Source of the DNA: Thiolapillus brandeum
GTDB lineage: Bacteria; Pseudomonadota; Gammaproteobacteria; Chromatiales; Chromatiaceae
Length of the DNA stretch: 64,000 bases
Direction of reading: 5' to 3'
Assembly (NCBI RefSeq): GCF_000828615.1
Contig: NZ_AP012273.1
Location: forward strand, 1-64,000
Shown here: one piece after another, positions 1 through 64,000 of the stretch
Numbering within the stretch: position 1 is the first letter of the stretch
How the letters are laid out: every line of letters starts with the position of its first letter
Notes under the pieces: generated by a model
What the model saw: the letters and a program-made list of their open reading frames with translations, nothing else
The model's database searches: none
What the model was told of the DNA's origin: nothing
Program-made: the position numbers and the translations under genes

Positions 1-9
1 TGTGGATAA
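1..9 (-). promoter_or_regulatory. DnaA box at the left edge
   Basis: TGTGGATAA is the reverse complement of the consensus DnaA box TTATCCACA. It lies about 260 bp upstream of the dnaA start and may belong to a box group that continues outside the window. Confidence 0.7.
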
Positions 10-67
10 CTTTCCAACAGAAGAGTAAACTCTTTTCCCCTGCCCGCTCTTTCCCGGCACCATTAGC

Positions 68-195
68 GGGCTGTTGAAAAATACCATTTTTCGGCAGCCT
101 GATTGCCGTACAAGGATATGCAGCCATTTTCAATGACCGTAAGTCATTGAAAATGGAGGAAAGACAAAATCGTGTTTGTTTTTCAACATCCTGTT
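68..195. repeat. MITE-like dispersed repeat, copy 1 (upstream of dnaA)
   Basis: This 128-bp segment is nearly identical over most of its length to 54119-54285. It starts with GGCTGTTGAAAAA, contains a perfect 14-bp stem (CCATTTTCAATGAC and its complement) with a 5-nt loop at 124-156, and ends in TTTTTCAACATCCTGTTA, roughly an inverted copy of the start. It has no coding capacity. Compared with the other copy it lacks about 40 bp near the right end. Terminal inverted repeats plus a dispersed second copy suggest a non-autonomous mobile element or a REP-like hairpin. Confidence 0.75.
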
Positions 196-271
196 AGCAG
201 CCAGGAAAGCCCGGCCAACCCGGCGGGCTGACTCTTCTCAACCGATATAGTAGTCGAGGTAACGAAACAAG

Positions 272-1633
<1,362 letters not shown>

Positions 1634-1859
1634 CTGTGGATAAACTGTGTGCGGAAACCACTCATTTGCAAATACAGACTTATCCACAACTCTTAAACAG
1701 GCTATTGGTTATCCATACAGATGTTGTACGTTAAATAAATACCTGTAAGTGTCGGATAAAACAGACTATTATTGACTTACTCAGGAATAGGGGCTTCCTT
1801 AATAATAATAACTAATCTTTTAAATAAATCTTTATTTAATAATTAAAGAGAACCGATAC
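1634..1859. other. Probable oriC between dnaA and dnaN
   Basis: This 226-bp gap contains DnaA boxes TGTGGATAA (1635-1643), TTATCCACA (1680-1688) and a near match TTATCCATA (1709-1717). They are followed by a strongly AT-rich tract at about 1795-1853 (TTAATAATAATAACTAATC and further AT runs), a good candidate for the unwinding element. The position between dnaA and dnaN is a known origin site in many Gammaproteobacteria. Assignment as the functional origin is inference from boxes plus AT tract; GC skew across the whole chromosome would be needed to confirm it. Confidence 0.75.
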
Positions 1860-2963
1860 ATGAAAATAAGCACCAATCGGGATGATTTTTTACCAGCACT
1901 TCTACAGGTAGGCAGCGTTGTAGAAAAACGTCAGACGTTGCCTATTTTGGCCAATATTCTGTTTCGCGTGGATAAGGGACTCATGACCCTATTGGCCACG
2001 GATCTTGAAGTGGAAGTGCGTACCAATATCAAGGTCGAGGCTGAAGAAGATCTGGAGTTTACCCTCCCTGCTCGAAAGATCATGGATATCTGCAAGGCCC
2101 TGGGAGATGGGGCAGATATCAATCTGGATGTCCAGGGAGACAAGACGGTCGTACGCTCTGGCCGTGGACGTTACACATTGAGCACCCTGCCTGCTACAGA
2201 CTACCCCAGTATGGAAGCCGCTGTGGCCCTGGATAAAATTGCCATAGGACAACATGCCCTCAAGCGATTGCTGGAGAAAACCCAATTTGCCATGGCCCAG
2301 CAGGATGTCCGGTATTACCTGAATGGTTTGCTCCTTGAGGGGCGTCCCGGGAAACTACGGGCTGTGGCTACCGATGGTCATCGACTGGCCCTTTGTGATG
2401 TTGAAACCGGTGCCGAAGATGATTTGGCTATCCAGGCCATTGTGCCTCGAAAAGCCGTTTTGGAACTCAATCGTCTGCTGAACACTGCCGATGATGCACC
2501 GGAAATAGAACTTCAATTCAGCAACAGCCATATGCAGGTGGTTTTCCCCAATAGCAGTTTTACCACCAAGCTTGTGGATGGCCGCTATCCGGATTATGCC
2601 AAAGTCATACCTACGGCCAATACTCAGGAGTTACAATCAGACAAAGGCTTGCTGAAGGCAGCTCTTACCCGGACCGCCATTTTATCCAATGAAAAATTCC
2701 GGGGCGTTCGATTCAAGGTAGAGCCTGGCATGTTGCATCTCATGGCGCACAATCCGGAACATGAAGAAGCAGAAGAAGACATGGAAGTGGATTACCGGGG
2801 AGAAGAACTGACTATAGGCTTCAATGTCAGTTATCTGCTGGATGTGCTGTCGGTTCTCGAAGGAGATACGGTGCATATGGGATTGATCGATGCTACCGCC
2901 AGTTGCGTGATTACGGGTGAGGACGATAGTGCCAGGTATGTTGTCATGCCCATGAGGATATAG
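1860..2963 (+). CDS. dnaN: DNA polymerase III beta sliding clamp
   Basis: The beta clamp encircles DNA as a dimer and tethers polymerase III and repair enzymes. The product is 367 residues, the family size, with three repeated clamp domains. Recognisable family segments are the N-terminus MKISTNRDDFLPALLQVGS, the central DGHRLALC segment and the C-terminal end YVVMPMRI, where the conserved MPMR(I/L) tail closes the peptide-binding pocket. The ATG at 1860 is preceded by a purine-rich AAAGAG. It lies downstream of the putative oriC and is followed by a hairpin with a T-run before recF. Confidence 0.98.
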   Translation: MKISTNRDDFLPALLQVGSVVEKRQTLPILANILFRVDKGLMTLLATDLEVEVRTNIKVEAEEDLEFTLPARKIMDICKALGDGADINLDVQGDKTVVRSGRGRYTLSTLPATDYPSMEAAVALDKIAIGQHALKRLLEKTQFAMAQQDVRYYLNGLLLEGRPGKLRAVATDGHRLALCDVETGAEDDLAIQAIVPRKAVLELNRLLNTADDAPEIELQFSNSHMQVVFPNSSFTTKLVDGRYPDYAKVIPTANTQELQSDKGLLKAALTRTAILSNEKFRGVRFKVEPGMLHLMAHNPEHEEAEEDMEVDYRGEELTIGFNVSYLLDVLSVLEGDTVHMGLIDATASCVITGEDDSARYVVMPMRI

Positions 2964-2990
2964 ACAGCCTTCACAAAGGAAGCGATGACA

Positions 2991-3015
2991 GGGGGGCGTA
3001 ACAGCGCCCCTTTTT
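2991..3015 (+). terminator. Terminator-like hairpin abutting recF
   Basis: A GGGGCG stem, a 6-nt loop and CGCCCC are followed directly by TTTTT (3011-3015). The T-run ends one base before the first recF ATG (3017), so this hairpin occupies the space where a recF ribosome-binding site would be. It could attenuate dnaN readthrough into recF and keep RecF levels low. Confidence 0.6.
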
Positions 3016-3016
3016 C

Positions 3017-4081
3017 ATGATGAAGATAAAACAACTACAGATAGAGAATTTACGGGTTATTCAGACATTGACACTGGAACCCGGCAATGGGATCAATTTT
3101 ATCTGTGGGCCCAATGGTGCCGGCAAGACATCGGTACTCGAAGCCATTTACCTGCTGGGACAGGGAAAAAGTTTTCGTCATGCGGAAGCTGGTCCTTTTA
3201 TTCGTAACGGAGAAACCTCATGCCTGGTAGTGGCGGAAACAGATGATCGCCTTGCCAGAAGCAGTCGATTGGGTATCCAGCGGGGACGAAAGAGTTTTCT
3301 GGCCCGCCATGGCGGGATAGATATTCGTCGTCGTTCCGAATTGTTGAGGCTTTTACCGGTACAGATTATTACCCCGCAATCCCATGAACTTCTGGAGCGG
3401 GGGCCGGAACTCAGAAGACGCTATCTGGATTTCGGATTGTTCCACGTGGAACAATCCTATCACCAGGTGCTGATGTCTTATCAAAGGGGTATCAAGCAAC
3501 GGAACGCGGCTTTGCGTAGTGGAAATGGCCGTCTGGCCATCTCCTTTGATGAACAGCTGGCAGGGGTATCAGAAACAATAGTGCGACTGCGCCGTGGCAT
3601 ACTTGAAACCATTGAGAGCAATCTCGCACGTTTTATGCAGGAGATGTCTTTTCCCAACGAGGTTAAACTGCAGTTTTCTCCGGGATGGAAAGAGGACGTA
3701 TCCCTGGAGAAGGCATTAAAGGGACATCTTGAAAGGGATCTTGCTCAAGGATATACCAGTGTCGGCCCCCATCGCGCAGAGCTGAAGATATTGGTGGGGG
3801 GCAGAAGGGCAGAAAAATATCTTTCCCGGGGACAACAAAAGGTATTGGTCTATGGTCTGGTATTGTCCTTATCCCAATTGATCGTGGAAAAAGAAAAAGA
3901 ACCCCCAGTTCTACTCATCGACGATTTGGGCGCTGAGCTGGATACTCTAAACCGAACCAGAATTGTTGACTACTTGAGTGGAAGGGAAGAGCAGGTTTTT
4001 ATTACCAGCGTCGATCAGCCCGCCAACATCCATGACCGGGATAATGCAGTGTTCCACGTGGAACATGGTTGTTTACAGTAA
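3017..4081 (+). CDS. recF: DNA replication and repair protein RecF
   Basis: RecF is an SMC-like ATPase that helps load RecA at gaps. The 354-residue protein has Walker A GPNGAGKTS near residue 31, the ABC-type signature LSRGQQKVLVYGL near 270 and Walker B VLLIDDLGAEL near 296. Two ATGs (3017 and 3020) are possible starts. No clear Shine-Dalgarno is visible because a terminator-like hairpin ends immediately upstream, which predicts weak translation or coupling to dnaN. Two parS-type palindromes are embedded in the coding sequence; both encode Phe-His-Val-Glu. Confidence 0.97.
   Translation: MMKIKQLQIENLRVIQTLTLEPGNGINFICGPNGAGKTSVLEAIYLLGQGKSFRHAEAGPFIRNGETSCLVVAETDDRLARSSRLGIQRGRKSFLARHGGIDIRRRSELLRLLPVQIITPQSHELLERGPELRRRYLDFGLFHVEQSYHQVLMSYQRGIKQRNAALRSGNGRLAISFDEQLAGVSETIVRLRRGILETIESNLARFMQEMSFPNEVKLQFSPGWKEDVSLEKALKGHLERDLAQGYTSVGPHRAELKILVGGRRAEKYLSRGQQKVLVYGLVLSLSQLIVEKEKEPPVLLIDDLGAELDTLNRTRIVDYLSGREEQVFITSVDQPANIHDRDNAVFHVEHGCLQ
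3434..3457. promoter_or_regulatory. parS-type ParB binding site 1 (inside recF)
   Basis: A perfect 24-bp palindrome is centred on GTTCCACGTGGAAC (3439-3452), the parS core known from Pseudomonas and other Gammaproteobacteria. ParB (Spo0J) binds it to organise and segregate the origin region. Its place less than 2 kb from the putative oriC fits this role. Confidence 0.85.
4050..4065. promoter_or_regulatory. parS-type ParB binding site 2 (3' end of recF)
   Basis: TGTTCCACGTGGAACA is a perfect 16-bp palindrome with the same core as site 1, 612 bp away. It overlaps the last codons of recF. Two sites this close to oriC are typical of a ParB loading zone. Confidence 0.85.
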
Positions 4082-4194
4082 GTCTCCAACGCCATCAGGG
4101 GGTTCCAGTCTCAGAAAGTGATTTCATGACAAGCGCGGTGTTCAAGCGTTTGAGGGATACGACCTCATGGATACAGGGGTTCAGGCGCTATTTC

Positions 4195-6656
<2,462 letters not shown>

Positions 6657-6660
6657 AAAG

Positions 6661-6691
6661 TTATCCACAGATTCCATTACCCTGTGGATAA
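6661..6691. promoter_or_regulatory. Inverted pair of DnaA boxes downstream of gyrB
   Basis: TTATCCACAG (6661-6670) and CTGTGGATAA (6682-6691) form a perfect 10-bp inverted repeat, and each arm is a consensus DnaA box. The pair sits between the convergent ends of gyrB and the acyltransferase gene. It could be an auxiliary DnaA-binding site or titration site near oriC. Confidence 0.7.
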
Positions 6692-6735
6692 AATGTGGAA
6701 TATGGGGTCGAATGAAAAGGTATCCGAGAGAGTTT

Positions 6736-7467
6736 CTATTCAGGCTGGGTGGGCAGTTTATCGACTTCGGTTTCTATCCAGGCTTCAATTTTTCGGGTGA
6801 TCTCTGAAGCTTTCATGCCGGCAGGGTCGAAGGCCTGACCCACGACGACATCGATGGTGCCGGGATACTTCTTCAATCCCCGGCGACGCCAGAAAACCCC
6901 CGCATTGTGGGCGATGGGAATCACGGGATAGCCGGATTTTTCAGCCAGAAGGCTGCCGCCAATGCCGTATTTTCGTTTTTCCCCAGGGGCAGTGCGGGTT
7001 CCTTCAGGAAATATCACGATAATGCGTCCCTGCTGCAGCAGGGCGGAACCCCGTTCCACGATCTGTTTAACGGCCTTGCGTCCGGCTTTGCGGTCAATGG
7101 GAATATTGGGGATGGCAGCCAGGGCCCAGCCAAAAACCGGGATTCTCATGAGTTCCTGTTTGAGTATCCATGATTGAGCAGGTGGGAGAATACTCTTTAG
7201 GGAGATGGTTTCCCAGGTGGATTGGTGCTTGCACATGACAATGGCAGCGTCTTTGGGCAGATTTTCCTTTCCGTGAATACGGTATTTCAGGCCGCAAATA
7301 ACTCTCATGAGCCATAGGTTGGTGCTGCCCCAGGCCGCTGCCATGCGATCCCTGGCGGTCAGAGGCAGCAACATGCCGATGGTAACTATCCCCAGGCCAA
7401 ACAGCACAATACTGAGAATCATGGCGGCAAAATAAAGAGTGGAACGCAGGGTTACCAGCATGATCAA
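6736..7467 (-). CDS. 1-acyl-sn-glycerol-3-phosphate acyltransferase (PlsC/LptA-like)
   Basis: This inner-membrane enzyme transfers an acyl chain to lysophosphatidic acid to make phosphatidic acid. The 243-residue protein has an N-terminal hydrophobic segment (about 10-35), the catalytic His box HQSTWE at 81-86 (Glu in place of the commoner Asp in HX4D) and FPEGTR at 153-158, which contacts the glycerol phosphate. It is co-directional with gmhB and overlaps its 3' end by 4 nt. In Pseudomonas an acyltransferase gene occupies this same place next to gyrB, and this gene probably corresponds to it. Confidence 0.9.
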   Translation of the reverse strand: MIMLVTLRSTLYFAAMILSIVLFGLGIVTIGMLLPLTARDRMAAAWGSTNLWLMRVICGLKYRIHGKENLPKDAAIVMCKHQSTWETISLKSILPPAQSWILKQELMRIPVFGWALAAIPNIPIDRKAGRKAVKQIVERGSALLQQGRIIVIFPEGTRTAPGEKRKYGIGGSLLAEKSGYPVIPIAHNAGVFWRRRGLKKYPGTIDVVVGQAFDPAGMKASEITRKIEAWIETEVDKLPTQPE

Positions 7468-8021
7468 TCGTCTTCCTTCAGAAGGGTATCAACCGCCTGA
7501 TACAGATCGTCAAATACCGGAATGTTGTGATCGGGAGGCAGTTGTTTCAGGGTCTTTGCGCCCTTGCCCGTCTTTACCAGTACGGGACTGGCATCAACGG
7601 CCTGGGCGGCTTGCAGGTCTCTCAGGCTGTCACCGATGACCACGAGACCTTCCAGGCTGACGTCCCAGCGTTTGGCCAGGGCCTGGTAAAGCCCCGCCCT
7701 GGGCTTCCGGCAGTCGCAGTGGTCTTCAGGCAAATGTGGGCAGAAGGCAATCATATCGACATGGGCCCCCAGTTTGGCCAGCATCTGGTACATCTTCTGA
7801 TGCATGGCATTCAACATGGGAAGGTCGAACAGTCCCCGGCCAATACCGGACTGGTTGGTTGCGACTCCAACCAGGTAGCCGGCCTGGTTGAGACGGGCGA
7901 TGGCTTCCAGACTGCCTTCCAGGGGAATCCACTCTTCGGGACTCTTTATGAAATCATCGGAATCGGCATTGATGACACCATCGCGATCCAGAATGATATG
8001 TCGGGACGGGGCCTGGGGCAT
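7464..8021 (-). CDS. gmhB: D-glycero-beta-D-manno-heptose-1,7-bisphosphate 7-phosphatase
   Basis: GmhB is a HAD phosphatase in ADP-heptose synthesis for the LPS core. The 185-residue protein carries the nucleophile motif LDRDGVIN (Asp12 and Asp14), the ATNQSGIGRG motif II region, a zinc-binding loop with CPHLPEDHCDCRKP and the late motif GDSLRDLQAA. It overlaps the upstream 113-residue gene by one base and the downstream acyltransferase gene by 4 nt, consistent with a translationally coupled glyQ-glyS-hydrolase-gmhB-plsC transcript. Confidence 0.93.
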   Translation of the reverse strand: MPQAPSRHIILDRDGVINADSDDFIKSPEEWIPLEGSLEAIARLNQAGYLVGVATNQSGIGRGLFDLPMLNAMHQKMYQMLAKLGAHVDMIAFCPHLPEDHCDCRKPRAGLYQALAKRWDVSLEGLVVIGDSLRDLQAAQAVDASPVLVKTGKGAKTLKQLPPDHNIPVFDDLYQAVDTLLKEDD

Positions 8022-8362
8022 TACTCCATGTCCCGGAACTCGGATACCCGGATGCGTCCGTTGACCATGCGGGACTGGCGTTCCATGAGCTTGTGCATCT
8101 TCTCCCAGAAGGCCTGATTGAGATCAAAATCGGCGGCAATGCCGGTACCCATAAGCAGGATGAGCAAATCCGCGACTTCTTCTGCTAGTAAGCGCTTACT
8201 TTTTCCCTTGGTCACGCAGGAGGAGATCTCTCCCAGCTCTTCCGCCATGAGAGCTACCCGGTAGTTGAGTTCCTCACCTCCGGTGTTCTTGAAATCGTGC
8301 TTGTCATGAAAAGCCTGCACTGCGGCCATCATATCCTTCCAGGAATCACTGTTATTGCTCAT
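8021..8362 (-). CDS. MazG-like nucleotide pyrophosphohydrolase
   Basis: The 113-residue all-alpha protein has the metal-binding pattern of the MazG/dUTPase-like NTP pyrophosphohydrolase superfamily: EELGE at 41-45 and EEVAD at 61-65. Such enzymes cleave NTPs or dNTPs to monophosphate and pyrophosphate, often as house-cleaning. It sits between gmhB (1-nt overlap) and glyS (11-nt gap). In the otherwise conserved Pseudomonas order this gene is absent, so it appears to be a local insertion. The substrate cannot be told from the sequence. Confidence 0.8.
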   Translation of the reverse strand: MSNNSDSWKDMMAAVQAFHDKHDFKNTGGEELNYRVALMAEELGEISSCVTKGKSKRLLAEEVADLLILLMGTGIAADFDLNQAFWEKMHKLMERQSRMVNGRIRVSEFRDME

Positions 8363-8373
8363 GGTCTCTCCTG

Positions 8374-10446
8374 TTACTGCAGCAGGGATATGTCGGCGAC
8401 CTGCAGGAAGAGTCCCGCCAGGTTCTGCAACAGAGCCAGCCGGTTGACCCGCAGGCTGGGATCATCCACGTTCACCATAACATCATCGAAGAAGCGATCC
8501 ACGGGTTCGCGGAGTTCCGAAAGGGTCTTGAGAGCCTGGGTGTATTCGCCCTGGGACACCAGAGGAGATACTTTTTGCTCCAGGGACTGCAAAGTCCGGA
8601 AAAGTTCTTTTTCTGCCGGTTCCCGGAGCAGGGCCGTATCCACTTCCTGGGGGATACTATCGTTGGATTTCTTCAGTATATTGCGAATACGCTTGTTGGC
8701 GGCGGCCAGGCTTTCGGCCTCCACCAGTTTCTGAAAGCTACGAACGGCCTGAATGCGGGCTTCCAGGTCGGGAACGGTGGTGGGATTTACCGCGGCAACG
8801 GCTTCAAACAGTTGGCTGCCAATGCCTTCGTCCGCCAAAAGGACCTTGAGACGATCCATCAGAAAATGCTTTACCTGATCCCGCGCATCAGCCTCCTTGA
8901 TCTGCGCCCCCAAAGCGGCTTCCGCCTGTTCGAGGAGTTCATCCAGGCTGACAGTCAGAGAGTGCTCACGCAGGATGCGAAGCAGACCCAGAGCGGCACG
9001 GCGCAGAGCGAAGGGGTCCTTGTCACCCGTGGGTTTCATGCCAATGCCGAAGATTCCCATGAGGGTGTCGGTTTTCTCCGCAACCGCCAAAGTGATGCCC
9101 GTGGGAGTGGTGGGCAGACGGTCACCGGAGTAGCGGGGAAGATAGAATTCCTCCAGGGCCACGGCCACTGCTTCAGGTTCCCCATCGCGCAACGCCTGAT
9201 AGCGTCCCATGATGCCCTGCATATCGGCAAATTCACCCACCATATTGGTCATCAGATCGCAACGGCTGAGCATGGCGGCTCTTTCCGCCAGGGACTGGTC
9301 GGCGCCGGTCTGTTCAGCGATCCAGCGGGACAGGGCAGCTACGCGCCGGGTTTTATCGAACATACTGCCCAGATCTTTCTGAAAGACCACAGACTTGAGG
9401 GACTCGATGTGATTCTCCAGCTTTTGCTTCCCATCCTGTTCCCAGAAGAACATGGCGTCGGCAAGGCGCGGTCGGATCACCCGTTCGTTGCCTTCGGCGA
9501 TGACTTCGGGCCTGGGGCTGTCGATGTTGGCAATGGTGATGAAATGATTCATCAGTCTGCCGTCTGAATCGAACAGGGGGAAGTATTTCTGATTCTTCTT
9601 CATGGTGAGAATCAACGCCTCCGCAGGCACTTCCAGGAAACGTTTTTCGAAACTGCCGGTGATGGCCACGGGCCATTCGTTGAGGGCCGTGACTTCATCC
9701 AGCAAAGCGTCATCGATATCCGCCCGGCCTCCGAGGGTCTCGGCGACTTTCTCCACCTGGCTTCTGATGTTCTCCCGCCGGGTTCCGAAGTGAGCGATCA
9801 CTTTCCCCTCATCCACCAATTTATCAGCATATTCAGAAGGTATATTGATGTTGATGGCATCGGGATGATGGAAGCGGTGACCATAGCTCATGGAGCCGGA
9901 CGGGGCATCGAGAAGGGTGCAGGGAATGGTTTGTTCCCCATGTACGAACAGCAGCCAGTGCACCGGGCGCACGAACTGGGCTTCGGAACGGCCCCAACGC
10001 ATGCGTTTGGGAATGGGCAACCGGGCGAGGGCGGTTTCAGCAATCTCCGGTAACAGTTCCGCAGCGGCCCGGCCTTTTTCCTCGATACGGTAGGCCAGCC
10101 ATTCCCCCTTGTCGGTCTTCAGCCGTGACAGTTGATCCACGCGGGTTCCACAGGAGCGGGCGAAACCTTCGGCAGCCTTGCTGGGGTTGCCCTCGGCATC
10201 GAAAGCGGCTTGTACTGCGGGGCCGCGTTTTTCCAGATTTCGATCCGGCTGGCGGGTGGCGAGGTTTTCTACCAGCAGAGCCAGGCGCCGGGGCGCGGCA
10301 TAAGAGGTGGCCTTGCCATGGGTCAGCCCGGCGCTCTTCAGTCCGGCAAGAAATTCTTTCTCCAAAGCGCTGGAAAGTTTTTTCAGGGCAACAGGCGGCA
10401 GTTCTTCTGTTCCCAGTTCAAAGATCATGTCTTGGGAAGCATTCAT
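8374..10446 (-). CDS. glyS: Glycyl-tRNA synthetase beta subunit
   Basis: GlyS is the tRNA-recognition subunit of the bacterial alpha2beta2 glycyl-tRNA synthetase. The 690-residue length is standard. The N-terminus has [13 protein letters not shown], and [15 protein letters not shown] and [20 protein letters not shown] are family-conserved segments; the C-terminal part corresponds to an anticodon-binding domain. ATG at 10446 overlaps the glyQ stop by 4 nt; a second ATG six codons on is also possible. It is translated with glyQ. Confidence 0.97.
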
Positions 10447-11357
10447 GATTCTTCTCCTTCCTTGAGCATGGGAAAGCCCAGTTTCTCCCGGGCATCGTAA
10501 TAAGCCTGAGCGACAGCGCGGGCGAGGGTACGTACCCGCAGAATGAAACGCTGGCGCTCGGTCACGGAAATGGCATGCCGGGCATCGAGAAGATTGAAGG
10601 CATGGGAGGCTTTCAGGACCTGTTCATAGGCAGGCAGGGGCAGCCCCAGGTCGATAAGTTTGTGGCTGTCCTTTTCACACTGGTCGAACAGTTGAAACAG
10701 GAATTCCACGTCGGCGTGCTCGAAATTGTAGGCGGATTGTTCCACTTCATTCTGATGGAATACATCGCCGTAAGTGACCGGGCCTTCCGGTCCCCGGGTC
10801 CACACCAGGTCGTAGATACTTTCCACCCCCTGGATGTACATGGCGATACGTTCCAGGCCATAGGTGATTTCTCCGGTAACGGGTCGGCAGTCGAGGCCGC
10901 CCACCTGCTGGAAATAGGTGAACTGGGTGACTTCCATGCCATTGAGCCAGACTTCCCAGCCCAATCCCCAGGCGCCCAGAGTGGGAGATTCCCAGTTGTC
11001 TTCGACAAAGCGTACATCGTGAATATGCAGATCCAGGCCAAGCATTTCCAGGGAACCCAGGTAGAGTTCCTGGATGTTCCCGGGTGAGGGCTTGAGCACT
11101 ACCTGAAACTGGTAATAATGCTGCAGACGGTTGGGGTTGTCGCCATAGCGCCCATCCGTGGGGCGGCGGGAAGGTTGCACATAGGCGGCATTCCAGGGTT
11201 CAGGACCGATGGAACGTAAAAAAGTGGCCGTGTGGAAGGTGCCGGCACCCATTTCCATGTCATAGGGTTGGAGAATCACGCAACCCTGGTCTGCCCAGTA
11301 TTGCTGCAGGGCAAAAATGAGGCCCTGGAAGGTGGAGACATCCGGTGTGTTGTTCAT
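10443..11357 (-). CDS. glyQ: Glycyl-tRNA synthetase alpha subunit
   Basis: GlyQ is the catalytic subunit that activates glycine and charges tRNA-Gly. The 304-residue product shows the family N-terminus with [17 protein letters not shown], the class II motif 2 region [19 protein letters not shown] and a C-terminal helical region. It is first in the glyQ-glyS-MazG-gmhB-plsC minus-strand group. A TATAAT -10 lies 31 bp upstream between the arms of a 9-bp inverted repeat. Confidence 0.97.
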
Positions 11358-11378
11358 GTTATAGGACTGGTGGCGACA

Positions 11379-11410
11379 AAAACGCCAATTATACTGCTAA
11401 ATGGCGTTTT
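11379..11410 (-). promoter_or_regulatory. glyQ promoter within a 9-bp inverted repeat
   Basis: AAAACGCCA (11379-11387) and TGGCGTTTT (11402-11410) are exact inverted copies. On the minus strand the 14-nt spacer holds TATAAT (plus-strand ATTATA at 11388-11393), in the right place for glyQ. The repeat could be an operator or a small structured element. Confidence 0.45.
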
Positions 11411-11453
11411 GGGTGATACTCCCTGCGGACAGCATTACCCGTGACGTTTGGAA

Positions 11454-11475
11454 GAAGCGGGGGAACCCCCGCTTC
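11454..11475 (-). terminator. Hairpin downstream of accC
   Basis: GAAGCGGGG and CCCCGCTTC form a perfect 9-bp GC-rich stem with a 4-nt loop, starting one base after the accC stop codon. The following T-rich tract is short on the minus strand, so it may be a weak terminator or a 3'-end stabiliser. Confidence 0.55.
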
Positions 11476-11476
11476 C

Positions 11477-12817
11477 TTAAAGTCCCAGTTTCTTTTCCAG
11501 ATAGTGAATATTGGCACCACCGGCCTCAAACCCGGCATCCCGCATGATGTCGGCCTGCAGGGGGATGTTGGTGAGTATGCCTTCGATGACCATTTCCGAC
11601 AAAGCCGTGCGCATGCGTGCAATGGCGGATTCCCGGGTTTCGCCCCAGGCAATGAGTTTGCCAATCATGGAGTCATAATACGGGGGTACGTTGTAACCGT
11701 TATACAGGTGACTGTCGAAACGAATGCCCGGGCCACCTGCCACATGCAACTGGTTGATGGGGCCGGGGCTGGGCATGAAGTTTTCCGGATTCTCGGCGTT
11801 GATGCGGCACTCGATGGCATGGCCCCGCAGGGAGATATCCTCCTGCCTGTAGTCCAGTTCATGGCCGGCGGCGATGCGGATCTGTTCCTTGACGATATCC
11901 ACGCCGGTGATCATTTCCGTTACCGGGTGTTCCACCTGTACCCGGGTGTTCATTTCGATGAAAAAGAACTCGCCGTCCTCATACAGGAATTCAAAAGTAC
12001 CGGCGCCCCGGTAGCCGATCTTGCGGCAGGCCTCGGCGCAGCGATTGCCGATTTCCTGGCGCAGCTCATCGCTGATGCCGGGAGCCGGAGCTTCTTCCAC
12101 GACCTTCTGATGGCGGCGCTGCATGGAACAGTCCCGCTCACCCAGATGAATGGCATGGCCATGGGTGTCGGCCAGAATCTGGAATTCCACATGGCGGGGA
12201 TTGCCAAGGAATTTCTCCATGTACAGGGTATCGTTGCCAAAAGCCGTGCGCGCCTCTTCCCGGGTGAGGCTGATGGCACTGATCAGGGCCGCCTCGGAAT
12301 TGACTACGCGCATGCCACGTCCGCCCCCACCGCCTGCTGCCTTGATAATGACCGGATAGCCGATCTCCCGGGCGAGCAGAATACTGCGTTTCTCATTGTC
12401 ATCGAGAGACCCATCAGAGCCGGGAACCGTAGGCACGCCGGAGGCTTTCATGGCCTCGATAGCGGTAATCTTGTCACCCATGAGGCGAATGGTATCCGGC
12501 CTGGGGCCAATGAAAATAAAGCCGCTTTGTTCCACCCGCTCGGCGAAATCGGCATTCTCCGAAAGAAAACCATAGCCGGGATGAATCGCCTGGGCATCGG
12601 TGACCTCGGCAGCGCTGATCAGGGCAGGAACATTCAGATAACTGTCCGCAGAGGATGCCGGGCCAATGCACACGGATTCATCGGCCAGGCGCACATGTTT
12701 GAGATCCCGGTCGGCTTCAGAATGCACGGCGACAGTCTTGATGCCCAATTCCCGGCAGGCGCGTTGAATGCGCAAGGCAATTTCGCCCCGGTTGGCGATG
12801 ACGATTTTTTCAATCAT
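11477..12817 (-). CDS. accC: Acetyl-CoA carboxylase, biotin carboxylase subunit
   Basis: AccC carboxylates the biotin on AccB using ATP and bicarbonate, the first step of fatty-acid synthesis. From the ATG at 12817 the protein is 446 residues and starts [17 protein letters not shown], exactly like the family; a longer open frame upstream is not needed. The ATP-grasp glycine loop [15 protein letters not shown] lies near 155 and the catalytic [14 protein letters not shown] near 288. It follows accB by 10 nt. Confidence 0.97.
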
Positions 12818-12827
12818 GGCCTGGGCC

Positions 12828-13283
12828 TCACTCGATGATGAACAGGGGCTGGTTGTATTCCACTGGCTGACCATTTTCAACCAGGATACGCTTTACTATG
12901 CCGGTCTTGTCGGACTCGATCTGGTTGAGAATCTTCATGGCCTCGATGATGCACAGGGTTTCGCCGGCCTTGACGGACTGACCTTCAGTGACAAAGGGCT
13001 TGGCGCCGGGGTTGGGGGCACGGTAGAAAGTGCCCACCATGGGCGAATGAATGATATGCCCTTCCAGTTCCGGCTCCCTGGACTCTTCTTCTGCATCGAC
13101 GGCAGGAGCCGCCCCGGGGGCAGGAGCAGCGGGGATCGCAACGGGAGCTGCGGCCACAGGTGCGGGCGGCAGGGTTCCATGGCGGCTGATGCGTACGGAT
13201 TCCTCGCCTTCATGAATCTCTATCTCCGCGATATCCGAGGCTTCGAGGAGTTCGATAAGTTTCTTGACCTTGCGTATGTCCAT
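12828..13283 (-). CDS. accB: Biotin carboxyl carrier protein of acetyl-CoA carboxylase
   Basis: AccB carries the biotin group between AccC and the carboxyltransferase. The start at 13283 ([14 protein letters not shown]) gives 151 residues. An N-terminal helical part is followed by a Pro/Ala-rich linker (about 38-65) and the biotinyl domain with [10 protein letters not shown], where Lys117 is the biotinylation site. Only 4 nt separate it from aroQ upstream, so aroQ-accB-accC is very probably one transcript. Confidence 0.97.
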
Positions 13284-13287
13284 GAAT

Positions 13288-13746
13288 TCAAACCTGCTTG
13301 TCTGTGGGTGCGCCAAGTTTCCGGAGAGCTGCCTGCAGGGCCAGTTCATAGCCCTGGGCGCCCAGCCCGCTGATTACGCCCACTGCCACATCAGAAAAAT
13401 AGGAATGATGGCGGAAGCTCTCGCGGGCGAAAACGTTGGACAAATGCACCTCTATAAAGGGAATGTTCACACCCAGAAGGGCGTCGCGCAGGGCAACGCT
13501 GGTGTGAGTGAAGGCGGCGGGATTGATGAGGATGAAATCCCCGCCATCGCGGCCAGCCTGATGAATTCGTTCGACAAGTTCAAATTCGGCGTTGGATTGA
13601 AAGAATTCCACTTCCGCATTCAGAGTGCGACCCAGGGCCTGAAGGCGGTTTTCAATATCCGCCAGAGTGTCGCTGCCATAATGACCGGGTTCCCGGGTAC
13701 CCAGCAGGTTGAGATTTGGACCGTTTAATACCAGGATTCGGAACAT
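13288..13746 (-). CDS. aroQ: Type II 3-dehydroquinate dehydratase
   Basis: AroQ dehydrates 3-dehydroquinate to 3-dehydroshikimate in the shikimate pathway. The 152-residue protein shows the type II hallmarks: [18 protein letters not shown] with the catalytic Tyr at 23, [29 protein letters not shown] and EVHLSN. The aroQ-accB-accC order is common in Gammaproteobacteria. About 130 bp without an evident gene separate it from the upstream TlpA-like gene. Confidence 0.96.
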
Positions 13747-13876
13747 GGACTTGGATTCGATGATTAACTTGTCGGTAAATGCGCTGATACAGCGCTGATT
13801 TTGGTAAATATTGCGCTAAAAGTCCGTGAATGTCCAGTTTTATGGGCTGTAGATGAGAACTGGCGGCAGAGATTCC

Positions 13877-14422
13877 TTAATGATTCAAGGTGACTTTGTC
13901 CAGCAGGGATTGAAGATCCTTTTCGCTCACTGCCCCGAACTGGCGCAGTATGATGGAACCCCCATGATCTGCTACCACGGTAAATGGCAGGGCATTGAAA
14001 CGGTTACCCAGTCGCTTCATCAGATCCATGGCATGGGTTTCCCCTAGGAGAATGGGAAAATGGATGTTGTTTTCCCTGACGAAATGCTTGACCGCGTCGG
14101 CATCATCCACAGCAATGCCCACGAATACCACATCCCGGTCGGCATAAGTTTTCTGCAGCCGGTTCAGCAGGGGCATTTCGTCCACGCAGGGTGGACACCA
14201 GGTGGCCCAGAAATTGATTACCAGTATTTTGTTGCGCCATTCCTCAGAACGCCAGGGGCTGTTGTCCATCCCCGGCAGGGTAAAATCCGGCAATTGAGTG
14301 CCCGGGCCGTTCTGGTCGGCCTCCACCGGATGTTCCCGTTGCTGCCATTTCCATACTCCTCCGGCCAGAGCGCCCACCAACACCCCGGACAGTGCCAGAG
14401 TGAGAAACTGCCGCGTACGCAT
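13877..14422 (-). CDS. TlpA-like periplasmic thiol-disulfide protein
   Basis: The 181-residue protein has an N-terminal membrane anchor (about 7-24) followed by a thioredoxin/AhpC-TSA fold. The active site WCPPC has cysteines 76 and 79, and a cis-Pro region ALPF occurs later, as in TlpA/ResA/CcmG relatives. Such proteins reduce periplasmic disulfides, for instance in cytochrome c maturation. Its ATG shares one base with the dsbD stop, so the DsbD encoded upstream is a likely electron donor. Confidence 0.87.
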   Translation of the reverse strand: MRTRQFLTLALSGVLVGALAGGVWKWQQREHPVEADQNGPGTQLPDFTLPGMDNSPWRSEEWRNKILVINFWATWCPPCVDEMPLLNRLQKTYADRDVVFVGIAVDDADAVKHFVRENNIHFPILLGETHAMDLMKRLGNRFNALPFTVVADHGGSIILRQFGAVSEKDLQSLLDKVTLNH

Positions 14423-16812
14423 CAGGGTACCTTGTGGACGTGGGTGAGGAAGTCACTCATGTTCATATAGCCCATGAGTCGCAGATGCTTGATTTCACTG
14501 CCATTGCGTCCCCAGAACAGCATGGCGGGAGGTGCGGGGATCTTGACATGGTCCATGAGCGCCTTGTCCTGCTCGTCCTGTTCGGTGACATCTGCCTGCA
14601 GCAGTACGAAATCCCCCATGGCAGACACCACGGCGGGCTCGTTGAACACATTCTTTTCCATTTGTTTGCAGTAGATGCACCAGTCTGCGTAGAAATCCAG
14701 CATCACCGGTTTCCCGGCGGCCCTGGCTCTGGCCAGCTCCCTTTGCAGATCTGAGACGTTCTTGATGCGCTTGAACTGCAGGTGGCTGGCTTGCTGGCTG
14801 CCGCCGCCACCAATGGCCAGGCCGCGCAATGGCTGCACGGTATCCTTGCCGTTGGCGGCCACACCCACCATGAACAGGATGCCATATACCAGCAGTACCA
14901 CGCCCAGGCCTTTCCAGAGTTTGCTCCAGCCGGATGCTTCTACCGGCAATTGACGCATGGCCCCCATATACACTGCGGACACGATGAGCAGGATGCCCCA
15001 CAGAGCCATGGGATACACAGGAGGCAGGAAGCGCTCGAGCATGGTGATGGCCAGTCCCAGCATCATGACGCCGAACACAGCCTTCACGGCATCCATCCAT
15101 CCACCGGCCTGGGGAAGCAGCTTTCCGGCAGAAGTGCCGATGGCGATGAGGGGTGCTCCCATACCCATAGCCATGGCAAACAGGGCGATGCCCCCGAGCA
15201 GGGCATCCCCGGTCTGTCCGATATAGATGAGTGTTCCGGCCAGGGGCGGCGCAACACAGGGACCGACGATCAATGCCGAAAGCAGCCCCATGATGGCCAC
15301 GCCTCCCAACTCGCCGCCTTTCTGTTTGTTACTGATTTCAGTCAGCTTGCTCTGCCAGCTGGCAGGCAACTGCAGCTCGTAGAAACCGAACATGGACAGG
15401 GACAGAAGTACGAACAGCAAGGCAAAGGCGCTGAGTATCCAGGGATTCTGGAAAGCGGCGGTGAGATTGAAACTGGCACCAAACAACCCGGCCAGCACAC
15501 CGACAATGGTATAGGTGACTGCCATGGCCAGGACATACACCATCGAAAGGGTGAAGGCGCGGCGGGTGGTGATATTGCTGCCCTGGCCGGCAATGATTCC
15601 GGACAGGATGGGAATCATGGGGAAGACGCAGGGGGTGAAAGCCAGCAGCAGACCAAGACCAAAGAATGTCAGAACGATCAGCCAGGTGCCGCTGTCCTTG
15701 AACATCGAGGCAATCTGATCCTGCTCGGATTGTTCTACGGGGGCTGTATTGGTGGCAGGCGGATTTTGCACAGCTTGCTGTTGCGCAGTCGGGGATGCCA
15801 CCGGGGCTGCTTTGGGAGCGGGGTCATCGCCAATGGCGGGCAGCTGGATCTTGAACTGTTTCTTCTGTGGTGGATAGCAGATGCCTCGTTCTGCGCAGCC
15901 CTGGTACTTGAGGGTAACCGTGGCCTCTGAGGCCGTGTTGTCACTGCGCAGCAGGGGGATGTTCAGATCCAGATTGTGTACGAATACCGCCACATCTCCA
16001 ACACTGCCATCCGGCTTTATGGAGTCGTGCTTGATCTTGGGTGAAGGCAGAGAGTACTGGCCCAGCTTGATGCCGCTGCCCTGGATACTGACCTGGATCT
16101 TGTCTTCATACAGGTAGGTGCCATCGGCGATTTCCCAATGTACATTCAGGGTTTTGCCATCACTGGATTCCACCATGGGCCGGTAGGCCTGGTCGGGTTT
16201 GAGAATGCCATCTTCCTCCAGTCCGAGGTCGTCACCCAGAGCGCCCAGGGCATCCAGGGGAGAAGGAGAAGAGGCGGCTGCCGGGCTGGATGGGGGGGCA
16301 ATGGCTTCCACCTCGGATCCGCCCGCCTGCACCAGATTCTCTCTGGCGTCCTCCGCGGCACTGGCGGTTACGGGGGGCGGGGCATCCGCCAGAGCATCCA
16401 GAGCGACCAGGAGCTTCTGGGTATGGGGGGGATAACAGATACCGGCTTCGGCGCAACCCTGGGAGCGGGCTTCTATCTCCACCATATTCGGGTGGTTACC
16501 CTTAATATGGAGGGGCAATACGACATCCACACCGTGTTTATAGATCTCGATTTCACCAAAAAACGGATCCTGCTTGGTGATCCCGGGGGGAAGCTCCGGG
16601 CTGCCCAGTGTAATGGCCGCGTTCCTGCTGGAAAACCGGAACTTGTTGCGATACAGATAATAACCGTCGGCAATATCCCAGTGAACGATGATTTTGTCGC
16701 CCCGGGTAGTGGCCGAGATACTGTAGGCCTGGTCGGGTTTGAGAAATTCCTCTTCGGCCAACAGGCCGGCACTCATGGTGAGAAGCAGCAGGAAAGCGAT
16801 CAGTCGGTGCAT
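14422..16812 (-). CDS. dsbD: Thiol:disulfide interchange protein DsbD with duplicated N-terminal domain
   Basis: DsbD passes electrons from cytoplasmic thioredoxin through the inner membrane to periplasmic partners. At 796 residues it is much longer than the E. coli protein (565). After a signal peptide there are two DsbD-alpha-like domains, each with LKPDQAY, an HW(D/E)IADG(Y/T)YLY motif and a redox pair CAE(A/R)GICYPP, at about 24-135 and 204-330. A membrane core follows with TPCVFPMIPIL and GPCVAPPLAGTLIYIG, then a C-terminal thioredoxin domain with WCIYC near 711. It starts at ATG 16812, overlapping cutA by 13 nt. Confidence 0.93.
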   Translation of the reverse strand: MHRLIAFLLLLTMSAGLLAEEEFLKPDQAYSISATTRGDKIIVHWDIADGYYLYRNKFRFSSRNAAITLGSPELPPGITKQDPFFGEIEIYKHGVDVVLPLHIKGNHPNMVEIEARSQGCAEAGICYPPHTQKLLVALDALADAPPPVTASAAEDARENLVQAGGSEVEAIAPPSSPAAASSPSPLDALGALGDDLGLEEDGILKPDQAYRPMVESSDGKTLNVHWEIADGTYLYEDKIQVSIQGSGIKLGQYSLPSPKIKHDSIKPDGSVGDVAVFVHNLDLNIPLLRSDNTASEATVTLKYQGCAERGICYPPQKKQFKIQLPAIGDDPAPKAAPVASPTAQQQAVQNPPATNTAPVEQSEQDQIASMFKDSGTWLIVLTFFGLGLLLAFTPCVFPMIPILSGIIAGQGSNITTRRAFTLSMVYVLAMAVTYTIVGVLAGLFGASFNLTAAFQNPWILSAFALLFVLLSLSMFGFYELQLPASWQSKLTEISNKQKGGELGGVAIMGLLSALIVGPCVAPPLAGTLIYIGQTGDALLGGIALFAMAMGMGAPLIAIGTSAGKLLPQAGGWMDAVKAVFGVMMLGLAITMLERFLPPVYPMALWGILLIVSAVYMGAMRQLPVEASGWSKLWKGLGVVLLVYGILFMVGVAANGKDTVQPLRGLAIGGGGSQQASHLQFKRIKNVSDLQRELARARAAGKPVMLDFYADWCIYCKQMEKNVFNEPAVVSAMGDFVLLQADVTEQDEQDKALMDHVKIPAPPAMLFWGRNGSEIKHLRLMGYMNMSDFLTHVHKVP

Positions 16813-17129
16813 AGGTTTTCCCCTACCCAGTTCAGGTAGCGTTTATTGCCCCTGGCCAGTGGCAGGGCAATGATTTCAGGTAAATCATAAGGATGCAGTT
16901 CCAGTATGGCCTGCTCCAGTGTGGACCAGCTTGCCGTATGGGTTTTGATATACAGCAGCGCTTCCTCGTCCTTTTCTATCTTGTTCTTCCAGCGGTACAC
17001 GGACAGTACGGGACTGCTGATGTTTACGCAGGCCGCCAGTTTTCTTTCGACCAGTGATTGTGCCAGATGTTCAGCCGCCTTGCCGGTTGGGCAGGTGCAA
17101 AGCACCAGCAGGTACTCAAATTCATTCAT
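16800..17129 (-). CDS. cutA: CutA-like divalent-ion tolerance protein
   Basis: CutA forms small trimers and is linked to copper tolerance, though its role is unsettled. The start MNEFEYLLVLCTCP at 17129 gives 109 residues, close to the usual 110. Family features are the early CTCP, the AACVN(I/V) segment with the buried Cys, the YRWKNKIEKDEEALLYIKT strand-helix region and the C-terminal YLNWV. Longer upstream reading is not supported. It overlaps dsbD, consistent with the cutA-dsbD order of enterobacteria. Confidence 0.93.
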   Translation of the reverse strand: MNEFEYLLVLCTCPTGKAAEHLAQSLVERKLAACVNISSPVLSVYRWKNKIEKDEEALLYIKTHTASWSTLEQAILELHPYDLPEIIALPLARGNKRYLNWVGENLCTD

Positions 17130-17208
17130 GGTATCCAGAAGACCGGAAAATAACGTTTGTTTTTCTTTCGAGCATTGAATTAAACGAATTTGCCCCAAAG
17201 TATGCAAG

Positions 17209-17661
17209 ATGAATCCAGGATTTATTTTTTTATTGCTGTTGGTGGGTGCTCCCCTGTTGGAGCTGTATGTACTCATAGAAGTGGGCTCCGAAATTGGCGC
17301 CCTGCCGACCATATTATTAAGTATCTTCACCGCCATTCTTGGAGCAGCCCTGGTGCGTCTGCAGGGGGTATCCGTGCTGCTGCGGGTTCAGGAAACCCTT
17401 GCCAGAGGCGAGGCACCGGCCCTGGAAATGCTCGAAGGCGCTGTATTGATGATGGCCGGGGTGATGCTTTTATTCCCGGGATTCATCACGGATGTGATGG
17501 GTTTTCTCATGCTGATTCCCCCTTTGCGCCGACATTTGATCGTGGCGGTGCTCAGAAACAGCGGCACACTGAGGCCGGCACCGCCCGGGACTTCCCGGGA
17601 TGAGGATCCGGTACGCCGGGTGACCATCATCCAGGGAGAATACCGCAAGGAAGACGACTGA
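17209..17661 (+). CDS. fxsA: FxsA-family membrane protein
   Basis: FxsA (YtfL-like cytoplasmic membrane protein) is known to relieve F exclusion of phage T7 in E. coli when overproduced; its normal role is unclear. The 150-residue protein has several membrane segments (about 4-20, 28-48, 73-95), the family GSEIGALPTIL segment and PGFITDVMGFLMLIPP. A hydrophilic, charged tail follows. It lies just upstream of groES, an arrangement also seen in other Gammaproteobacteria, and diverges from cutA across 79 bp. Confidence 0.93.
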   Translation: MNPGFIFLLLLVGAPLLELYVLIEVGSEIGALPTILLSIFTAILGAALVRLQGVSVLLRVQETLARGEAPALEMLEGAVLMMAGVMLLFPGFITDVMGFLMLIPPLRRHLIVAVLRNSGTLRPAPPGTSRDEDPVRRVTIIQGEYRKEDD

Positions 17662-17707
17662 TTCCGGATTTCTGCACACAAATCATGACGGCAAGCGGCA
17701 AATAGGG

Positions 17708-17735
17708 TTGACTTTCCACAAACCGTCCCTATTAT
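17708..17735 (+). promoter_or_regulatory. Sigma70-type promoter for groES-groEL
   Basis: TTGACT (17708-17713) and TATTAT (17730-17735) are separated by 16 bp, a good vegetative promoter. The -10 runs directly into the CIRCE operator, so repressor binding would block the promoter. Confidence 0.7.
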
Positions 17736-17761
17736 TAGCACTCACCTAGAGGGAGTGCTAA
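17735..17761. promoter_or_regulatory. CIRCE operator (HrcA site)
   Basis: TTAGCACTC, nine bases, then GAGTGCTAA: a perfect match to the CIRCE consensus with the canonical 9-bp spacer. HrcA binds it and represses groESL in the absence of heat stress. It lies about 52 bp upstream of groES. Enteric bacteria rely on sigma32 instead, so this organism must encode hrcA elsewhere. Confidence 0.95.
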
Positions 17762-17812
17762 CACCCTTGAAGAAAATTCTGTATACAAACACAAGATTTT
17801 AGGAGTTTATCT

Positions 17813-18103
17813 ATGAAGATCCGTCCATTGCATGATCGACTGGTCATCCGTCGCACGGAAGAAGAGCACACCAGCCCCGGTGGCATCGTGCTCCCTGACA
17901 GCGCAACCGAAAAGCCCATTCAGGGTGAAGTCGTCGCCGCAGGCAACGGCAAGATCCTGGAAAATGGAGACGTGCGTCCCCTGGATGTAAAAGTGGGTGA
18001 CAAGGTGCTGTTTGGAAAGTATTCCGGCACAGAGGTCAAGATTGGTGGTGAAGAGCTGCTGGTCATGCGTGAAGAAGACATCATGGGTGTCATCGAGGAC
18101 TAA
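17813..18103 (+). CDS. groES: Co-chaperonin GroES
   Basis: GroES caps the GroEL folding chamber. The 96-residue protein has the conserved [18 protein letters not shown] start, the mobile loop [16 protein letters not shown] and [20 protein letters not shown] lies 9 nt before the ATG. groEL follows after 55 bp. Confidence 0.98.
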
Positions 18104-18146
18104 GGTCTGGATGATCAACCCCGGTAACGAATTCAACAAGATTTAA

Positions 18147-19808
<1,662 letters not shown>

Positions 19809-19850
19809 TGGATTGACACCGTTACATCAACGCTCATGGCGCTGTAATAA

Positions 19851-19881
19851 GCCCGTAAGGTTTTGCCTTGCGGGCTTTTTT
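19851..19881 (+). terminator. Intrinsic terminator after groEL
   Basis: GCCCGTAAGG and CCTTGCGGGC form a 10-bp stem (one T-G pair) with a TTTTG-type loop, followed by TTTTTT. It ends the groES-groEL transcript. Confidence 0.9.
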
Positions 19882-20347
19882 ATTGACTGACCCATTCCGT
19901 GTATGGAAACAGTGCGGGGTAGTCGGTAGAGTGTTGAAAAACCGGTTCCTTCTTTTCCCCATGCCGGTCCTTGGCGTTATACTGCCATGGGCGTCGAGAA
20001 TAATTCCACTCGACACGTCGAGGGAGGGGCCTTTGTCAATAACACCTTACTCTGGTGATCGTTTTCGAAGCCGGGTAGTGGAAACAGCACTAATGTCCGC
20101 CTGGGTATGCTGCTGGTACCAGGGTGGACATGACACTGCTGAATAAGTCGAAGACTACGATCCCGGAACTGCTCAATGCGTGGATCTGGCTAATGTTGTC
20201 TCGAATCTACCAGAAAAAGTCCCTGCTCCTGTGGGTTAAGAACAAGCACCGAACAATTGGCGGTATATTACAATATCGGATCCAGCGGAGTATTACTAAT
20301 ATGGTGCCGACAACCTAATCTACTGTTAGGGCAATAAAGTATTCAAC
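19882..20347. other. Intergenic start of the accessory region, no convincing gene
   Basis: The 466 bp after the groEL terminator contain short open frames of 92 and 64 codons without good start sites or recognisable content. TGTTAGGGC at 20324-20332 is an exact inverted match to GCCCTAACA directly after the next gene. Base composition falls toward AT from about 20.3 kb, marking the change from core genome to accessory DNA. Confidence 0.5.
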
Positions 20348-21169
20348 ATGAATGATGAAACGGATAATGAAGAAGAACAGAAACTTCCTGAAGGAAGCAA
20401 ATCGGCGAAGATTGCCCGTGGTGCTCTTCAAGCTGTTGGTGGTGCAGTTCCTTTTGCAGGCGGAGTTTTGTCTGCTATTGCCGGAGCATGGTCTGAGGGC
20501 GAGCAAGAAAAAATTAACCGTTTTTTCGAACACTGGGTTCGGATGCTTCAAGATGAGCTGAAAGAAAAACAAGAAACCATTATCGAAATAGTGGCACGGT
20601 TAGATATGCAGGATGAGGCAATATCTCAAAGAGTAGAAAGCAGAGAATACCAGTCTCTCGTGAAGAAAACGTTTCGTGAATGGTCTGGCGCAGAAAGCGA
20701 TGACAAGCGCGTTTACATTAGGAATATCCTAGCCAATGCAGCCGCAAGCCAAGTATCGAGTGATGATGTTGTTCGCATGTATATTGACTGGATAAATCAA
20801 TATTCTGAAATGCACTTTCAGGTAATCGCGGCAATTTACAACAGTGAAGGAATCACCCGTGGAGAAATTTTGAGAAAAATCGGTAAAGGCCCTGTCCGGG
20901 AAGATTCCGCCGATGCGGATCTCTACAAGCTTCTAATCAGGGATCTAAGTACCGGAAGCATTATTCGGCAGCACCGTGAAGTTGATTACTACGGCAACTT
21001 TGTCCCAAAGAAAGCCGTACGCCGCCCCAAGGGCAGCGGCCCTAAGCCTCCAGTTTCCGCTTTCGATGAAAATGAGGGTTATGAACTCACTGGTTTAGGT
21101 CAGCAGTTTGTTCACTATGCTATGTCCGATCTACCTCTGAGAATTGAGTTCAGTGAAGAAGCAGAGTAG
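20348..21169 (+). CDS. Uncharacterised protein with Gly/Ala-rich hydrophobic segment
   Basis: I do not recognise a named family. The 273-residue protein has an acidic N-terminus, then a Gly/Ala-rich hydrophobic stretch at about 26-47 (GGAVPFAGGVLSAIAGAW), amphipathic helices with coiled-coil character (about 50-100), the segment EYQSLVKKTFREWSG, a possible winged-helix region around 155-200 and a conserved-looking end LTGLGQQFVHYAM. The glycine-rich hairpin resembles membrane-active helices, so a toxin or defence effector is conceivable, but that is inference. Exact 9-bp inverted repeats flank the gene. AT-richer than the core genes. Confidence 0.7.
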   Translation: MNDETDNEEEQKLPEGSKSAKIARGALQAVGGAVPFAGGVLSAIAGAWSEGEQEKINRFFEHWVRMLQDELKEKQETIIEIVARLDMQDEAISQRVESREYQSLVKKTFREWSGAESDDKRVYIRNILANAAASQVSSDDVVRMYIDWINQYSEMHFQVIAAIYNSEGITRGEILRKIGKGPVREDSADADLYKLLIRDLSTGSIIRQHREVDYYGNFVPKKAVRRPKGSGPKPPVSAFDENEGYELTGLGQQFVHYAMSDLPLRIEFSEEAE

Positions 21170-21172
21170 CCC

Positions 21173-21199
21173 TAACACACGCCCTGAGGTATCCTGAAG
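21173..21199. repeat. Repeated motif after the 273-residue gene
   Basis: TAACACACGCCCTGAGGTA at this place recurs as TAACACTCGCCCTGAGATA at 22296, each a few bases after the stop of an orphan gene. This looks like a shared cassette-end or decayed recombination site. Confidence 0.4.
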
Positions 21200-21283
21200 T
21201 AAGTCCCTGGGTGCTTGATTATTATAAATCAATACTGATCTATTTGCCGAACGTTTTAGTTACAACAATAGAAGAATAAACAT

Positions 21284-21532
21284 ATGGAATTAATGTTATC
21301 CGAATATTATGGTATCGACTGGTTGGCAATGATTCTGACATTTAGCGCAATCTATTTTATAGGCAATAGAAACAGAATTGGTCTAATCCTTATGATGGTC
21401 GGAAATATATGTTGGGCTACGGTCGGTTTTCAAGCGGAAAGCACGGCAATGATCTTGGCAAATGCCGCCTTTCTTATGATGAACATAAGGGCAGTTTACA
21501 AATGGTCATCACCCGATACGGAAGGTGCTTAG
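21284..21532 (+). CDS. Small membrane protein, unknown
   Basis: The 82-residue protein is mostly hydrophobic with three likely membrane helices (about 11-26, 32-48, 54-70) and the segment GNICWATVGF. The short spacing resembles PQ-loop or PnuC-type fragments, but no motif settles this. ATG 21284 is preceded by AGAAGAA. It is one of several AT-rich, same-strand orphan genes. Confidence 0.6.
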   Translation: MELMLSEYYGIDWLAMILTFSAIYFIGNRNRIGLILMMVGNICWATVGFQAESTAMILANAAFLMMNIRAVYKWSSPDTEGA

Positions 21533-21650
21533 TGAATATACGGGAGGTTATAAGGCATTTGCTGCGATCTTTATCTTGTTTTTGAGCTCCTCAACACAGA
21601 TCTGCTCAAACAGAATTAATAGAGACGCCCTAAATATATAAGGAGAAAGC

Positions 21651-22277
21651 ATGAATGCATGGTCAATAATGGGGATATTTGAAAGCCTGGAAAGCTCAGG
21701 CGAGCCTACGAGAACCGCCCTTCGAGCCCTTTCTGATAGTGGTAATAAGGAGACACCTAGCGAACAGTGGAAAGAACTACCTGAAATTGTTCGCGAGGAA
21801 CACTTATCCTCATTTGTCGAGTGGGTTAGAACCATATATTTACACGCCGGGAAAACAAAAAATACCCGCTCTGTGTTTTTTTTGCTGGAGGAGGATTATG
21901 TCGACGGATCAGTGCTGTCGGATCTCCACGCATATCCTAGCGAGGAAAAACACACTTCCGATAGTTACGAAGAATGGTCAAAGGGAGAAAGCTTTGGAAG
22001 CTCCCAAAATGAAGCCTTTAGGACTATTAGTGAAGCGGTAAATAAGTTCATAGATATCAACGGCATGTCACACTACTCTATACCGTTGTTATATTCCGGT
22101 GCTGCGATTTATGAAGCCACGATCAGGGTCTGCGAAGACCCATCTTTCATGTTGGATCAGAGCCTCACTATTGCGGTAGGTTATTTTTATGGTGATTGTT
22201 TCCATTTGGGGAAAATCAGTAAACGCCTTTTCAAATCTTCCATGTCTTTCAAATTGAAAGTTGAAAGATTGCGATAG
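21651..22277 (+). CDS. Uncharacterised acidic protein in accessory region
   Basis: The 208-residue product has no family I can name. It is soluble and acidic, without signal peptide or membrane helix, and its size resembles immunity proteins of polymorphic toxin systems, but no signature is visible. The ATG is preceded by AAGGAG, 6 nt away, a good ribosome-binding site. The 118 bp before it hold no other gene. A repeat of the TAACAC-CGCCCTGAG motif follows its stop. Confidence 0.6.
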   Translation: MNAWSIMGIFESLESSGEPTRTALRALSDSGNKETPSEQWKELPEIVREEHLSSFVEWVRTIYLHAGKTKNTRSVFFLLEEDYVDGSVLSDLHAYPSEEKHTSDSYEEWSKGESFGSSQNEAFRTISEAVNKFIDINGMSHYSIPLLYSGAAIYEATIRVCEDPSFMLDQSLTIAVGYFYGDCFHLGKISKRLFKSSMSFKLKVERLR

Positions 22278-22295
22278 ATTATCGATGTATTTGCA

Positions 22296-22324
22296 TAACA
22301 CTCGCCCTGAGATAGTCCTTCAAG
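22296..22324. repeat. Repeated motif, second copy
   Basis: TAACACTCGCCCTGAGATA matches the motif at 21173 with two differences over 19 bases. It follows the stop of the 208-residue gene by 18 bp. Confidence 0.4.
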
Positions 22325-22370
22325 AAAAAATCGTCTAACTCCCCACTCTTTGACAATCGGATACCCCTGT

Positions 22371-22497
22371 TATTGTAGGGCCATCAGGTAGGTTGTGTCA
22401 TCGTAGGGTTTGCGATACTGTGCAGCAGTGCTTGAGGATGTGTATCCACTTGCAGGCCAGCGCGTGAATGGGTGTCTGATGGGTTTTGCCCTTCTAA
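22371..22497 (-). pseudogene. Remnant of an IS110-family transposase C-terminus
   Basis: Reading the minus strand gives KGKTHQTPIHALACKWIHIL, then after a frame change RKPYDDTTYLMALQ and a stop. This is the order of the conserved C-terminus of IS110-type transposases (a GK.HQ..IRALAFKWIRI segment followed by R.PYDE..Y..AL). The frame is broken near 22420 and everything upstream is missing, so it is a decayed fragment. It shows past transposition within this accessory stretch. Confidence 0.55.
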
Positions 22498-22566
22498 GGT
22501 CCTTGCCCAGAAAGAAAAGCGCGTGGTCTGGGGGTTGATGGGAAAGAGCACCAGGAGAACGAAATA

Positions 22567-23220
22567 GTGGAAAATGGCAACTTTGAACAGTTATTTATAG
22601 ATGTTTTCGAAAAAACAACAACGTCTAAACAGCGATATTCAGCGAACGAATTGGCATGCATTCAGGAAACCCTGGGGTTCAATTTCCCAGATATGCTTCA
22701 CGAATTCTACATCCTGTTCGGAAAATCAAAATATAGAATAAATACATTTTTCAAACTACTTGATCCTTCATCAGTAACGAAAGAACGCGGATACATTATT
22801 TTTAGTGAGGGAAATTTAACTGACGTAAAAAGCAAATATGGAGTCAAAGATGATTCAACGGAGTTAGATCCTGTGATTTATGAGTTTAGTTGCGATGAGG
22901 GGGATGAGAAAATTCATAGAACAGATAATCGCCTGAGATGCTTCTTATCAGGATTTATCACGATAGCAGCATTGAATGCCTACTCAATAAAGGGGTGTCA
23001 ATTGGAGTTTGATGTCGAAAAAGAAGGGTGCCGTGTTTTTGATAACTATAAATATATATTCGCAAATAGCTCCCAGACAACGTTCGTTGATCCAGGGAAG
23101 GTTGTTTTTATAACATGGGATGACGAACCTGGTGGAACTGGATTTGGCATGGCTTATACAAGAAATGAAAAAGATCTTCTGGCGATAAAAAATGATTTAA
23201 TAAAAGAAAGGATGTTATGA
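22567..23220 (+). CDS. SUKH-type (SMI1/KNR4-like) immunity protein candidate
   Basis: The 217-residue protein has the look of the SUKH superfamily, whose bacterial members neutralise polymorphic toxins: an N-terminal helical start, the ELACIQETLGFNFPDMLHEF segment matching the E..LGF.LP..L.EFY core, and a later beta-rich part with a final helix. GTG at 22567 follows AGGAGA by 9 nt. No toxin gene lies nearby, so it would be an orphan immunity gene. Superfamily-level call only; the cognate toxin is unknown. Confidence 0.6.
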   Translation: MENGNFEQLFIDVFEKTTTSKQRYSANELACIQETLGFNFPDMLHEFYILFGKSKYRINTFFKLLDPSSVTKERGYIIFSEGNLTDVKSKYGVKDDSTELDPVIYEFSCDEGDEKIHRTDNRLRCFLSGFITIAALNAYSIKGCQLEFDVEKEGCRVFDNYKYIFANSSQTTFVDPGKVVFITWDDEPGGTGFGMAYTRNEKDLLAIKNDLIKERML

Positions 23221-23241
23221 GAAGATAGCCATGTCAATTGA

Positions 23242-23439
23242 TTCGCACATATTGTTACGCAGCATATCGTAAAATTCAGGTTTTTTGCGGCGTCAGGCAT
23301 AAAAAATGACCTCGAAAAATGGGGAAAACGTACCGATGAGGAGAAGCGTGCTATTTTGGTGAAAGATAACACAACGCCTCAAACGCCAGATTCAGTTATA
23401 ACTCCGGGGCCTTTAAATGGAGATGTTGAACTTGATTAA
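23242..23439 (+). pseudogene. Gene fragment without start
   Basis: An open frame of about 65 codons runs from after a stop at 23239 to TAA at 23437 and reads as protein-like sequence (for example KNDLEKWGKRTDEEKRAILV) but has no ATG, GTG or TTG in a good position. It is probably the 3' end of a truncated accessory gene. Its end overlaps the start of the FkbM pseudogene. Function unknown. Confidence 0.4.
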
Positions 23440-24216
23440 AGGATTGTTGAAAAACCGGATACGGAATGACTATTGGTTGTACGCGAGCTGGTATAAGCAG
23501 AATTTCGGGCTCTTTCCTGCCCTTTGGAGCTATATCCGTCTGATACGAAACAACGGTCTGGGTAGCGCTCCCAATCCTGTCAGTGGGGGGAAGGTGTATC
23601 TACGCCCCGGTACTACGGATCAGGATGTCTATGACCAGATTTTCCTGACCCGAGAATATGATATTGACTTGGTGACCCGGCGGTCATCATCGATGCTGGT
23701 GCGCATATTGGCATGTCTGCCGTGTTTTTTGCCAGCAAGTACCCCAAAGCAAGGGTAATCGCCATTGAGCCGGAACCCACCAATTATCAGGTCTTGCATC
23801 GAAATGCCCAGGAATACACCAATATCAGCACCATTCAGGCGGGACTCTGGAGCCGAAAGGCGCACCTTTGCATAGAGGATTCCAATGTCGATACCTGGAG
23901 TTTCCGGGTGGTTGAAGATCCCTCCGGCAAAGGTATCCCGGCAATCGGCATACAGGATGTCATGTCGGAATATGGTGTTGAACAGATTGATGTACTGAAG
24001 ATGGACATTGAAGGGGCGGAAGTCGAGGTGCTGAATAACGCCAGCCCCTGGTTCGATGGCGTGAAAAACCTGTTCATCGAACTGCATGACAGGTTTCGTC
24101 CCGGGTGCACGGCAGCATTGCGCGGGGTGCTTGAGGGGCGTAAATATGATGAATCAGAATCCGGGGAAAGCGTCGTCATCCGGAATTTTAGAGTATGCTC
24201 TATGTTTGAAGATTAG
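23417..24216 (+). pseudogene. FkbM-family methyltransferase, frameshifted
   Basis: Two frames together give one FkbM-type SAM methyltransferase of about 265 residues. The first frame (23417 on) carries the N-terminal part to YDIDLV; the second carries VIIDAGAHIGMSAVFFASKYP (SAM-binding loop), VIAIEPEP, DVLKMDIEGAE and the C-terminus to 24216. The frame changes at about 23671-23683, consistent with loss of one base, so the SAM loop is out of frame with the start. A sequencing error is possible. Such enzymes methylate sugars or peptides in surface polysaccharide or secondary metabolism. Confidence 0.8.
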
Positions 24217-24233
24217 AATCAGGAGAAACAGGC

Positions 24234-25829
24234 ATGAACACCCATGCAGAGAATGCAACGGTTTATCTGGTCGGAGGTGGTATCGCTTCTCTGGCGGCGG
24301 CGGTTTATCTCATCAAGGATGCCGGCGTACCGGGCAACAATATCCACGTTCTGGAGCAGGATGATATTCTGGGTGGTGCCTGTGATGGCAGCGGCGAACC
24401 ACAAAAAGGGTTCCTGGTGCGTGGTGGACGCATGCACGAGAAACACTATGAATGCTACTGGGATCTGTTGTCCAACATTCCTTCCTATGATGATCCCAAT
24501 GTTTCGGTAACGGAAGAGTCCTTTGAGTTCAACAGCCGTTTCGTTTCCAATGCGCAGGCCCGCCTGCTGCGGGATGGCAGAAAACTGGATGTCTCCTCAT
24601 TCGGGCTTTCCCTGGCCGATCAGGCGGATCTGCTCAAGCTGACTTTTGTCTCCGAGCATTCCCTGGGTGACAAGCGTATCGAAGACTGGTTCAGCCATGA
24701 ATTCTTCGACACCAACTTCTGGTATATCTGGACCACCATGTTCGCCTTCCAGAAATGGAGTTCCCTGGCCGAGATGCGCCGCTATATGAAGCGCTTTATT
24801 CACCTTGTGGAAGGCCTGCATCGTCTGGGTGGAGTATTGCGCACCAGGTACAACCAGTATCATTCGGTGATCGTACCCCTGCAGCGCTACCTGGAAAAGC
24901 GCGGTGTGCATTTCGATATGCACCAGCAAGTGGTGGATGTGGATTTTGATATTGCCGCCGATGCCAAGACCGCTACCCTGCTGCGGGTGGTGGATCGGGA
25001 TGGCAAGGAGGACGAGATCGTTCTGGGTGACAATCACTATGTGTTCATCACCAACGGCTCCATCACCGAAAGCACGGATACGGGGGCCTGGGACCGGGCG
25101 CCCGTGCTCAAGGACAAGTCCAGTTCCGGAGCCTGGACCTTGTGGGAGCGTATTGCTGCGAAGGACAAATCCTTTGGCAATCCCGGCGTGTTCTGCGACA
25201 ACATCGATTTGCAGAAATGGTATTCCTTTACCGCCACCCTTCAGGATTCCACCTTCCACGACTACATGGAAAACTTTTCCGGCAACACCGATGGCACCGG
25301 CGGTCTGGTGACCATGACGGATTCCAACTGGCTCATGTCCATTGTTATTGCCCGTCAGCCCCATTTCCCCAACCAGCCCAAGGATGTGAAGATCTTCTGG
25401 GGTTACGGCCTGTATCCGGATCGCAAGGGCAACTATGTGAAAAAGAAGATGTCCGAATGCACCGGCGCGGAGATACTCGAAGAACTCTGGTACCACCTCA
25501 AGGTACAGGATCTGATGCGCCCCGTGGTGGATGCTGGCAAGGTGATCAACTGTATTCCCGTGGCCATGCCGTTCATCGACAGCCTGTTCATGCCACGCAA
25601 ACAGGGTGATCGGCCTCTGGTGATTCCTGATGATGCCACCAATTTTGCTTTCCTGGGGCAGTTTGCCGAAGCGCCAAAGGACTGCGTGTTCACGGTGGAA
25701 TACTCTGTGCGTACGGCCATGATGGCCGTGTATGGGCATTTTGAAACGGGGAGGGAAGTGATTCCCGTGTATGACTCCATACACAATCCCCTGGTGCTGA
25801 TGAAGGCCGCCAAGGCCATCAGCCGCTAG
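24234..25829 (+). CDS. Oleate hydratase (MCRA family, FAD)
   Basis: Oleate hydratases add water to the cis-9 double bond of unsaturated fatty acids, giving 10-hydroxy fatty acids, with FAD as structural cofactor. The 531-residue protein matches the family in length and has the FAD-binding N-terminus VYLVGGGIASLAAAVYLI, GGRMHEKHYECYWDLL, FWYIWTTMFAFQKWSSL and the C-terminal FLGQFAEAPKDCVFTVEYSVRTAMMAVY. AGGAG lies 8 nt before the ATG. It stands alone after the accessory stretch; a short inverted-repeat element overlaps its stop codon. Confidence 0.93.
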   Translation: MNTHAENATVYLVGGGIASLAAAVYLIKDAGVPGNNIHVLEQDDILGGACDGSGEPQKGFLVRGGRMHEKHYECYWDLLSNIPSYDDPNVSVTEESFEFNSRFVSNAQARLLRDGRKLDVSSFGLSLADQADLLKLTFVSEHSLGDKRIEDWFSHEFFDTNFWYIWTTMFAFQKWSSLAEMRRYMKRFIHLVEGLHRLGGVLRTRYNQYHSVIVPLQRYLEKRGVHFDMHQQVVDVDFDIAADAKTATLLRVVDRDGKEDEIVLGDNHYVFITNGSITESTDTGAWDRAPVLKDKSSSGAWTLWERIAAKDKSFGNPGVFCDNIDLQKWYSFTATLQDSTFHDYMENFSGNTDGTGGLVTMTDSNWLMSIVIARQPHFPNQPKDVKIFWGYGLYPDRKGNYVKKKMSECTGAEILEELWYHLKVQDLMRPVVDAGKVINCIPVAMPFIDSLFMPRKQGDRPLVIPDDATNFAFLGQFAEAPKDCVFTVEYSVRTAMMAVYGHFETGREVIPVYDSIHNPLVLMKAAKAISR

Positions 25830-25950
25830 CCCGGATATTTCACCGGATCGCGTAGCGGTGACAAAGTGTAACCCGGCCAATATGTGCATAAACCTTTGTT
25901 TTCACTGATGAATAAATGAAATCCCGAACGGTCTGGTGAAATATCCGGGC
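25829..25950. repeat. 122-bp element with perfect 16-bp terminal inverted repeats
   Basis: GCCCGGATATTTCACC at 25829-25844 is repeated exactly inverted at 25935-25950. The 90-bp interior includes a small CACCG/CGGTG hairpin next to the left arm and no gene. The left end overlaps the last base of the oleate hydratase stop. The structure suits a MITE, or a paired end of a deleted insertion sequence. Confidence 0.65.
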
Positions 25951-26196
25951 ATAGGATTATGCAAGCCATGTTTTGCCGAAACCCGCAACAGGGAAGGGAA
26001 ACTGATCGATGACTTACCGACGACTGTTCATTGTTGCTGCCATTCTGGCTGTCCTGGTGAATTTTCTGCTTGCGGGCTTTGCGCCTTATTTCATGGTGCT
26101 GATTCCCGGGTTTCCTTTTCTCCTTCTGCTGGTCTTGCCGGCATCGGGAAAACGTGTAGGCGATGAAAATACGGCAGGAATCATGGGGGCGGGAAT

Positions 26197-27594
26197 GAGC
26201 TATAGTCAAATCTGGTGTACAGCCTGATCAGGCGACGTTCCTGCTGTCGTCGGTTTCGTTGTTCACTTCCTCTTCCACTCCATCTCTGAATTTTACACCC
26301 TCGATGATTTTGGCCAGGTAATTGAATCCCCGGATCCTGCGCCAGCGCTTCTCGGCACTCATCCCCAGCTTGTAGAGCATCGCCAGCATGGTGTTCCGGC
26401 TCACGCAGCCTTTCGTCTGGTCCGTTCGGTGACGGATCGTGGCAAAAGTCGATTCGATCGGATTCGTCGTCCGAATATGCACCCAGTGCTCGGCCGGGAA
26501 ATCGTAGAAGGCCAGCAGGGCCTCCCGGTCCTTCTCCAGGCAGGCCACCGCCTTCGGGTACTTGGCTTGGTAGGTCTTCACAAAGTGAGCGAGGGCCTTG
26601 TGGGCCGAGGCCCGGTTCTCGGCCATCCAGATCTCCTGCAACGCCTTCTTCGCCTTGGGCTGTACACCCTTGGGAAGATAGTTCAGCACGTTCGCCGTCT
26701 TATGCACCCAGCAGCGCTGATGACGGGTCTCGGGATACACCTCATCCAGCGCTGCCCAGAAGCCCAGAGCACCATCTCCCGCGGCCAGTTTCGGCGCTTC
26801 CTCAAGACCATGCTTCTTCAGGTCCAGCAGTACCTCCCGCCAACTCTGAGTGGATTCCCGCACCCCGTCCTCAATGGCCAGAAAATGCTTTTCGCCCCGC
26901 TCATTGACCCCGATGATCACCAGGGCGCACAGCTTCTGGCGCTCGGCCCTCAGGCCGCTGTAGATGCCGTCTGCCCACCAATAAACCCAGCGATCCCGGC
27001 TCACATCCCGGCAGCACCATTCGGTATATTCCGCTTCCCAGTCCCGTTTCAGGCGGCCAATCACCGAGGCCGACAACCCTTTCGCCTCGGAACCGACCAG
27101 CACCTCCAGGGCCTCCTGCATCTGACCGGTCGAGATGCCTTTCAAATACAGCCAGGGCAGGGCTGCCTCTACCCGACGGGCCTTCCTCACGTAGGGTGGC
27201 ACCAGCGAGGATCTAAATACCACCGCCTCCTCACCGCGGCTGCGAACCTTCGGCACCTTGACCGACACCGGACCCACGCCGGTCAGGATCTCCCGCTCCG
27301 GCAGGTAGCCATTGCGAACCACCGTTCGCCGGCCCTGTTCGTCCACTTCCCCCGTGTAGCGGGCCAGCAAATCGGCCAGTTCTGCCTCGATCGCCTGCTG
27401 AATCAGTCGCTTGGCGCCGTTGTGTAACAGCTCGGTCAACGGATCCTCAATCTCCTCTGGCGACGACAAGGCAACTACGTTATCTTTGCTCATGGTGGCG
27501 TACTCCTCTGCTGTTCATCAGTTCCGAAAAACCGATTTCAGCAAGGTACGCCGCCTTTTTCAATTACTCCGTACACCAGTTTCGAGCATAGCTC
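26197..27594. mobile_element. IS256-family insertion sequence, intact
   Basis: The 1398-bp element has imperfect 26-bp terminal inverted repeats (GAGCTAT at the outside, then CTGGTGTAC; 5 mismatches) at 26197-26222 and 27569-27594. It is bounded by direct repeats GGCGGGAAT (26188-26196 and 27595-27603), a 9-bp target duplication typical of IS256 elements. It carries one full-length transposase gene on the minus strand. Confidence 0.93.
26228..27493 (-). CDS. IS256-family (mutator type) transposase
   Basis: The 421-residue DDE transposase has the family motifs: WADGIY (first Asp), the second Asp in KLAAGDGALGFWAAL, the signature HQRCWVHKTANVLNYLPK, and NPIEST with the catalytic Glu. Its N-terminal half contains the DNA-binding region. 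No stop or frameshift is seen, so the element may still be active. It fills the insertion sequence almost end to end. Confidence 0.96.
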   Translation of the reverse strand: MSKDNVVALSSPEEIEDPLTELLHNGAKRLIQQAIEAELADLLARYTGEVDEQGRRTVVRNGYLPEREILTGVGPVSVKVPKVRSRGEEAVVFRSSLVPPYVRKARRVEAALPWLYLKGISTGQMQEALEVLVGSEAKGLSASVIGRLKRDWEAEYTEWCCRDVSRDRWVYWWADGIYSGLRAERQKLCALVIIGVNERGEKHFLAIEDGVRESTQSWREVLLDLKKHGLEEAPKLAAGDGALGFWAALDEVYPETRHQRCWVHKTANVLNYLPKGVQPKAKKALQEIWMAENRASAHKALAHFVKTYQAKYPKAVACLEKDREALLAFYDFPAEHWVHIRTTNPIESTFATIRHRTDQTKGCVSRNTMLAMLYKLGMSAEKRWRRIRGFNYLAKIIEGVKFRDGVEEEVNNETDDSRNVA

Positions 27595-28046
27595 GGCGGG
27601 AATTGGTGCGCTGCTGTCGATTCTTCCGGCAACACTATTCTTTGCTCATGATATGGTCACCGGCTGGAAAGGCGGTGCAGACATTGGGTTGGGTCTGCTT
27701 TTCCTGTATCTGCCACTGTACTCAGTGGGATTCATGTCCCTGGGTTACATTGGTGGGGAACTGGTTTTGTTCGCACGGCACCGGAACAACAAAAATCTGT
27801 GGGAGCTGATTGGCGCGGTTGCCATATTCCTGGGTATCGGGTTGTGCCTGTATTTTCTGTTTCAGGCCTACTTTGCTCATAGTTTGTTTGAGCGCCATGT
27901 TCGGCTCGATCCTTCTGCGGCTGAGTTGTATCAGGTTGAATTCTGGCGTTACCTGTTGGCTGCCGGGGCCTCTTTGCTGGTTCCCCCGCTGGTGCTGTTG
28001 GTAATAAAGCGGCGGGCAGGGTTGAGAGCAATGGACTGAACCAGAC

Positions 28047-28520
28047 CTATTGGGTTGTTGGCTGGTCGTTGGATGTTTCGCAGTTCACCCGCAGCACGAC
28101 GCCATCCACTCCGGTAACCCTGACCCGGGTGCCCGGGTCGCAGTCGTGGCCCCGGATCTTCCAGGTCGTGTCATCTACACGGATCTTGCCTTCGCCGTTG
28201 ATGATGGGTTGATCCAGGGTGAATATCCGGCCTATGTATTGCTCGCCCCGGCGATTGAGTGTGGGTTCTTCGGAATCCGCTGGTTGCGGATTGAGCCATT
28301 TCCGTCCGATGATCACGGTGATGATGGACAGTCCGGCAAAGGCCAGTACCTGCACCTGCCAGCTGATATCGCTTATCAGCCAGGTCAGCAGGGCGACAAT
28401 CCCTGCGGCCATACCCATCCACATGAAGAACACCCCGGGGGCAAGAATCTCCAGGATCAGCAGGCTGATGCCCAGCACCGCCCAGTGCCAGGCCTGCAGA
28501 TTGTTGAGAAGATCCATCAT
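28047..28520 (-). CDS. NfeD-like membrane protein
   Basis: The 157-residue short NfeD protein has two or three membrane helices (about 10-80, with LEILAPGVFFMWMGMAAGIVALL) and a C-terminal OB-fold (about 90-150). NfeD proteins partner SPFH-domain proteins and may control their oligomerisation in the membrane. It overlaps the 3' end of the SPFH gene by 4 nt, the usual pairing. Confidence 0.9.
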   Translation of the reverse strand: MMDLLNNLQAWHWAVLGISLLILEILAPGVFFMWMGMAAGIVALLTWLISDISWQVQVLAFAGLSIITVIIGRKWLNPQPADSEEPTLNRRGEQYIGRIFTLDQPIINGEGKIRVDDTTWKIRGHDCDPGTRVRVTGVDGVVLRVNCETSNDQPTTQ

Positions 28521-29434
28521 TTTTCTTCTCCCTTGCCCAGGCTGGATTTGGCAACTTCGGCGATCCCCGCCAGGCTGCCAATCAGGTTGGACGCTTCCAG
28601 GGGCATGAGTATCAACTTCTCGTTGGGTGCTGACGCGATATTCTGCAGGGCTTCGGTGTATTTCTGAGCAACGAAGTAATTGATGGCGTTGATATCACCC
28701 TTGGCAATGGCCTGGGAGACCATGGCTGTGGCGCGGGCCTCGGCTTCTGCCAGACGCTCCCGGGCTTCGGCTTCGCGGAAGGCGGCTTCTTTCTCGCCTT
28801 CGGCGGTCAGAATTGCGCTCTGCTTTTCCCCTTCAGCCTTGAGAATCTCGGCCTGACGCAGGCCTTCGGCTTCCAGGATTTGGGCGCGTTTGTCCCGCTC
28901 GGCCTTCATCTGCCGGGCCATGGCGTCCACCAGATCCCGCGGCGGGGCAATATCCTTGATCTCGATACGCGTGGCTTTCACCCCCCAGGGCGTGGTGGCA
29001 TCGTCTACCACATGCAACAGCTGTGCATTGATCTGGTCACGGTTGGAGAGCAGCTCATCCAGATCCATGGAGCCCATGACTGTACGGATATTGGTCATGG
29101 TCAGGTTGAGAATGGCGCGTACCAGATCGTTGACCTCGTAGGAAGCCTTGGCGGCATCCAGAACCTGGTAGAAGATCACACCGTCCACTCCCACCATGGC
29201 ATTGTCCCGGGTGATGATCTCCTGGGATGGCACGTCCAGTACCTGCTCCATCATGTTCATTTTGGTGCCGATCTGATCGATGATGGGAATGATCAGGTTC
29301 AGGCCGGGACGCAGGGTACGGGTGAAGCGCCCGAAGCGTTCTACCGTGTATTCCATACCCTGGGGCACGCGTTTGACTCCGGAAACCACAATAACCACTG
29401 CAAAGACGAGCAGTGCAAGAACGACCATATCCAT
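28517..29434 (-). CDS. SPFH/stomatin-family protein (QmcA-like)
   Basis: The start at 29434 (MDMVVLALLVFAVVIVVSG) gives 305 residues and has TCTCCTT (minus-strand AAGGAGA) at the right distance. An N-terminal membrane helix is followed by the SPFH domain (KRVPQGMEYTVERFGRF, DNAMVGVDGVIFYQVLD) and a long helical region of repeating Glu-Ala-Lys-Arg (about 200-265). Such proteins form large membrane cages and modulate proteases. The NfeD gene follows. Confidence 0.93.
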   Translation of the reverse strand: MDMVVLALLVFAVVIVVSGVKRVPQGMEYTVERFGRFTRTLRPGLNLIIPIIDQIGTKMNMMEQVLDVPSQEIITRDNAMVGVDGVIFYQVLDAAKASYEVNDLVRAILNLTMTNIRTVMGSMDLDELLSNRDQINAQLLHVVDDATTPWGVKATRIEIKDIAPPRDLVDAMARQMKAERDKRAQILEAEGLRQAEILKAEGEKQSAILTAEGEKEAAFREAEARERLAEAEARATAMVSQAIAKGDINAINYFVAQKYTEALQNIASAPNEKLILMPLEASNLIGSLAGIAEVAKSSLGKGEEK

Positions 29435-29495
29435 GCTGTTTCTCCTTGAGCTGGGGGTACAATAAGCACTTCGTATCCCTATCTTACAACAACCC

Positions 29496-30239
29496 ATGAG
29501 TCACTACGCCAAACCGCCCAAGTCCCTGCTGCGCAAGGTGGGCCGCGCCATTGCCGACTATGATCTGATTCGTGAGGGTGATCGCATCCTGCTGGGGGTG
29601 TCTGGGGGCAAGGATTCCCTGAGCCTGCTGCAGATTCTGGCTCACCTGCAGACCTATGCGCCGGTGCATTTCGAGCTGGGCATACTTACGGTGGATCCGG
29701 AGGTGGAAGGCTTCGACCCCTCTTCCCTCACGGACTACTACGACCGCCTGGGCCTGCCCTGGCACTATGCCCGGCAGCCCATCATGGAGGAAGCCAAGGT
29801 GCGCATGAACGGTGATTCTTTCTGCGCCTACTGTGCCCGCATGAAGCGGGGCATCATGTACAGCACCTGCCGGGAGCAGGGTTACAATGTGCTGGCCCTG
29901 GCCCAGCATCTGGATGATCTGGCGGAGAGCTTTCTCATGTCGGCCTTTCATGGCGGTCAGCTGCGCACCATGAAAGCCCATTACCTCAATGATGCCGGCG
30001 ATATCCGCATCATCCGGCCTTTGGTCTATGTGCGGGAGACCCAGACCGCGGCCTTTGCCCAAGCAGCGGGTCTGCCCATCATTCCGGATTCCTGTCCTGC
30101 CTGTTTCACCAGGCCCACCCAGCGGGAGCATATGAAGCAACTGCTGGCGGCGGAGGAGAAACAGAACCAAAACCTTTTTTCCAGCCTGCTCAAGGCCATG
30201 CAGCCCCTGATGACCGAAGGGGAGATTCCCCCGGAATAG
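29496..30239 (+). CDS. ttcA: tRNA 2-thiocytidine biosynthesis protein TtcA
   Basis: TtcA thiolates cytidine 32 in some tRNAs, using ATP and a [4Fe-4S] cluster. The 247-residue protein has the PP-loop SGGKDS at 36-41, the CxxC pair Cys110/Cys113 (FCAYCARMKRG) and a further CPAC (200-203), which supply cluster ligands. It is shorter than the E. coli protein (311), lacking part of the C-terminal extension, as in many other bacteria. It diverges from the SPFH gene. Confidence 0.93.
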   Translation: MSHYAKPPKSLLRKVGRAIADYDLIREGDRILLGVSGGKDSLSLLQILAHLQTYAPVHFELGILTVDPEVEGFDPSSLTDYYDRLGLPWHYARQPIMEEAKVRMNGDSFCAYCARMKRGIMYSTCREQGYNVLALAQHLDDLAESFLMSAFHGGQLRTMKAHYLNDAGDIRIIRPLVYVRETQTAAFAQAAGLPIIPDSCPACFTRPTQREHMKQLLAAEEKQNQNLFSSLLKAMQPLMTEGEIPPE

Positions 30240-30546
30240 CGCGAGACGCGTGTCAGACGGGTCGCTGAAAAAGAAGCCGGGCAGCCAACCCAGCAGCAGC
30301 AGATACAAGGCCGGCATGACAGGCCCGTTGATCAGTTTTTTAGAAAGCCGTTATTCTGTGGCCGGGATGCGGAATAAGGAATTACAGCCATTGCCCCTGT
30401 CCTTGTCCCTGGAACGATGTGCTGATGCTGCCATGTTGAGATTCCTGTAGCAGCAGAGTGGCGACTGGTGATACCAGCCAATGCCGGGCCTCAATATCAC
30501 GAATCCGTGGGTTCAGGAACCCGCTATTGACGGGTATCTCCTGATA
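30240..30546. other. Intergenic stretch between ttcA and the secretin-N-like gene
   Basis: About 307 bp between convergent genes. The minus strand can encode a hydrophobic peptide (MPALYLLLLGWLPGFFF) but has no good start signal. I see no terminator or RNA gene here. Confidence 0.4.
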
Positions 30547-31368
30547 TCAAGGATCGCGGGGCTTGCTGATAAGCTCGACTTTGACCTGCATGGGGAATTC
30601 CCCCGTGGTGGTGGCCGCGGACAGCCCGGAGAGGCCACGTTGGTTGCCCTGTGCCCCCATGACGACGCTGCCCAGATCGATCCACTCACCCAGGCGTCCG
30701 GTGACCCGGGTCCGGATTTCCTGCTGGCGATAGGTGCCTTGCCTGTTGAGTGGTTGGCGGCTGAAGGGGTGGATATCCAGGGTGACCCGATCGCCATTCA
30801 CCCAGGGAGTCACGTAAAAGCCGCTGGTCATGTCCTGGTATTGGCGCTCCCGGTAGAAACGGCCCCAGCCGTCCCGGTATCCGGTGGTGACGGGCATGGA
30901 CATGCCGGTCTGGATAAAGGCGGGCATGCCCTCGGTGGCCCGGAGCTGGCGATCCGCGCTGGTGCTCCAGTTTCTGTCTTTACCGGCGATACGCACCTCC
31001 AGGCCTTCCGGTGAGGCGGGATCACCGATTACCACTTGCCCGTCTTCCCCTGCGGGCAGGCGGCCTTGTGCTGAAATGCCCTGATGGTGTGAGGTAGCGG
31101 AACGCTGTTCCCGCACGCTGATGCGCAACTGGCGGGGTGCCCGGTCGAACTTGTGGATGATCTGCTTCAGTTGGGCGAGGTTCTCCGGAGAGGCCTTGAT
31201 GATCAGCTGTCCGTTCATGCCGGTCACGGTGCTGTCCGGTCCGGCAAAGGGTTTGAGCATGGGCAGGATCTGATCCACGGTCTGATGCTCCAGGGGGATG
31301 ATTTCAAGGGGCCAGTCGGCCCAGGCTCCGGAGATGAGCAACAGAAGGGCAGGCAGTAAGTGTTTCAT
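30547..31368 (-). CDS. Secreted protein with secretin N-terminal-like domain
   Basis: A signal peptide (MKHLLPALLLLISGAWA) is followed by a beta-alpha domain resembling the short N1 domain of secretins (EHQTVDQILPMLKPFAG, then NGQLIIKASPENLAQLKQII, about 27-78). The rest (about 80-273) has alternating strands including SMPVTTGYRDG and GEWIDLGSVV, partly recalling secretin beta regions, but it is far too short for a pore-forming secretin. It is likely a periplasmic or outer-membrane protein. The SLH-sulfatase gene lies 50 bp upstream on the same strand. Confidence 0.75.
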   Translation of the reverse strand: MKHLLPALLLLISGAWADWPLEIIPLEHQTVDQILPMLKPFAGPDSTVTGMNGQLIIKASPENLAQLKQIIHKFDRAPRQLRISVREQRSATSHHQGISAQGRLPAGEDGQVVIGDPASPEGLEVRIAGKDRNWSTSADRQLRATEGMPAFIQTGMSMPVTTGYRDGWGRFYRERQYQDMTSGFYVTPWVNGDRVTLDIHPFSRQPLNRQGTYRQQEIRTRVTGRLGEWIDLGSVVMGAQGNQRGLSGLSAATTTGEFPMQVKVELISKPRDP

Positions 31369-31418
31369 GAGATAAAGCTCCTGTCATCCAGGCCGGAACC
31401 CGTGGATTCCGGCGGTCA

Positions 31419-34157
31419 TCATTCGGCACTGGGTATCTTGAAAGCCCGCACCAGCCACACGGCGGCATCGGCCCGGGTGACCGGCTTTTCCGGGCAGAAG
31501 GTGTTGGCGCCACAACCTGCTGTGATGCCGTCCCTTGCAATCTGCTGGATCCACCGCGCCTGGGGTGATCCCATGGGCACATCCTGGAATGGCCGGGTGT
31601 CGTCGGCTGGCGGAACATGGTCAGCGCCATATCTGGCCTTGAGCAGCCATTGGGAAAAAAGGCTTCTGTCGATATTTTGGTCCGGGCAAAACATATGATT
31701 GTTACAGCCGGATATGATCCCGGTACCAGCCAGCAGCTCGATCCAGCCCGCTCCGGGGGCGTTGGTGATATCCCGAAATCGGCCGGAGTGGGCTGCCGGG
31801 GGCTGGTAGTTGACCCCTTGCATGGCTTTTCCCAGGAACACGGCAGCGGCGGCCCGGCTGATGGGGGTGTTGGGGCAGAACAGGCCGGGTTTACAGCCAC
31901 CGGTGATTCCCTGGTTGGCCAGGGCGTAGATGCTCTTGCTCACGGCATTCCAGTTTTGAACATCCCGGAAATAATGATTCTGCGCGGAATCGATGGGTTT
32001 CCATCGGGACCGGCTGGCCCGGTGATCCATTTCAAGGAGCAATGGTTTCCCCTGGGACGGATTTTCGATCAGATACAAGGAGATGCGGTTGTTGCCCGGT
32101 TCCAGGGCGCTGTGTGGAACCATGGTGCTGAACTTTATCCGGCCTTTTTTGCCGCGGTAGAGCTTGGCCGTGGCCCGGATCTTTCCATTCAGGGCCAGGG
32201 CGACATAGGGCAGTTCCCCAGGCTGGGTCCAGCCTTGTATGCTGCCCAGGATTCTTCCCGGCAGCAATGTTTTTGACAGATCGACTTCGTTGAGGAGGCC
32301 GGGGTAGTCCAGGGTAAAGGACAGTTGCGCCCTCCGGGAGGCCAGGTAACCGGCAGGATCCTCCCCGAGGAGGAGATCAAAGCCCCCCACGGCGTAGATG
32401 GTGTTGAGAAACCGGACTTTCTCATCCAGGGAGCCGCGATTGGCTTTCAGTTCCTTTGAGGCGTAGAGGCGGCGCTTCAGCCGGTTGTCCTTGGTTCGTT
32501 CCAGTACGACCCGGCGCTCTCTTTCGACCCTGCCCCGGGAAGTCAGTGCCCGGCCGTCCAGGGCCAGGTGGGCGCCGGTGCCCAAAGCCCTGTTGATGGT
32601 GGGCAGCAGATCCACCAGCTCTGCGTCATCATCACGGGTCCTGCCGGTCTTCTGTCTGGGCCATTTGATGAACAGAGGCACGCGCAATATATCGGCAAAG
32701 TTCTTGTCCCCCAGTATCCGCCGGTTCCGGCCCGGCATGAAACTGGCGCCATGATCGGCCGTGACGATGATCAGGGCGTCGTCATACAGGCCCTGTTCCC
32801 TGAGTTTGTCCAGGAGCAGGCCCAGCAGATGATCCGCGTAGGCAACCTGCAACAAATGCCGCTGGTAACCGTGCAAAACCAGCCCCGTTTCCGACGTCCA
32901 GAACTCGTCCTTGAGCCCTTCTATGCCTCCGGGATAGTAGCGGATGCCGTCGGGATAATATTTCCAGGGTTTGTGGGGCAGCTGGATATGGTGAAACCAG
33001 ATGCCAGGTTGGGAGGGTTGACGGATTTTCTCCAGCCAATTCATGTAATTGCGCAGGGCGCTGTCTCCCCGTGTGGCGGCCTGAACCTTGTTCAGGGTCT
33101 TGTTTTTCAATGCTGCGGTCGCCTTGCCGGTGGTGCTTTTCACTTCATCCTGCCATTGGGCGCCAAAATCTTTCCAGGTGGCGCCCAAAGGCGGAAGGTA
33201 TGGGTCCTTGAGGGCGTCCGGCGTGACCATGTGCGCATACACGATGCCCAGGTCGGTGATGAGTTTTTTCAGGTTGTCCTTGTCCGGTTCGGGGGTGTGT
33301 TCGTTGCCGCAAACCCGGTTGGGGCAGAAATCCGTGGCGCTTTCATATGCCTGAATGTCATGGGTTCCGGCATACAGGGTGAAAAGATTGTTGGGATAGC
33401 TGGTGTAGGTCCAGACCTTGTCATTGCCGGGATAATGCCCGGTAATGATGGAGGTGAGGGAGCGCAGGGTGCTGTCTGCGACTGCGGTGGCGTATTGATA
33501 CCAGTCCGCAGATCGGGACAGGGTATGGAAACTCGGGAACATTTCCGGATCGATGGTTTCATCATCCCGAAGCAGGGAAAACAGGGGGAACTCATCGAAA
33601 ACCAGCACTACGACATTCCTGTTGGCGGCAGTGGTGAATTGACCGCCCGGCGTGTTTTCCGCGCGGGAGGGAAACAGGATCTTGTTCACGGGAGAATAGA
33701 ACGCCAGCAGCAGAGGGAAGATGATGACGGCGGGGGCCAGGAAACTGATGAATTCCCGCAGCTTGTCCTGGCGCAGGTAGAACCAGGCGAACGCCAGGGT
33801 GGCCGTACCCGCGATTCCCAGCAGCAGGCTTTCCTGAATGCCGGTTTCCATGAGACGGAGGCTGCGCCACACAATGACGGCAAATAACAGGAAAATCGCT
33901 GTATTTGCTGCCATCGTCCATAAACGCATCCCAAACAGCCGTAATGGCAGCAGACACAGGATCAGCAGGGCCGGGACACCCAGGGACAGAAATGCCATCA
34001 ACAGCCAGATATCAGCGGGTGCAGTGTGCCGGGCAATGAAGAATTCAGGATAGTGAGAAAGAAGGTCGAACACCGGTTGCGCAATGGCAAAGGTGGCAAA
34101 GATGAAAATATGCAGGATGCTGCGGCTCATGGCGGCCTGATGGGTGGGATTCGTCAT
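31419..34157 (-). CDS. Membrane-anchored sulfatase-fold protein with C-terminal SLH repeats
   Basis: The 912-residue protein begins with about five membrane helices (residues 12-160), then a periplasmic alkaline-phosphatase/sulfatase-type domain (about 185-500) with VVVLVFDEFPLFSLL, a likely nucleophile region in DSTLRSLTSIITG, and the metal motif VTADHGASF. The classical Cys-x-Pro-x-Arg sulfatase signature is not seen at the nucleophile, so it may be a phosphotransferase like LtaS or EptA relatives. The C-terminus has three SLH-type repeats with GC...FCP....R (about 735-905), which bind cell-wall polymers. It overlaps the next gene upstream by 4 nt. Confidence 0.85.
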   Translation of the reverse strand: MTNPTHQAAMSRSILHIFIFATFAIAQPVFDLLSHYPEFFIARHTAPADIWLLMAFLSLGVPALLILCLLPLRLFGMRLWTMAANTAIFLLFAVIVWRSLRLMETGIQESLLLGIAGTATLAFAWFYLRQDKLREFISFLAPAVIIFPLLLAFYSPVNKILFPSRAENTPGGQFTTAANRNVVVLVFDEFPLFSLLRDDETIDPEMFPSFHTLSRSADWYQYATAVADSTLRSLTSIITGHYPGNDKVWTYTSYPNNLFTLYAGTHDIQAYESATDFCPNRVCGNEHTPEPDKDNLKKLITDLGIVYAHMVTPDALKDPYLPPLGATWKDFGAQWQDEVKSTTGKATAALKNKTLNKVQAATRGDSALRNYMNWLEKIRQPSQPGIWFHHIQLPHKPWKYYPDGIRYYPGGIEGLKDEFWTSETGLVLHGYQRHLLQVAYADHLLGLLLDKLREQGLYDDALIIVTADHGASFMPGRNRRILGDKNFADILRVPLFIKWPRQKTGRTRDDDAELVDLLPTINRALGTGAHLALDGRALTSRGRVERERRVVLERTKDNRLKRRLYASKELKANRGSLDEKVRFLNTIYAVGGFDLLLGEDPAGYLASRRAQLSFTLDYPGLLNEVDLSKTLLPGRILGSIQGWTQPGELPYVALALNGKIRATAKLYRGKKGRIKFSTMVPHSALEPGNNRISLYLIENPSQGKPLLLEMDHRASRSRWKPIDSAQNHYFRDVQNWNAVSKSIYALANQGITGGCKPGLFCPNTPISRAAAAVFLGKAMQGVNYQPPAAHSGRFRDITNAPGAGWIELLAGTGIISGCNNHMFCPDQNIDRSLFSQWLLKARYGADHVPPADDTRPFQDVPMGSPQARWIQQIARDGITAGCGANTFCPEKPVTRADAAVWLVRAFKIPSAE

Positions 34158-35566
34158 TGCTGGTGACTCGACGATGCGGCGGTCCTCATGAGGTACAGCG
34201 TCCTTTCGCTGCCACGAATCCTCTCGGACTGGAGCAATTCAAAATGCCCGCCAAAGGCGTCTTCGAAGTGGGTCCGGGTGTAGTCCTCGAATACGTCCTC
34301 CCGGGTGGCCAGCAGGCGCTGCACCTGGGAATCGTTCTTGGGCACGAACTCGATGATCAGGTGCCGCCCCATGTGGCTGAAAAACCGTGCCAGAACCGGC
34401 AGGGGAACATTGTTGGAGATCGACAGATGATGGATCAGGGCAAGGGCCATTACCATGTCCGCGGGGCCGCGCTGCATCAGGGACATTCTTTCCTGATGCG
34501 CCCAACCCAGGGCGGGGCTGGGATTGGTGAGATCCACGAGTAACGGCAGAATGCGGGTCTCCTGGTCGTTCCTGGTCTGCTGATAATTGATCTCCACGGC
34601 TTTCGGATCGATATCCTGGGACAGAACGCACATGCCCTTGCTGGCGGCGATGCGGCTGAATACGCCAGTATTGGCGCCCAAGTCCTGCACCAGCCCGGGG
34701 CTGGGGGAAACCTGATCCAGGAATGCGGATACCAGATCCTTCTTGTGTTGCATGGATTCGCTGTCGTAGTTGGTGGCAGCGTAATAGTCGCCCCATTCCG
34801 TAGCGCCGCTCTTCCATTGCAAGGCGTCGATGGCCGAAGCCAGATTGCTGATGATTGCCTTGAGGCCATTCAGGCTGACATTGACGGGTTTCAGCGCATG
34901 TTTGCTGTCCACGGCGGCATTGGCATAGTGCTTCTGGCTCCGGGCGTGCAGGTGCAGGTGGGTCAGCAGGGAAAAGCGGAATCGGCTGCGCATGGGCAGC
35001 AAGGTGCTGGCCAGATCCAGGGGAATGCCGTCGATATGGGTTCTCAGCAGCTGGCCCAGACGAATATCCCGGTAACTCATCAGGGCAAGGGGCGCAAGGA
35101 AGTGCTGGCAGAACTGCCGGTAGGCCACCCAGGGTTGGTTTTTCCTGTAGCGTTCGAAAGACAGGGTGTCGATGAAGATGGGTTTTCCATCCATAAACTG
35201 AACGTTGTAGGCAGAAGCATCTTTCAGGGACATGCCATATTCCAGGGCCAGCTCCTGGATCTTCAGCGTGGTCAATGCCGCATCCTTCAGCTGACTGAAG
35301 CTCCACTCATAGGGATAGGAGATGTAGGGAATCCGGGTGGGCCTGATGACCTTGTAGGCCTTGTCGGAATCCCCCACCGCCGGGTCGATTTCCTGGTGGG
35401 GAACCAGCAGCCCGTCCCTGGTCAGAGCGTCATACAAACCGGACTCCATCAGGGCATTGTAATCATCCTGGTAGCGGAAATTTACCTGGCGGAGCAATTC
35501 TCCATGGCGATAAAACAGGAAGCCACTGGGATCGCGGAATGACGAAGAGAGGATTTCAGTCTTCAT
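34154..35566 (-). CDS. Kinase-like/SAM methyltransferase fusion (NoeA-related type)
   Basis: The start MKTEILSSSFRDPSG at 35566 gives 470 residues. The N-terminal half (about 60-220) has SLKDASAYNVQF and PIFIDTLSFERY, which resemble the catalytic loop (D...N) and Mg-binding Asp of protein-kinase-like folds. The C-terminal half is a class I SAM methyltransferase with LVQDLGANTGVFSRIAASKG and VLSQDIDPKAVE. The overall layout recalls proteins annotated as NoeA-related; function is not established. It overlaps the SLH-sulfatase gene by 4 nt and the 83-residue gene by 11 nt, so the three are probably co-translated. Confidence 0.8.
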   Translation of the reverse strand: MKTEILSSSFRDPSGFLFYRHGELLRQVNFRYQDDYNALMESGLYDALTRDGLLVPHQEIDPAVGDSDKAYKVIRPTRIPYISYPYEWSFSQLKDAALTTLKIQELALEYGMSLKDASAYNVQFMDGKPIFIDTLSFERYRKNQPWVAYRQFCQHFLAPLALMSYRDIRLGQLLRTHIDGIPLDLASTLLPMRSRFRFSLLTHLHLHARSQKHYANAAVDSKHALKPVNVSLNGLKAIISNLASAIDALQWKSGATEWGDYYAATNYDSESMQHKKDLVSAFLDQVSPSPGLVQDLGANTGVFSRIAASKGMCVLSQDIDPKAVEINYQQTRNDQETRILPLLVDLTNPSPALGWAHQERMSLMQRGPADMVMALALIHHLSISNNVPLPVLARFFSHMGRHLIIEFVPKNDSQVQRLLATREDVFEDYTRTHFEDAFGGHFELLQSERIRGSERTLYLMRTAASSSHQQ

Positions 35567-35807
35567 CGCTGTTGCGGCGAGCTTCTCCGTCAGGAGGAGA
35601 TACAGGGGCTTTGCCCCTGGTGAACAGGTGGACGAAAAACTGTTTGATCCTGCTCCAGGCCATCTTGATGTAGAACAGGCCCGCGAGAATGCCGGCGACC
35701 GCCATCTGCAGCACCATGCTTCCCGTGCCGGGGTCGATATAGGCAAAGGCACTGCCGGAAAGGGCTGTCAAAAATGTGACCGCAACAACGGATCTGTAAA
35801 TATTCAT
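35556..35807 (-). CDS. Small membrane protein with AYIDPGTGSM motif
   Basis: The 83-residue protein has a signal-like N-terminus (MNIYRSVVAVTFLTALSGSA), the motif AYIDPGTGSMVLQ, one membrane helix (about 31-50), a Lys/Arg-rich stretch and a hydrophilic tail. I know this type of small protein only as a companion of polysaccharide or methyltransferase genes, with no assigned function. It overlaps the downstream methyltransferase gene by 11 nt and opens this gene group. Confidence 0.8.
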   Translation of the reverse strand: MNIYRSVVAVTFLTALSGSAFAYIDPGTGSMVLQMAVAGILAGLFYIKMAWSRIKQFFVHLFTRGKAPVSPPDGEARRNSDED

Positions 35808-35914
35808 CGGTGATCAAACCTCGTGTCCATGGGCAGGCCCGGGAAAGCCCCCGGCCTTCCGGCTGTAGCGTATCTTCCATGTTTGGGGGTGTTTTTCAAG
35901 GAAGCCCGTTCTGC

Positions 35915-36883
35915 TCAGGTGGAAAGACAGTCTACACAATTCCGCGGTTTACCCTGACGGAAGGCCGTGATGTTCTGTGCAATTTCGTCAAGGAGCCGCT
36001 GCCGGGCATCGCGGCTGGCCCAGGCGGTATGGGGGGTGAGAATGAGATTTGGGATGTCTCCTGCCAGCAGAGGATTGTCGTTTGCGGGAGGTTCCTGGGC
36101 CAGTACGTCGATACCTGCGCCGCCCAAGTGCCCGTTGCGCAGCGCCTGTGCCAGGGCCATCTCGTCCACGATGCCGCCCCGGGCGGTGTTGATGAGAATG
36201 GCTCCGGGCTTCATCAGGCCCAGCTCCCGGGCGCCCATGAGGTTGCGGGTGTTGTCTGCCAGGGGCAGGTGCAGGCTGAGGACGTCCGCTTGAGGTAAAA
36301 GCTCTTGTAGCGGAATTCTTCCAGGTAGTGACTGCTTACTTCCGGGGCGCTGGGCGAACAACGGCCGCATACCGAAACACTCGGCCACCCGGGCCACGGC
36401 CTGCCCCAGTTCTCCGGCGCCGAGGATTCCCAGGGTCTTGCCCCTGATTTCACTGATGGGATGGTTGAGCAGGCAGAAATTGCCCTGGGCCTGCCATTCT
36501 CCGGCCCTGACTTCCTGGTGGTAGGGTATCAGCCGGGTACTCAGGGCGAGGAGCAGGGAGAACACATGCTGCACCACTGCTGGCGTGGCATAGCCCACGA
36601 CGTTGGATACCAGTATGCCCAGTTCCCGGGCGGCTTCCAGGTCAATTTTGTCCGTGCCCGTGGCGGCGATGCAGATCAGTTTCAGTTGCGGTGCTCCAGA
36701 CAGCAGCTCCCGATCCAGGGGCACCTTGTTGGAGACCACGACATCCGCGTCGCGGATGCGTTCTGCCACCTGGTGGGGATCTGTGGCCCCGTGCCAGCGC
36801 CAGTCCTCCAGTACCGCCGCCAACCGGTGGCGCTCAAGATCGCCCGTGTCTATGGAAGCGTAGTCGAGAAAAATCCCTTTCAA
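35915..36883 (-). CDS. D-2-hydroxyacid dehydrogenase (glycerate dehydrogenase-like)
   Basis: The 322-residue enzyme belongs to the D-isomer-specific 2-hydroxyacid dehydrogenases, which reduce 2-keto acids with NAD(P)H. The Rossmann domain has the dinucleotide loop LGILGAGELGQAVARV (about 150), and the catalytic triad is seen as Arg in INTARGGIVDE, Glu in AQEPP and His in TPHTAWAS. Length and the VVGYATPAVVQHVFSLLLAL region suit the glycerate/hydroxypyruvate group, but the substrate is not certain. It stands alone between two gene groups. Confidence 0.88.
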   Translation of the reverse strand: MKGIFLDYASIDTGDLERHRLAAVLEDWRWHGATDPHQVAERIRDADVVVSNKVPLDRELLSGAPQLKLICIAATGTDKIDLEAARELGILVSNVVGYATPAVVQHVFSLLLALSTRLIPYHQEVRAGEWQAQGNFCLLNHPISEIRGKTLGILGAGELGQAVARVAECFGMRPLFAQRPGSKQSLPGRIPLQELLPQADVLSLHLPLADNTRNLMGARELGLMKPGAILINTARGGIVDEMALAQALRNGHLGGAGIDVLAQEPPANDNPLLAGDIPNLILTPHTAWASRDARQRLLDEIAQNITAFRQGKPRNCVDCLST

Positions 36884-36919
36884 TGCTCTGCTCCAACCCT
36901 TTTCAGTGGAAGCTCCCGT

Positions 36920-37378
36920 TTATTCGCGAAATGCCTTGTGGCAGCTCTTACAGGCCTTGCCTACCTTGCCGAACTGGGTTTTGATGGCGGCAAAGTCGCC
37001 CCCGGCGGCGGTATTGGCAAGTGCGCCGGTTTCCTTGCGCAGGCTGTCCAGTTTGGCCGTAAAATTGTCCCAGTCCAGCCAGATCTCGCCCTTGGCATCC
37101 GTGTCTTCGCCTTCATCCGAATCTTCCGGAAATCCCGCCAGGATATCCAGGTGTGCGGTGGCATTCAGATCCCGGGCCTGGCGGGTAAAGCCGGCCCGGT
37201 CATACTTGGCCTTTCCCTTGATGACTGCGCCCATGTGTTTCAGATTCCAGAGCATGACGTTCATGACGCCGGTGCGGTACTCGATGGCCTGCTCGAAATC
37301 GCCTTCATCCTCTTCGTGGGCCTGGGCCAGATTAATGCATAAGGCCAGGCTGGCCAGGGCCAGGGTTGTTCTGCGCAT
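36920..37378 (-). CDS. Cytochrome c'
   Basis: The 152-residue product has a signal peptide (cleavage after about residue 20), a four-helix bundle and a single heme-binding motif CKSCH at 143-147 near the C-terminus, the classic arrangement of class II cytochrome c'. These periplasmic hemoproteins bind NO and may protect against nitrosative stress. A tandem TTGTTGG repeat starts 11 bp upstream of the ATG. Confidence 0.92.
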   Translation of the reverse strand: MRRTTLALASLALCINLAQAHEEDEGDFEQAIEYRTGVMNVMLWNLKHMGAVIKGKAKYDRAGFTRQARDLNATAHLDILAGFPEDSDEGEDTDAKGEIWLDWDNFTAKLDSLRKETGALANTAAGGDFAAIKTQFGKVGKACKSCHKAFRE

Positions 37379-37389
37379 GTTTCACTCCG

Positions 37390-37422
37390 TTTGTTGGTTG
37401 TTGGTTGTTGGTTGTTGTTGGT
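37390..37422. repeat. TTGTTGG tandem repeat upstream of the cytochrome c' gene
   Basis: Three complete heptamers TTGTTGG and degenerate further units (TTGTTG, TTGG) run in tandem just before the cytochrome c' start. Slippage here would alter the distance between promoter elements and the gene. Confidence 0.8.
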
Positions 37423-37640
37423 CAGATTATGTCATTGATCATGGTAAGCCGTTGAAGAACGGGGCAGGTGATCGTATGGGAAAACGCGGCAAATACATCC
37501 ATGCAGCCTTGGCCGTGGGCTTCCTGCTCCAGACATTTTCCCGCATGAACATCCACCTCTTGTCCATGAGGGTATTGTCGGAGAAGTATAGCTGGAATGC
37601 CCGGTGTATAATGCGCTTTTGAGATCATCGACAGACGGCC

Positions 37641-40600
37641 ATGAGCCAGCGCATCCGCGAAATCCCCTATAACTATACCTCCTACTCGGATCGGGAAATC
37701 ATTATCCGCTTTCTGGGGAAAGACAAATGGCGGCTCATCGAGGAACTGCGGGGCACCCGGCGCACGGGGCGCTCCGCCCGCATGTTGTTCGAGGTGCTCG
37801 GGGATATGTGGGTGGTGGCGCGCAATCCCTATTTGCAGGATGATTTGCAGCAAAGCGCCGAGCGCCGCAATCAGCTCATCCATGCCCTGAATCACCGCCT
37901 GGACCAGTTCGAGGCGCGCCTCAACGACAACCTAAAGGCCGCGCAACTTCTGGAAGCGGCCCGGGAAGCCGTGGATCGCTTCGCCAATTGCTTTGCCGCC
38001 AATATCCGTTTGCGCGGCAAGGTGCGCAAGGCCCTGGAAGGGATCACCCGGGCGGACAACGTGGACTTTTCCGGCCTGGCCCGGGTCTCCCATGCCACGG
38101 ATGCCACGGACTGGCGCGTGGAACTGCCCTTCGTGGTCATCTCCCCCGACCGGGAGGAAGAGGTGGCACCTATTGTGCGCGCCTGCATCGAATCGGGCCT
38201 GAGCCTCATTCCCCGGGGCGGCGGTACCGGTTATACGGGTTCCGCGGTGCCCCTGGATGCGCATTGCGCCGTGATCAATACGGAAAAGCTGGAGAGGCTT
38301 TCCTCTGTCGAGGAGATCGAGCTGCCCGGGGTGACGGGCAAGGTGCCGACCATCGTCACGGGGGCCGGGGTGGTGACGCGCCGGGTGTCCGAGGCGGCGG
38401 AAGCCGTGGGGCTGGCCTTTGCCGTGGATCCCACCTCCCAGGATGCCTCCACCATCGGCGGCAATATCGCCATGAACGCCGGTGGCAAGAAAGCCCTGCT
38501 CTGGGGCACCACCCTGGACAACCTGGCGTCCTGGCGCATGGTCACTCCGGAAGGCAACTGGCTGGAAGTGGAGCGCCTGGAGCACAATCTGGGCAAGATC
38601 CACGAACAGGAAACCGTGAGTTTCCGTATCCGCCATTTTCATCCCGACGGCCATACTGAGCTCAAGCCCGAGGAGTTGCTGGAGATTCCCGGCAGGCGCT
38701 TCCGCAAGACCGGACTGGGCAAGGACGTCACGGATAAATTCCTGGCGGGCCTGCCGGGGGTGCAGAAGGAAGGTTGCGATGGCCTGATCACCTCGGCGCG
38801 CTTCATTCTGCATCGTATGCCCCAGGGCGTGCGCACGGTGTGTCTGGAGTTCTTTGGCCGGGATATCAGCCGCGCCGTGCCGGCCATCGTGGAATTGCGC
38901 GACTATGTCCAGAGCCGGAAGGATGTGCGCATGCTGGGGTTGGAGCACCTGGATGAGCGTTACATCAGGGCGGTGAAGTACACGACCAAGGCTTCCCGGC
39001 GGGAACGCCCCAAGATGGTGCTCATTGCCGATCTGATTGGCGATGATGAGCAATTATTGGAGCAAACAGCCAGACAGGTGGTGAGTCTGGCGGAGGCCCG
39101 GGATGGGGAGGGCTTCATAGCCACCAGTCCCGAAGCGCGGCGCCAGTTCTGGCTGGATCGGGCGCGCACGGCGGCCATTTCCGCTCACACCAACGCCTTC
39201 AAGATCAACGAGGACGTGGTCATTCCCCTGGAGCGCCTGGGAGAATACAGCCGGGGCATCGAGGCCATCAATATCGAACAGTCCATTGCCAACAAGCTGG
39301 CGATCATGGATGGGGTGCTGGAATTTCTTGGTTCCGACCTGAGCCAGTTGTGCCGTTGTGTGGTGGATTTTGCCGATTCCGAGGAAAACCGCCGCATCAT
39401 GGCGGACAAGCTGGCTGCGGCCAGGGCCCTGGTAGAGGAAGCCCACCGCCGCTGGCAGCGGGTACTGACCCATCTTGGTGAACCCGCCCGGGAACATCGG
39501 GATCTCCTGGACGAAACCGCCCTTGGGAGCCTGCAATCCGGCGACAGTCTTCTGGATCTGATGTTGCGCGGGGATCTGCGCCAGTCCTATCGGGCGGATG
39601 TGGAGCAACGCCTCAAGGACATCTTTGCCGGGCAGGATTTCAGGCCCCTGCGCCAGCGTCTGGACGAGATTCACCGCAAGATCCGGGACAGGCGTCTGTT
39701 CGTGGCCCTGCACATGCATGCCGGAGATGGCAATGTGCATACCAATATTCCCGTGCATTCCCACGACTATGCCATGCTTCAGGAGGCGGAACGACTGGTG
39801 GATCGCATCATGGACTTGGCCCGGTCCCTGGACGGGGTCATCTCCGGGGAACATGGTATCGGCCTGACCAAGATTCAGTACCTAGAAGAGGACAAGTTGC
39901 GGGATTTCGCCGCCTACAAGGAAAGCATCGACCCCGAGGGCCGTTTCAATCCCGGAAAGCTGCTTTCCGGATCCGGGCTGGAAGGCGCCTACACCCCTTC
40001 CCTGCGCCTGCTGCAACAGGAAGCCATCATTCTGGAGGCCAGCGAGCTGGGCCTGCTCAACGATGACGTGAAACACTGCCTGCGCTGCGGCAAATGCAAG
40101 CCGGTATGCCAGACCCATATTCCCCGGGCCAACCTTCTGTATTCCCCGCGCAACAAGATTCTGGCTACCGGATTGATGATAGAGGCTTTTCTCTACGAGG
40201 AGCAGACCCGCCGTGGCTTGTCCCTGCGTCATTTCGATGAGATGAACGACGTAGCGGATCACTGTACCGTGTGCCACAAATGCGAGAACCCCTGCCCGGT
40301 GAATATCGACTTTGGTGATGTCACCGTGCGCCTGCGCCGTATACTGGTGGAGCAGGGACGCAAACGCTTCAGCCCGGGCGGCTGGGCGGCCATGCAGTTT
40401 CTCAATACCACCAGTCCGCGGACCATCCGTTTCCTGCGCACGGCCATGGCGGGTTGGGGCTTCAAGGGCATTACCCTGGGGCATAAAGTCTTCAGGCGCC
40501 TGGGCCTGTTCAAGGACCGGGACCGCCCTCCCGCCAACACCACGGGCAGTCCCGGGGTGAAACCCCTGGTGGTGGAATTGCTGCGTCGGCCCATCGAGGT

Positions 40601-41471
40601 CAGGCTTCCTGCGCTCTCCTATCGCACGGCTTTGGGCCTGGAAGACAAGAGCCAGATACCCATCATCCGCCGCCCGGATCTGCCCAGTGAGGACGCCGAG
40701 TCCGTGTTCTATTTCCCTGGCTGCGGTTCTGAGCGCCTGTTTTCCGACATCGGCCTGGCGACTATTGCCATGCTCTACGAAACCGGTGCGGAAGTGGTGC
40801 TGCCCCCGGGGTATCTGTGCTGCGGCTATCCCCAAAGCGCCAATGGTGACGAGGAAACGGGTCGGCGCATCACCACCGAGAACCGGGTGTTGTTCCACCG
40901 GGTGGCGAATACCCTCAATTATCTGGATATCAAAACGGTTATCGTATCCTGCGGCACTTGTATGGATCAGTTGCTCAAGTATGAATTCGAGGGCATCTTC
41001 CCGGGTTGCCGTCTGCTGGATATCCATGAATGGCTGCTGGAGAAAGGCGTGACCCTGGATGGCCGCCAGGCAGCCGAATACCTGTTCCATGATCCCTGCC
41101 ACAGTCCCATGAAAACCTATCAGCCATTGGAAGTGGCTGCGGGCCTTCTGGGCAAGGAAGTCACCCTTACGGATCGGTGTTGTGGCGAATCCGGTACTCT
41201 GGGCACCAGCCGGCCGGATATCGCCAGCCAGTTGCGCTACCGCAAGGCCGAGGATCTCAGGCAGGGAATGGCGGCTCTGGGCTCCGGCGAGAAACGCATC
41301 CTCACCAGCTGCCCGGCCTGCCAGCAGGGCCTGCTCAAATACGAGGAGGAAACCGGCCTCAAAACAGACTACATTGTCATGGAAATTGCCAATCAGCGCC
41401 TGGGACAGAACTGGCAGCAAGCCTTCATCGACAAATTGAAGGCCCACGGAGTGGAAAAGGTGTTGTTATAG
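37641..41471 (+). CDS. Large FAD/Fe-S oxidoreductase (DUF3683, D-lactate/glycolate-dehydrogenase-like)
   Basis: The 1276-residue protein starts with a DUF3683-type region ([15 protein letters not shown], about 1-125). An FAD-binding domain follows with [14 protein letters not shown] near 190, and an FAD-oxidase C domain with [14 protein letters not shown] near 691 and GEHGIGLTK near 736. Two [4Fe-4S] motifs come next ([11 protein letters not shown] near 813, [11 protein letters not shown] near 875), then two CCG domains (CCGYP near 1060, CCGESG near 1180). It probably oxidises a 2-hydroxy acid and passes electrons to quinone. The exact substrate is not known. ATG 37641. Confidence 0.88.
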
Positions 41472-41523
41472 GGGCAAGGGATCTTTTGACCCAGGTCAGT
41501 CAATCTCAATTGACCAGCATCAT

Positions 41524-41559
41524 CCACAAGCGTTTGGGGGTATTCTAAAATGCTTGTGG
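41524..41559. repeat. Hairpin between the oxidoreductase and coiled-coil genes
   Basis: CCACAAGC (41524-41531) and GCTTGTGG (41552-41559) are exact inverted copies around an AT-rich 20-nt loop. No T-run follows, so it may be an operator or RNA hairpin rather than a terminator. Confidence 0.35.
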
Positions 41560-41597
41560 GCCGGAATTTCCCTGCCCTGTAGTCATAGGCCGGCAGT

Positions 41598-42248
41598 ATG
41601 CTAGAAAAAGACCCCCGTACTTTCTCTCCGGAATACAAGAATCTGTCGCCGGAACAGAAAGCCATGGTCAAGCTGGAAATCTCCCTGACCCGCTTCTTCC
41701 GCTCATTCGATGAAAGCGTGCGCCGCTGGGAGCGCATGATCTATCCGGCCATGATCATTCTTGGTCTGTTGGGGTTGTCGGGTTTCTATCTCATCTATCA
41801 TGTGACCAAGGATATGCACTCCATGTCCCAGTCCTTCGATCCGGCCATGGAATCCAACATGGCGAAGATGTCCAGAAATGTCTCCCAGCTATCCGGCAAT
41901 ATCGCCATCATGACGGAGCAGATCAACCTGCTGGTGAAAAATGTCCAGAACATGGATCACAACATTGCCAAGATGAACGGGACCATGGGCGAGATCGCCG
42001 TGTCTTTCAACAAGGTCAATGACAGCATGGATATGCTCACCGGGGACATTTCCCAGATGCGTGGTGACACCGGACATATGGCAGAGAGGATTGAAAGCAT
42101 GGATGCCTCTATCCAGAATGTCACCGAGGATATTGGCGCCATGAAGAACGATATACGGGTGATGACCATCAACACCGGTCTCATGGGCCGCGACATGCGC
42201 CAGATGAACAAGCCCATGCGGGCCATGAACAGCTTCATGCCCTGGTGA
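41598..42248 (+). CDS. Membrane-anchored Met-rich coiled-coil protein
   Basis: No known family. The 216-residue protein has a short cytoplasmic-type N-terminus, one membrane helix (about 48-68, MIYPAMIILGLLGLSGFYLI) and then about 140 residues of helix with a repeated hydrophobic pattern, Met every 7 or 11 positions (for example MAKMSRNVSQLSGNIAIM), ending MNSFMPW. The pattern suggests a long coiled coil outside the membrane. It converges on rlmG with a 3-bp gap. Confidence 0.75.
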   Translation: MLEKDPRTFSPEYKNLSPEQKAMVKLEISLTRFFRSFDESVRRWERMIYPAMIILGLLGLSGFYLIYHVTKDMHSMSQSFDPAMESNMAKMSRNVSQLSGNIAIMTEQINLLVKNVQNMDHNIAKMNGTMGEIAVSFNKVNDSMDMLTGDISQMRGDTGHMAERIESMDASIQNVTEDIGAMKNDIRVMTINTGLMGRDMRQMNKPMRAMNSFMPW

Positions 42249-42251
42249 GTT

Positions 42252-43406
42252 TCAGGGACGCCTGTTTGCCTTCCTGATACTGCGTAAAACAACGAATTTG
42301 GGGTTGGAGGCCATCAGCTCCGTGTTGCCAAACAGCCGTTTGAGCCGTTGGTGATAGCCCAGGTGGCGATTGCCCACTACCCACAACTCCCCTCCTTGGC
42401 GCAGTACGCGTTTTGCATCCTGGAACATGTCTCTGGCGATATGATCCCCTACGGCATGCTGTTGATGAAAAGGGGGGTTGCAGAGCACCCGGTCGATGCA
42501 GCCCGATGGAAAGCCATCCAGGTTCCATGCGGTATGGAATTCCGCCTGCATTTCCGGCCCGAAGGCGGCTTCCAGTGTGGCCCGGGCGGAGGCTGTGGCC
42601 ATGTGGGATTCATCCACACAATGCACAACGGCCTGGGGATTTTGCTTGAGGGTCATGAGCGCCAGCACACCATTGCCGCAGCCCAGATCCAGAACGGTTT
42701 CCGGTCCCTGTCCCATGGGGAGATGCTCCAGGAAGAACCGGCTTCCGATATCCAGCTTCTCCCGGGAGAAGACATTGGCGTGGTTGAAGATGCGGCAGCC
42801 ACTGCCTTCCAGAACATAGCTTTGGGGATAGGCACGGGAACGGGGCGGCAGGGCCAGGTTTGGGTCGAAGCGGGCTTCGATGAGCTTGGCTTTCTTTCTG
42901 CCGGGGAATGTCGAGGTGGGGCCAATGAGGGATTCCAGGAGCTTCCAGACGCTGGACGGCAGGACCTTCATCATGCCCGCCAGGAGCACCCGGGCGTCCG
43001 GTGTGAGCCACGCGCGCAGGCGGATCAGCTGATATTCCAGCAGAGCCAGGGTCTTGGGCGCTTTGATCAGCACCAGTTCCAGGGGGAGGGCAGGCTGCTC
43101 CAGGCTGGTGATCAGATGCAGGTTTTCCCGGGGAATGCCATTGGTCCGGGCGTTGTTCCGGGTGGCGGCCTGGGCCAGTGCCGAGTCAGAGCCGGACCAG
43201 GGTTGGTATTGATGCAGGGCCAGGGTCAGGGCGCCGAAACTATCGTTCAGGATCAGCATTCTCCGGCCGGGCATGCCGGTGTCTGCCAGATGCTTCAACA
43301 GGTATTCGTCTGCGGCGTCCCAGGCGCGCAGGTTGTCCCTGGGGCGTATGGGCAGGCGCTGAAGGGTGTAGCGCCCAAAGGGTGTGTCGAAGCTTGTTTC
43401 CGTCAT
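42252..43406 (-). CDS. RlmG-like 23S rRNA guanine-N2 methyltransferase
   Basis: RlmG methylates G1835 of 23S rRNA in E. coli. The start MTETSFDTPFGRYTLQR at 43406 gives 384 residues, close to the family length (about 378). The N-terminal half is a degenerate methyltransferase-like domain (LRAWDAADEYLLKHL matches the family opening); the C-terminal half holds the active domain with LDLGCGNGVLALM and the NPPF motif near 310. It overlaps the HI0933-type gene upstream by 4 nt. A longer upstream frame is not supported. Confidence 0.88.
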   Translation of the reverse strand: MTETSFDTPFGRYTLQRLPIRPRDNLRAWDAADEYLLKHLADTGMPGRRMLILNDSFGALTLALHQYQPWSGSDSALAQAATRNNARTNGIPRENLHLITSLEQPALPLELVLIKAPKTLALLEYQLIRLRAWLTPDARVLLAGMMKVLPSSVWKLLESLIGPTSTFPGRKKAKLIEARFDPNLALPPRSRAYPQSYVLEGSGCRIFNHANVFSREKLDIGSRFFLEHLPMGQGPETVLDLGCGNGVLALMTLKQNPQAVVHCVDESHMATASARATLEAAFGPEMQAEFHTAWNLDGFPSGCIDRVLCNPPFHQQHAVGDHIARDMFQDAKRVLRQGGELWVVGNRHLGYHQRLKRLFGNTELMASNPKFVVLRSIRKANRRP

Positions 43407-44584
43407 GCCACCTGCCCCGCGCACCAGCCCGATGACCAGGCCCACTGGAAGTTGTAGCCACCCAGGTGGCCGGTGACATCGACCGTCTCGCCGATAAAAT
43501 ACAGGCCGGGAACCTTGCCGGCCTCCAGGGTGCGGGAGGACAGTTCGCGGGTGTCCACGCCACCGGTGGCTGCTTCGGCAGTGCGCATGCCTTCGGTGCC
43601 TGAGGGGAGCAGTTGCCAGGCATTGAGTGTGGCGCCGATTTCCGCCAGTTGCCCATGGGTAAAGCCTTGCAGGGGTTGATTGCCGAAATTCTGCTCGCAG
43701 AGAATGTTGGCCAGTCGCCGGGGCAGTTGATCCCCCAGGACGGTGTTGAGCCGGCGGTTGGCGTGGGCGCCCTGTTCGTCCCGGAGCCAATCCCCGGCGT
43801 CCCGGTCCGGCAGGAGATCGACAGAGATGTGATCGCCCTTGTTCCAGTAGGAGGATATCTGGAGGATCACCGGCCCGCTCAGACCCCGGTGGGTAAACAG
43901 CAGTTGTTCACGGAAGTGGGCGTTGTTGCAGCTTACGGCAGTGTTCAGGGAAATGCCTGCCAGGGGCCGGGATACCCGGGCGATAAACCCCGGCGGAAAG
44001 GTGAAGGGCACCAGGGCGGGCTTGAAGGGGATACTTTTCAGACCGAACCGGCGGGCGATACGCAGGCCGAAATCCGTGGAACCCATGCGTGGTATGGAGG
44101 GGCCGCCAGTGGCAACCACCAGGGATGTACTGCTGAATTTGCCCTGGCTGGTGCGGAGCTGAAAATGCTCACCCCGGCTGATCTCACCCACTTCACATTC
44201 ATACTGAAACGCCACCCCGGCATTCCTGCATTGCTCCAGCAGCAGATCCACGATGGCGGTAGCGCCCTGGTTACAGAACAGCTGGCCGTGCTCCCGTTCT
44301 TCCCAGGTCAGACCATGGCGGGACAGGAGATCCATGAAATCCCACTGGGTGTAGCGGGCCAAGGGTGACTTGCAGAAATGCGGATTGCGCGACAGGAAGT
44401 ATTCCGCCCCCATGTTCAGGTTGGTGAAATTGCTCTTGCCGCCACCGGAGATGCGGATCTTGTTTCCTGCCCGGCCCGATTTTTCCAGTATCAACACCCT
44501 GCGTCCACGTTGGCCGGCCTCCATGGCGCACATAAGGCCAGCGGCGCCCGCGCCGATAATGATGACGTCGAAATGCCTGTTCAC
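43403..44584 (-). CDS. HI0933/YhiN-family flavoprotein
   Basis: This 393-residue FAD protein of unsettled function has the dinucleotide loop VIIIGAGAAGLMCAMEA (9-25), the family motif GNKIRISGGGKSNFTN and the C-terminal GLYFIGETVDVTGHLGGYNFQWAWSSG, where FAD is held. Family members appear to be flavoproteins with an inserted second domain. It is first of a two-gene minus-strand group with rlmG and diverges from rlmI. Confidence 0.9.
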   Translation of the reverse strand: MNRHFDVIIIGAGAAGLMCAMEAGQRGRRVLILEKSGRAGNKIRISGGGKSNFTNLNMGAEYFLSRNPHFCKSPLARYTQWDFMDLLSRHGLTWEEREHGQLFCNQGATAIVDLLLEQCRNAGVAFQYECEVGEISRGEHFQLRTSQGKFSSTSLVVATGGPSIPRMGSTDFGLRIARRFGLKSIPFKPALVPFTFPPGFIARVSRPLAGISLNTAVSCNNAHFREQLLFTHRGLSGPVILQISSYWNKGDHISVDLLPDRDAGDWLRDEQGAHANRRLNTVLGDQLPRRLANILCEQNFGNQPLQGFTHGQLAEIGATLNAWQLLPSGTEGMRTAEAATGGVDTRELSSRTLEAGKVPGLYFIGETVDVTGHLGGYNFQWAWSSGWCAGQVA

Positions 44585-44615
44585 GGGGACTCCTCAACCA
44601 ATTCAGTATGGATTT

Positions 44616-44635
44616 CCTGCATCCATGGATGCAGG
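44616..44635. promoter_or_regulatory. Perfect 20-bp palindrome in divergent promoter region
   Basis: CCTGCATCCATGGATGCAGG reads identically on both strands. It lies in the 116-bp gap between the divergent HI0933-type gene and the rlmI-like gene, a natural place for an operator acting on both. No known consensus is recognised. Confidence 0.5.
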
Positions 44636-44700
44636 CATTATCCTCGAATGTTGGAGCGCTGCCTATCAATGGCCGGTCTTTTTCGGCACAATAGCGCCCC

Positions 44701-45897
44701 ATGGAAATTCCCGTACTCTTTTTGAAAAAAGGCCAGGAACGGCGGCTGCGCGCCGGACACCTGTGGGTGTACAGCAATGAAGTAGACAGCCGCCGCTCCC
44801 CCCTGAAAGACTTTCAGCCCGGTGAACCCGTAGCCCTGATGAACCACGAAGAAAAGTGGCTGGCCTGGGCTTATGTGAATCCCAATTCCCTGATCTGCGC
44901 CCGGATCGTCAGCCGCCGCCAGGATCATCTGCTGGATCAGTCCCTGCTGGTGCACCGTATCAAGGTGGCTCTGGGCCTGCGCAAGCGCCTCTATCAGCAA
45001 CCCTGTTATCGGCTGCTGTTTGGTGAGTCGGATGGTGTGCCGGGACTGGTAGTGGATCGCTTTGGGGATTACCTTGCGGTGCAGATATCCACGGCAGGTA
45101 TGGAGGCCCAGAAGGAAGCGATAGTTGGCGCTCTTGGCAAGGTGCTGAAGCCCCGGGGAATTCTGTTGCGCAACGATATGGCGGTGCGGGAACTGGAAGG
45201 TCTGGAGCGTTACGTGGAGGTGGCCGCCGGTGATATTCCCGAGCGGGTACGTCTGCGGGAAGGCAACTGCGAGTTCGAGACTTCCCTGTTCGAAGGCCAG
45301 AAAACCGGCTGGTTCTACGATCAGGCCGCCAATCGCGAGCGCCTGCTGCCCTGGGTGGCCGGCAAACGGGTGCTGGATCTGTTCAGCTATGCCGGTGCCT
45401 GGGGGGTGCGGGCTGCCCGGGCCGGGGCGGCTTCCGTCACTTGTGTGGACAGTTCCGCCAGTGCTTTGGACCTGGTGACGGCCAATGCGGCCCTCAACGG
45501 CGTGGAAGAGCGTGTGGATACCCTCCGGGAAGACAGTTTTTCTGCCCTCAAGGCCTTGCGCCAGGATAACCAGCGTTACGATGTCGTGCTGGTGGATCCG
45601 CCTGCCTTCATCAAACGCAAGAAAGATCTCAAGGAAGGAACCCTGGCCTACCGCCGCATCAATGAGGCGGCCATGAGTGTGTTGGGCAAGGATGGTCTGC
45701 TGGTCAGTTCGTCCTGCTCCTATCACATGGACAGTGAACGCCTGCTCGCCACTTTGCAGCAGGCTTCCCGCCACCGGGATCGTTTTCTGCAGATGGTCGA
45801 GCGCGGCCAGCAGGGGCCGGATCATCCCGTGCATCCGGCAATTCCTGAAACCGCCTATCTCAAGACATATTACCTGCGCGTGTTGCCCGCCCTGTAG
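44701..45897 (+). CDS. RlmI-like 23S rRNA (cytosine-C5) methyltransferase
   Basis: The 398-residue protein has an N-terminal PUA domain (about 1-75, RLRAGHLWVYSNEVD), then a central domain and a Rossmann methyltransferase domain with VLDLFSYAGAWGVRAARAG near 222 and VLVDPPAFIKRKKD near 297. This is the order and length of RlmI (YccW, 396 residues), which methylates C1962 of 23S rRNA. The lgt gene starts 2 bp after the stop, suggesting co-transcription. Confidence 0.9.
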   Translation: MEIPVLFLKKGQERRLRAGHLWVYSNEVDSRRSPLKDFQPGEPVALMNHEEKWLAWAYVNPNSLICARIVSRRQDHLLDQSLLVHRIKVALGLRKRLYQQPCYRLLFGESDGVPGLVVDRFGDYLAVQISTAGMEAQKEAIVGALGKVLKPRGILLRNDMAVRELEGLERYVEVAAGDIPERVRLREGNCEFETSLFEGQKTGWFYDQAANRERLLPWVAGKRVLDLFSYAGAWGVRAARAGAASVTCVDSSASALDLVTANAALNGVEERVDTLREDSFSALKALRQDNQRYDVVLVDPPAFIKRKKDLKEGTLAYRRINEAAMSVLGKDGLLVSSSCSYHMDSERLLATLQQASRHRDRFLQMVERGQQGPDHPVHPAIPETAYLKTYYLRVLPAL

Positions 45898-45899
45898 AC

Positions 45900-46733
45900 A
45901 TGATTTATCCCAATATCGATCCCGTGGCCCTGTCTTTGGGGCCTTTGAAGGTGCACTGGTACGGGCTCATGTACCTGATCGGCATGCTCGGCGGTTGGGC
46001 TCTTGCCCGCTGGCGGGTCGCCCGGAGCAAGACGGGCTGGACCGCCCAGGAAGTGGATGATCTGCTGTTCTATTGCGCCATCGGTGTGGTTCTCGGGGGG
46101 CGCCTGGGGTATATCCTGTTTTACGGCTTTGGCGAGTGGCTGGCGGATCCCATGCGTATTTTCCGTGTCTGGGAAGGCGGCATGTCCTTCCACGGAGGTT
46201 TTCTTGGGGTATTGGCGGCCATGTGGCTGTATCAGCGCAAGTACCACAAGTCATTCTTTGAACTGACCGATTTCATCGCGCCCTACATCACTATCGGCCT
46301 GTTCACCGGCCGTCTCGGCAACTTCATCAATGGCGAGCTCTGGGGCAAGCCCACGGATCTGCCTTGGGCCATGCGTTTACGCTGTGAGGAATTCGTCAGC
46401 CTGTGCCGTGACAAGCTGGGCCTGCCTCCGGGCACGGAATGGACGCCGCCTCTGCATCCCAACCAGCTTTATGAAGCCCTGGGTGAAGGTGTGCTGCTGT
46501 TCATCCTGTTGTGGTGGTTCTCCAGCCGCCCCCGGCCCCGTATGGCCGTATCGGCCCTGTTTCTGATAGGCTATGGTTTTTTCCGCTTCCTCATCGAGTT
46601 CGTGCGCATGCCGGATGTGCAACTGGGTTATCTTGCCGGGGGCTGGCTGACCATGGGGCAGGTGTTGTCCTTCCCCATGATCATCGTGGGAGTGTTTCTC
46701 ATGATTCTGGCCTATGGGCGAAGCCCGGCATAG
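45900..46733 (+). CDS. lgt: Prolipoprotein diacylglyceryl transferase
   Basis: Lgt transfers diacylglycerol from phosphatidylglycerol to the lipobox cysteine, the first step of lipoprotein maturation. The 277-residue polytopic membrane protein has the family opening with HWYGLMYLIG, the YILFYG segment, the catalytic-site HGGFLG and the signature GRLGNFINGELWG. HPNQLYEAL and FFRFLIEFVR follow toward the C-terminus. The rlmI-lgt-thyA genes run in the same direction; lgt-thyA is a conserved pair. Confidence 0.97.
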   Translation: MIYPNIDPVALSLGPLKVHWYGLMYLIGMLGGWALARWRVARSKTGWTAQEVDDLLFYCAIGVVLGGRLGYILFYGFGEWLADPMRIFRVWEGGMSFHGGFLGVLAAMWLYQRKYHKSFFELTDFIAPYITIGLFTGRLGNFINGELWGKPTDLPWAMRLRCEEFVSLCRDKLGLPPGTEWTPPLHPNQLYEALGEGVLLFILLWWFSSRPRPRMAVSALFLIGYGFFRFLIEFVRMPDVQLGYLAGGWLTMGQVLSFPMIIVGVFLMILAYGRSPA

Positions 46734-46766
46734 CCCGGCCTGGCCAACAGAGGCAAGAGAGTATCC

Positions 46767-47600
46767 ATGAAACAATACCTGGAACTGCTACAGCGGGTGC
46801 GTACTGAAGGTGCGCCCAAGGGAGACCGTACGGGCACCGGCACCTATTCCGTGTTCGGACACCAGATGCGCTTCGATCTGAACCAGGGGTTTCCGCTGGT
46901 CACCACCAAGAAGATTCATCTCAAGTCCGTGATTCACGAGCTTCTGTGGTTCCTCAGGGGAGATACCAATACGGCTTATCTGCGCGACAACGGAGTGACC
47001 ATTTGGGACGAATGGGCAGATAAAAACGGTGAACTTGGGCCTATCTACGGATATCAGTGGCGATCCTGGCCGACTCCCGATGGTTCGCACATCGACCAGA
47101 TCGAGCAGATTATCGCCCAGATACGCACCACCCCGAATTCCCGGCGCATCATCGTTTCGGCCTGGAATCCGGCCGATCTGCCGGACGAAAGCATCTCGCC
47201 CCAGGACAATGTCGCTCAGGGCAGGATGGCCCTTGCCCCCTGTCACGCCTTCTTTCAGTTCTATGTCCGGGATGGCCGCTTGTCCTGCCAGCTTTACCAG
47301 CGCAGTGCCGACGTATTTCTGGGCGTACCCTTCAATATCGCCAGCTATGCCTTGCTCACCATGATGCTGGCCCAGGTCTGCGGCCTTCAGGCGGGGGATT
47401 TCATTCATACCCTGGGGGATGCCCACTTGTACAGTAATCACCTGGAGCAGGCGGACCTGCAATTGTCCCGGGAGCCATTTTCTCTGCCATCCATGAGCTT
47501 GGATCCAGAGATACAAAAGCTCGATGATTTTGTCTTTGACAGCTTTGAGATCCAAAACTATCACAGCCACCCGGGAATTCGTGCTCCTATTGCCGTTTAA
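46767..47600 (+). CDS. thyA: Thymidylate synthase
   Basis: ThyA makes dTMP from dUMP with methylene-tetrahydrofolate, generating dihydrofolate. The 277-residue protein (slightly longer than the 264 of E. coli) has the folate/dUMP-binding [20 protein letters not shown] start, the catalytic Cys in [12 protein letters not shown] near 159, and [20 protein letters not shown]. Its partner dihydrofolate reductase is encoded 417 bp further on, with a small FNR-controlled gene between them. Confidence 0.98.
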
Positions 47601-47618
47601 GGATGATCGGAGCCATTC

Positions 47619-47682
47619 GGAGACAATCGAAGGAATTTCGTGGAGTTTGGTGCATTTGATTTATGATGGGTAGATTGTCTCC
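47619..47682. repeat. 9-bp inverted repeat pair downstream of thyA
   Basis: GGAGACAAT (47619-47627) and ATTGTCTCC (47674-47682) are exact inverted copies 46 bp apart. No T-run follows; the role is not clear. Confidence 0.35.
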
Positions 47683-47735
47683 CCAAGCTGTACCAAAATT
47701 ATCCTTACGAACTGTGAAAGATTACCGTTTCTCTA

Positions 47736-47777
47736 TTGATAAATATCAATACGCCCCCATATGATTATTAGTATATT
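47736..47777 (+). promoter_or_regulatory. Class II FNR/Anr-type promoter
   Basis: TTGATAAATATCAA (47736-47749) is a perfect FNR/Anr box (TTGAT-N4-ATCAA). A -10 element TATATT lies at 47772-47777, so a start near 47784 would place the box at -41.5, the standard class II activation position. No -35 is needed. It points at the 44-residue gene starting at 47819. Confidence 0.8.
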
Positions 47778-47818
47778 AGATTCATCTTAAATACTAATGC
47801 AACTGTATGGAGGTTGCC

Positions 47819-47953
47819 ATGTCTGAAGAAGTACTGAAACTCGATTGCGCTGAATGGCGTGAAGTAGCCGGAGAGAATCCGTCTGAAATGGAAGTGGTCA
47901 TTGAAATGATGATCGAAGCCGAAGAAGATCTTTGTGTGGACCAGGCCGCCTGA
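47819..47953 (+). CDS. 44-residue acidic microprotein under FNR control
   Basis: This short frame encodes 44 residues beginning MSEEVLKLDCAEWREVAG and ending CVDQAA, very rich in Glu and with two cysteines (residues 10 and 39). GGAGG lies 5 nt before the ATG, a strong ribosome-binding site. A class II FNR promoter lies upstream and an intrinsic terminator 24 bp downstream, so the gene has its own complete transcription unit. No family is recognised. It is too acidic and hydrophilic for a membrane peptide; a small regulator or metal-binding adaptor is possible. Confidence 0.75.
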   Translation: MSEEVLKLDCAEWREVAGENPSEMEVVIEMMIEAEEDLCVDQAA

Positions 47954-47977
47954 GCCCGCTTCATATGAAACTCCCTG

Positions 47978-48005
47978 GAAACCCGCCCCTGGCGGGTTTC
48001 TTTTT
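47978..48005 (+). terminator. Intrinsic terminator after the microprotein gene
   Basis: GAAACCCGCC, loop CCT, GGCGGGTTTC: a perfect 10-bp stem followed by TTTTT. It ends 12 bp before the first possible folA start, so folA must use readthrough or a promoter within this short space. Confidence 0.9.
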
Positions 48006-48016
48006 GCCCGGTCATA

Positions 48017-48523
48017 ATGTCTGGTATGGACAAGCCCTTCATCAGCATCATCAGTGCCATGGCACATAACCGGGTTATCGGCCACGAAAACCGGCTGCCT
48101 TGGCATTTGCCCGCGGATTTACAGCATTTCAAGGCGGTGACCATGGGGAAGCCCATGATCATGGGGCGCAAGACCTGGGAATCCCTGCCGGGCCTGCTGC
48201 CTGGCAGGCCACATATCGTGGTGACACGCAACCCGGATTACCGCGCTGAAGGGGCGAGGGTGGTGCATTCCCTGGAAGAGAGCTTCGATGCCGCCGGGGA
48301 TGTGGAGGAAATCATGATCGTGGGTGGCGCGAACCTTTATGCGCAAGCTCTGTCCCATGCCCGGCGCATGTACCTGACACAGATCGATACACAGGTGGAA
48401 GGCGACGCCTGGTTTCCGGCATTCAATGCCCGTGAATGGCGAGAGGTCGCGCTGGAAAAATATGTGGCAGACGAAAAGAATCCCTTTGACTATCGGTTCA
48501 TTACACTGGAGAAGCAGCCATGA
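48017..48523 (+). CDS. folA: Dihydrofolate reductase
   Basis: FolA reduces dihydrofolate made by ThyA back to tetrahydrofolate. The 168-residue protein (165 if read from the second ATG at 48026) has the family features SIISAMAHNRVIGHENRLPWHLPADLQHF-type opening (first 15 residues after the start shown here only in part), MIMGRKTWESLP and the NADPH loop IMIVGGANLYAQAL. The upstream terminator leaves little room for a ribosome-binding site. Its stop overlaps the arfA-like start as ATGA. Confidence 0.96.
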   Translation: MSGMDKPFISIISAMAHNRVIGHENRLPWHLPADLQHFKAVTMGKPMIMGRKTWESLPGLLPGRPHIVVTRNPDYRAEGARVVHSLEESFDAAGDVEEIMIVGGANLYAQALSHARRMYLTQIDTQVEGDAWFPAFNAREWREVALEKYVADEKNPFDYRFITLEKQP

Positions 48524-48693
48524 AGAAAGGCAAGGCCAAAAGACTGGTGATGCAGCGGCAATACCGCAGCCGGGTGGTGAAAGACAAAACCAAATATCAC
48601 CGCAAAACCAGACATAAAAAAGCCCCTGGATTCAGGGGCTTTTTTATGTCTGGCCATCTCACCATGCAGTATCAGCTTCCTTCGGGCGGATAA
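48520..48693 (+). CDS. arfA: ArfA-like alternative ribosome-rescue factor with in-frame terminator
   Basis: The frame encodes 57 residues. Residues 9-34 (LVMQRQYRSRVVKDKTKYHR then KTRHKK) match the ArfA core pattern of R..RV..K....Y.RK...H, which fills the empty mRNA channel of stalled ribosomes and recruits RF2. A terminator hairpin lies within the frame, so transcripts would end at about codon 41-42 without a stop codon. ArfA in known cases is made from such non-stop messages and is destroyed when tmRNA works. ATG overlaps the folA stop. The sequence match is short, so the family call is probable rather than certain. Confidence 0.75.
   Translation: MKKGKAKRLVMQRQYRSRVVKDKTKYHRKTRHKKAPGFRGFFMSGHLTMQYQLPSGG
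48608..48653. terminator. 21-bp perfect hairpin with T-run inside the arfA-like frame
   Basis: CCAGACATAAAAAAGCCCCTG, 4-nt loop, then its exact complement. The GCCCCTG/CAGGGGC core followed by TTTTTT is a strong terminator for the plus strand, and the A-run makes it work for the minus-strand gene too. The full stem is long enough for RNase III. Confidence 0.9.
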
Positions 48694-49112
48694 CCGTTGA
48701 ATCCGCAGCCCTTGTCGCCGCAGATGATGTAACCCATGATATTGTTGGTGTCATCGAGTACCTGCCACATCGTTTTATCGATGTTGGAAGTCTTTTCCGA
48801 ACCAATGTATTCAGCGAGATCAAATGCCTTTATCCGGGCAGGATGATGTCCTGGCCGGGTTTTCAGTGCCGGGGCTTTTCGTTCAACCGCGGGCTCATCA
48901 TCCTTTCTGGCGAAAAAACCCTCTTTATCATGAATAATGGCAACCAGCTGATCACCCACATAAACGACTTGCAACCTGTTGCCGTCCGACAGCGTCAGGG
49001 TTTCCACCCGACTGGGTTCCACTGGCGCTGAAGCAGAGCCCACTGACTCAGAAGCCAGGCCTGCTGTTGAGATGACCGCACACAGCAGTCCCGGGAAAAA
49101 ATGTGATTTCAT
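48672..49112 (-). CDS. Secreted protein of unknown function
   Basis: The start MKSHFFPGLLCAVISTAGLA at 49112 gives 146 residues with a signal peptide (about 1-20). The mature part is acidic, with a beta-rich segment LTLSDGNRLQVVYVGDQLVAII and a C-terminal pair of cysteines in YIICGDKGCGFNG. No family is recognised. Its 3' end overlaps the arfA-like gene tail to tail by 22 nt. Confidence 0.75.
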   Translation of the reverse strand: MKSHFFPGLLCAVISTAGLASESVGSASAPVEPSRVETLTLSDGNRLQVVYVGDQLVAIIHDKEGFFARKDDEPAVERKAPALKTRPGHHPARIKAFDLAEYIGSEKTSNIDKTMWQVLDDTNNIMGYIICGDKGCGFNGYPPEGS

Positions 49113-49181
49113 CGCGTCGCTCCTTTGACGATTGTGAGAGCAAACCATAGCAATCCGCGCCTGAATGTCAACTGAACGGTG

Positions 49182-50057
49182 TTACCCAAGATCCGCCAGC
49201 AACCGCTCCATCATGCGCTGCGCCTGTCCCACATAGCCGCCGCCAAACATGTTGGCGTGGTTGAGGATGTGGTACAGGTTGTAGAAGGTCTTGCGGGTGG
49301 CGTAGCCTGAATCCAGTGGCCAGCTGCTGTTGTAGGCATCGTAAAAGGCCGCGCCGAATCCCCCAAAGAGTTCCGTCATGGCAATTTCCGCCTCACGATC
49401 ACCATAGTAGGTAGCCGGGTCGTAGATGACAGGATTGCCCTGGTCGTCATGACTCAGGTTGCCGCCCCACAGATCCCCGTGGAGCAGGGAAGGGGCGGGA
49501 TCGTGGTCCATGAGCACGGAGAAGCGCTCCAGCAGGTTTTCCCCCAGGCGTTGTATGTGGCTGCCCAGGCCCTTGCGGGCGGCCTCTTCCAGCTGAAAAC
49601 CCAGACGATGCTTTCGCCAGAAATCCACCCAGTCCGCCGTCCAGTCGTTCGGCTGATGGGTGGAACCGATGGTATTGTCGCGTTGCCAGCCGAAAGCTTC
49701 CGCCTGGTGCCGGTGCAATGCCGCCAGTTGTTCGCCAGCGCTGGCATTGGATCCCGATCCGCCCAGGGGAATAAATTCCATGACGATATAGCTTTGCCCA
49801 TCGGCGGTGCCTGTGCACAGGGGGAGGGGAACACGTATCGCTTCCGCCGCCGCCAGTTCCTGCAAACCCAGAAATTCCGCCTCGAACATGTCCAGGCGGC
49901 TGGCCTGGTTGAGCTTGACGAACCAGTGACGGTTGCCGTCGGAGAGTCTGACGGCGGTGTTGATGCAACCGCCGCCAAGAGAGCGGGGTGATTCGGGCTG
50001 GAAGGGCTCGCCGGAGGCGTCCCGGATATGGTCGGTGATCTGCTGCCAGGCGCTCAG
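49182..50057 (-). CDS. Fructosamine kinase family protein (YniA-like)
   Basis: These kinases phosphorylate ketosamine groups on glycated amines so that they are shed; the fold is kinase-like. The open frame runs upstream past the first Met (49889) and homology starts at SAWQQITDHI. The only start near it is CTG at 50057, overlapping the stop of the upstream lipoprotein gene as CTGA, giving 291 residues. Features are the ATP-binding Lys in HWFVKLNQ, the catalytic loop HGDLWGGN and the metal-binding Asp in VIYDPATYYGDRE. A non-ATG start or an unnoticed frameshift should be considered. Confidence 0.85.
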   Translation of the reverse strand: MSAWQQITDHIRDASGEPFQPESPRSLGGGCINTAVRLSDGNRHWFVKLNQASRLDMFEAEFLGLQELAAAEAIRVPLPLCTGTADGQSYIVMEFIPLGGSGSNASAGEQLAALHRHQAEAFGWQRDNTIGSTHQPNDWTADWVDFWRKHRLGFQLEEAARKGLGSHIQRLGENLLERFSVLMDHDPAPSLLHGDLWGGNLSHDDQGNPVIYDPATYYGDREAEIAMTELFGGFGAAFYDAYNSSWPLDSGYATRKTFYNLYHILNHANMFGGGYVGQAQRMMERLLADLG

Positions 50058-50731
50058 GCGTCGTCTCCCTGATCCAGCTTGCGCTGAATGAAGCCCTTGT
50101 TTTTCACCAGACTGCTGCCGGTCAGATCGCCAAGTACCTCGTCAGCGATCTGTTGGATGGTGCCCACCACAGAACGGGGATTCTTGGTGACGGTGTTGCC
50201 GGCCCACAGCATTTTTTCCGAATGCACGGAGAAATAGCGGAAGTGCATTTTGAAATAGTTGTCCGAGCCGATATAGCCGGGACGGTAGATGGCCCGGAAA
50301 CTGGTGTAGTAATAGTCATAGAAATACATGCTGGAAAAGGCATCGGGATACCAGTCCAATTGACTGGGTACGTTTTTGTATTCCTTGTCCACGCCCTTGA
50401 TCTGAGCCAGGAGCACACCGTCCACGCCGGTTTCTTTCACCAGTTTCACGATTTCCGCTTTTTGGTCATGATCCGTGGCGTTGGGGCTGTAGTCCGAGCT
50501 GGGAATGATGTCGATGCCCTTGTTCCGGCCTTCCTCGACGAAGTGTTGCTCAAAGAAGCGGCGGGTGACCGGATCCTTGATCATGGCGACCAGCAGGATG
50601 CGGGCGGCGGGAGGCTCATCGATGTCGCTAGCTTCCCAGCTTTCCTTGATCTTGGTGGAGGAACAGCCGCTGGCCAGCAGTGCTAGAATGAGCGCGGCAA
50701 AGAGAAGGGACAGTCGGGACAGAGGCTGCAT
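50054..50731 (-). CDS. Lipoprotein of unknown function
   Basis: The start MQPLSRLSLLFAALILALLA at 50731 gives 225 residues with a lipobox ASGC (cleavage before the Cys near residue 22). The mature part shows ARILLVAMIKDPVTRRFFEQHF and a segment rich in Tyr (FYDYYYTSF), typical of lipoproteins with a DUF4136-like or related fold, but I cannot assign a family. It is upstream of and overlaps the fructosamine kinase gene. An alternative start 27 bp upstream is less likely. Confidence 0.75.
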   Translation of the reverse strand: MQPLSRLSLLFAALILALLASGCSSTKIKESWEASDIDEPPAARILLVAMIKDPVTRRFFEQHFVEEGRNKGIDIIPSSDYSPNATDHDQKAEIVKLVKETGVDGVLLAQIKGVDKEYKNVPSQLDWYPDAFSSMYFYDYYYTSFRAIYRPGYIGSDNYFKMHFRYFSVHSEKMLWAGNTVTKNPRSVVGTIQQIADEVLGDLTGSSLVKNKGFIQRKLDQGDDA

Positions 50732-51009
50732 GGTGCGGTGGCGCCGGGGATTTGACATGGCAGGATGATACGGAGTGGAAGGGCGAATGGCAAATGCAGC
50801 GCCCGGCAATTCCAATATTAGAATATTGTTATACACAAAACTTCGCCGCAGGATGCCGTTTCCATTGGAGCAGCCAGTCATCTCCTCGATTGGCAAGGTA
50901 ACTGATTGATATTTCGTCATATTGAGTCCGTTTTCGAAGGTAGTGGGGTTATTATCAAAGCTAGAAGAATCAAGCAGATGGTGTATATGCCGACACGTTT
51001 CCCACAGAG

Positions 51010-51018
51010 TTATCCACA
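51010..51018 (+). promoter_or_regulatory. DnaA box upstream of priA
   Basis: TTATCCACA, a perfect DnaA box, lies 16 bp before the likely priA GTG start. DnaA could regulate priA or titrate here; far from the other boxes. Confidence 0.6.
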
Positions 51019-51033
51019 GGTGGCCGATTGCCT

Positions 51034-53232
51034 GTGAACAGCCCCATTCTGCGATTGGCGTTGCCCGCGCCGGTATTCGGCTTGTTTGATTATCTGCCTC
51101 CGGCTGGTCTGGATCCGGCTTTGCTGCAACCCGGCCAGCGCCTGATGGTGCCTTTCGGACCCAGTGAACGCTGTGGCCTGCTGGTAGAAATAGGGACGGA
51201 TAGCGAGATTCCCGGTTCCCGTCTCAAGGCGGCCAGAGTGCTTCTGGATGAACAGCCACTGCTGGATAAAACCCAGATGGATTTTCTGCGCTGGGCGGCG
51301 GCCTACTACCACCATCCCCAGGGTGAGGTGCTGATGTCTGCCTTGCCTGTGCGCCTGCGCAAGGGTAAGGCGCTGCTGAAACCCCGTCCCGATCATGTGT
51401 TTCTTCTCCAGGAGCCTGATGAGGTGGCTGATGCCCTGAAAAAGCGTGCCCCCCGCCAGTATGAGATTCTCTGCTGGCTCAGGGACAAGGGGGGCAGCGC
51501 CCGCCTGGAAGACTTCCGCAGACAGTTCCCCTCGGGGCGTTCCATTCTGAATGCACTGCGCCTCAGGGGCTGCGTGGATCTGGGTATTGGCGAAGCAGTT
51601 CCCGGGGTGTTGCAGACCCCTGCGCATGAGCTGGAGCCGGAGCAACAAGCGGCTCTGGATGCGGTGACTGCCAATCTGGATGAGTATGGCGCCTTTCTCC
51701 TCGATGGCGTTACCGGTAGCGGCAAGACGGAGGTCTATTTCCATATTGCTGAACAAGTGCTGGCCCGGGGGCGTAGTGTGTTGTTGCTGGTGCCGGAGAT
51801 CTCTCTTACTCCCCAGTTGGTGCGCCGGGTGGCGCGGCGCCTGGCCGTGAGGGTGGCGGTGATGCACTCGGGACTGAGTGACGGCGAGCGGGAACAGGCC
51901 TGGCAGTTGGCCCGAAGTGGTGAAGCCCGGATGGTGCTGGGAACCCGCTCGGCGGTATTCGCTTCCCTGCCGGATCTGGGCCTGGTGCTGGTGGATGAAG
52001 AACATGATGCTTCCTACAAACAACAGGAAGGTTTCCGTTATTCGGCCCGGGATATGGCACTGGTGCGGGCCAGCAGAGCTGCTTGCCCTGTGGTGCTGGG
52101 CTCGGCCACCCCTTCCCTGGAAAGCCTAAGGAATGCCATGGATGGACGCTACGGCTGGTTGCGCCTCACCCGCCGGGCAGGTGGTGCCCGGGCTCCCCGG
52201 ATGCAGGTGCTGGATGTCCGCAATCAGCGCCTGGCTGCAGGCTTATCGCCAGTGGTGTTGCAGGCCCTGGAGCAAACTCTCGCCCGGGGCGAACAGGCCC
52301 TGGTGTTTCTGAATCGCCGTGGTTATGCTCCGGTGCTCAGTTGCTATGGCTGCGGCTGGTTGTCGGACTGTCCCCGCTGCGATGCCCGCCAGACTCTGCA
52401 CCTGGGCCAGGGAAAGCTCATTTGCCACCACTGCGGCAATGAGCGCATACAGCCAAAAACCTGCCCGTCCTGTGGGTCTTCCGAAATTCATCCCCTGGGG
52501 CAGGGCACCGAACAACTGGAGGAAACCCTGAAGCAACGCTTCCCAGAATATCCCCTGGTGCGTATCGACCGTGATGCCGCCAGCCGCAAGGGCACCCTGG
52601 AGCGCCTGCTGGCCCGGGTAAAAGAAGGTGGAGCCGGGTTGCTGGTGGGCACCCAGATGCTGGCCAAGGGCCATCATTTCCCCAACCTGACCCTGGTGGT
52701 CATGGTGGATGTGGACAGTGGACTGTTCTCTGCCGACTTCCGCAGCGCTGAACGCATGGCCCAGCTCATCGTTCAGGTGGCGGGCCGGGCGGGCCGGGCG
52801 GAACTGCCGGGGCGGGTGCTGTTGCAGACACGGTTTCCGGATCATCCGTTACTGCGTTCTCTGGTGGAGGAAGACTACAATGCCTTTGCCCGCCGGGCCC
52901 TCAAGGAGCGTGAGATGGCAGGGTTGCCCCCCTGCAGCAGCCAGGCCCTGATCCGCGCCAGTGCGCGCAGCCTGGAGATTGCTGAAGGCTTTCTGGAACA
53001 GGCTGCAGAGCTGGCGGGCCGGTCGGCGGATGGCCGGGTGGCGGTTTGGGGGCCGGTACCAGCACCCATGCGAAAGCGGGCAGGCCGGCACCGGGCCCAG
53101 TTGCTCCTGCAAACCGGGCAGCGTCCCGAATTGCAACGCCTGCTGGATCTTCTGGTGCCCGCCCTGTCTTCCCTGCCGGATGCCGGGCGGGTGCGCTGGT
53201 CCGTGGATGTGGATCCCGTGGATCTCTATTGA
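51034..53232 (+). CDS. priA: Primosomal protein N' (replication restart helicase PriA)
   Basis: PriA recognises stalled forks and reloads the replisome. The GTG at 51034 gives 732 residues; a TTG two codons earlier is an alternative. The N-terminal DNA-binding domain (LRLALPAPVFGLFDYLPP) precedes Walker A GVTGSGKTEVYFH near 225 and the DEEH helicase motif. The zinc-binding Cys cluster (CYGCGWLSDCPRC then CHHCG and CPSCGS) and the QMLAKGHHFPNLTLV motif follow. No other genes overlap; it is monocistronic. Confidence 0.96.
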   Translation: MNSPILRLALPAPVFGLFDYLPPAGLDPALLQPGQRLMVPFGPSERCGLLVEIGTDSEIPGSRLKAARVLLDEQPLLDKTQMDFLRWAAAYYHHPQGEVLMSALPVRLRKGKALLKPRPDHVFLLQEPDEVADALKKRAPRQYEILCWLRDKGGSARLEDFRRQFPSGRSILNALRLRGCVDLGIGEAVPGVLQTPAHELEPEQQAALDAVTANLDEYGAFLLDGVTGSGKTEVYFHIAEQVLARGRSVLLLVPEISLTPQLVRRVARRLAVRVAVMHSGLSDGEREQAWQLARSGEARMVLGTRSAVFASLPDLGLVLVDEEHDASYKQQEGFRYSARDMALVRASRAACPVVLGSATPSLESLRNAMDGRYGWLRLTRRAGGARAPRMQVLDVRNQRLAAGLSPVVLQALEQTLARGEQALVFLNRRGYAPVLSCYGCGWLSDCPRCDARQTLHLGQGKLICHHCGNERIQPKTCPSCGSSEIHPLGQGTEQLEETLKQRFPEYPLVRIDRDAASRKGTLERLLARVKEGGAGLLVGTQMLAKGHHFPNLTLVVMVDVDSGLFSADFRSAERMAQLIVQVAGRAGRAELPGRVLLQTRFPDHPLLRSLVEEDYNAFARRALKEREMAGLPPCSSQALIRASARSLEIAEGFLEQAAELAGRSADGRVAVWGPVPAPMRKRAGRHRAQLLLQTGQRPELQRLLDLLVPALSSLPDAGRVRWSVDVDPVDLY

Positions 53233-53278
53233 ACGGCCCTGGCCTGTTTCGGTGTTCTGATGACCACGGGGCCTTCGG

Positions 53279-53944
53279 TTACAGTTCCTGGATCTGCTGG
53301 ATTACGGATTGGTTTCTCAGGGAGCGCCGCCGGCTCAGATGCCACCAGGCAACCCGTAACTGCCAAAGCGGCAGACTTCGTATATAGCTCATCTGGGCTT
53401 TGATGGAGCGGATGATCAGATCCCGAACGGGTTGATCAGGCGCCACCGGGTCCACTCCAAAATGTGCATGGAAAAAGGCCAGGGTTTTTTCGTGTTCCTG
53501 GCGCAGTCTGTCCAGGGAGGCGCCATCGAAGGCCTGTATGAAAATCCCTGGCGGGAAGGGCAGGGACAGGGAATTCACTGAATTGCTGGTGGTCAGGCTG
53601 TGCTCCCCTTCCAGGCCTGTGACGAATTCACTATAGGAGTGATTCCTGAGGTGGTAGTGCATGAGGAACAGGTTTCTTTCCGCAAGGTACCAGCACTCCA
53701 CTGCCATTTTCAGCCCGCCACCGCCAATCAGTCCGTCGAAATCGAACTGGTCATGGAGTTCAAAGTCCTGGCTCCGGGCCCAATGGCTGACCCCCTGGGG
53801 ATCATCCAGGCGCCCGGTATCCTGAACCCGGGTGAGCAATTCCTCGGGATGCCTCATTTTGCGCACCGAGAGAACCGCCACGACGGTGATCAGCAGCCAG
53901 TAAGCGGCGGGTATGAAAGCAATCAGATACACCCAGTGGGTCAC
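53279..53944 (-). CDS. Membrane-anchored protein of unknown function
   Basis: The GTG at 53944 (VTHWVYLIAFIPAAYWLLIT) has GGAGG just upstream and gives 221 residues; the first Met is 93 bp further up and lacks such a signal. One N-terminal membrane helix (about 4-24) is followed by a soluble domain with GLKMAVECWYLAERNLFLMHY and a C-terminal basic helical part. No family is recognised. Confidence 0.7.
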   Translation of the reverse strand: MTHWVYLIAFIPAAYWLLITVVAVLSVRKMRHPEELLTRVQDTGRLDDPQGVSHWARSQDFELHDQFDFDGLIGGGGLKMAVECWYLAERNLFLMHYHLRNHSYSEFVTGLEGEHSLTTSNSVNSLSLPFPPGIFIQAFDGASLDRLRQEHEKTLAFFHAHFGVDPVAPDQPVRDLIIRSIKAQMSYIRSLPLWQLRVAWWHLSRRRSLRNQSVIQQIQEL

Positions 53945-54118
53945 GGGAATCCTCCGTGTGATTGAAGCCGGATGGTTTCTGTTTTCTGTTATTATACCGG
54001 GTTCGGTCTGGTGGGGTTGTTGGAAGAAGCTCTTCAACGCGGCAAGGCCAAATGGCGATTTGGCCTGTAGCTGACATTTTGGAACCTCTGATTCATTCAG
54101 GACGCGGCAGAGCCCTTA

Positions 54119-54285
54119 ACAGGCTGTTGAAAAACACCGTTTTTCGGCAGCCTGATTGCCGCACAAGGATGTGCGGCCATTTTCAATGACCATAAGTCAT
54201 TGAAAATGGAGGAAAGACAAAATCGCATTTTTGTCTTTTCGAGTTGAAAAAGCCCATGGATGGACTTTTTCAACACCCTGTTAAA
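54119..54285. repeat. MITE-like dispersed repeat, copy 2 (upstream of argS)
   Basis: This copy is 167 bp with 19-bp terminal inverted repeats: AACAGGCTGTTGAAAAA at the left and TTTTTCAACACCCTGTTAA at the right (one mismatch). The perfect 14-bp internal stem lies at 54177-54209. Its right part contains about 40 bp not present in copy 1 (GTCTTTTCGAGTTGAAAAAG and on). TTAA at both ends (from 54117) may mark a target duplication. Confidence 0.8.
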
Positions 54286-54413
54286 TCAGTTCGGAAAGAC
54301 AAAACACGGTTTTTCTTTTCCAAATCTTCATTATGGTTATGGGGAAACATGCTGAGCGGTTATAGCGCTTTTTTTGCCCCCAACTTCAATTATTCGACAG
54401 TTTGGATTGGTTA

Positions 54414-56174
54414 ATGAAATCAGAGATTTTCAGCTTAGTGAACAGCGCCCTGGACAGCCTGGCGGCCCAAGGCATCATCGATCCGGAACAACGCCGTCAA
54501 CCGGTGGTCGAGCGCGCCAGAGATGCCTCTCATGGCGATTTTGCCACCAATGCCGCCATGGTGAACGTGAAGGCGGCGGGCATGAAGCCCAGGGATCTGG
54601 CACAAAAGATCCTGGATGCGCTACCGGCATCTCCCCAGGTGGAGAAGGTCGAAATTGCCGGACCTGGCTTCATCAATTTTTACCTGTCTCCGGGGGCTTA
54701 TCATTCGGTGGTGCCGGAGATCCTGCGCCAGGCCCATGATTATGGCCGTTCGGATCTGGGCAAGGGCCGAAGGGTGCAGGTGGAGTTCGTGTCCGCCAAT
54801 CCCACCGGGCCCCTGCATGTAGGCCATGGCCGCGGTGCCGCTTATGGCGCGGTGGTGGCCGATCTTCTGGCTGCCGTAGGCTTCGAGGTACACCGGGAAT
54901 ACTATGTCAACGATGCCGGGCGGCAGATGAATATCCTGGCGGCTTCCGTGTGGTTGCGTTATCTGGAGTTGGCGGGAGAAGCGCTGGTTTTCCCCGCGAA
55001 TGGCTACAAGGGCGATTATGTATGGGATATTGCCGCTACTTTGCATCGGGAGCATGGCGACGACTACCGGTTCGACGCCGAAGAGGTCTTCCGGGACGTG
55101 CCGGCGGACGAACCGGAAGGCGGTGACAAGGAAAAGCACATCGATGCCCTCATCGAACGCTGCCAGGCGCTACTGGGTGACAACCGTTACCGTTACGTAT
55201 TCGAACTGGCTCTGAACACCATCCTGGATGACATCCGTGATGACCTGGAAAAATTCGGAGTCGTCTATCAGGAATGGTACTCCGAACGCAGCCTGGTGGA
55301 ATCCGGGGCCGTGAACAAGGCCATCGAACGGTTGCGCAAGGGCGGTTATCTTTATGAAGAGAAGGGGGCCCTGTGGTTCCGCTCCACGGATTTTGGTGAT
55401 GAAAAGGACCGGGTGGTGGTGCGCGACAATGGTCAGACCACTTATTTCGCCTCGGACATTGCCTATCACATGAACAAACTGGAACGGGGCTTCGACCGGG
55501 TCATCGATGTCTGGGGGGCGGACCACCATGGCTATGTTCCCCGGGTGAAAGCGGCCCTGAAGGCTTTGGGGGACGATGCCGACAAGCTGGACGTGCTCCT
55601 GGTGCAGTTCGCCATCCTCTACCGCAATGGCGAGAAGCTGGCCATGTCCACCCGCTCCGGAGAATTCGTGACCCTGCGCCAGCTGCGCAAGGAAGTGGGC
55701 CGGGATGCGGCACGCTTCTTTTACGTCATGCGCAAGTGCGAGCAGCATCTGGATTTCGACCTGGACCTGGCCAAGTCCCAGTCCAGCGACAACCCCGTGT
55801 ACTATGTGCAATATGCCCATGCGCGCATCTGCGCGGTATTGCGCCAGGCCGGAGAAAAGGGTTTGGACATCGAGCCCAGCGAAGGCGTAAAGAACCTGGA
55901 ACGTCTGACGGAATCTCACGAACTGGCCCTGCTCAATGACCTGTCCCGTTATCCCGAGGTCGTGGAGGCGGCGGCCCTCAATGAGGAGCCACACCAGCTT
56001 ACCCACTACCTGCGGGATCTGGCCAATGACCTGCATACCTACTACAACGCCCACCAGTTCCTGGTGGATGATCAGGCCCTGCGCGATGCCCGCATCAAAC
56101 TCATTCTTGCCACCCGTGAGGTGCTGCGCAACGGCCTGAACCTGATTGGCGTATCCGCGCCGGAGACGATGTAA
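54414..56174 (+). CDS. argS: Arginyl-tRNA synthetase
   Basis: ArgS charges tRNA-Arg. The ATG at 54414 ([16 protein letters not shown]) gives 586 residues; the TTG four codons earlier is not needed. The N-terminal tRNA D-loop domain is followed by the class I HIGH-type motif in [17 protein letters not shown] near 130, the NDAGRQMN segment, [18 protein letters not shown], the [11 protein letters not shown] loop in place of KMSKS and the C-terminal anticodon-binding domain. A SPOR-protein gene follows 3 bp later. Confidence 0.96.
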
Positions 56175-56177
56175 ACC

Positions 56178-56789
56178 ATGGCCAGAGACTACAAGGGGCG
56201 CGCCAATCGTGGCAGGAAGAAAAAGCAACCGGTATCCCCATGGGTCTGGCTGGTGCTGGGTTTTGTTCTGGGTGCTGCCAGCGCAGGGTTTGTCTGCCTC
56301 AAGTATACGCCGCGCAATGCCCAGGACAACTGGATAGGCGACCGCCCGCCAGTCGTCAAGAAAGTCGCGCCGCGCAAGGTTTCGCCGGAACCTGCCCGGG
56401 TGAGCAAGCCCAAGTTCGATTTCTATAATCTGCTGCCGGATCAGGAAGTGCTGATTCCAGATGAAGAAGTGGAGCGCCAGGTGAAGAAGGCACCGCCTGC
56501 CAGGCCGCCGGAAAAGAGGGCTGTCCCTGCGGAAACACCCAGACCCAAGGCGGCGGGCAAGCGTTACATGGTTCAGGTCAGCTCGTTCCGCAACAAGCGG
56601 GAAGCGGAATCCCTCAAGGCCAAACTGGCGCTGCTGGGTCTGCGTGCCCGTGTGAGTAGCGCCCGCATAAAGGGCGGTACCTGGTATCGCGTGCAACTGG
56701 GGCCCTATGCCAATGCAGCAGCCATGCAGGACGTGCGCCGCCAGCTGGCCAGCAGTGGCTATAAATCCCTGGCGGTTGCCCTGAAATAG
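56178..56789 (+). CDS. FtsN-like SPOR-domain protein
   Basis: The 203-residue protein has a short cytoplasmic Arg/Lys-rich start (MARDYKGRANRGRKKKQP), a membrane helix (about 22-41), a Pro/Lys-rich periplasmic linker and a C-terminal SPOR domain (about 126-203, KRYMVQVSSFRNKREAESLK) that binds denuded septal peptidoglycan. This is the FtsN layout, and an argS neighbour is frequent for such genes. The short linker lacks a clear essential FtsN helix, so it may be a divergent FtsN or another SPOR protein. Confidence 0.85.
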   Translation: MARDYKGRANRGRKKKQPVSPWVWLVLGFVLGAASAGFVCLKYTPRNAQDNWIGDRPPVVKKVAPRKVSPEPARVSKPKFDFYNLLPDQEVLIPDEEVERQVKKAPPARPPEKRAVPAETPRPKAAGKRYMVQVSSFRNKREAESLKAKLALLGLRARVSSARIKGGTWYRVQLGPYANAAAMQDVRRQLASSGYKSLAVALK

Positions 56790-56903
56790 TCTGGTTTGGC
56801 CACCACGTTAGTGCGATACTTTTACTGAACAGCCTTTGGGGAAGGGTGTGTGAGCATCAGATCGCCCAAGGGTTTCAGGGGTGTGCAAAAGGGAGAGCTG
56901 TAG

Positions 56904-58046
56904 ATGCAGGTGGCCTTGCAGTGGTTCGAGCCAGGTAAAGGCTGGCAGCTGGATTCGGGGGGAGTTGCCGATACGCGTAACACCCTGGTGCTGATATTCA
57001 GCAGTTTGCCCCTGGAATCGACCCGAACGGCGGTGGCTTCTTTGCGGGCCTCGTATCCCCGTGCTGTTTTCATGGGCTGTTCAACCGCAGGCCAGATTCT
57101 GGATACCCGCTTTCTTGAATATGGCCTGATTGCCCTGATGGTTGAATTCCAGCACTCCAGTCTGGTAGTGGAATACCGGCGGCGGACAGCAGAGAGTGAC
57201 TCTTTCGCCCTGGGCCAGTCTCTGGCCAAAGCCCTTGCAGAGCATCAGGATCTGGCCTCCATATTTGTGCTTTCAGAGGGGTTGAGCATCAATGCCTCCC
57301 GACTTATGACCGGGTTCAATGCCTTCATCCAGGGGCGCATTCCCGTGACGGGAGGGCTGGCGGGTGATGGCGCCCGTTTTGTCTCTACCTGGGTCATGTG
57401 CCAGGGGCAAGTGACTACTGATATGGTCTGCGCCATCGGGATCTGCGGCCGGCGCTTGGGCGTGGGCTATGGTTCCCGCGGTGGCTGGGACGTGTTGGGC
57501 CCGGAACGGCGGGTTACAGGATCCAGGGAGAATATTCTCTATGAGCTGGATGGGCAACCGGCCCTACAGCTATACAAGAAGTACCTGGGTGATCGTGCCA
57601 GGGATCTGCCAGCTTCCGGGTTGTTGTTTCCCCTGGCTCTGCGCTCAAAACGGGGAGAGTCCGAGCAGAAGGTGAGGACTATTCTTGGCGTGGATGAGGA
57701 GCAGCAGTCCCTGACTTTTGCCGGGAATATTCCCCAGGGCGGCCTGGTGCAGCTTATGCGGGCGAATATTGACCGCCTCATCGATGGCGCGGAAGATGCC
57801 GCAGCGAGCATGGATCTGGCCACCTATGATGGCGGCCCCCTGTGTTGCATTGCTATCAGTTGTGTAGGGCGCCACTTGGTGTTGGGTCCAAGGGTGGAAG
57901 AGGAGATCGAGGCAGTGAAAGAGCGGCTGCCAGCACAAACGTGCCAGGCGGGCTTTTATTCCTACGGCGAGCTTTCGCCCCTGTCTTCCGGGTTGTGTGA
58001 TCTGCACAATCAGACCATGACCCTTACCCTGTGGTGGGAAAACTGA
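56904..58046 (+). CDS. FIST-domain sensory protein (NosP-like)
   Basis: The 380-residue protein is made of a FIST N domain (about 20-210, FMGCSTAGQILDTRF, GLAGDGARF) and a FIST C domain (about 215-370, with GEPS-less HLVLGPRVEEEIEAV and GFYSYGELSP). FIST proteins sense small ligands; the NosP type binds heme and NO and is coded next to c-di-GMP enzymes or histidine kinases. Its stop and the next start share one base (TGATG) with the GGDEF-EAL gene, so the pair is almost certainly functionally linked. Heme binding is inferred, not seen. Confidence 0.85.
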   Translation: MQVALQWFEPGKGWQLDSGGVADTRNTLVLIFSSLPLESTRTAVASLRASYPRAVFMGCSTAGQILDTRFLEYGLIALMVEFQHSSLVVEYRRRTAESDSFALGQSLAKALAEHQDLASIFVLSEGLSINASRLMTGFNAFIQGRIPVTGGLAGDGARFVSTWVMCQGQVTTDMVCAIGICGRRLGVGYGSRGGWDVLGPERRVTGSRENILYELDGQPALQLYKKYLGDRARDLPASGLLFPLALRSKRGESEQKVRTILGVDEEQQSLTFAGNIPQGGLVQLMRANIDRLIDGAEDAAASMDLATYDGGPLCCIAISCVGRHLVLGPRVEEEIEAVKERLPAQTCQAGFYSYGELSPLSSGLCDLHNQTMTLTLWWEN

Positions 58047-60301
58047 TGCACCGCCTTCTTGAACGGCAACTGAAGAAACTGATGCTGGCGAGGGATAAAG
58101 CACCCCAGGACAAGGCATGGCGGGACTTTCTGCAGAAAGTGGACGAAGCCTACCGTCAGGCTGATCAGGATCGCTATACCCTGGAGCGTTCTCTGACCAT
58201 ATCCTCGGATGAAATGCAGTCCCTGTATCAGCAGTTGAAGGCTTCTTCCGAGGCGCGCCTGAGCGCCATTGCAACGGCCTTTCCCGATATGCTTTTCTTT
58301 CAGGATGAAGAAGGGCGCTTTCTGGATGTACTTACCGCCCATCCCGAGGCGCTGTACGTACCCCGGGAAGAGATCATTGGCAGCCGCATGGAAGATGTTT
58401 TCGAGGAAAACCTGAGCCGGTGTTTCCACAAGTTGTTGTCCGACACCCTGAGTAACAACAGTCTGCAACAGATCGAATATCAGATGCTCAATGGCAGTGG
58501 GGATCTGCGCCTCTACGAAGCACGCATGGTGCCCATGGATTACCGGGAGCAGGGTCGGCGGACACTTCTTACGGTGGTGCGTGACATCACGGATACTCGT
58601 CGTAATGAGACCCGTGCGCAGCTGGTGTCCAAGGCGCTGAATGCTGCCAGGGAAGGCGTCGTTATCCTGGATGAGGAAAAACACATCATCTCTGCCAATC
58701 CGGCAGTGGAAGGTATCTGCCAGGTGGCTCTGGTGGACATACTGGGATCTGAAATATCGGCCCTGTGCAGTGAGGGTGGCCCCTTGCTCGATGAAGATGC
58801 CTGGCTGATTCTGGAGACCGTGGGGAGATGGCACGGGGAAGTGCTGTTGTATCGCCCGGACGGCAGTCAGGCTTCCCTGTGGTTGAGTGCGGATCGTGTC
58901 CAGCCGGAAATCAATGCGTCCCTGTATTACGTGATCCTCCTCAGTGACATATCGGAACTGCATGCCTCACGCATGGAGCTGGAGCGCCTGGCGACTCATG
59001 ACCCCCTTACAGGGCTGCCCAATCGCATTTTGTTTCAGGACCGCCTGGAGCAGGCTTTGACCCGGGTGCAGCGGAGTGGATTGTCCGGGGCGCTGTTTTT
59101 CATGGATCTGGATCGCTTCAAGATAATCAATGACAGCCTGGGTCACCAGGTGGGTGACCGCCTACTGCAGGCTGTCGCCGACCGATTGGCCAGGCATCTC
59201 CGTCAGGGCGATACCCTGGCGCGCATGGGAGGCGATGAATTCACTCTCATTGTGGAGAACCTGAAACGCCCTGAAGACGTGGTGCAGCTACTGGAAAAGC
59301 TGCAAGAGGAGTTCCGCCGGCCTTTTACTGTTGATGGGCATGAACTGCGCACGACCGCCAGTATTGGTGTGAGTGTTTTTCCGCGGGATGGCAGCACTGT
59401 GGAAGAAGTGGTCAAACATGCCGATACGGCCATGTATTCGGCCAAGGATGGCGGCAGGGACCAGTACCGGTTTTTCACCGAAAAACTCAATCTTTCAGCC
59501 TATTCCTGTTTCGATACCGAACAGGGATTGCACAAGGCCCTGGCCAATAGTGAATTCTATCTTGTCTATCAACCTCAGTATGAACTGGCCACAGGCGAAC
59601 TGGTGGGTGTGGAAGCACTGCTGCGATGGAATCGATCCGGTCAAGGTTTGATCAGACCGGCAAAGTTCATCCCCATGGCGGAGATGACCGGGTTGATCAT
59701 ACCCCTGGGAACCTGGGTGAGGGAGACGGTATGCAAACAGATCGTGGCCTGGCGCGAGGAAGGGACAGTACCACCCCGGGTAGCCATCAACCTGTCCAGC
59801 CGTGAACTGGTAAGGCCGGGACTCAATGCCAGTGTGGCCAGCCAGATGGCAACCTACCGGATTCCCGCTGAGTGCCTGGAATTTGAGATTACCGAGAGCG
59901 TGATCATCGAAAGGGGCGATGTTGCCTACCAAAACCTGTTCAGCCTTACGGAAATGGGCATAGAACTGGCTATCGATGACTTTGGTACGGGCCATTCTTC
60001 CCTGGTCAACCTGAAACGCTTCCCTCTGGCCGGTCTGAAGATTGACCGGAGTTTCGTGCGTGACCTGTTGGTGGATGCCAATGACGAGGCTATTGTGCGC
60101 GCCACCATTGCTCTGGCACGCAGCTTCGGTATGAAGACCGTGGCCGAAGGGGTGGAGAATCACCAGCAGCTTGAGTTTCTGCGCAAAGCGGGCTGTGACG
60201 TAGTGCAGGGTCATGTATGCGGCAAGCCCATGAGCCCAAAGGGCATCTCCCGGTTGTTGGCAGCATCTGCTCCCGACGCACTGGCTGATGGCCATCAGTG
60301 A
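58046..60301 (+). CDS. PAS-GGDEF-EAL c-di-GMP turnover protein
   Basis: From the ATG at 58046 (MHRLLERQLKKLMLARDKAP) the product is 751 residues. The N-terminal helical segment (QDRYTLERSLTISSDEMQ) resembles that of kinases coupled to FIST proteins. Two PAS-like domains (about 75-200 and 205-310) precede the GGDEF domain with an intact ARMGGDEF near 398 and an inhibitory RxxD (RQGD) before it. The EAL domain has VEALLRW and TESVIIERG and DDFGTGHSS. Both synthesis and hydrolysis of c-di-GMP look possible. No membrane segment; the FIST partner is the likely input. Confidence 0.93.
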   Translation: MHRLLERQLKKLMLARDKAPQDKAWRDFLQKVDEAYRQADQDRYTLERSLTISSDEMQSLYQQLKASSEARLSAIATAFPDMLFFQDEEGRFLDVLTAHPEALYVPREEIIGSRMEDVFEENLSRCFHKLLSDTLSNNSLQQIEYQMLNGSGDLRLYEARMVPMDYREQGRRTLLTVVRDITDTRRNETRAQLVSKALNAAREGVVILDEEKHIISANPAVEGICQVALVDILGSEISALCSEGGPLLDEDAWLILETVGRWHGEVLLYRPDGSQASLWLSADRVQPEINASLYYVILLSDISELHASRMELERLATHDPLTGLPNRILFQDRLEQALTRVQRSGLSGALFFMDLDRFKIINDSLGHQVGDRLLQAVADRLARHLRQGDTLARMGGDEFTLIVENLKRPEDVVQLLEKLQEEFRRPFTVDGHELRTTASIGVSVFPRDGSTVEEVVKHADTAMYSAKDGGRDQYRFFTEKLNLSAYSCFDTEQGLHKALANSEFYLVYQPQYELATGELVGVEALLRWNRSGQGLIRPAKFIPMAEMTGLIIPLGTWVRETVCKQIVAWREEGTVPPRVAINLSSRELVRPGLNASVASQMATYRIPAECLEFEITESVIIERGDVAYQNLFSLTEMGIELAIDDFGTGHSSLVNLKRFPLAGLKIDRSFVRDLLVDANDEAIVRATIALARSFGMKTVAEGVENHQQLEFLRKAGCDVVQGHVCGKPMSPKGISRLLAASAPDALADGHQ

Positions 60302-60382
60302 AGTTTTCGCCCGATTCCGGTAAGATTGAGCACCAATTTTTTCCGTATCCGCATGCCGGTATCACGGCAGGGAGTATTCATC

Positions 60383-61069
60383 ATGAAAGATTTCGTATTG
60401 GCACCTTCCATTCTTTCCGCAGATTTCGCCAAGCTGGGCCAGGAATGCGATGATGTGCTGGCATCGGGTTGCGAGTTCATCCATTTCGATGTCATGGACA
60501 ATCACTATGTCCCCAACCTGACCATCGGCCCCCTGGTGTGCGACGCCCTGCGCAAGCACGGTATCACCGCACCCATCGACGTGCATCTGATGGTCAGCCC
60601 CGTGGACCGTATCGTGGGTGATTTCGCCGAGGCCGGCGCCACTTACATCACCTTCCACCCGGAAGCTTCCGAGCATGTGGATCGCACCCTGCAGCTCATC
60701 AAGAGCGCCGGCTGCAAATCGGGCCTGGTGTTCAATCCGGCCACTCCTCTGGATTACCTCAAGTATGAGATGGAAAACGTGGACATGATCCTGCTCATGT
60801 CCGTGAACCCCGGTTTCGGTGGCCAGAGCTTCATTCCCTCTGCTCTGCAAAAGCTGAAGGAAGCCCGCAAGATGATCGACGAATCCGGCCTGGACATCCG
60901 TCTGGAGATCGACGGCGGCGTGAAGGTGGACAATATCGCCGAGATTGCTGCCGCAGGCGCGGATACTTTTGTTTCCGGTTCCGGCATCTTCGGTGGCCGC
61001 AATGAAAGCGATCCCAACAAGTACGACAGCCGGGTCAAGGAAATGCTGGACGCACTCAAGGCCGGCTGA
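60383..61069 (+). CDS. rpe: Ribulose-phosphate 3-epimerase
   Basis: Rpe interconverts ribulose 5-phosphate and xylulose 5-phosphate. The start [19 protein letters not shown] at 60383 gives 228 residues with [39 protein letters not shown] and EIDGGVK, a TIM-barrel enzyme. Upstream codons to 60326 are not needed. The gph start overlaps its stop (TGATG). The rpe-gph-trpE-trpG order is usual in Gammaproteobacteria. Confidence 0.97.
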
Positions 61070-61734
61070 TGTCAGAAAAACCCCGGATGATCCTCATCGA
61101 CGTGGACGGCACTCTGGTGGACAGCGTGCCGGATCTCGCCTGGTGCGTGGATGAGATGATGAAAGCCCTGGGGCGGGAGCCCTGGGGCGAAACCCGGGTG
61201 CGCGACTGGGTGGGTAATGGCGTGGAGCGGCTGGTGCGTCGCGCCCTCATCGGCCAGCTCGACGGCGAGCCTTCGGACGAGGAATTCGACAAGGCTTATC
61301 CCGTCTTTCTGGAGCTCTATGCCGAGAACACCTCAAAGCGTTCCACTCTGTATCCCGGGGTGCCGGAAGGATTGGACTATCTCAGGGACCAGGGCTATTC
61401 CCTGGGTTGTGTGACCAACAAGGCCGAGCAGTTTACCCTGCCCCTGTTGCGGGATCTGGGTATCGAGGACTATTTTGGCATCGTCGTGGCCGGCGACACC
61501 CTGCCGGTGAAAAAGCCCGATCCCACGCCGTTGCTCTACGCGGCGGAATTCTTTGGCGCCGGGCCGGAGCATTCCCTGATGATCGGCGACTCCAAGAGTG
61601 ACGTGAAGGCCGCCCGTGCCGCAGGTTTCCGCATCATCTGCATGAGTTATGGTTACAACCATGGCGAGGATATCCGTATCTATGAACCGGATCAGGTCAT
61701 CGACTCCATGGTTGAACTCAGGGACCTGCTCTGA
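61069..61734 (+). CDS. gph: Phosphoglycolate phosphatase
   Basis: Gph removes 2-phosphoglycolate, made by DNA repair or by the Rubisco oxygenase reaction. The 221-residue HAD protein has the nucleophile motif IDVDGTLVDSVPDLAW, the cap domain, GCVTNKAEQFTLPLL, the Lys in VKKPDPTPLLYAA and MIGDSKSDVKAARAAGF. It is translationally coupled to rpe. Confidence 0.93.
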   Translation: MSEKPRMILIDVDGTLVDSVPDLAWCVDEMMKALGREPWGETRVRDWVGNGVERLVRRALIGQLDGEPSDEEFDKAYPVFLELYAENTSKRSTLYPGVPEGLDYLRDQGYSLGCVTNKAEQFTLPLLRDLGIEDYFGIVVAGDTLPVKKPDPTPLLYAAEFFGAGPEHSLMIGDSKSDVKAARAAGFRIICMSYGYNHGEDIRIYEPDQVIDSMVELRDLL

Positions 61735-61906
61735 TTTGACGCCGCCCCCCGGGATCTTTTATTGTTCGCTCCTGAACCCTTTTTGAATCCACAGAAAAAC
61801 ATGTATTTGCTCGCACATAACAAGACGCTGAAAACCGGAACGCGATGGCAGGCCTGATCCTGCTTTCCAATCGCCGTTTCGTTTTGCCTGTTATGTGGAG
61901 AAAATC

Positions 61907-63406
61907 ATGACCCCAGAAAAATTCGCCGCCCTGGCCGCTCAGGGCTACAACCGCATCCCCGTGGTCTGCGAGGTGCTCGCCGATCTTGATACCCCTCTGA
62001 GCGTATATCTCAAACTGGTGGGCGATCAGCCCTATGGTTACCTGTTCGAATCCGTGCAGGGGGGCGAAAAATGGGGCCGCTATTCCATCATTGGTCTGCC
62101 CTGCCGCACTCAGCTGCGGGTGCGTGGCAACCGGATTACCCTGAGCACGGACGGCGAGACCACCGAAACCCTGGAAGTGGATGATCCCCTGGCCTATATC
62201 GAGGATCTACAGGCCCGTTACCGGGTGCCGGAACTGCCGGGCCTGCCTCGTTTCAGTGGAGGGCTGGTCGGTTATTTCGGCTATGACACTATCGGCTATA
62301 TCGAACCGCGTCTGAAGGGCCGCCACAAGGCGGATCCCCTGGATACCCCGGATATCCTGCTCATGATTTCCGACGAAGTGGTGGTGTTCGACAACCTGGC
62401 AGGGCGCATGTACATCATTGTGCATGGGGATGTGGCAGCCGGAGACAGCTACGAAACCTGCCAGGCCCGCATCACTGCTCTGGCCAGGCGCATGGGTGAA
62501 CCGGTGTCCCGCACGGCCCAGGGTGAAAGCCATCAGGTCAGGGAATCGGATTTCGTTTCCGGCTTTACTGAAGACGGATTCAAGGCCGCCGTGGAGCGCA
62601 TCAAGGACTACATCGTGGAGGGTGACTGCATGCAGGTGGTGCTGTCCCAGCGCCTGTCCATTCCCTTCCAGGCTCCGTCTTTGGATCTGTACCGGGCCTT
62701 GCGCGGTCTGAATCCCTCTCCCTATATGTATTTCCTGAATTTCGAGGATTTCCAGGTAGTGGGCTCCTCGCCGGAAATCCTGGTGCGCCTGGAAGACGGC
62801 GAAGTCACCGTGCGGCCCATTGCCGGCACCCGCCGCCGGGGCCACACGGAAGAGGAGGACAAGGCCCTGGAAGCCGAGCTGCTGGCTGATCCCAAGGAAC
62901 TGGCGGAGCATCTCATGCTCATCGATCTGGGGCGCAACGATGCCGGCCGGGTGGCCCGGACCGGCAGCGTGACCCTCACGGACAGGATGATCGTGGAGCG
63001 CTATTCCCATGTCATGCACATCGTGTCCAATGTCACCGCCGAGCTGCAGCAGGGCATGAGCGCCATCGACGTGCTGCGTGCCACCTTTCCGGCGGGTACC
63101 GTGTCCGGCGCCCCCAAGATCCGCGCCATGGAGATCATCGATGAGCTGGAGCCGGTGAAACGGGGCGTGTATTCCGGCGCCGTGGGTTATCTTTCCTGGA
63201 ACGGCAATATGGACACCGCCATTGCCATACGCACGGCGGTGATCAAGGACGGCCAGCTGCATATTCAGGCGGGCGCCGGGGTGGTGGCGGATTCCCAACC
63301 TGCCCTGGAATGGAAGGAAACCATGAACAAGGGCCGGGCGGTGTTCCGCGCCGTGGCCCTGGCGGAAGCCGGTTTGGAAAAACATTTGTGCGAAGGGGAG
63401 GGTTGA
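61907..63406 (+). CDS. trpE: Anthranilate synthase component I
   Basis: TrpE converts chorismate to anthranilate with ammonia from TrpG. The ATG at 61907 ([19 protein letters not shown]) is preceded by GTGGAG, giving 499 residues; the earlier GTG at 61895 is an alternative start. Family motifs include [48 protein letters not shown] and [20 protein letters not shown]. No clear tryptophan-rich leader is found in the 172-bp gph-trpE gap. trpG follows 3 bp after the stop. Confidence 0.97.
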
Positions 63407-63409
63407 ACC

Positions 63410-63988
63410 ATGTTGCTGATGATCGACAACTACGACTCCTTCACCTTCAATCTGGTGCAGTATTTCGGTGAACTGGGTGCCGACGTGAAAGTGCTGCGCA
63501 ATGATGAAATCGACATCGGGGGCATCGAGGAACTGCGACCGGATCAGCTGGTCATCTCTCCCGGCCCTTGCACTCCCAGGGAAGCCGGAGTGTCCGTGGC
63601 GGCCATCGAATACTTTGCCGGCAGGATTCCCATTCTGGGGGTCTGTCTGGGCCACCAGTCCATCGGCCAGGCTTTTGGCGGCAGGATCGTGCATGCCCGG
63701 GAGATCATGCACGGCAAGACTTCCCCCGTGTACCATGCCGACACCGGCGTGTTCAGCGGCCTGGACAATCCTTTCCGTGCCACCCGCTATCATTCCCTGG
63801 TCATCGACAGGAACAGCCTGCCGGACTGCCTGGAAATTACCGCCTGGACGGAGCAGGACGGGGAAATGGACGAGATCATGGGTGTGCGCCACCGGGAGCT
63901 GGACGTGCAGGGGGTGCAGTTCCACCCCGAGTCCATTCTCACCGAGCACGGGCATGACATGCTGAAGAATTTTCTCGAGGGCAAGTGA
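63410..63988 (+). CDS. trpG: Anthranilate synthase component II (glutamine amidotransferase)
   Basis: TrpG releases ammonia from glutamine for TrpE; it can also serve 4-amino-4-deoxychorismate synthase. The 192-residue class I amidotransferase has [20 protein letters not shown], the nucleophile Cys in [17 protein letters not shown], the catalytic His-Glu pair in [14 protein letters not shown]. It is second in a trpE-trpG operon and is followed by a probable trpD start. Confidence 0.97.
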
Positions 63989-63990
63989 AC

Positions 63991-64000
63991 ATGGACATGA
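63991..64000 (+). CDS. trpD: Probable start of trpD, cut by the window end
   Basis: ATGGACATGA at the right edge lies 2 bp after the trpG stop and opens with Met-Asp, as in many anthranilate phosphoribosyltransferases. With only ten bases the identity rests on position after trpG and is inference. Confidence 0.4.

Follow-up and report, generated by a model that had tools for sequence, protein, structure and literature searches.

A candidate Crp/Fnr-box-regulated microprotein gene beside folA in Thiolapillus brandeum and related gammaproteobacteria

Between thyA and folA in the genome of Thiolapillus brandeum lies a short acidic frame, which raises the questions of whether it is a protein gene with a promoter of its own and which signal that promoter would answer. 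The stretch of DNA analysed (the window) is 64 kb long. Thiolapillus brandeum is described as a facultative anaerobe in which sulfur oxidation is coupled to either nitrate or oxygen; its genome carries nap, nirS, nor, and nosZ (PMC4136832). The sequence-only reading had taken the frame and its flanking signals for a self-contained, FNR-controlled unit, and comparison with relatives supports that reading, with frame, promoter, and terminator all conserved in the genus. The unit is most probably (about 0.8) a stand-alone, protein-coding gene regulated through a Crp/Fnr-type box.

Layout and coding status of the unit

The unit and its two neighbours consist of the following features:

46767..47600, + strand, thyA, thymidylate synthase (Pfam PF00303), upstream neighbour
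47736..47749, + strand, FNR/DNR-type box TTGATAAATATCAA, from direct reading and pattern search
47772..47777, + strand, putative -10 element TATATT inside the conserved AGTATATTAG, 22 bp past the box (class II spacing)
47809..47813, + strand, Shine-Dalgarno sequence GGAGG, 5 nt 5' of the ATG, also in genus relatives
47819..47953, + strand, 44-aa acidic microprotein MSEEVLKLDCAEWREVAGENPSEMEVVIEMMIEAEEDLCVDQAA, ATG at 47819, stop at 47951-47953
47977..48005, + strand, intrinsic terminator hairpin with T run, arms 47977-47987 and 47991-48001
48017..48523, + strand, folA, dihydrofolate reductase (Pfam PF00186), downstream neighbour

Direct reading and pattern search confirmed every element that had been proposed, namely, the perfect box, the -10 element, GGAGG, the 44-codon frame, and the hairpin. 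The box is the sole perfect TTGATNNNNATCAA site found by pattern search within the 64-kb window, in which eight sites with at most one mismatch occurred, compared with 2.2 expected. Further upstream than thyA lies lgt (Pfam). A generic promoter scan picked TTGATA/TATGAT, a sigma70-like pair overlapping the box, and not TATATT; in the ten genus members compared, TATGAT varies, and TATATTAG is conserved except for one TACATTAG. Transcription would start at about position 47784, which would place the centre of the box near -41.5. Translation from an alternative ATG at 47807 would lengthen the protein by four residues; this codon is missing in the more distant genus members, and for this reason the start was set at 47819. 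The predicted product contains 11 Glu, 3 Asp, and 2 Cys. The terminator hairpin (-18.8 kcal/mol, z -2.5) was missed by a generic terminator scan and picked up by a separate scan for hairpins with a T run.

The 44-codon frame is a real protein gene under strong purifying selection. The pooled pN/pS of ten genus members over 39 codons was 0.083, and L112, L113, L114, and L117 each have 10 to 13 synonymous changes and 1 nonsynonymous change relative to the window. Homologues were found in 61 of 194 genomes of the same family (E <= 1, weak matches counted). In the order, the 21-row profile A1 (E <= 0.01) matched 64 of 210 genomes, and one match (G033), which sits within a 1255-codon frame, was dropped; the search of related genomes that the sequence-only reading had called for thus returned a relative of the peptide in 63 of 210. 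In the class sample, matches were limited to 3 of 369 (the genome itself, one of its own family, and G730 of another family), and in the phylum sample they were limited to 2 of 398 (the genome itself and one weak match containing internal stops). A scan of named genomes yielded 38 loci, including those of Sedimenticola MAGs, Ca. Thiodiazotropha, tubeworm endosymbionts, and the Solemya velum symbiont, and tblastn searches of plasmids and phages gave no microprotein match. Extra copies of the gene (L021:1765-1881, L019, and L171-L173) were seen in two genomes. In G036, two copies stand in tandem in the interval from thyA to folA, and the small genome G041 has four matches, one of them partial, of which L172 lies between thyA and folA.

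The earlier statement that the product matches nothing known holds in these searches, in which no hit reached a Pfam or NCBIfam cut-off and no match to a solved structure was significant. Titles and the beginnings of abstracts in the literature on the microprotein, DUF3135, and FNR-controlled small proteins contained no description of it. The best explanation is that the microprotein family is undescribed and is borne by sulfur-oxidising, mostly denitrifying gammaproteobacteria. A guess made from a single sequence has thereby become a family, a small acidic protein of cultured Thiolapillus and of lucinid-clam and tubeworm symbionts, and both the transcript and the peptide are directly testable in a cultured strain.

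Promoter box and candidate regulators

Conservation of the box was examined in 56 loci, one per genome, taken from G730 and from 55 of the order's 63 gene-bearing genomes (G068, G099, G111, G120, G138, G152, G593, and G597 were left out). The interval from -135 to -40 of the start codon was scanned for TTGAY-N4-RTCAA, and the counts were compared with those of 300 shuffles. A perfect box was found in 17 of the 56 loci (shuffle mean, 0.02), and the count rose to 26 when up to one mismatch was allowed (0.76) and to 35 when up to two were allowed (7.5). The ten loci of the genus of Thiolapillus brandeum (g1) have eight perfect boxes, one with one mismatch, and one with two; the only g7 locus has a perfect box, the seven g41 loci have three perfect and four one-mismatch boxes, and the eight g42 loci have five perfect, two one-mismatch, and one two-mismatch boxes. 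Beyond these genera, boxes within one mismatch of the pattern were present at 1 of 11 loci in g8 and 1 of 5 in g2 and at none in g12, g15, g21, g26, g30, g36, g39, g43, g55, and f212. The expectation of a conserved box in relatives was therefore borne out in g1, g7, g41, and g42, but the box is mostly absent from the other lineages. In the lineages mostly without a box, a TTGAC-like -35 ahead of TATATTAG is frequent by eye, and the promoters of g8, g21, g36, and others look sigma70-like. With boxes of this quality at only 26 of the 56 loci and sigma70-like promoters in those genera, anaerobic control is inessential to the family.

Among the ten genus members, mean conservation was 0.86 in the box arms, 0.58 in the spacer, and 0.57 in the 39 upstream bases, and it reached 0.99 over the ten columns of the extended -10. 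The box and the -10 are separated by 22 bp in g7 and in nine of the ten g1 loci and by 21 bp in the tenth, whose box is the weakest. The gap is 40 to 44 bp in g42, where one -10 is weak, and 39 to 41 bp, with weak -10 matches, in five of the seven g41 loci, one of which (L023) has a better -10 match as well, at 26 bp; the other two have no clear -10. These gaps resemble the class II position in g1 and g7 and, roughly, the class I position in g42 and less clearly in g41, class II and class I being names for these activator positions. Judged by the -10 spacing from a predicted start, the box would lie near -41.5 or -61.5 in g1, g7, and g42. Depending on the lineage, one orthologous gene would have a box-dependent promoter of either spacing or a promoter without a box, and its promoter would tie the family to the anoxic or denitrifying state in four genera.

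Both a palindromic TTGAY-N4-RTCAA site and a cognate regulator in the genome, as expected of a Crp/Fnr-activated promoter, were found. A true FNR is encoded (NF008365, 279 bits against a cut-off of 228), with an ACKNC...LC cluster, and 11 of 14 Crp-type HTH matches are above their cut-off. Two adjacent FNR-like genes were observed at about 1814000-1815400 of G000:C1, only one of which has the full cysteine cluster; the cysteines of its neighbour are arranged differently. The genome contains 22 box sites, compared with 5 for a reversed control pattern; 14 of the other sites were examined with their surroundings, and seven were recorded by coordinate only. Boxes precede nosZ (L100), napF (L109), and a TIGR01212 radical SAM gene (L108), and the L110 box lies ahead of a norC-like gene and, divergently, of a Crp/Fnr gene; the label norC-like was given by reading, the cytochrome c matches in NCBIfam being below cut-off only. 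Two further sites, at 2920143 and 2920325, precede a cytochrome d1 match (2920792) by about 640 and 450 bp, respectively. The boxes of L103, L104, and L105 fall within frames, and those of L098, L099, and L101 fall in frames read as transposase-like. The palindrome TTGATGATGATCAA or its complement was observed at G000:C1:633853, 636230, 810902, and 814880, in or near transposase-like frames, and because of this recurrence the tally of perfect boxes in the genome includes repeat copies. The microprotein unit shares its palindrome, within the same genome, with denitrification-regulon promoters (napF, nirS, norC, and nosZ; FNR/ANR/DNR), with its own box at class II spacing. Unlike those promoters, its box would serve a single 44-codon orphan gene and not a respiratory operon.

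Cytochrome d1 (PF02239, E <= 1e-20) was screened in 194 genomes. The gene and d1 occur together in 42, the gene only in 9, d1 only in 55, and neither in 88 (Fisher p 8e-8, among genomes that are related; at the genus level, 13/2/22/24, p 0.014). In g1, all seven gene-bearing genomes screened have d1. Neither the gene nor d1 is present in G029 and G106, the two screened members of a g1 clade that lacks the whole unit (see below), and the lone gene-less genomes of g41 and g42 are also without d1. A strict link is contradicted by g8, in which d1 is found in six of the seven genomes without the gene, by G072, G116, and G185, gene-less members of gene-bearing genera that likewise have d1, and by the 9 of 51 gene-bearing genomes that have no d1, including g7 with its perfect box.

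On the reading favoured here, falling oxygen or the appearance of NO would lead an activator of the Crp/Fnr family, FNR or of DNR type, to bind the box. The bound activator would recruit RNA polymerase from the class II position, and a short mRNA for the 44-residue protein would be made, ending at its own terminator. The unit is putatively oxygen-responsive, but the signal could instead be NO because, besides the true FNR, other Crp/Fnr proteins are encoded, one of them beside the norC-like gene, and FNR and DNR sites are alike. An NO sensor of DNR type might act here in place of FNR, in which case the gene would answer denitrification intermediates and not oxygen itself; this is a serious possibility, somewhat short of even. 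The norC-like gene that bears the same box adjoins a gene for a Crp/Fnr protein that lacks the cysteine cluster of FNR and was labelled DNR-like by reading (nothing in NCBIfam exceeded the cut-offs), and the co-occurrence with cytochrome d1 points in the same direction. PMC5398030 gives an activator site at 41.5 and the site consensus, which is TTGAT-N4-ATCAA for Anr/Dnr and FNR alike. However, the presence of a true FNR argues against a DNR-type regulator, as does the perfect box kept in four gene-bearing genomes without d1 (G006, G042, G129, and G145).

Predicted fold and possible relatives of the product

The AlphaFold2 model from 35 rows places helices at residues 10 to 19 and 21 to 40 (mean pLDDT 81.5, pTM 0.53), and the single-sequence model has a pLDDT of 66.7. 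The product is predicted to fold as a hairpin of two helices, small, acidic, and soluble, and reading of its sequence revealed neither a membrane segment nor a catalytic motif of a known kind. Both cysteines are invariant across profiles A1 and A2 and absent from the divergent g42 copies, and a metal site or disulfide formed by the cysteine pair was rejected as a general mechanism because the g42 members have neither cysteine. These g42 copies (L155, L157-L160, and L164-L166) lie beside folA with a box of at most two mismatches, and thyA is on the other side from folA in seven of eight.

Searches of the PDB by sequence gave a best E of 1.2, and searches by fold (E <= 10) gave none for the 35-row model and one at E 9.1 for the single-sequence model. 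In PHROGs the best E was 0.15. The window protein is below every cut-off in Pfam and NCBIfam, and the best Pfam E among 21 members was 0.0018, which belongs to a weak hmmscan similarity to Cdd1 (PF11731; 18.9 bits against a cut-off of 25.5), matched by 1 of 21 members. SWIRM-assoc_2 (PF16496) showed a weak similarity to the window protein (E 0.024, below the curated cut-off) and was matched by 4 of 21 members.

A further likeness is to DUF3135 (PF11333), whose N-terminal hairpin motif is similar without gaps. The DUF3135 model spans 81 positions and includes a conserved C-terminal half, whereas the microprotein ends after the N-terminal hairpin; it might tentatively be regarded as a truncated, stand-alone relative of that hairpin which shares the role of the family. 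The spacing of W, A, P, and E at the DUF3135 N terminus aligns ungapped, and local hhalign gave a probability of 80 (P 1.3e-5) with a score of 27.1, which none of 200 column permutations reached (maximum, 15.1). No score reaches the curated cut-off; the family is not listed in the scan of the window protein and is matched weakly by 4 of 21 members (best E 0.016). Against this kinship, the global hhalign probability is 20, a box with at most one mismatch accompanies only 2 of 30 DUF3135 genes (0.65 in shuffles), and DUF3135 was found in 0 of 12 genomes of the same genus. DUF3135 was also chosen among 24,736 Pfam families, for which the significance corrects, by our own arithmetic, to about 0.3, and because it was picked from all of Pfam the kinship stays a lead. 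As to how the product of the favoured unit acts, our guess, held with well under even confidence, is that it binds some partner protein while the cell respires nitrate.

Position and loss of the locus

The placement between thyA and folA applies to 25 of the 56 loci but not to the other 31; seven adjoin folA only, one adjoins thyA only, and 23 adjoin neither within the piece examined. Nine loci away from thyA-folA share no neighbourhood, their neighbours being unrelated. In g1, the constant neighbour of the gene is folA and not thyA, since folA is downstream in all ten loci and an upstream thyA match is missing in five. The longer g1 pieces L034, L035, L038, and L042 have no thyA among their listed upstream frames. 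By reading, a glmS-like frame was observed upstream of the gene in L038 and a permease-like frame in L035 and L042.

In three g1 genomes (G029, G106, and G603), thyA is directly followed by folA, the whole unit is missing, and a profile search (E <= 0.01) revealed no microprotein copy elsewhere. The sequence-only reading had named, as evidence that would count against the unit, close relatives from which both the frame and its sites are gone. Such loss does occur here, but it is read as derived; these genomes form one clade in the folA tree (support 100/100), whose placement inside the genus depends on unstarred forks and a midpoint root. Because the gene occupies the same place in other genera, the simplest reading is a single, block-wise loss. 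G185 (no folA match) and G606 (folA starts at the contig end) are uninformative for loss. In 40 folA-upstream regions, one of them 417 bases long, mostly from gene-less genomes and three from genomes with the gene elsewhere, thyA adjoins folA in 10, with gaps of 0 to 96 bp, and a profile search for hidden copies in all 40 gave a best E of 0.74, with none real.

This arrangement might suggest that the microprotein is an effector induced by anoxia or NO that binds dihydrofolate reductase, ThyA, or a complex of the two and adjusts dTMP synthesis on the switch to nitrate respiration. Such a role would explain the 25 loci between thyA and folA, the seven with folA only, and the block-wise absence in one clade; it is an unlikely reading, in which the link to ThyA and dihydrofolate reductase is drawn from gene position.

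The unit could also serve chiefly as an anaerobic promoter for folA by read-through, with the peptide secondary. A T-run terminator lies downstream in 30 of the 56 loci (1.0 in shuffles), including 10 of 10 in g1 and 11 of 11 in g8 but 0 of 7 in g41 and 0 of 8 in g42; its absence from the last two genera and the presence of folA beside the gene in 32 of the 56 loci are compatible with read-through. The explanation is nevertheless improbable, as the terminator separates the gene from folA in all ten genus members, the peptide is under strong purifying selection, and the frame is kept at the 23 loci without thyA or folA in the piece examined. A regulatory RNA in which the open frame is fortuitous would fit the compact unit and its short predicted, terminated transcript but is scarcely credible, given that the pN/pS value rejects a noncoding RNA, the Shine-Dalgarno sequence recurs in genus relatives, protein similarity extends across genera, and no Rfam match was found in the window.

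Downstream of folA, a basic 57-aa frame (window positions 48520-48693) overlaps the folA stop and is matched in several genus members. It has a subthreshold match to DUF7230 (E 2e-4) and contains a perfect 21-bp hairpin (z -9.1); a hairpin within such a short basic frame is reminiscent of the ribosome-rescue factor ArfA.
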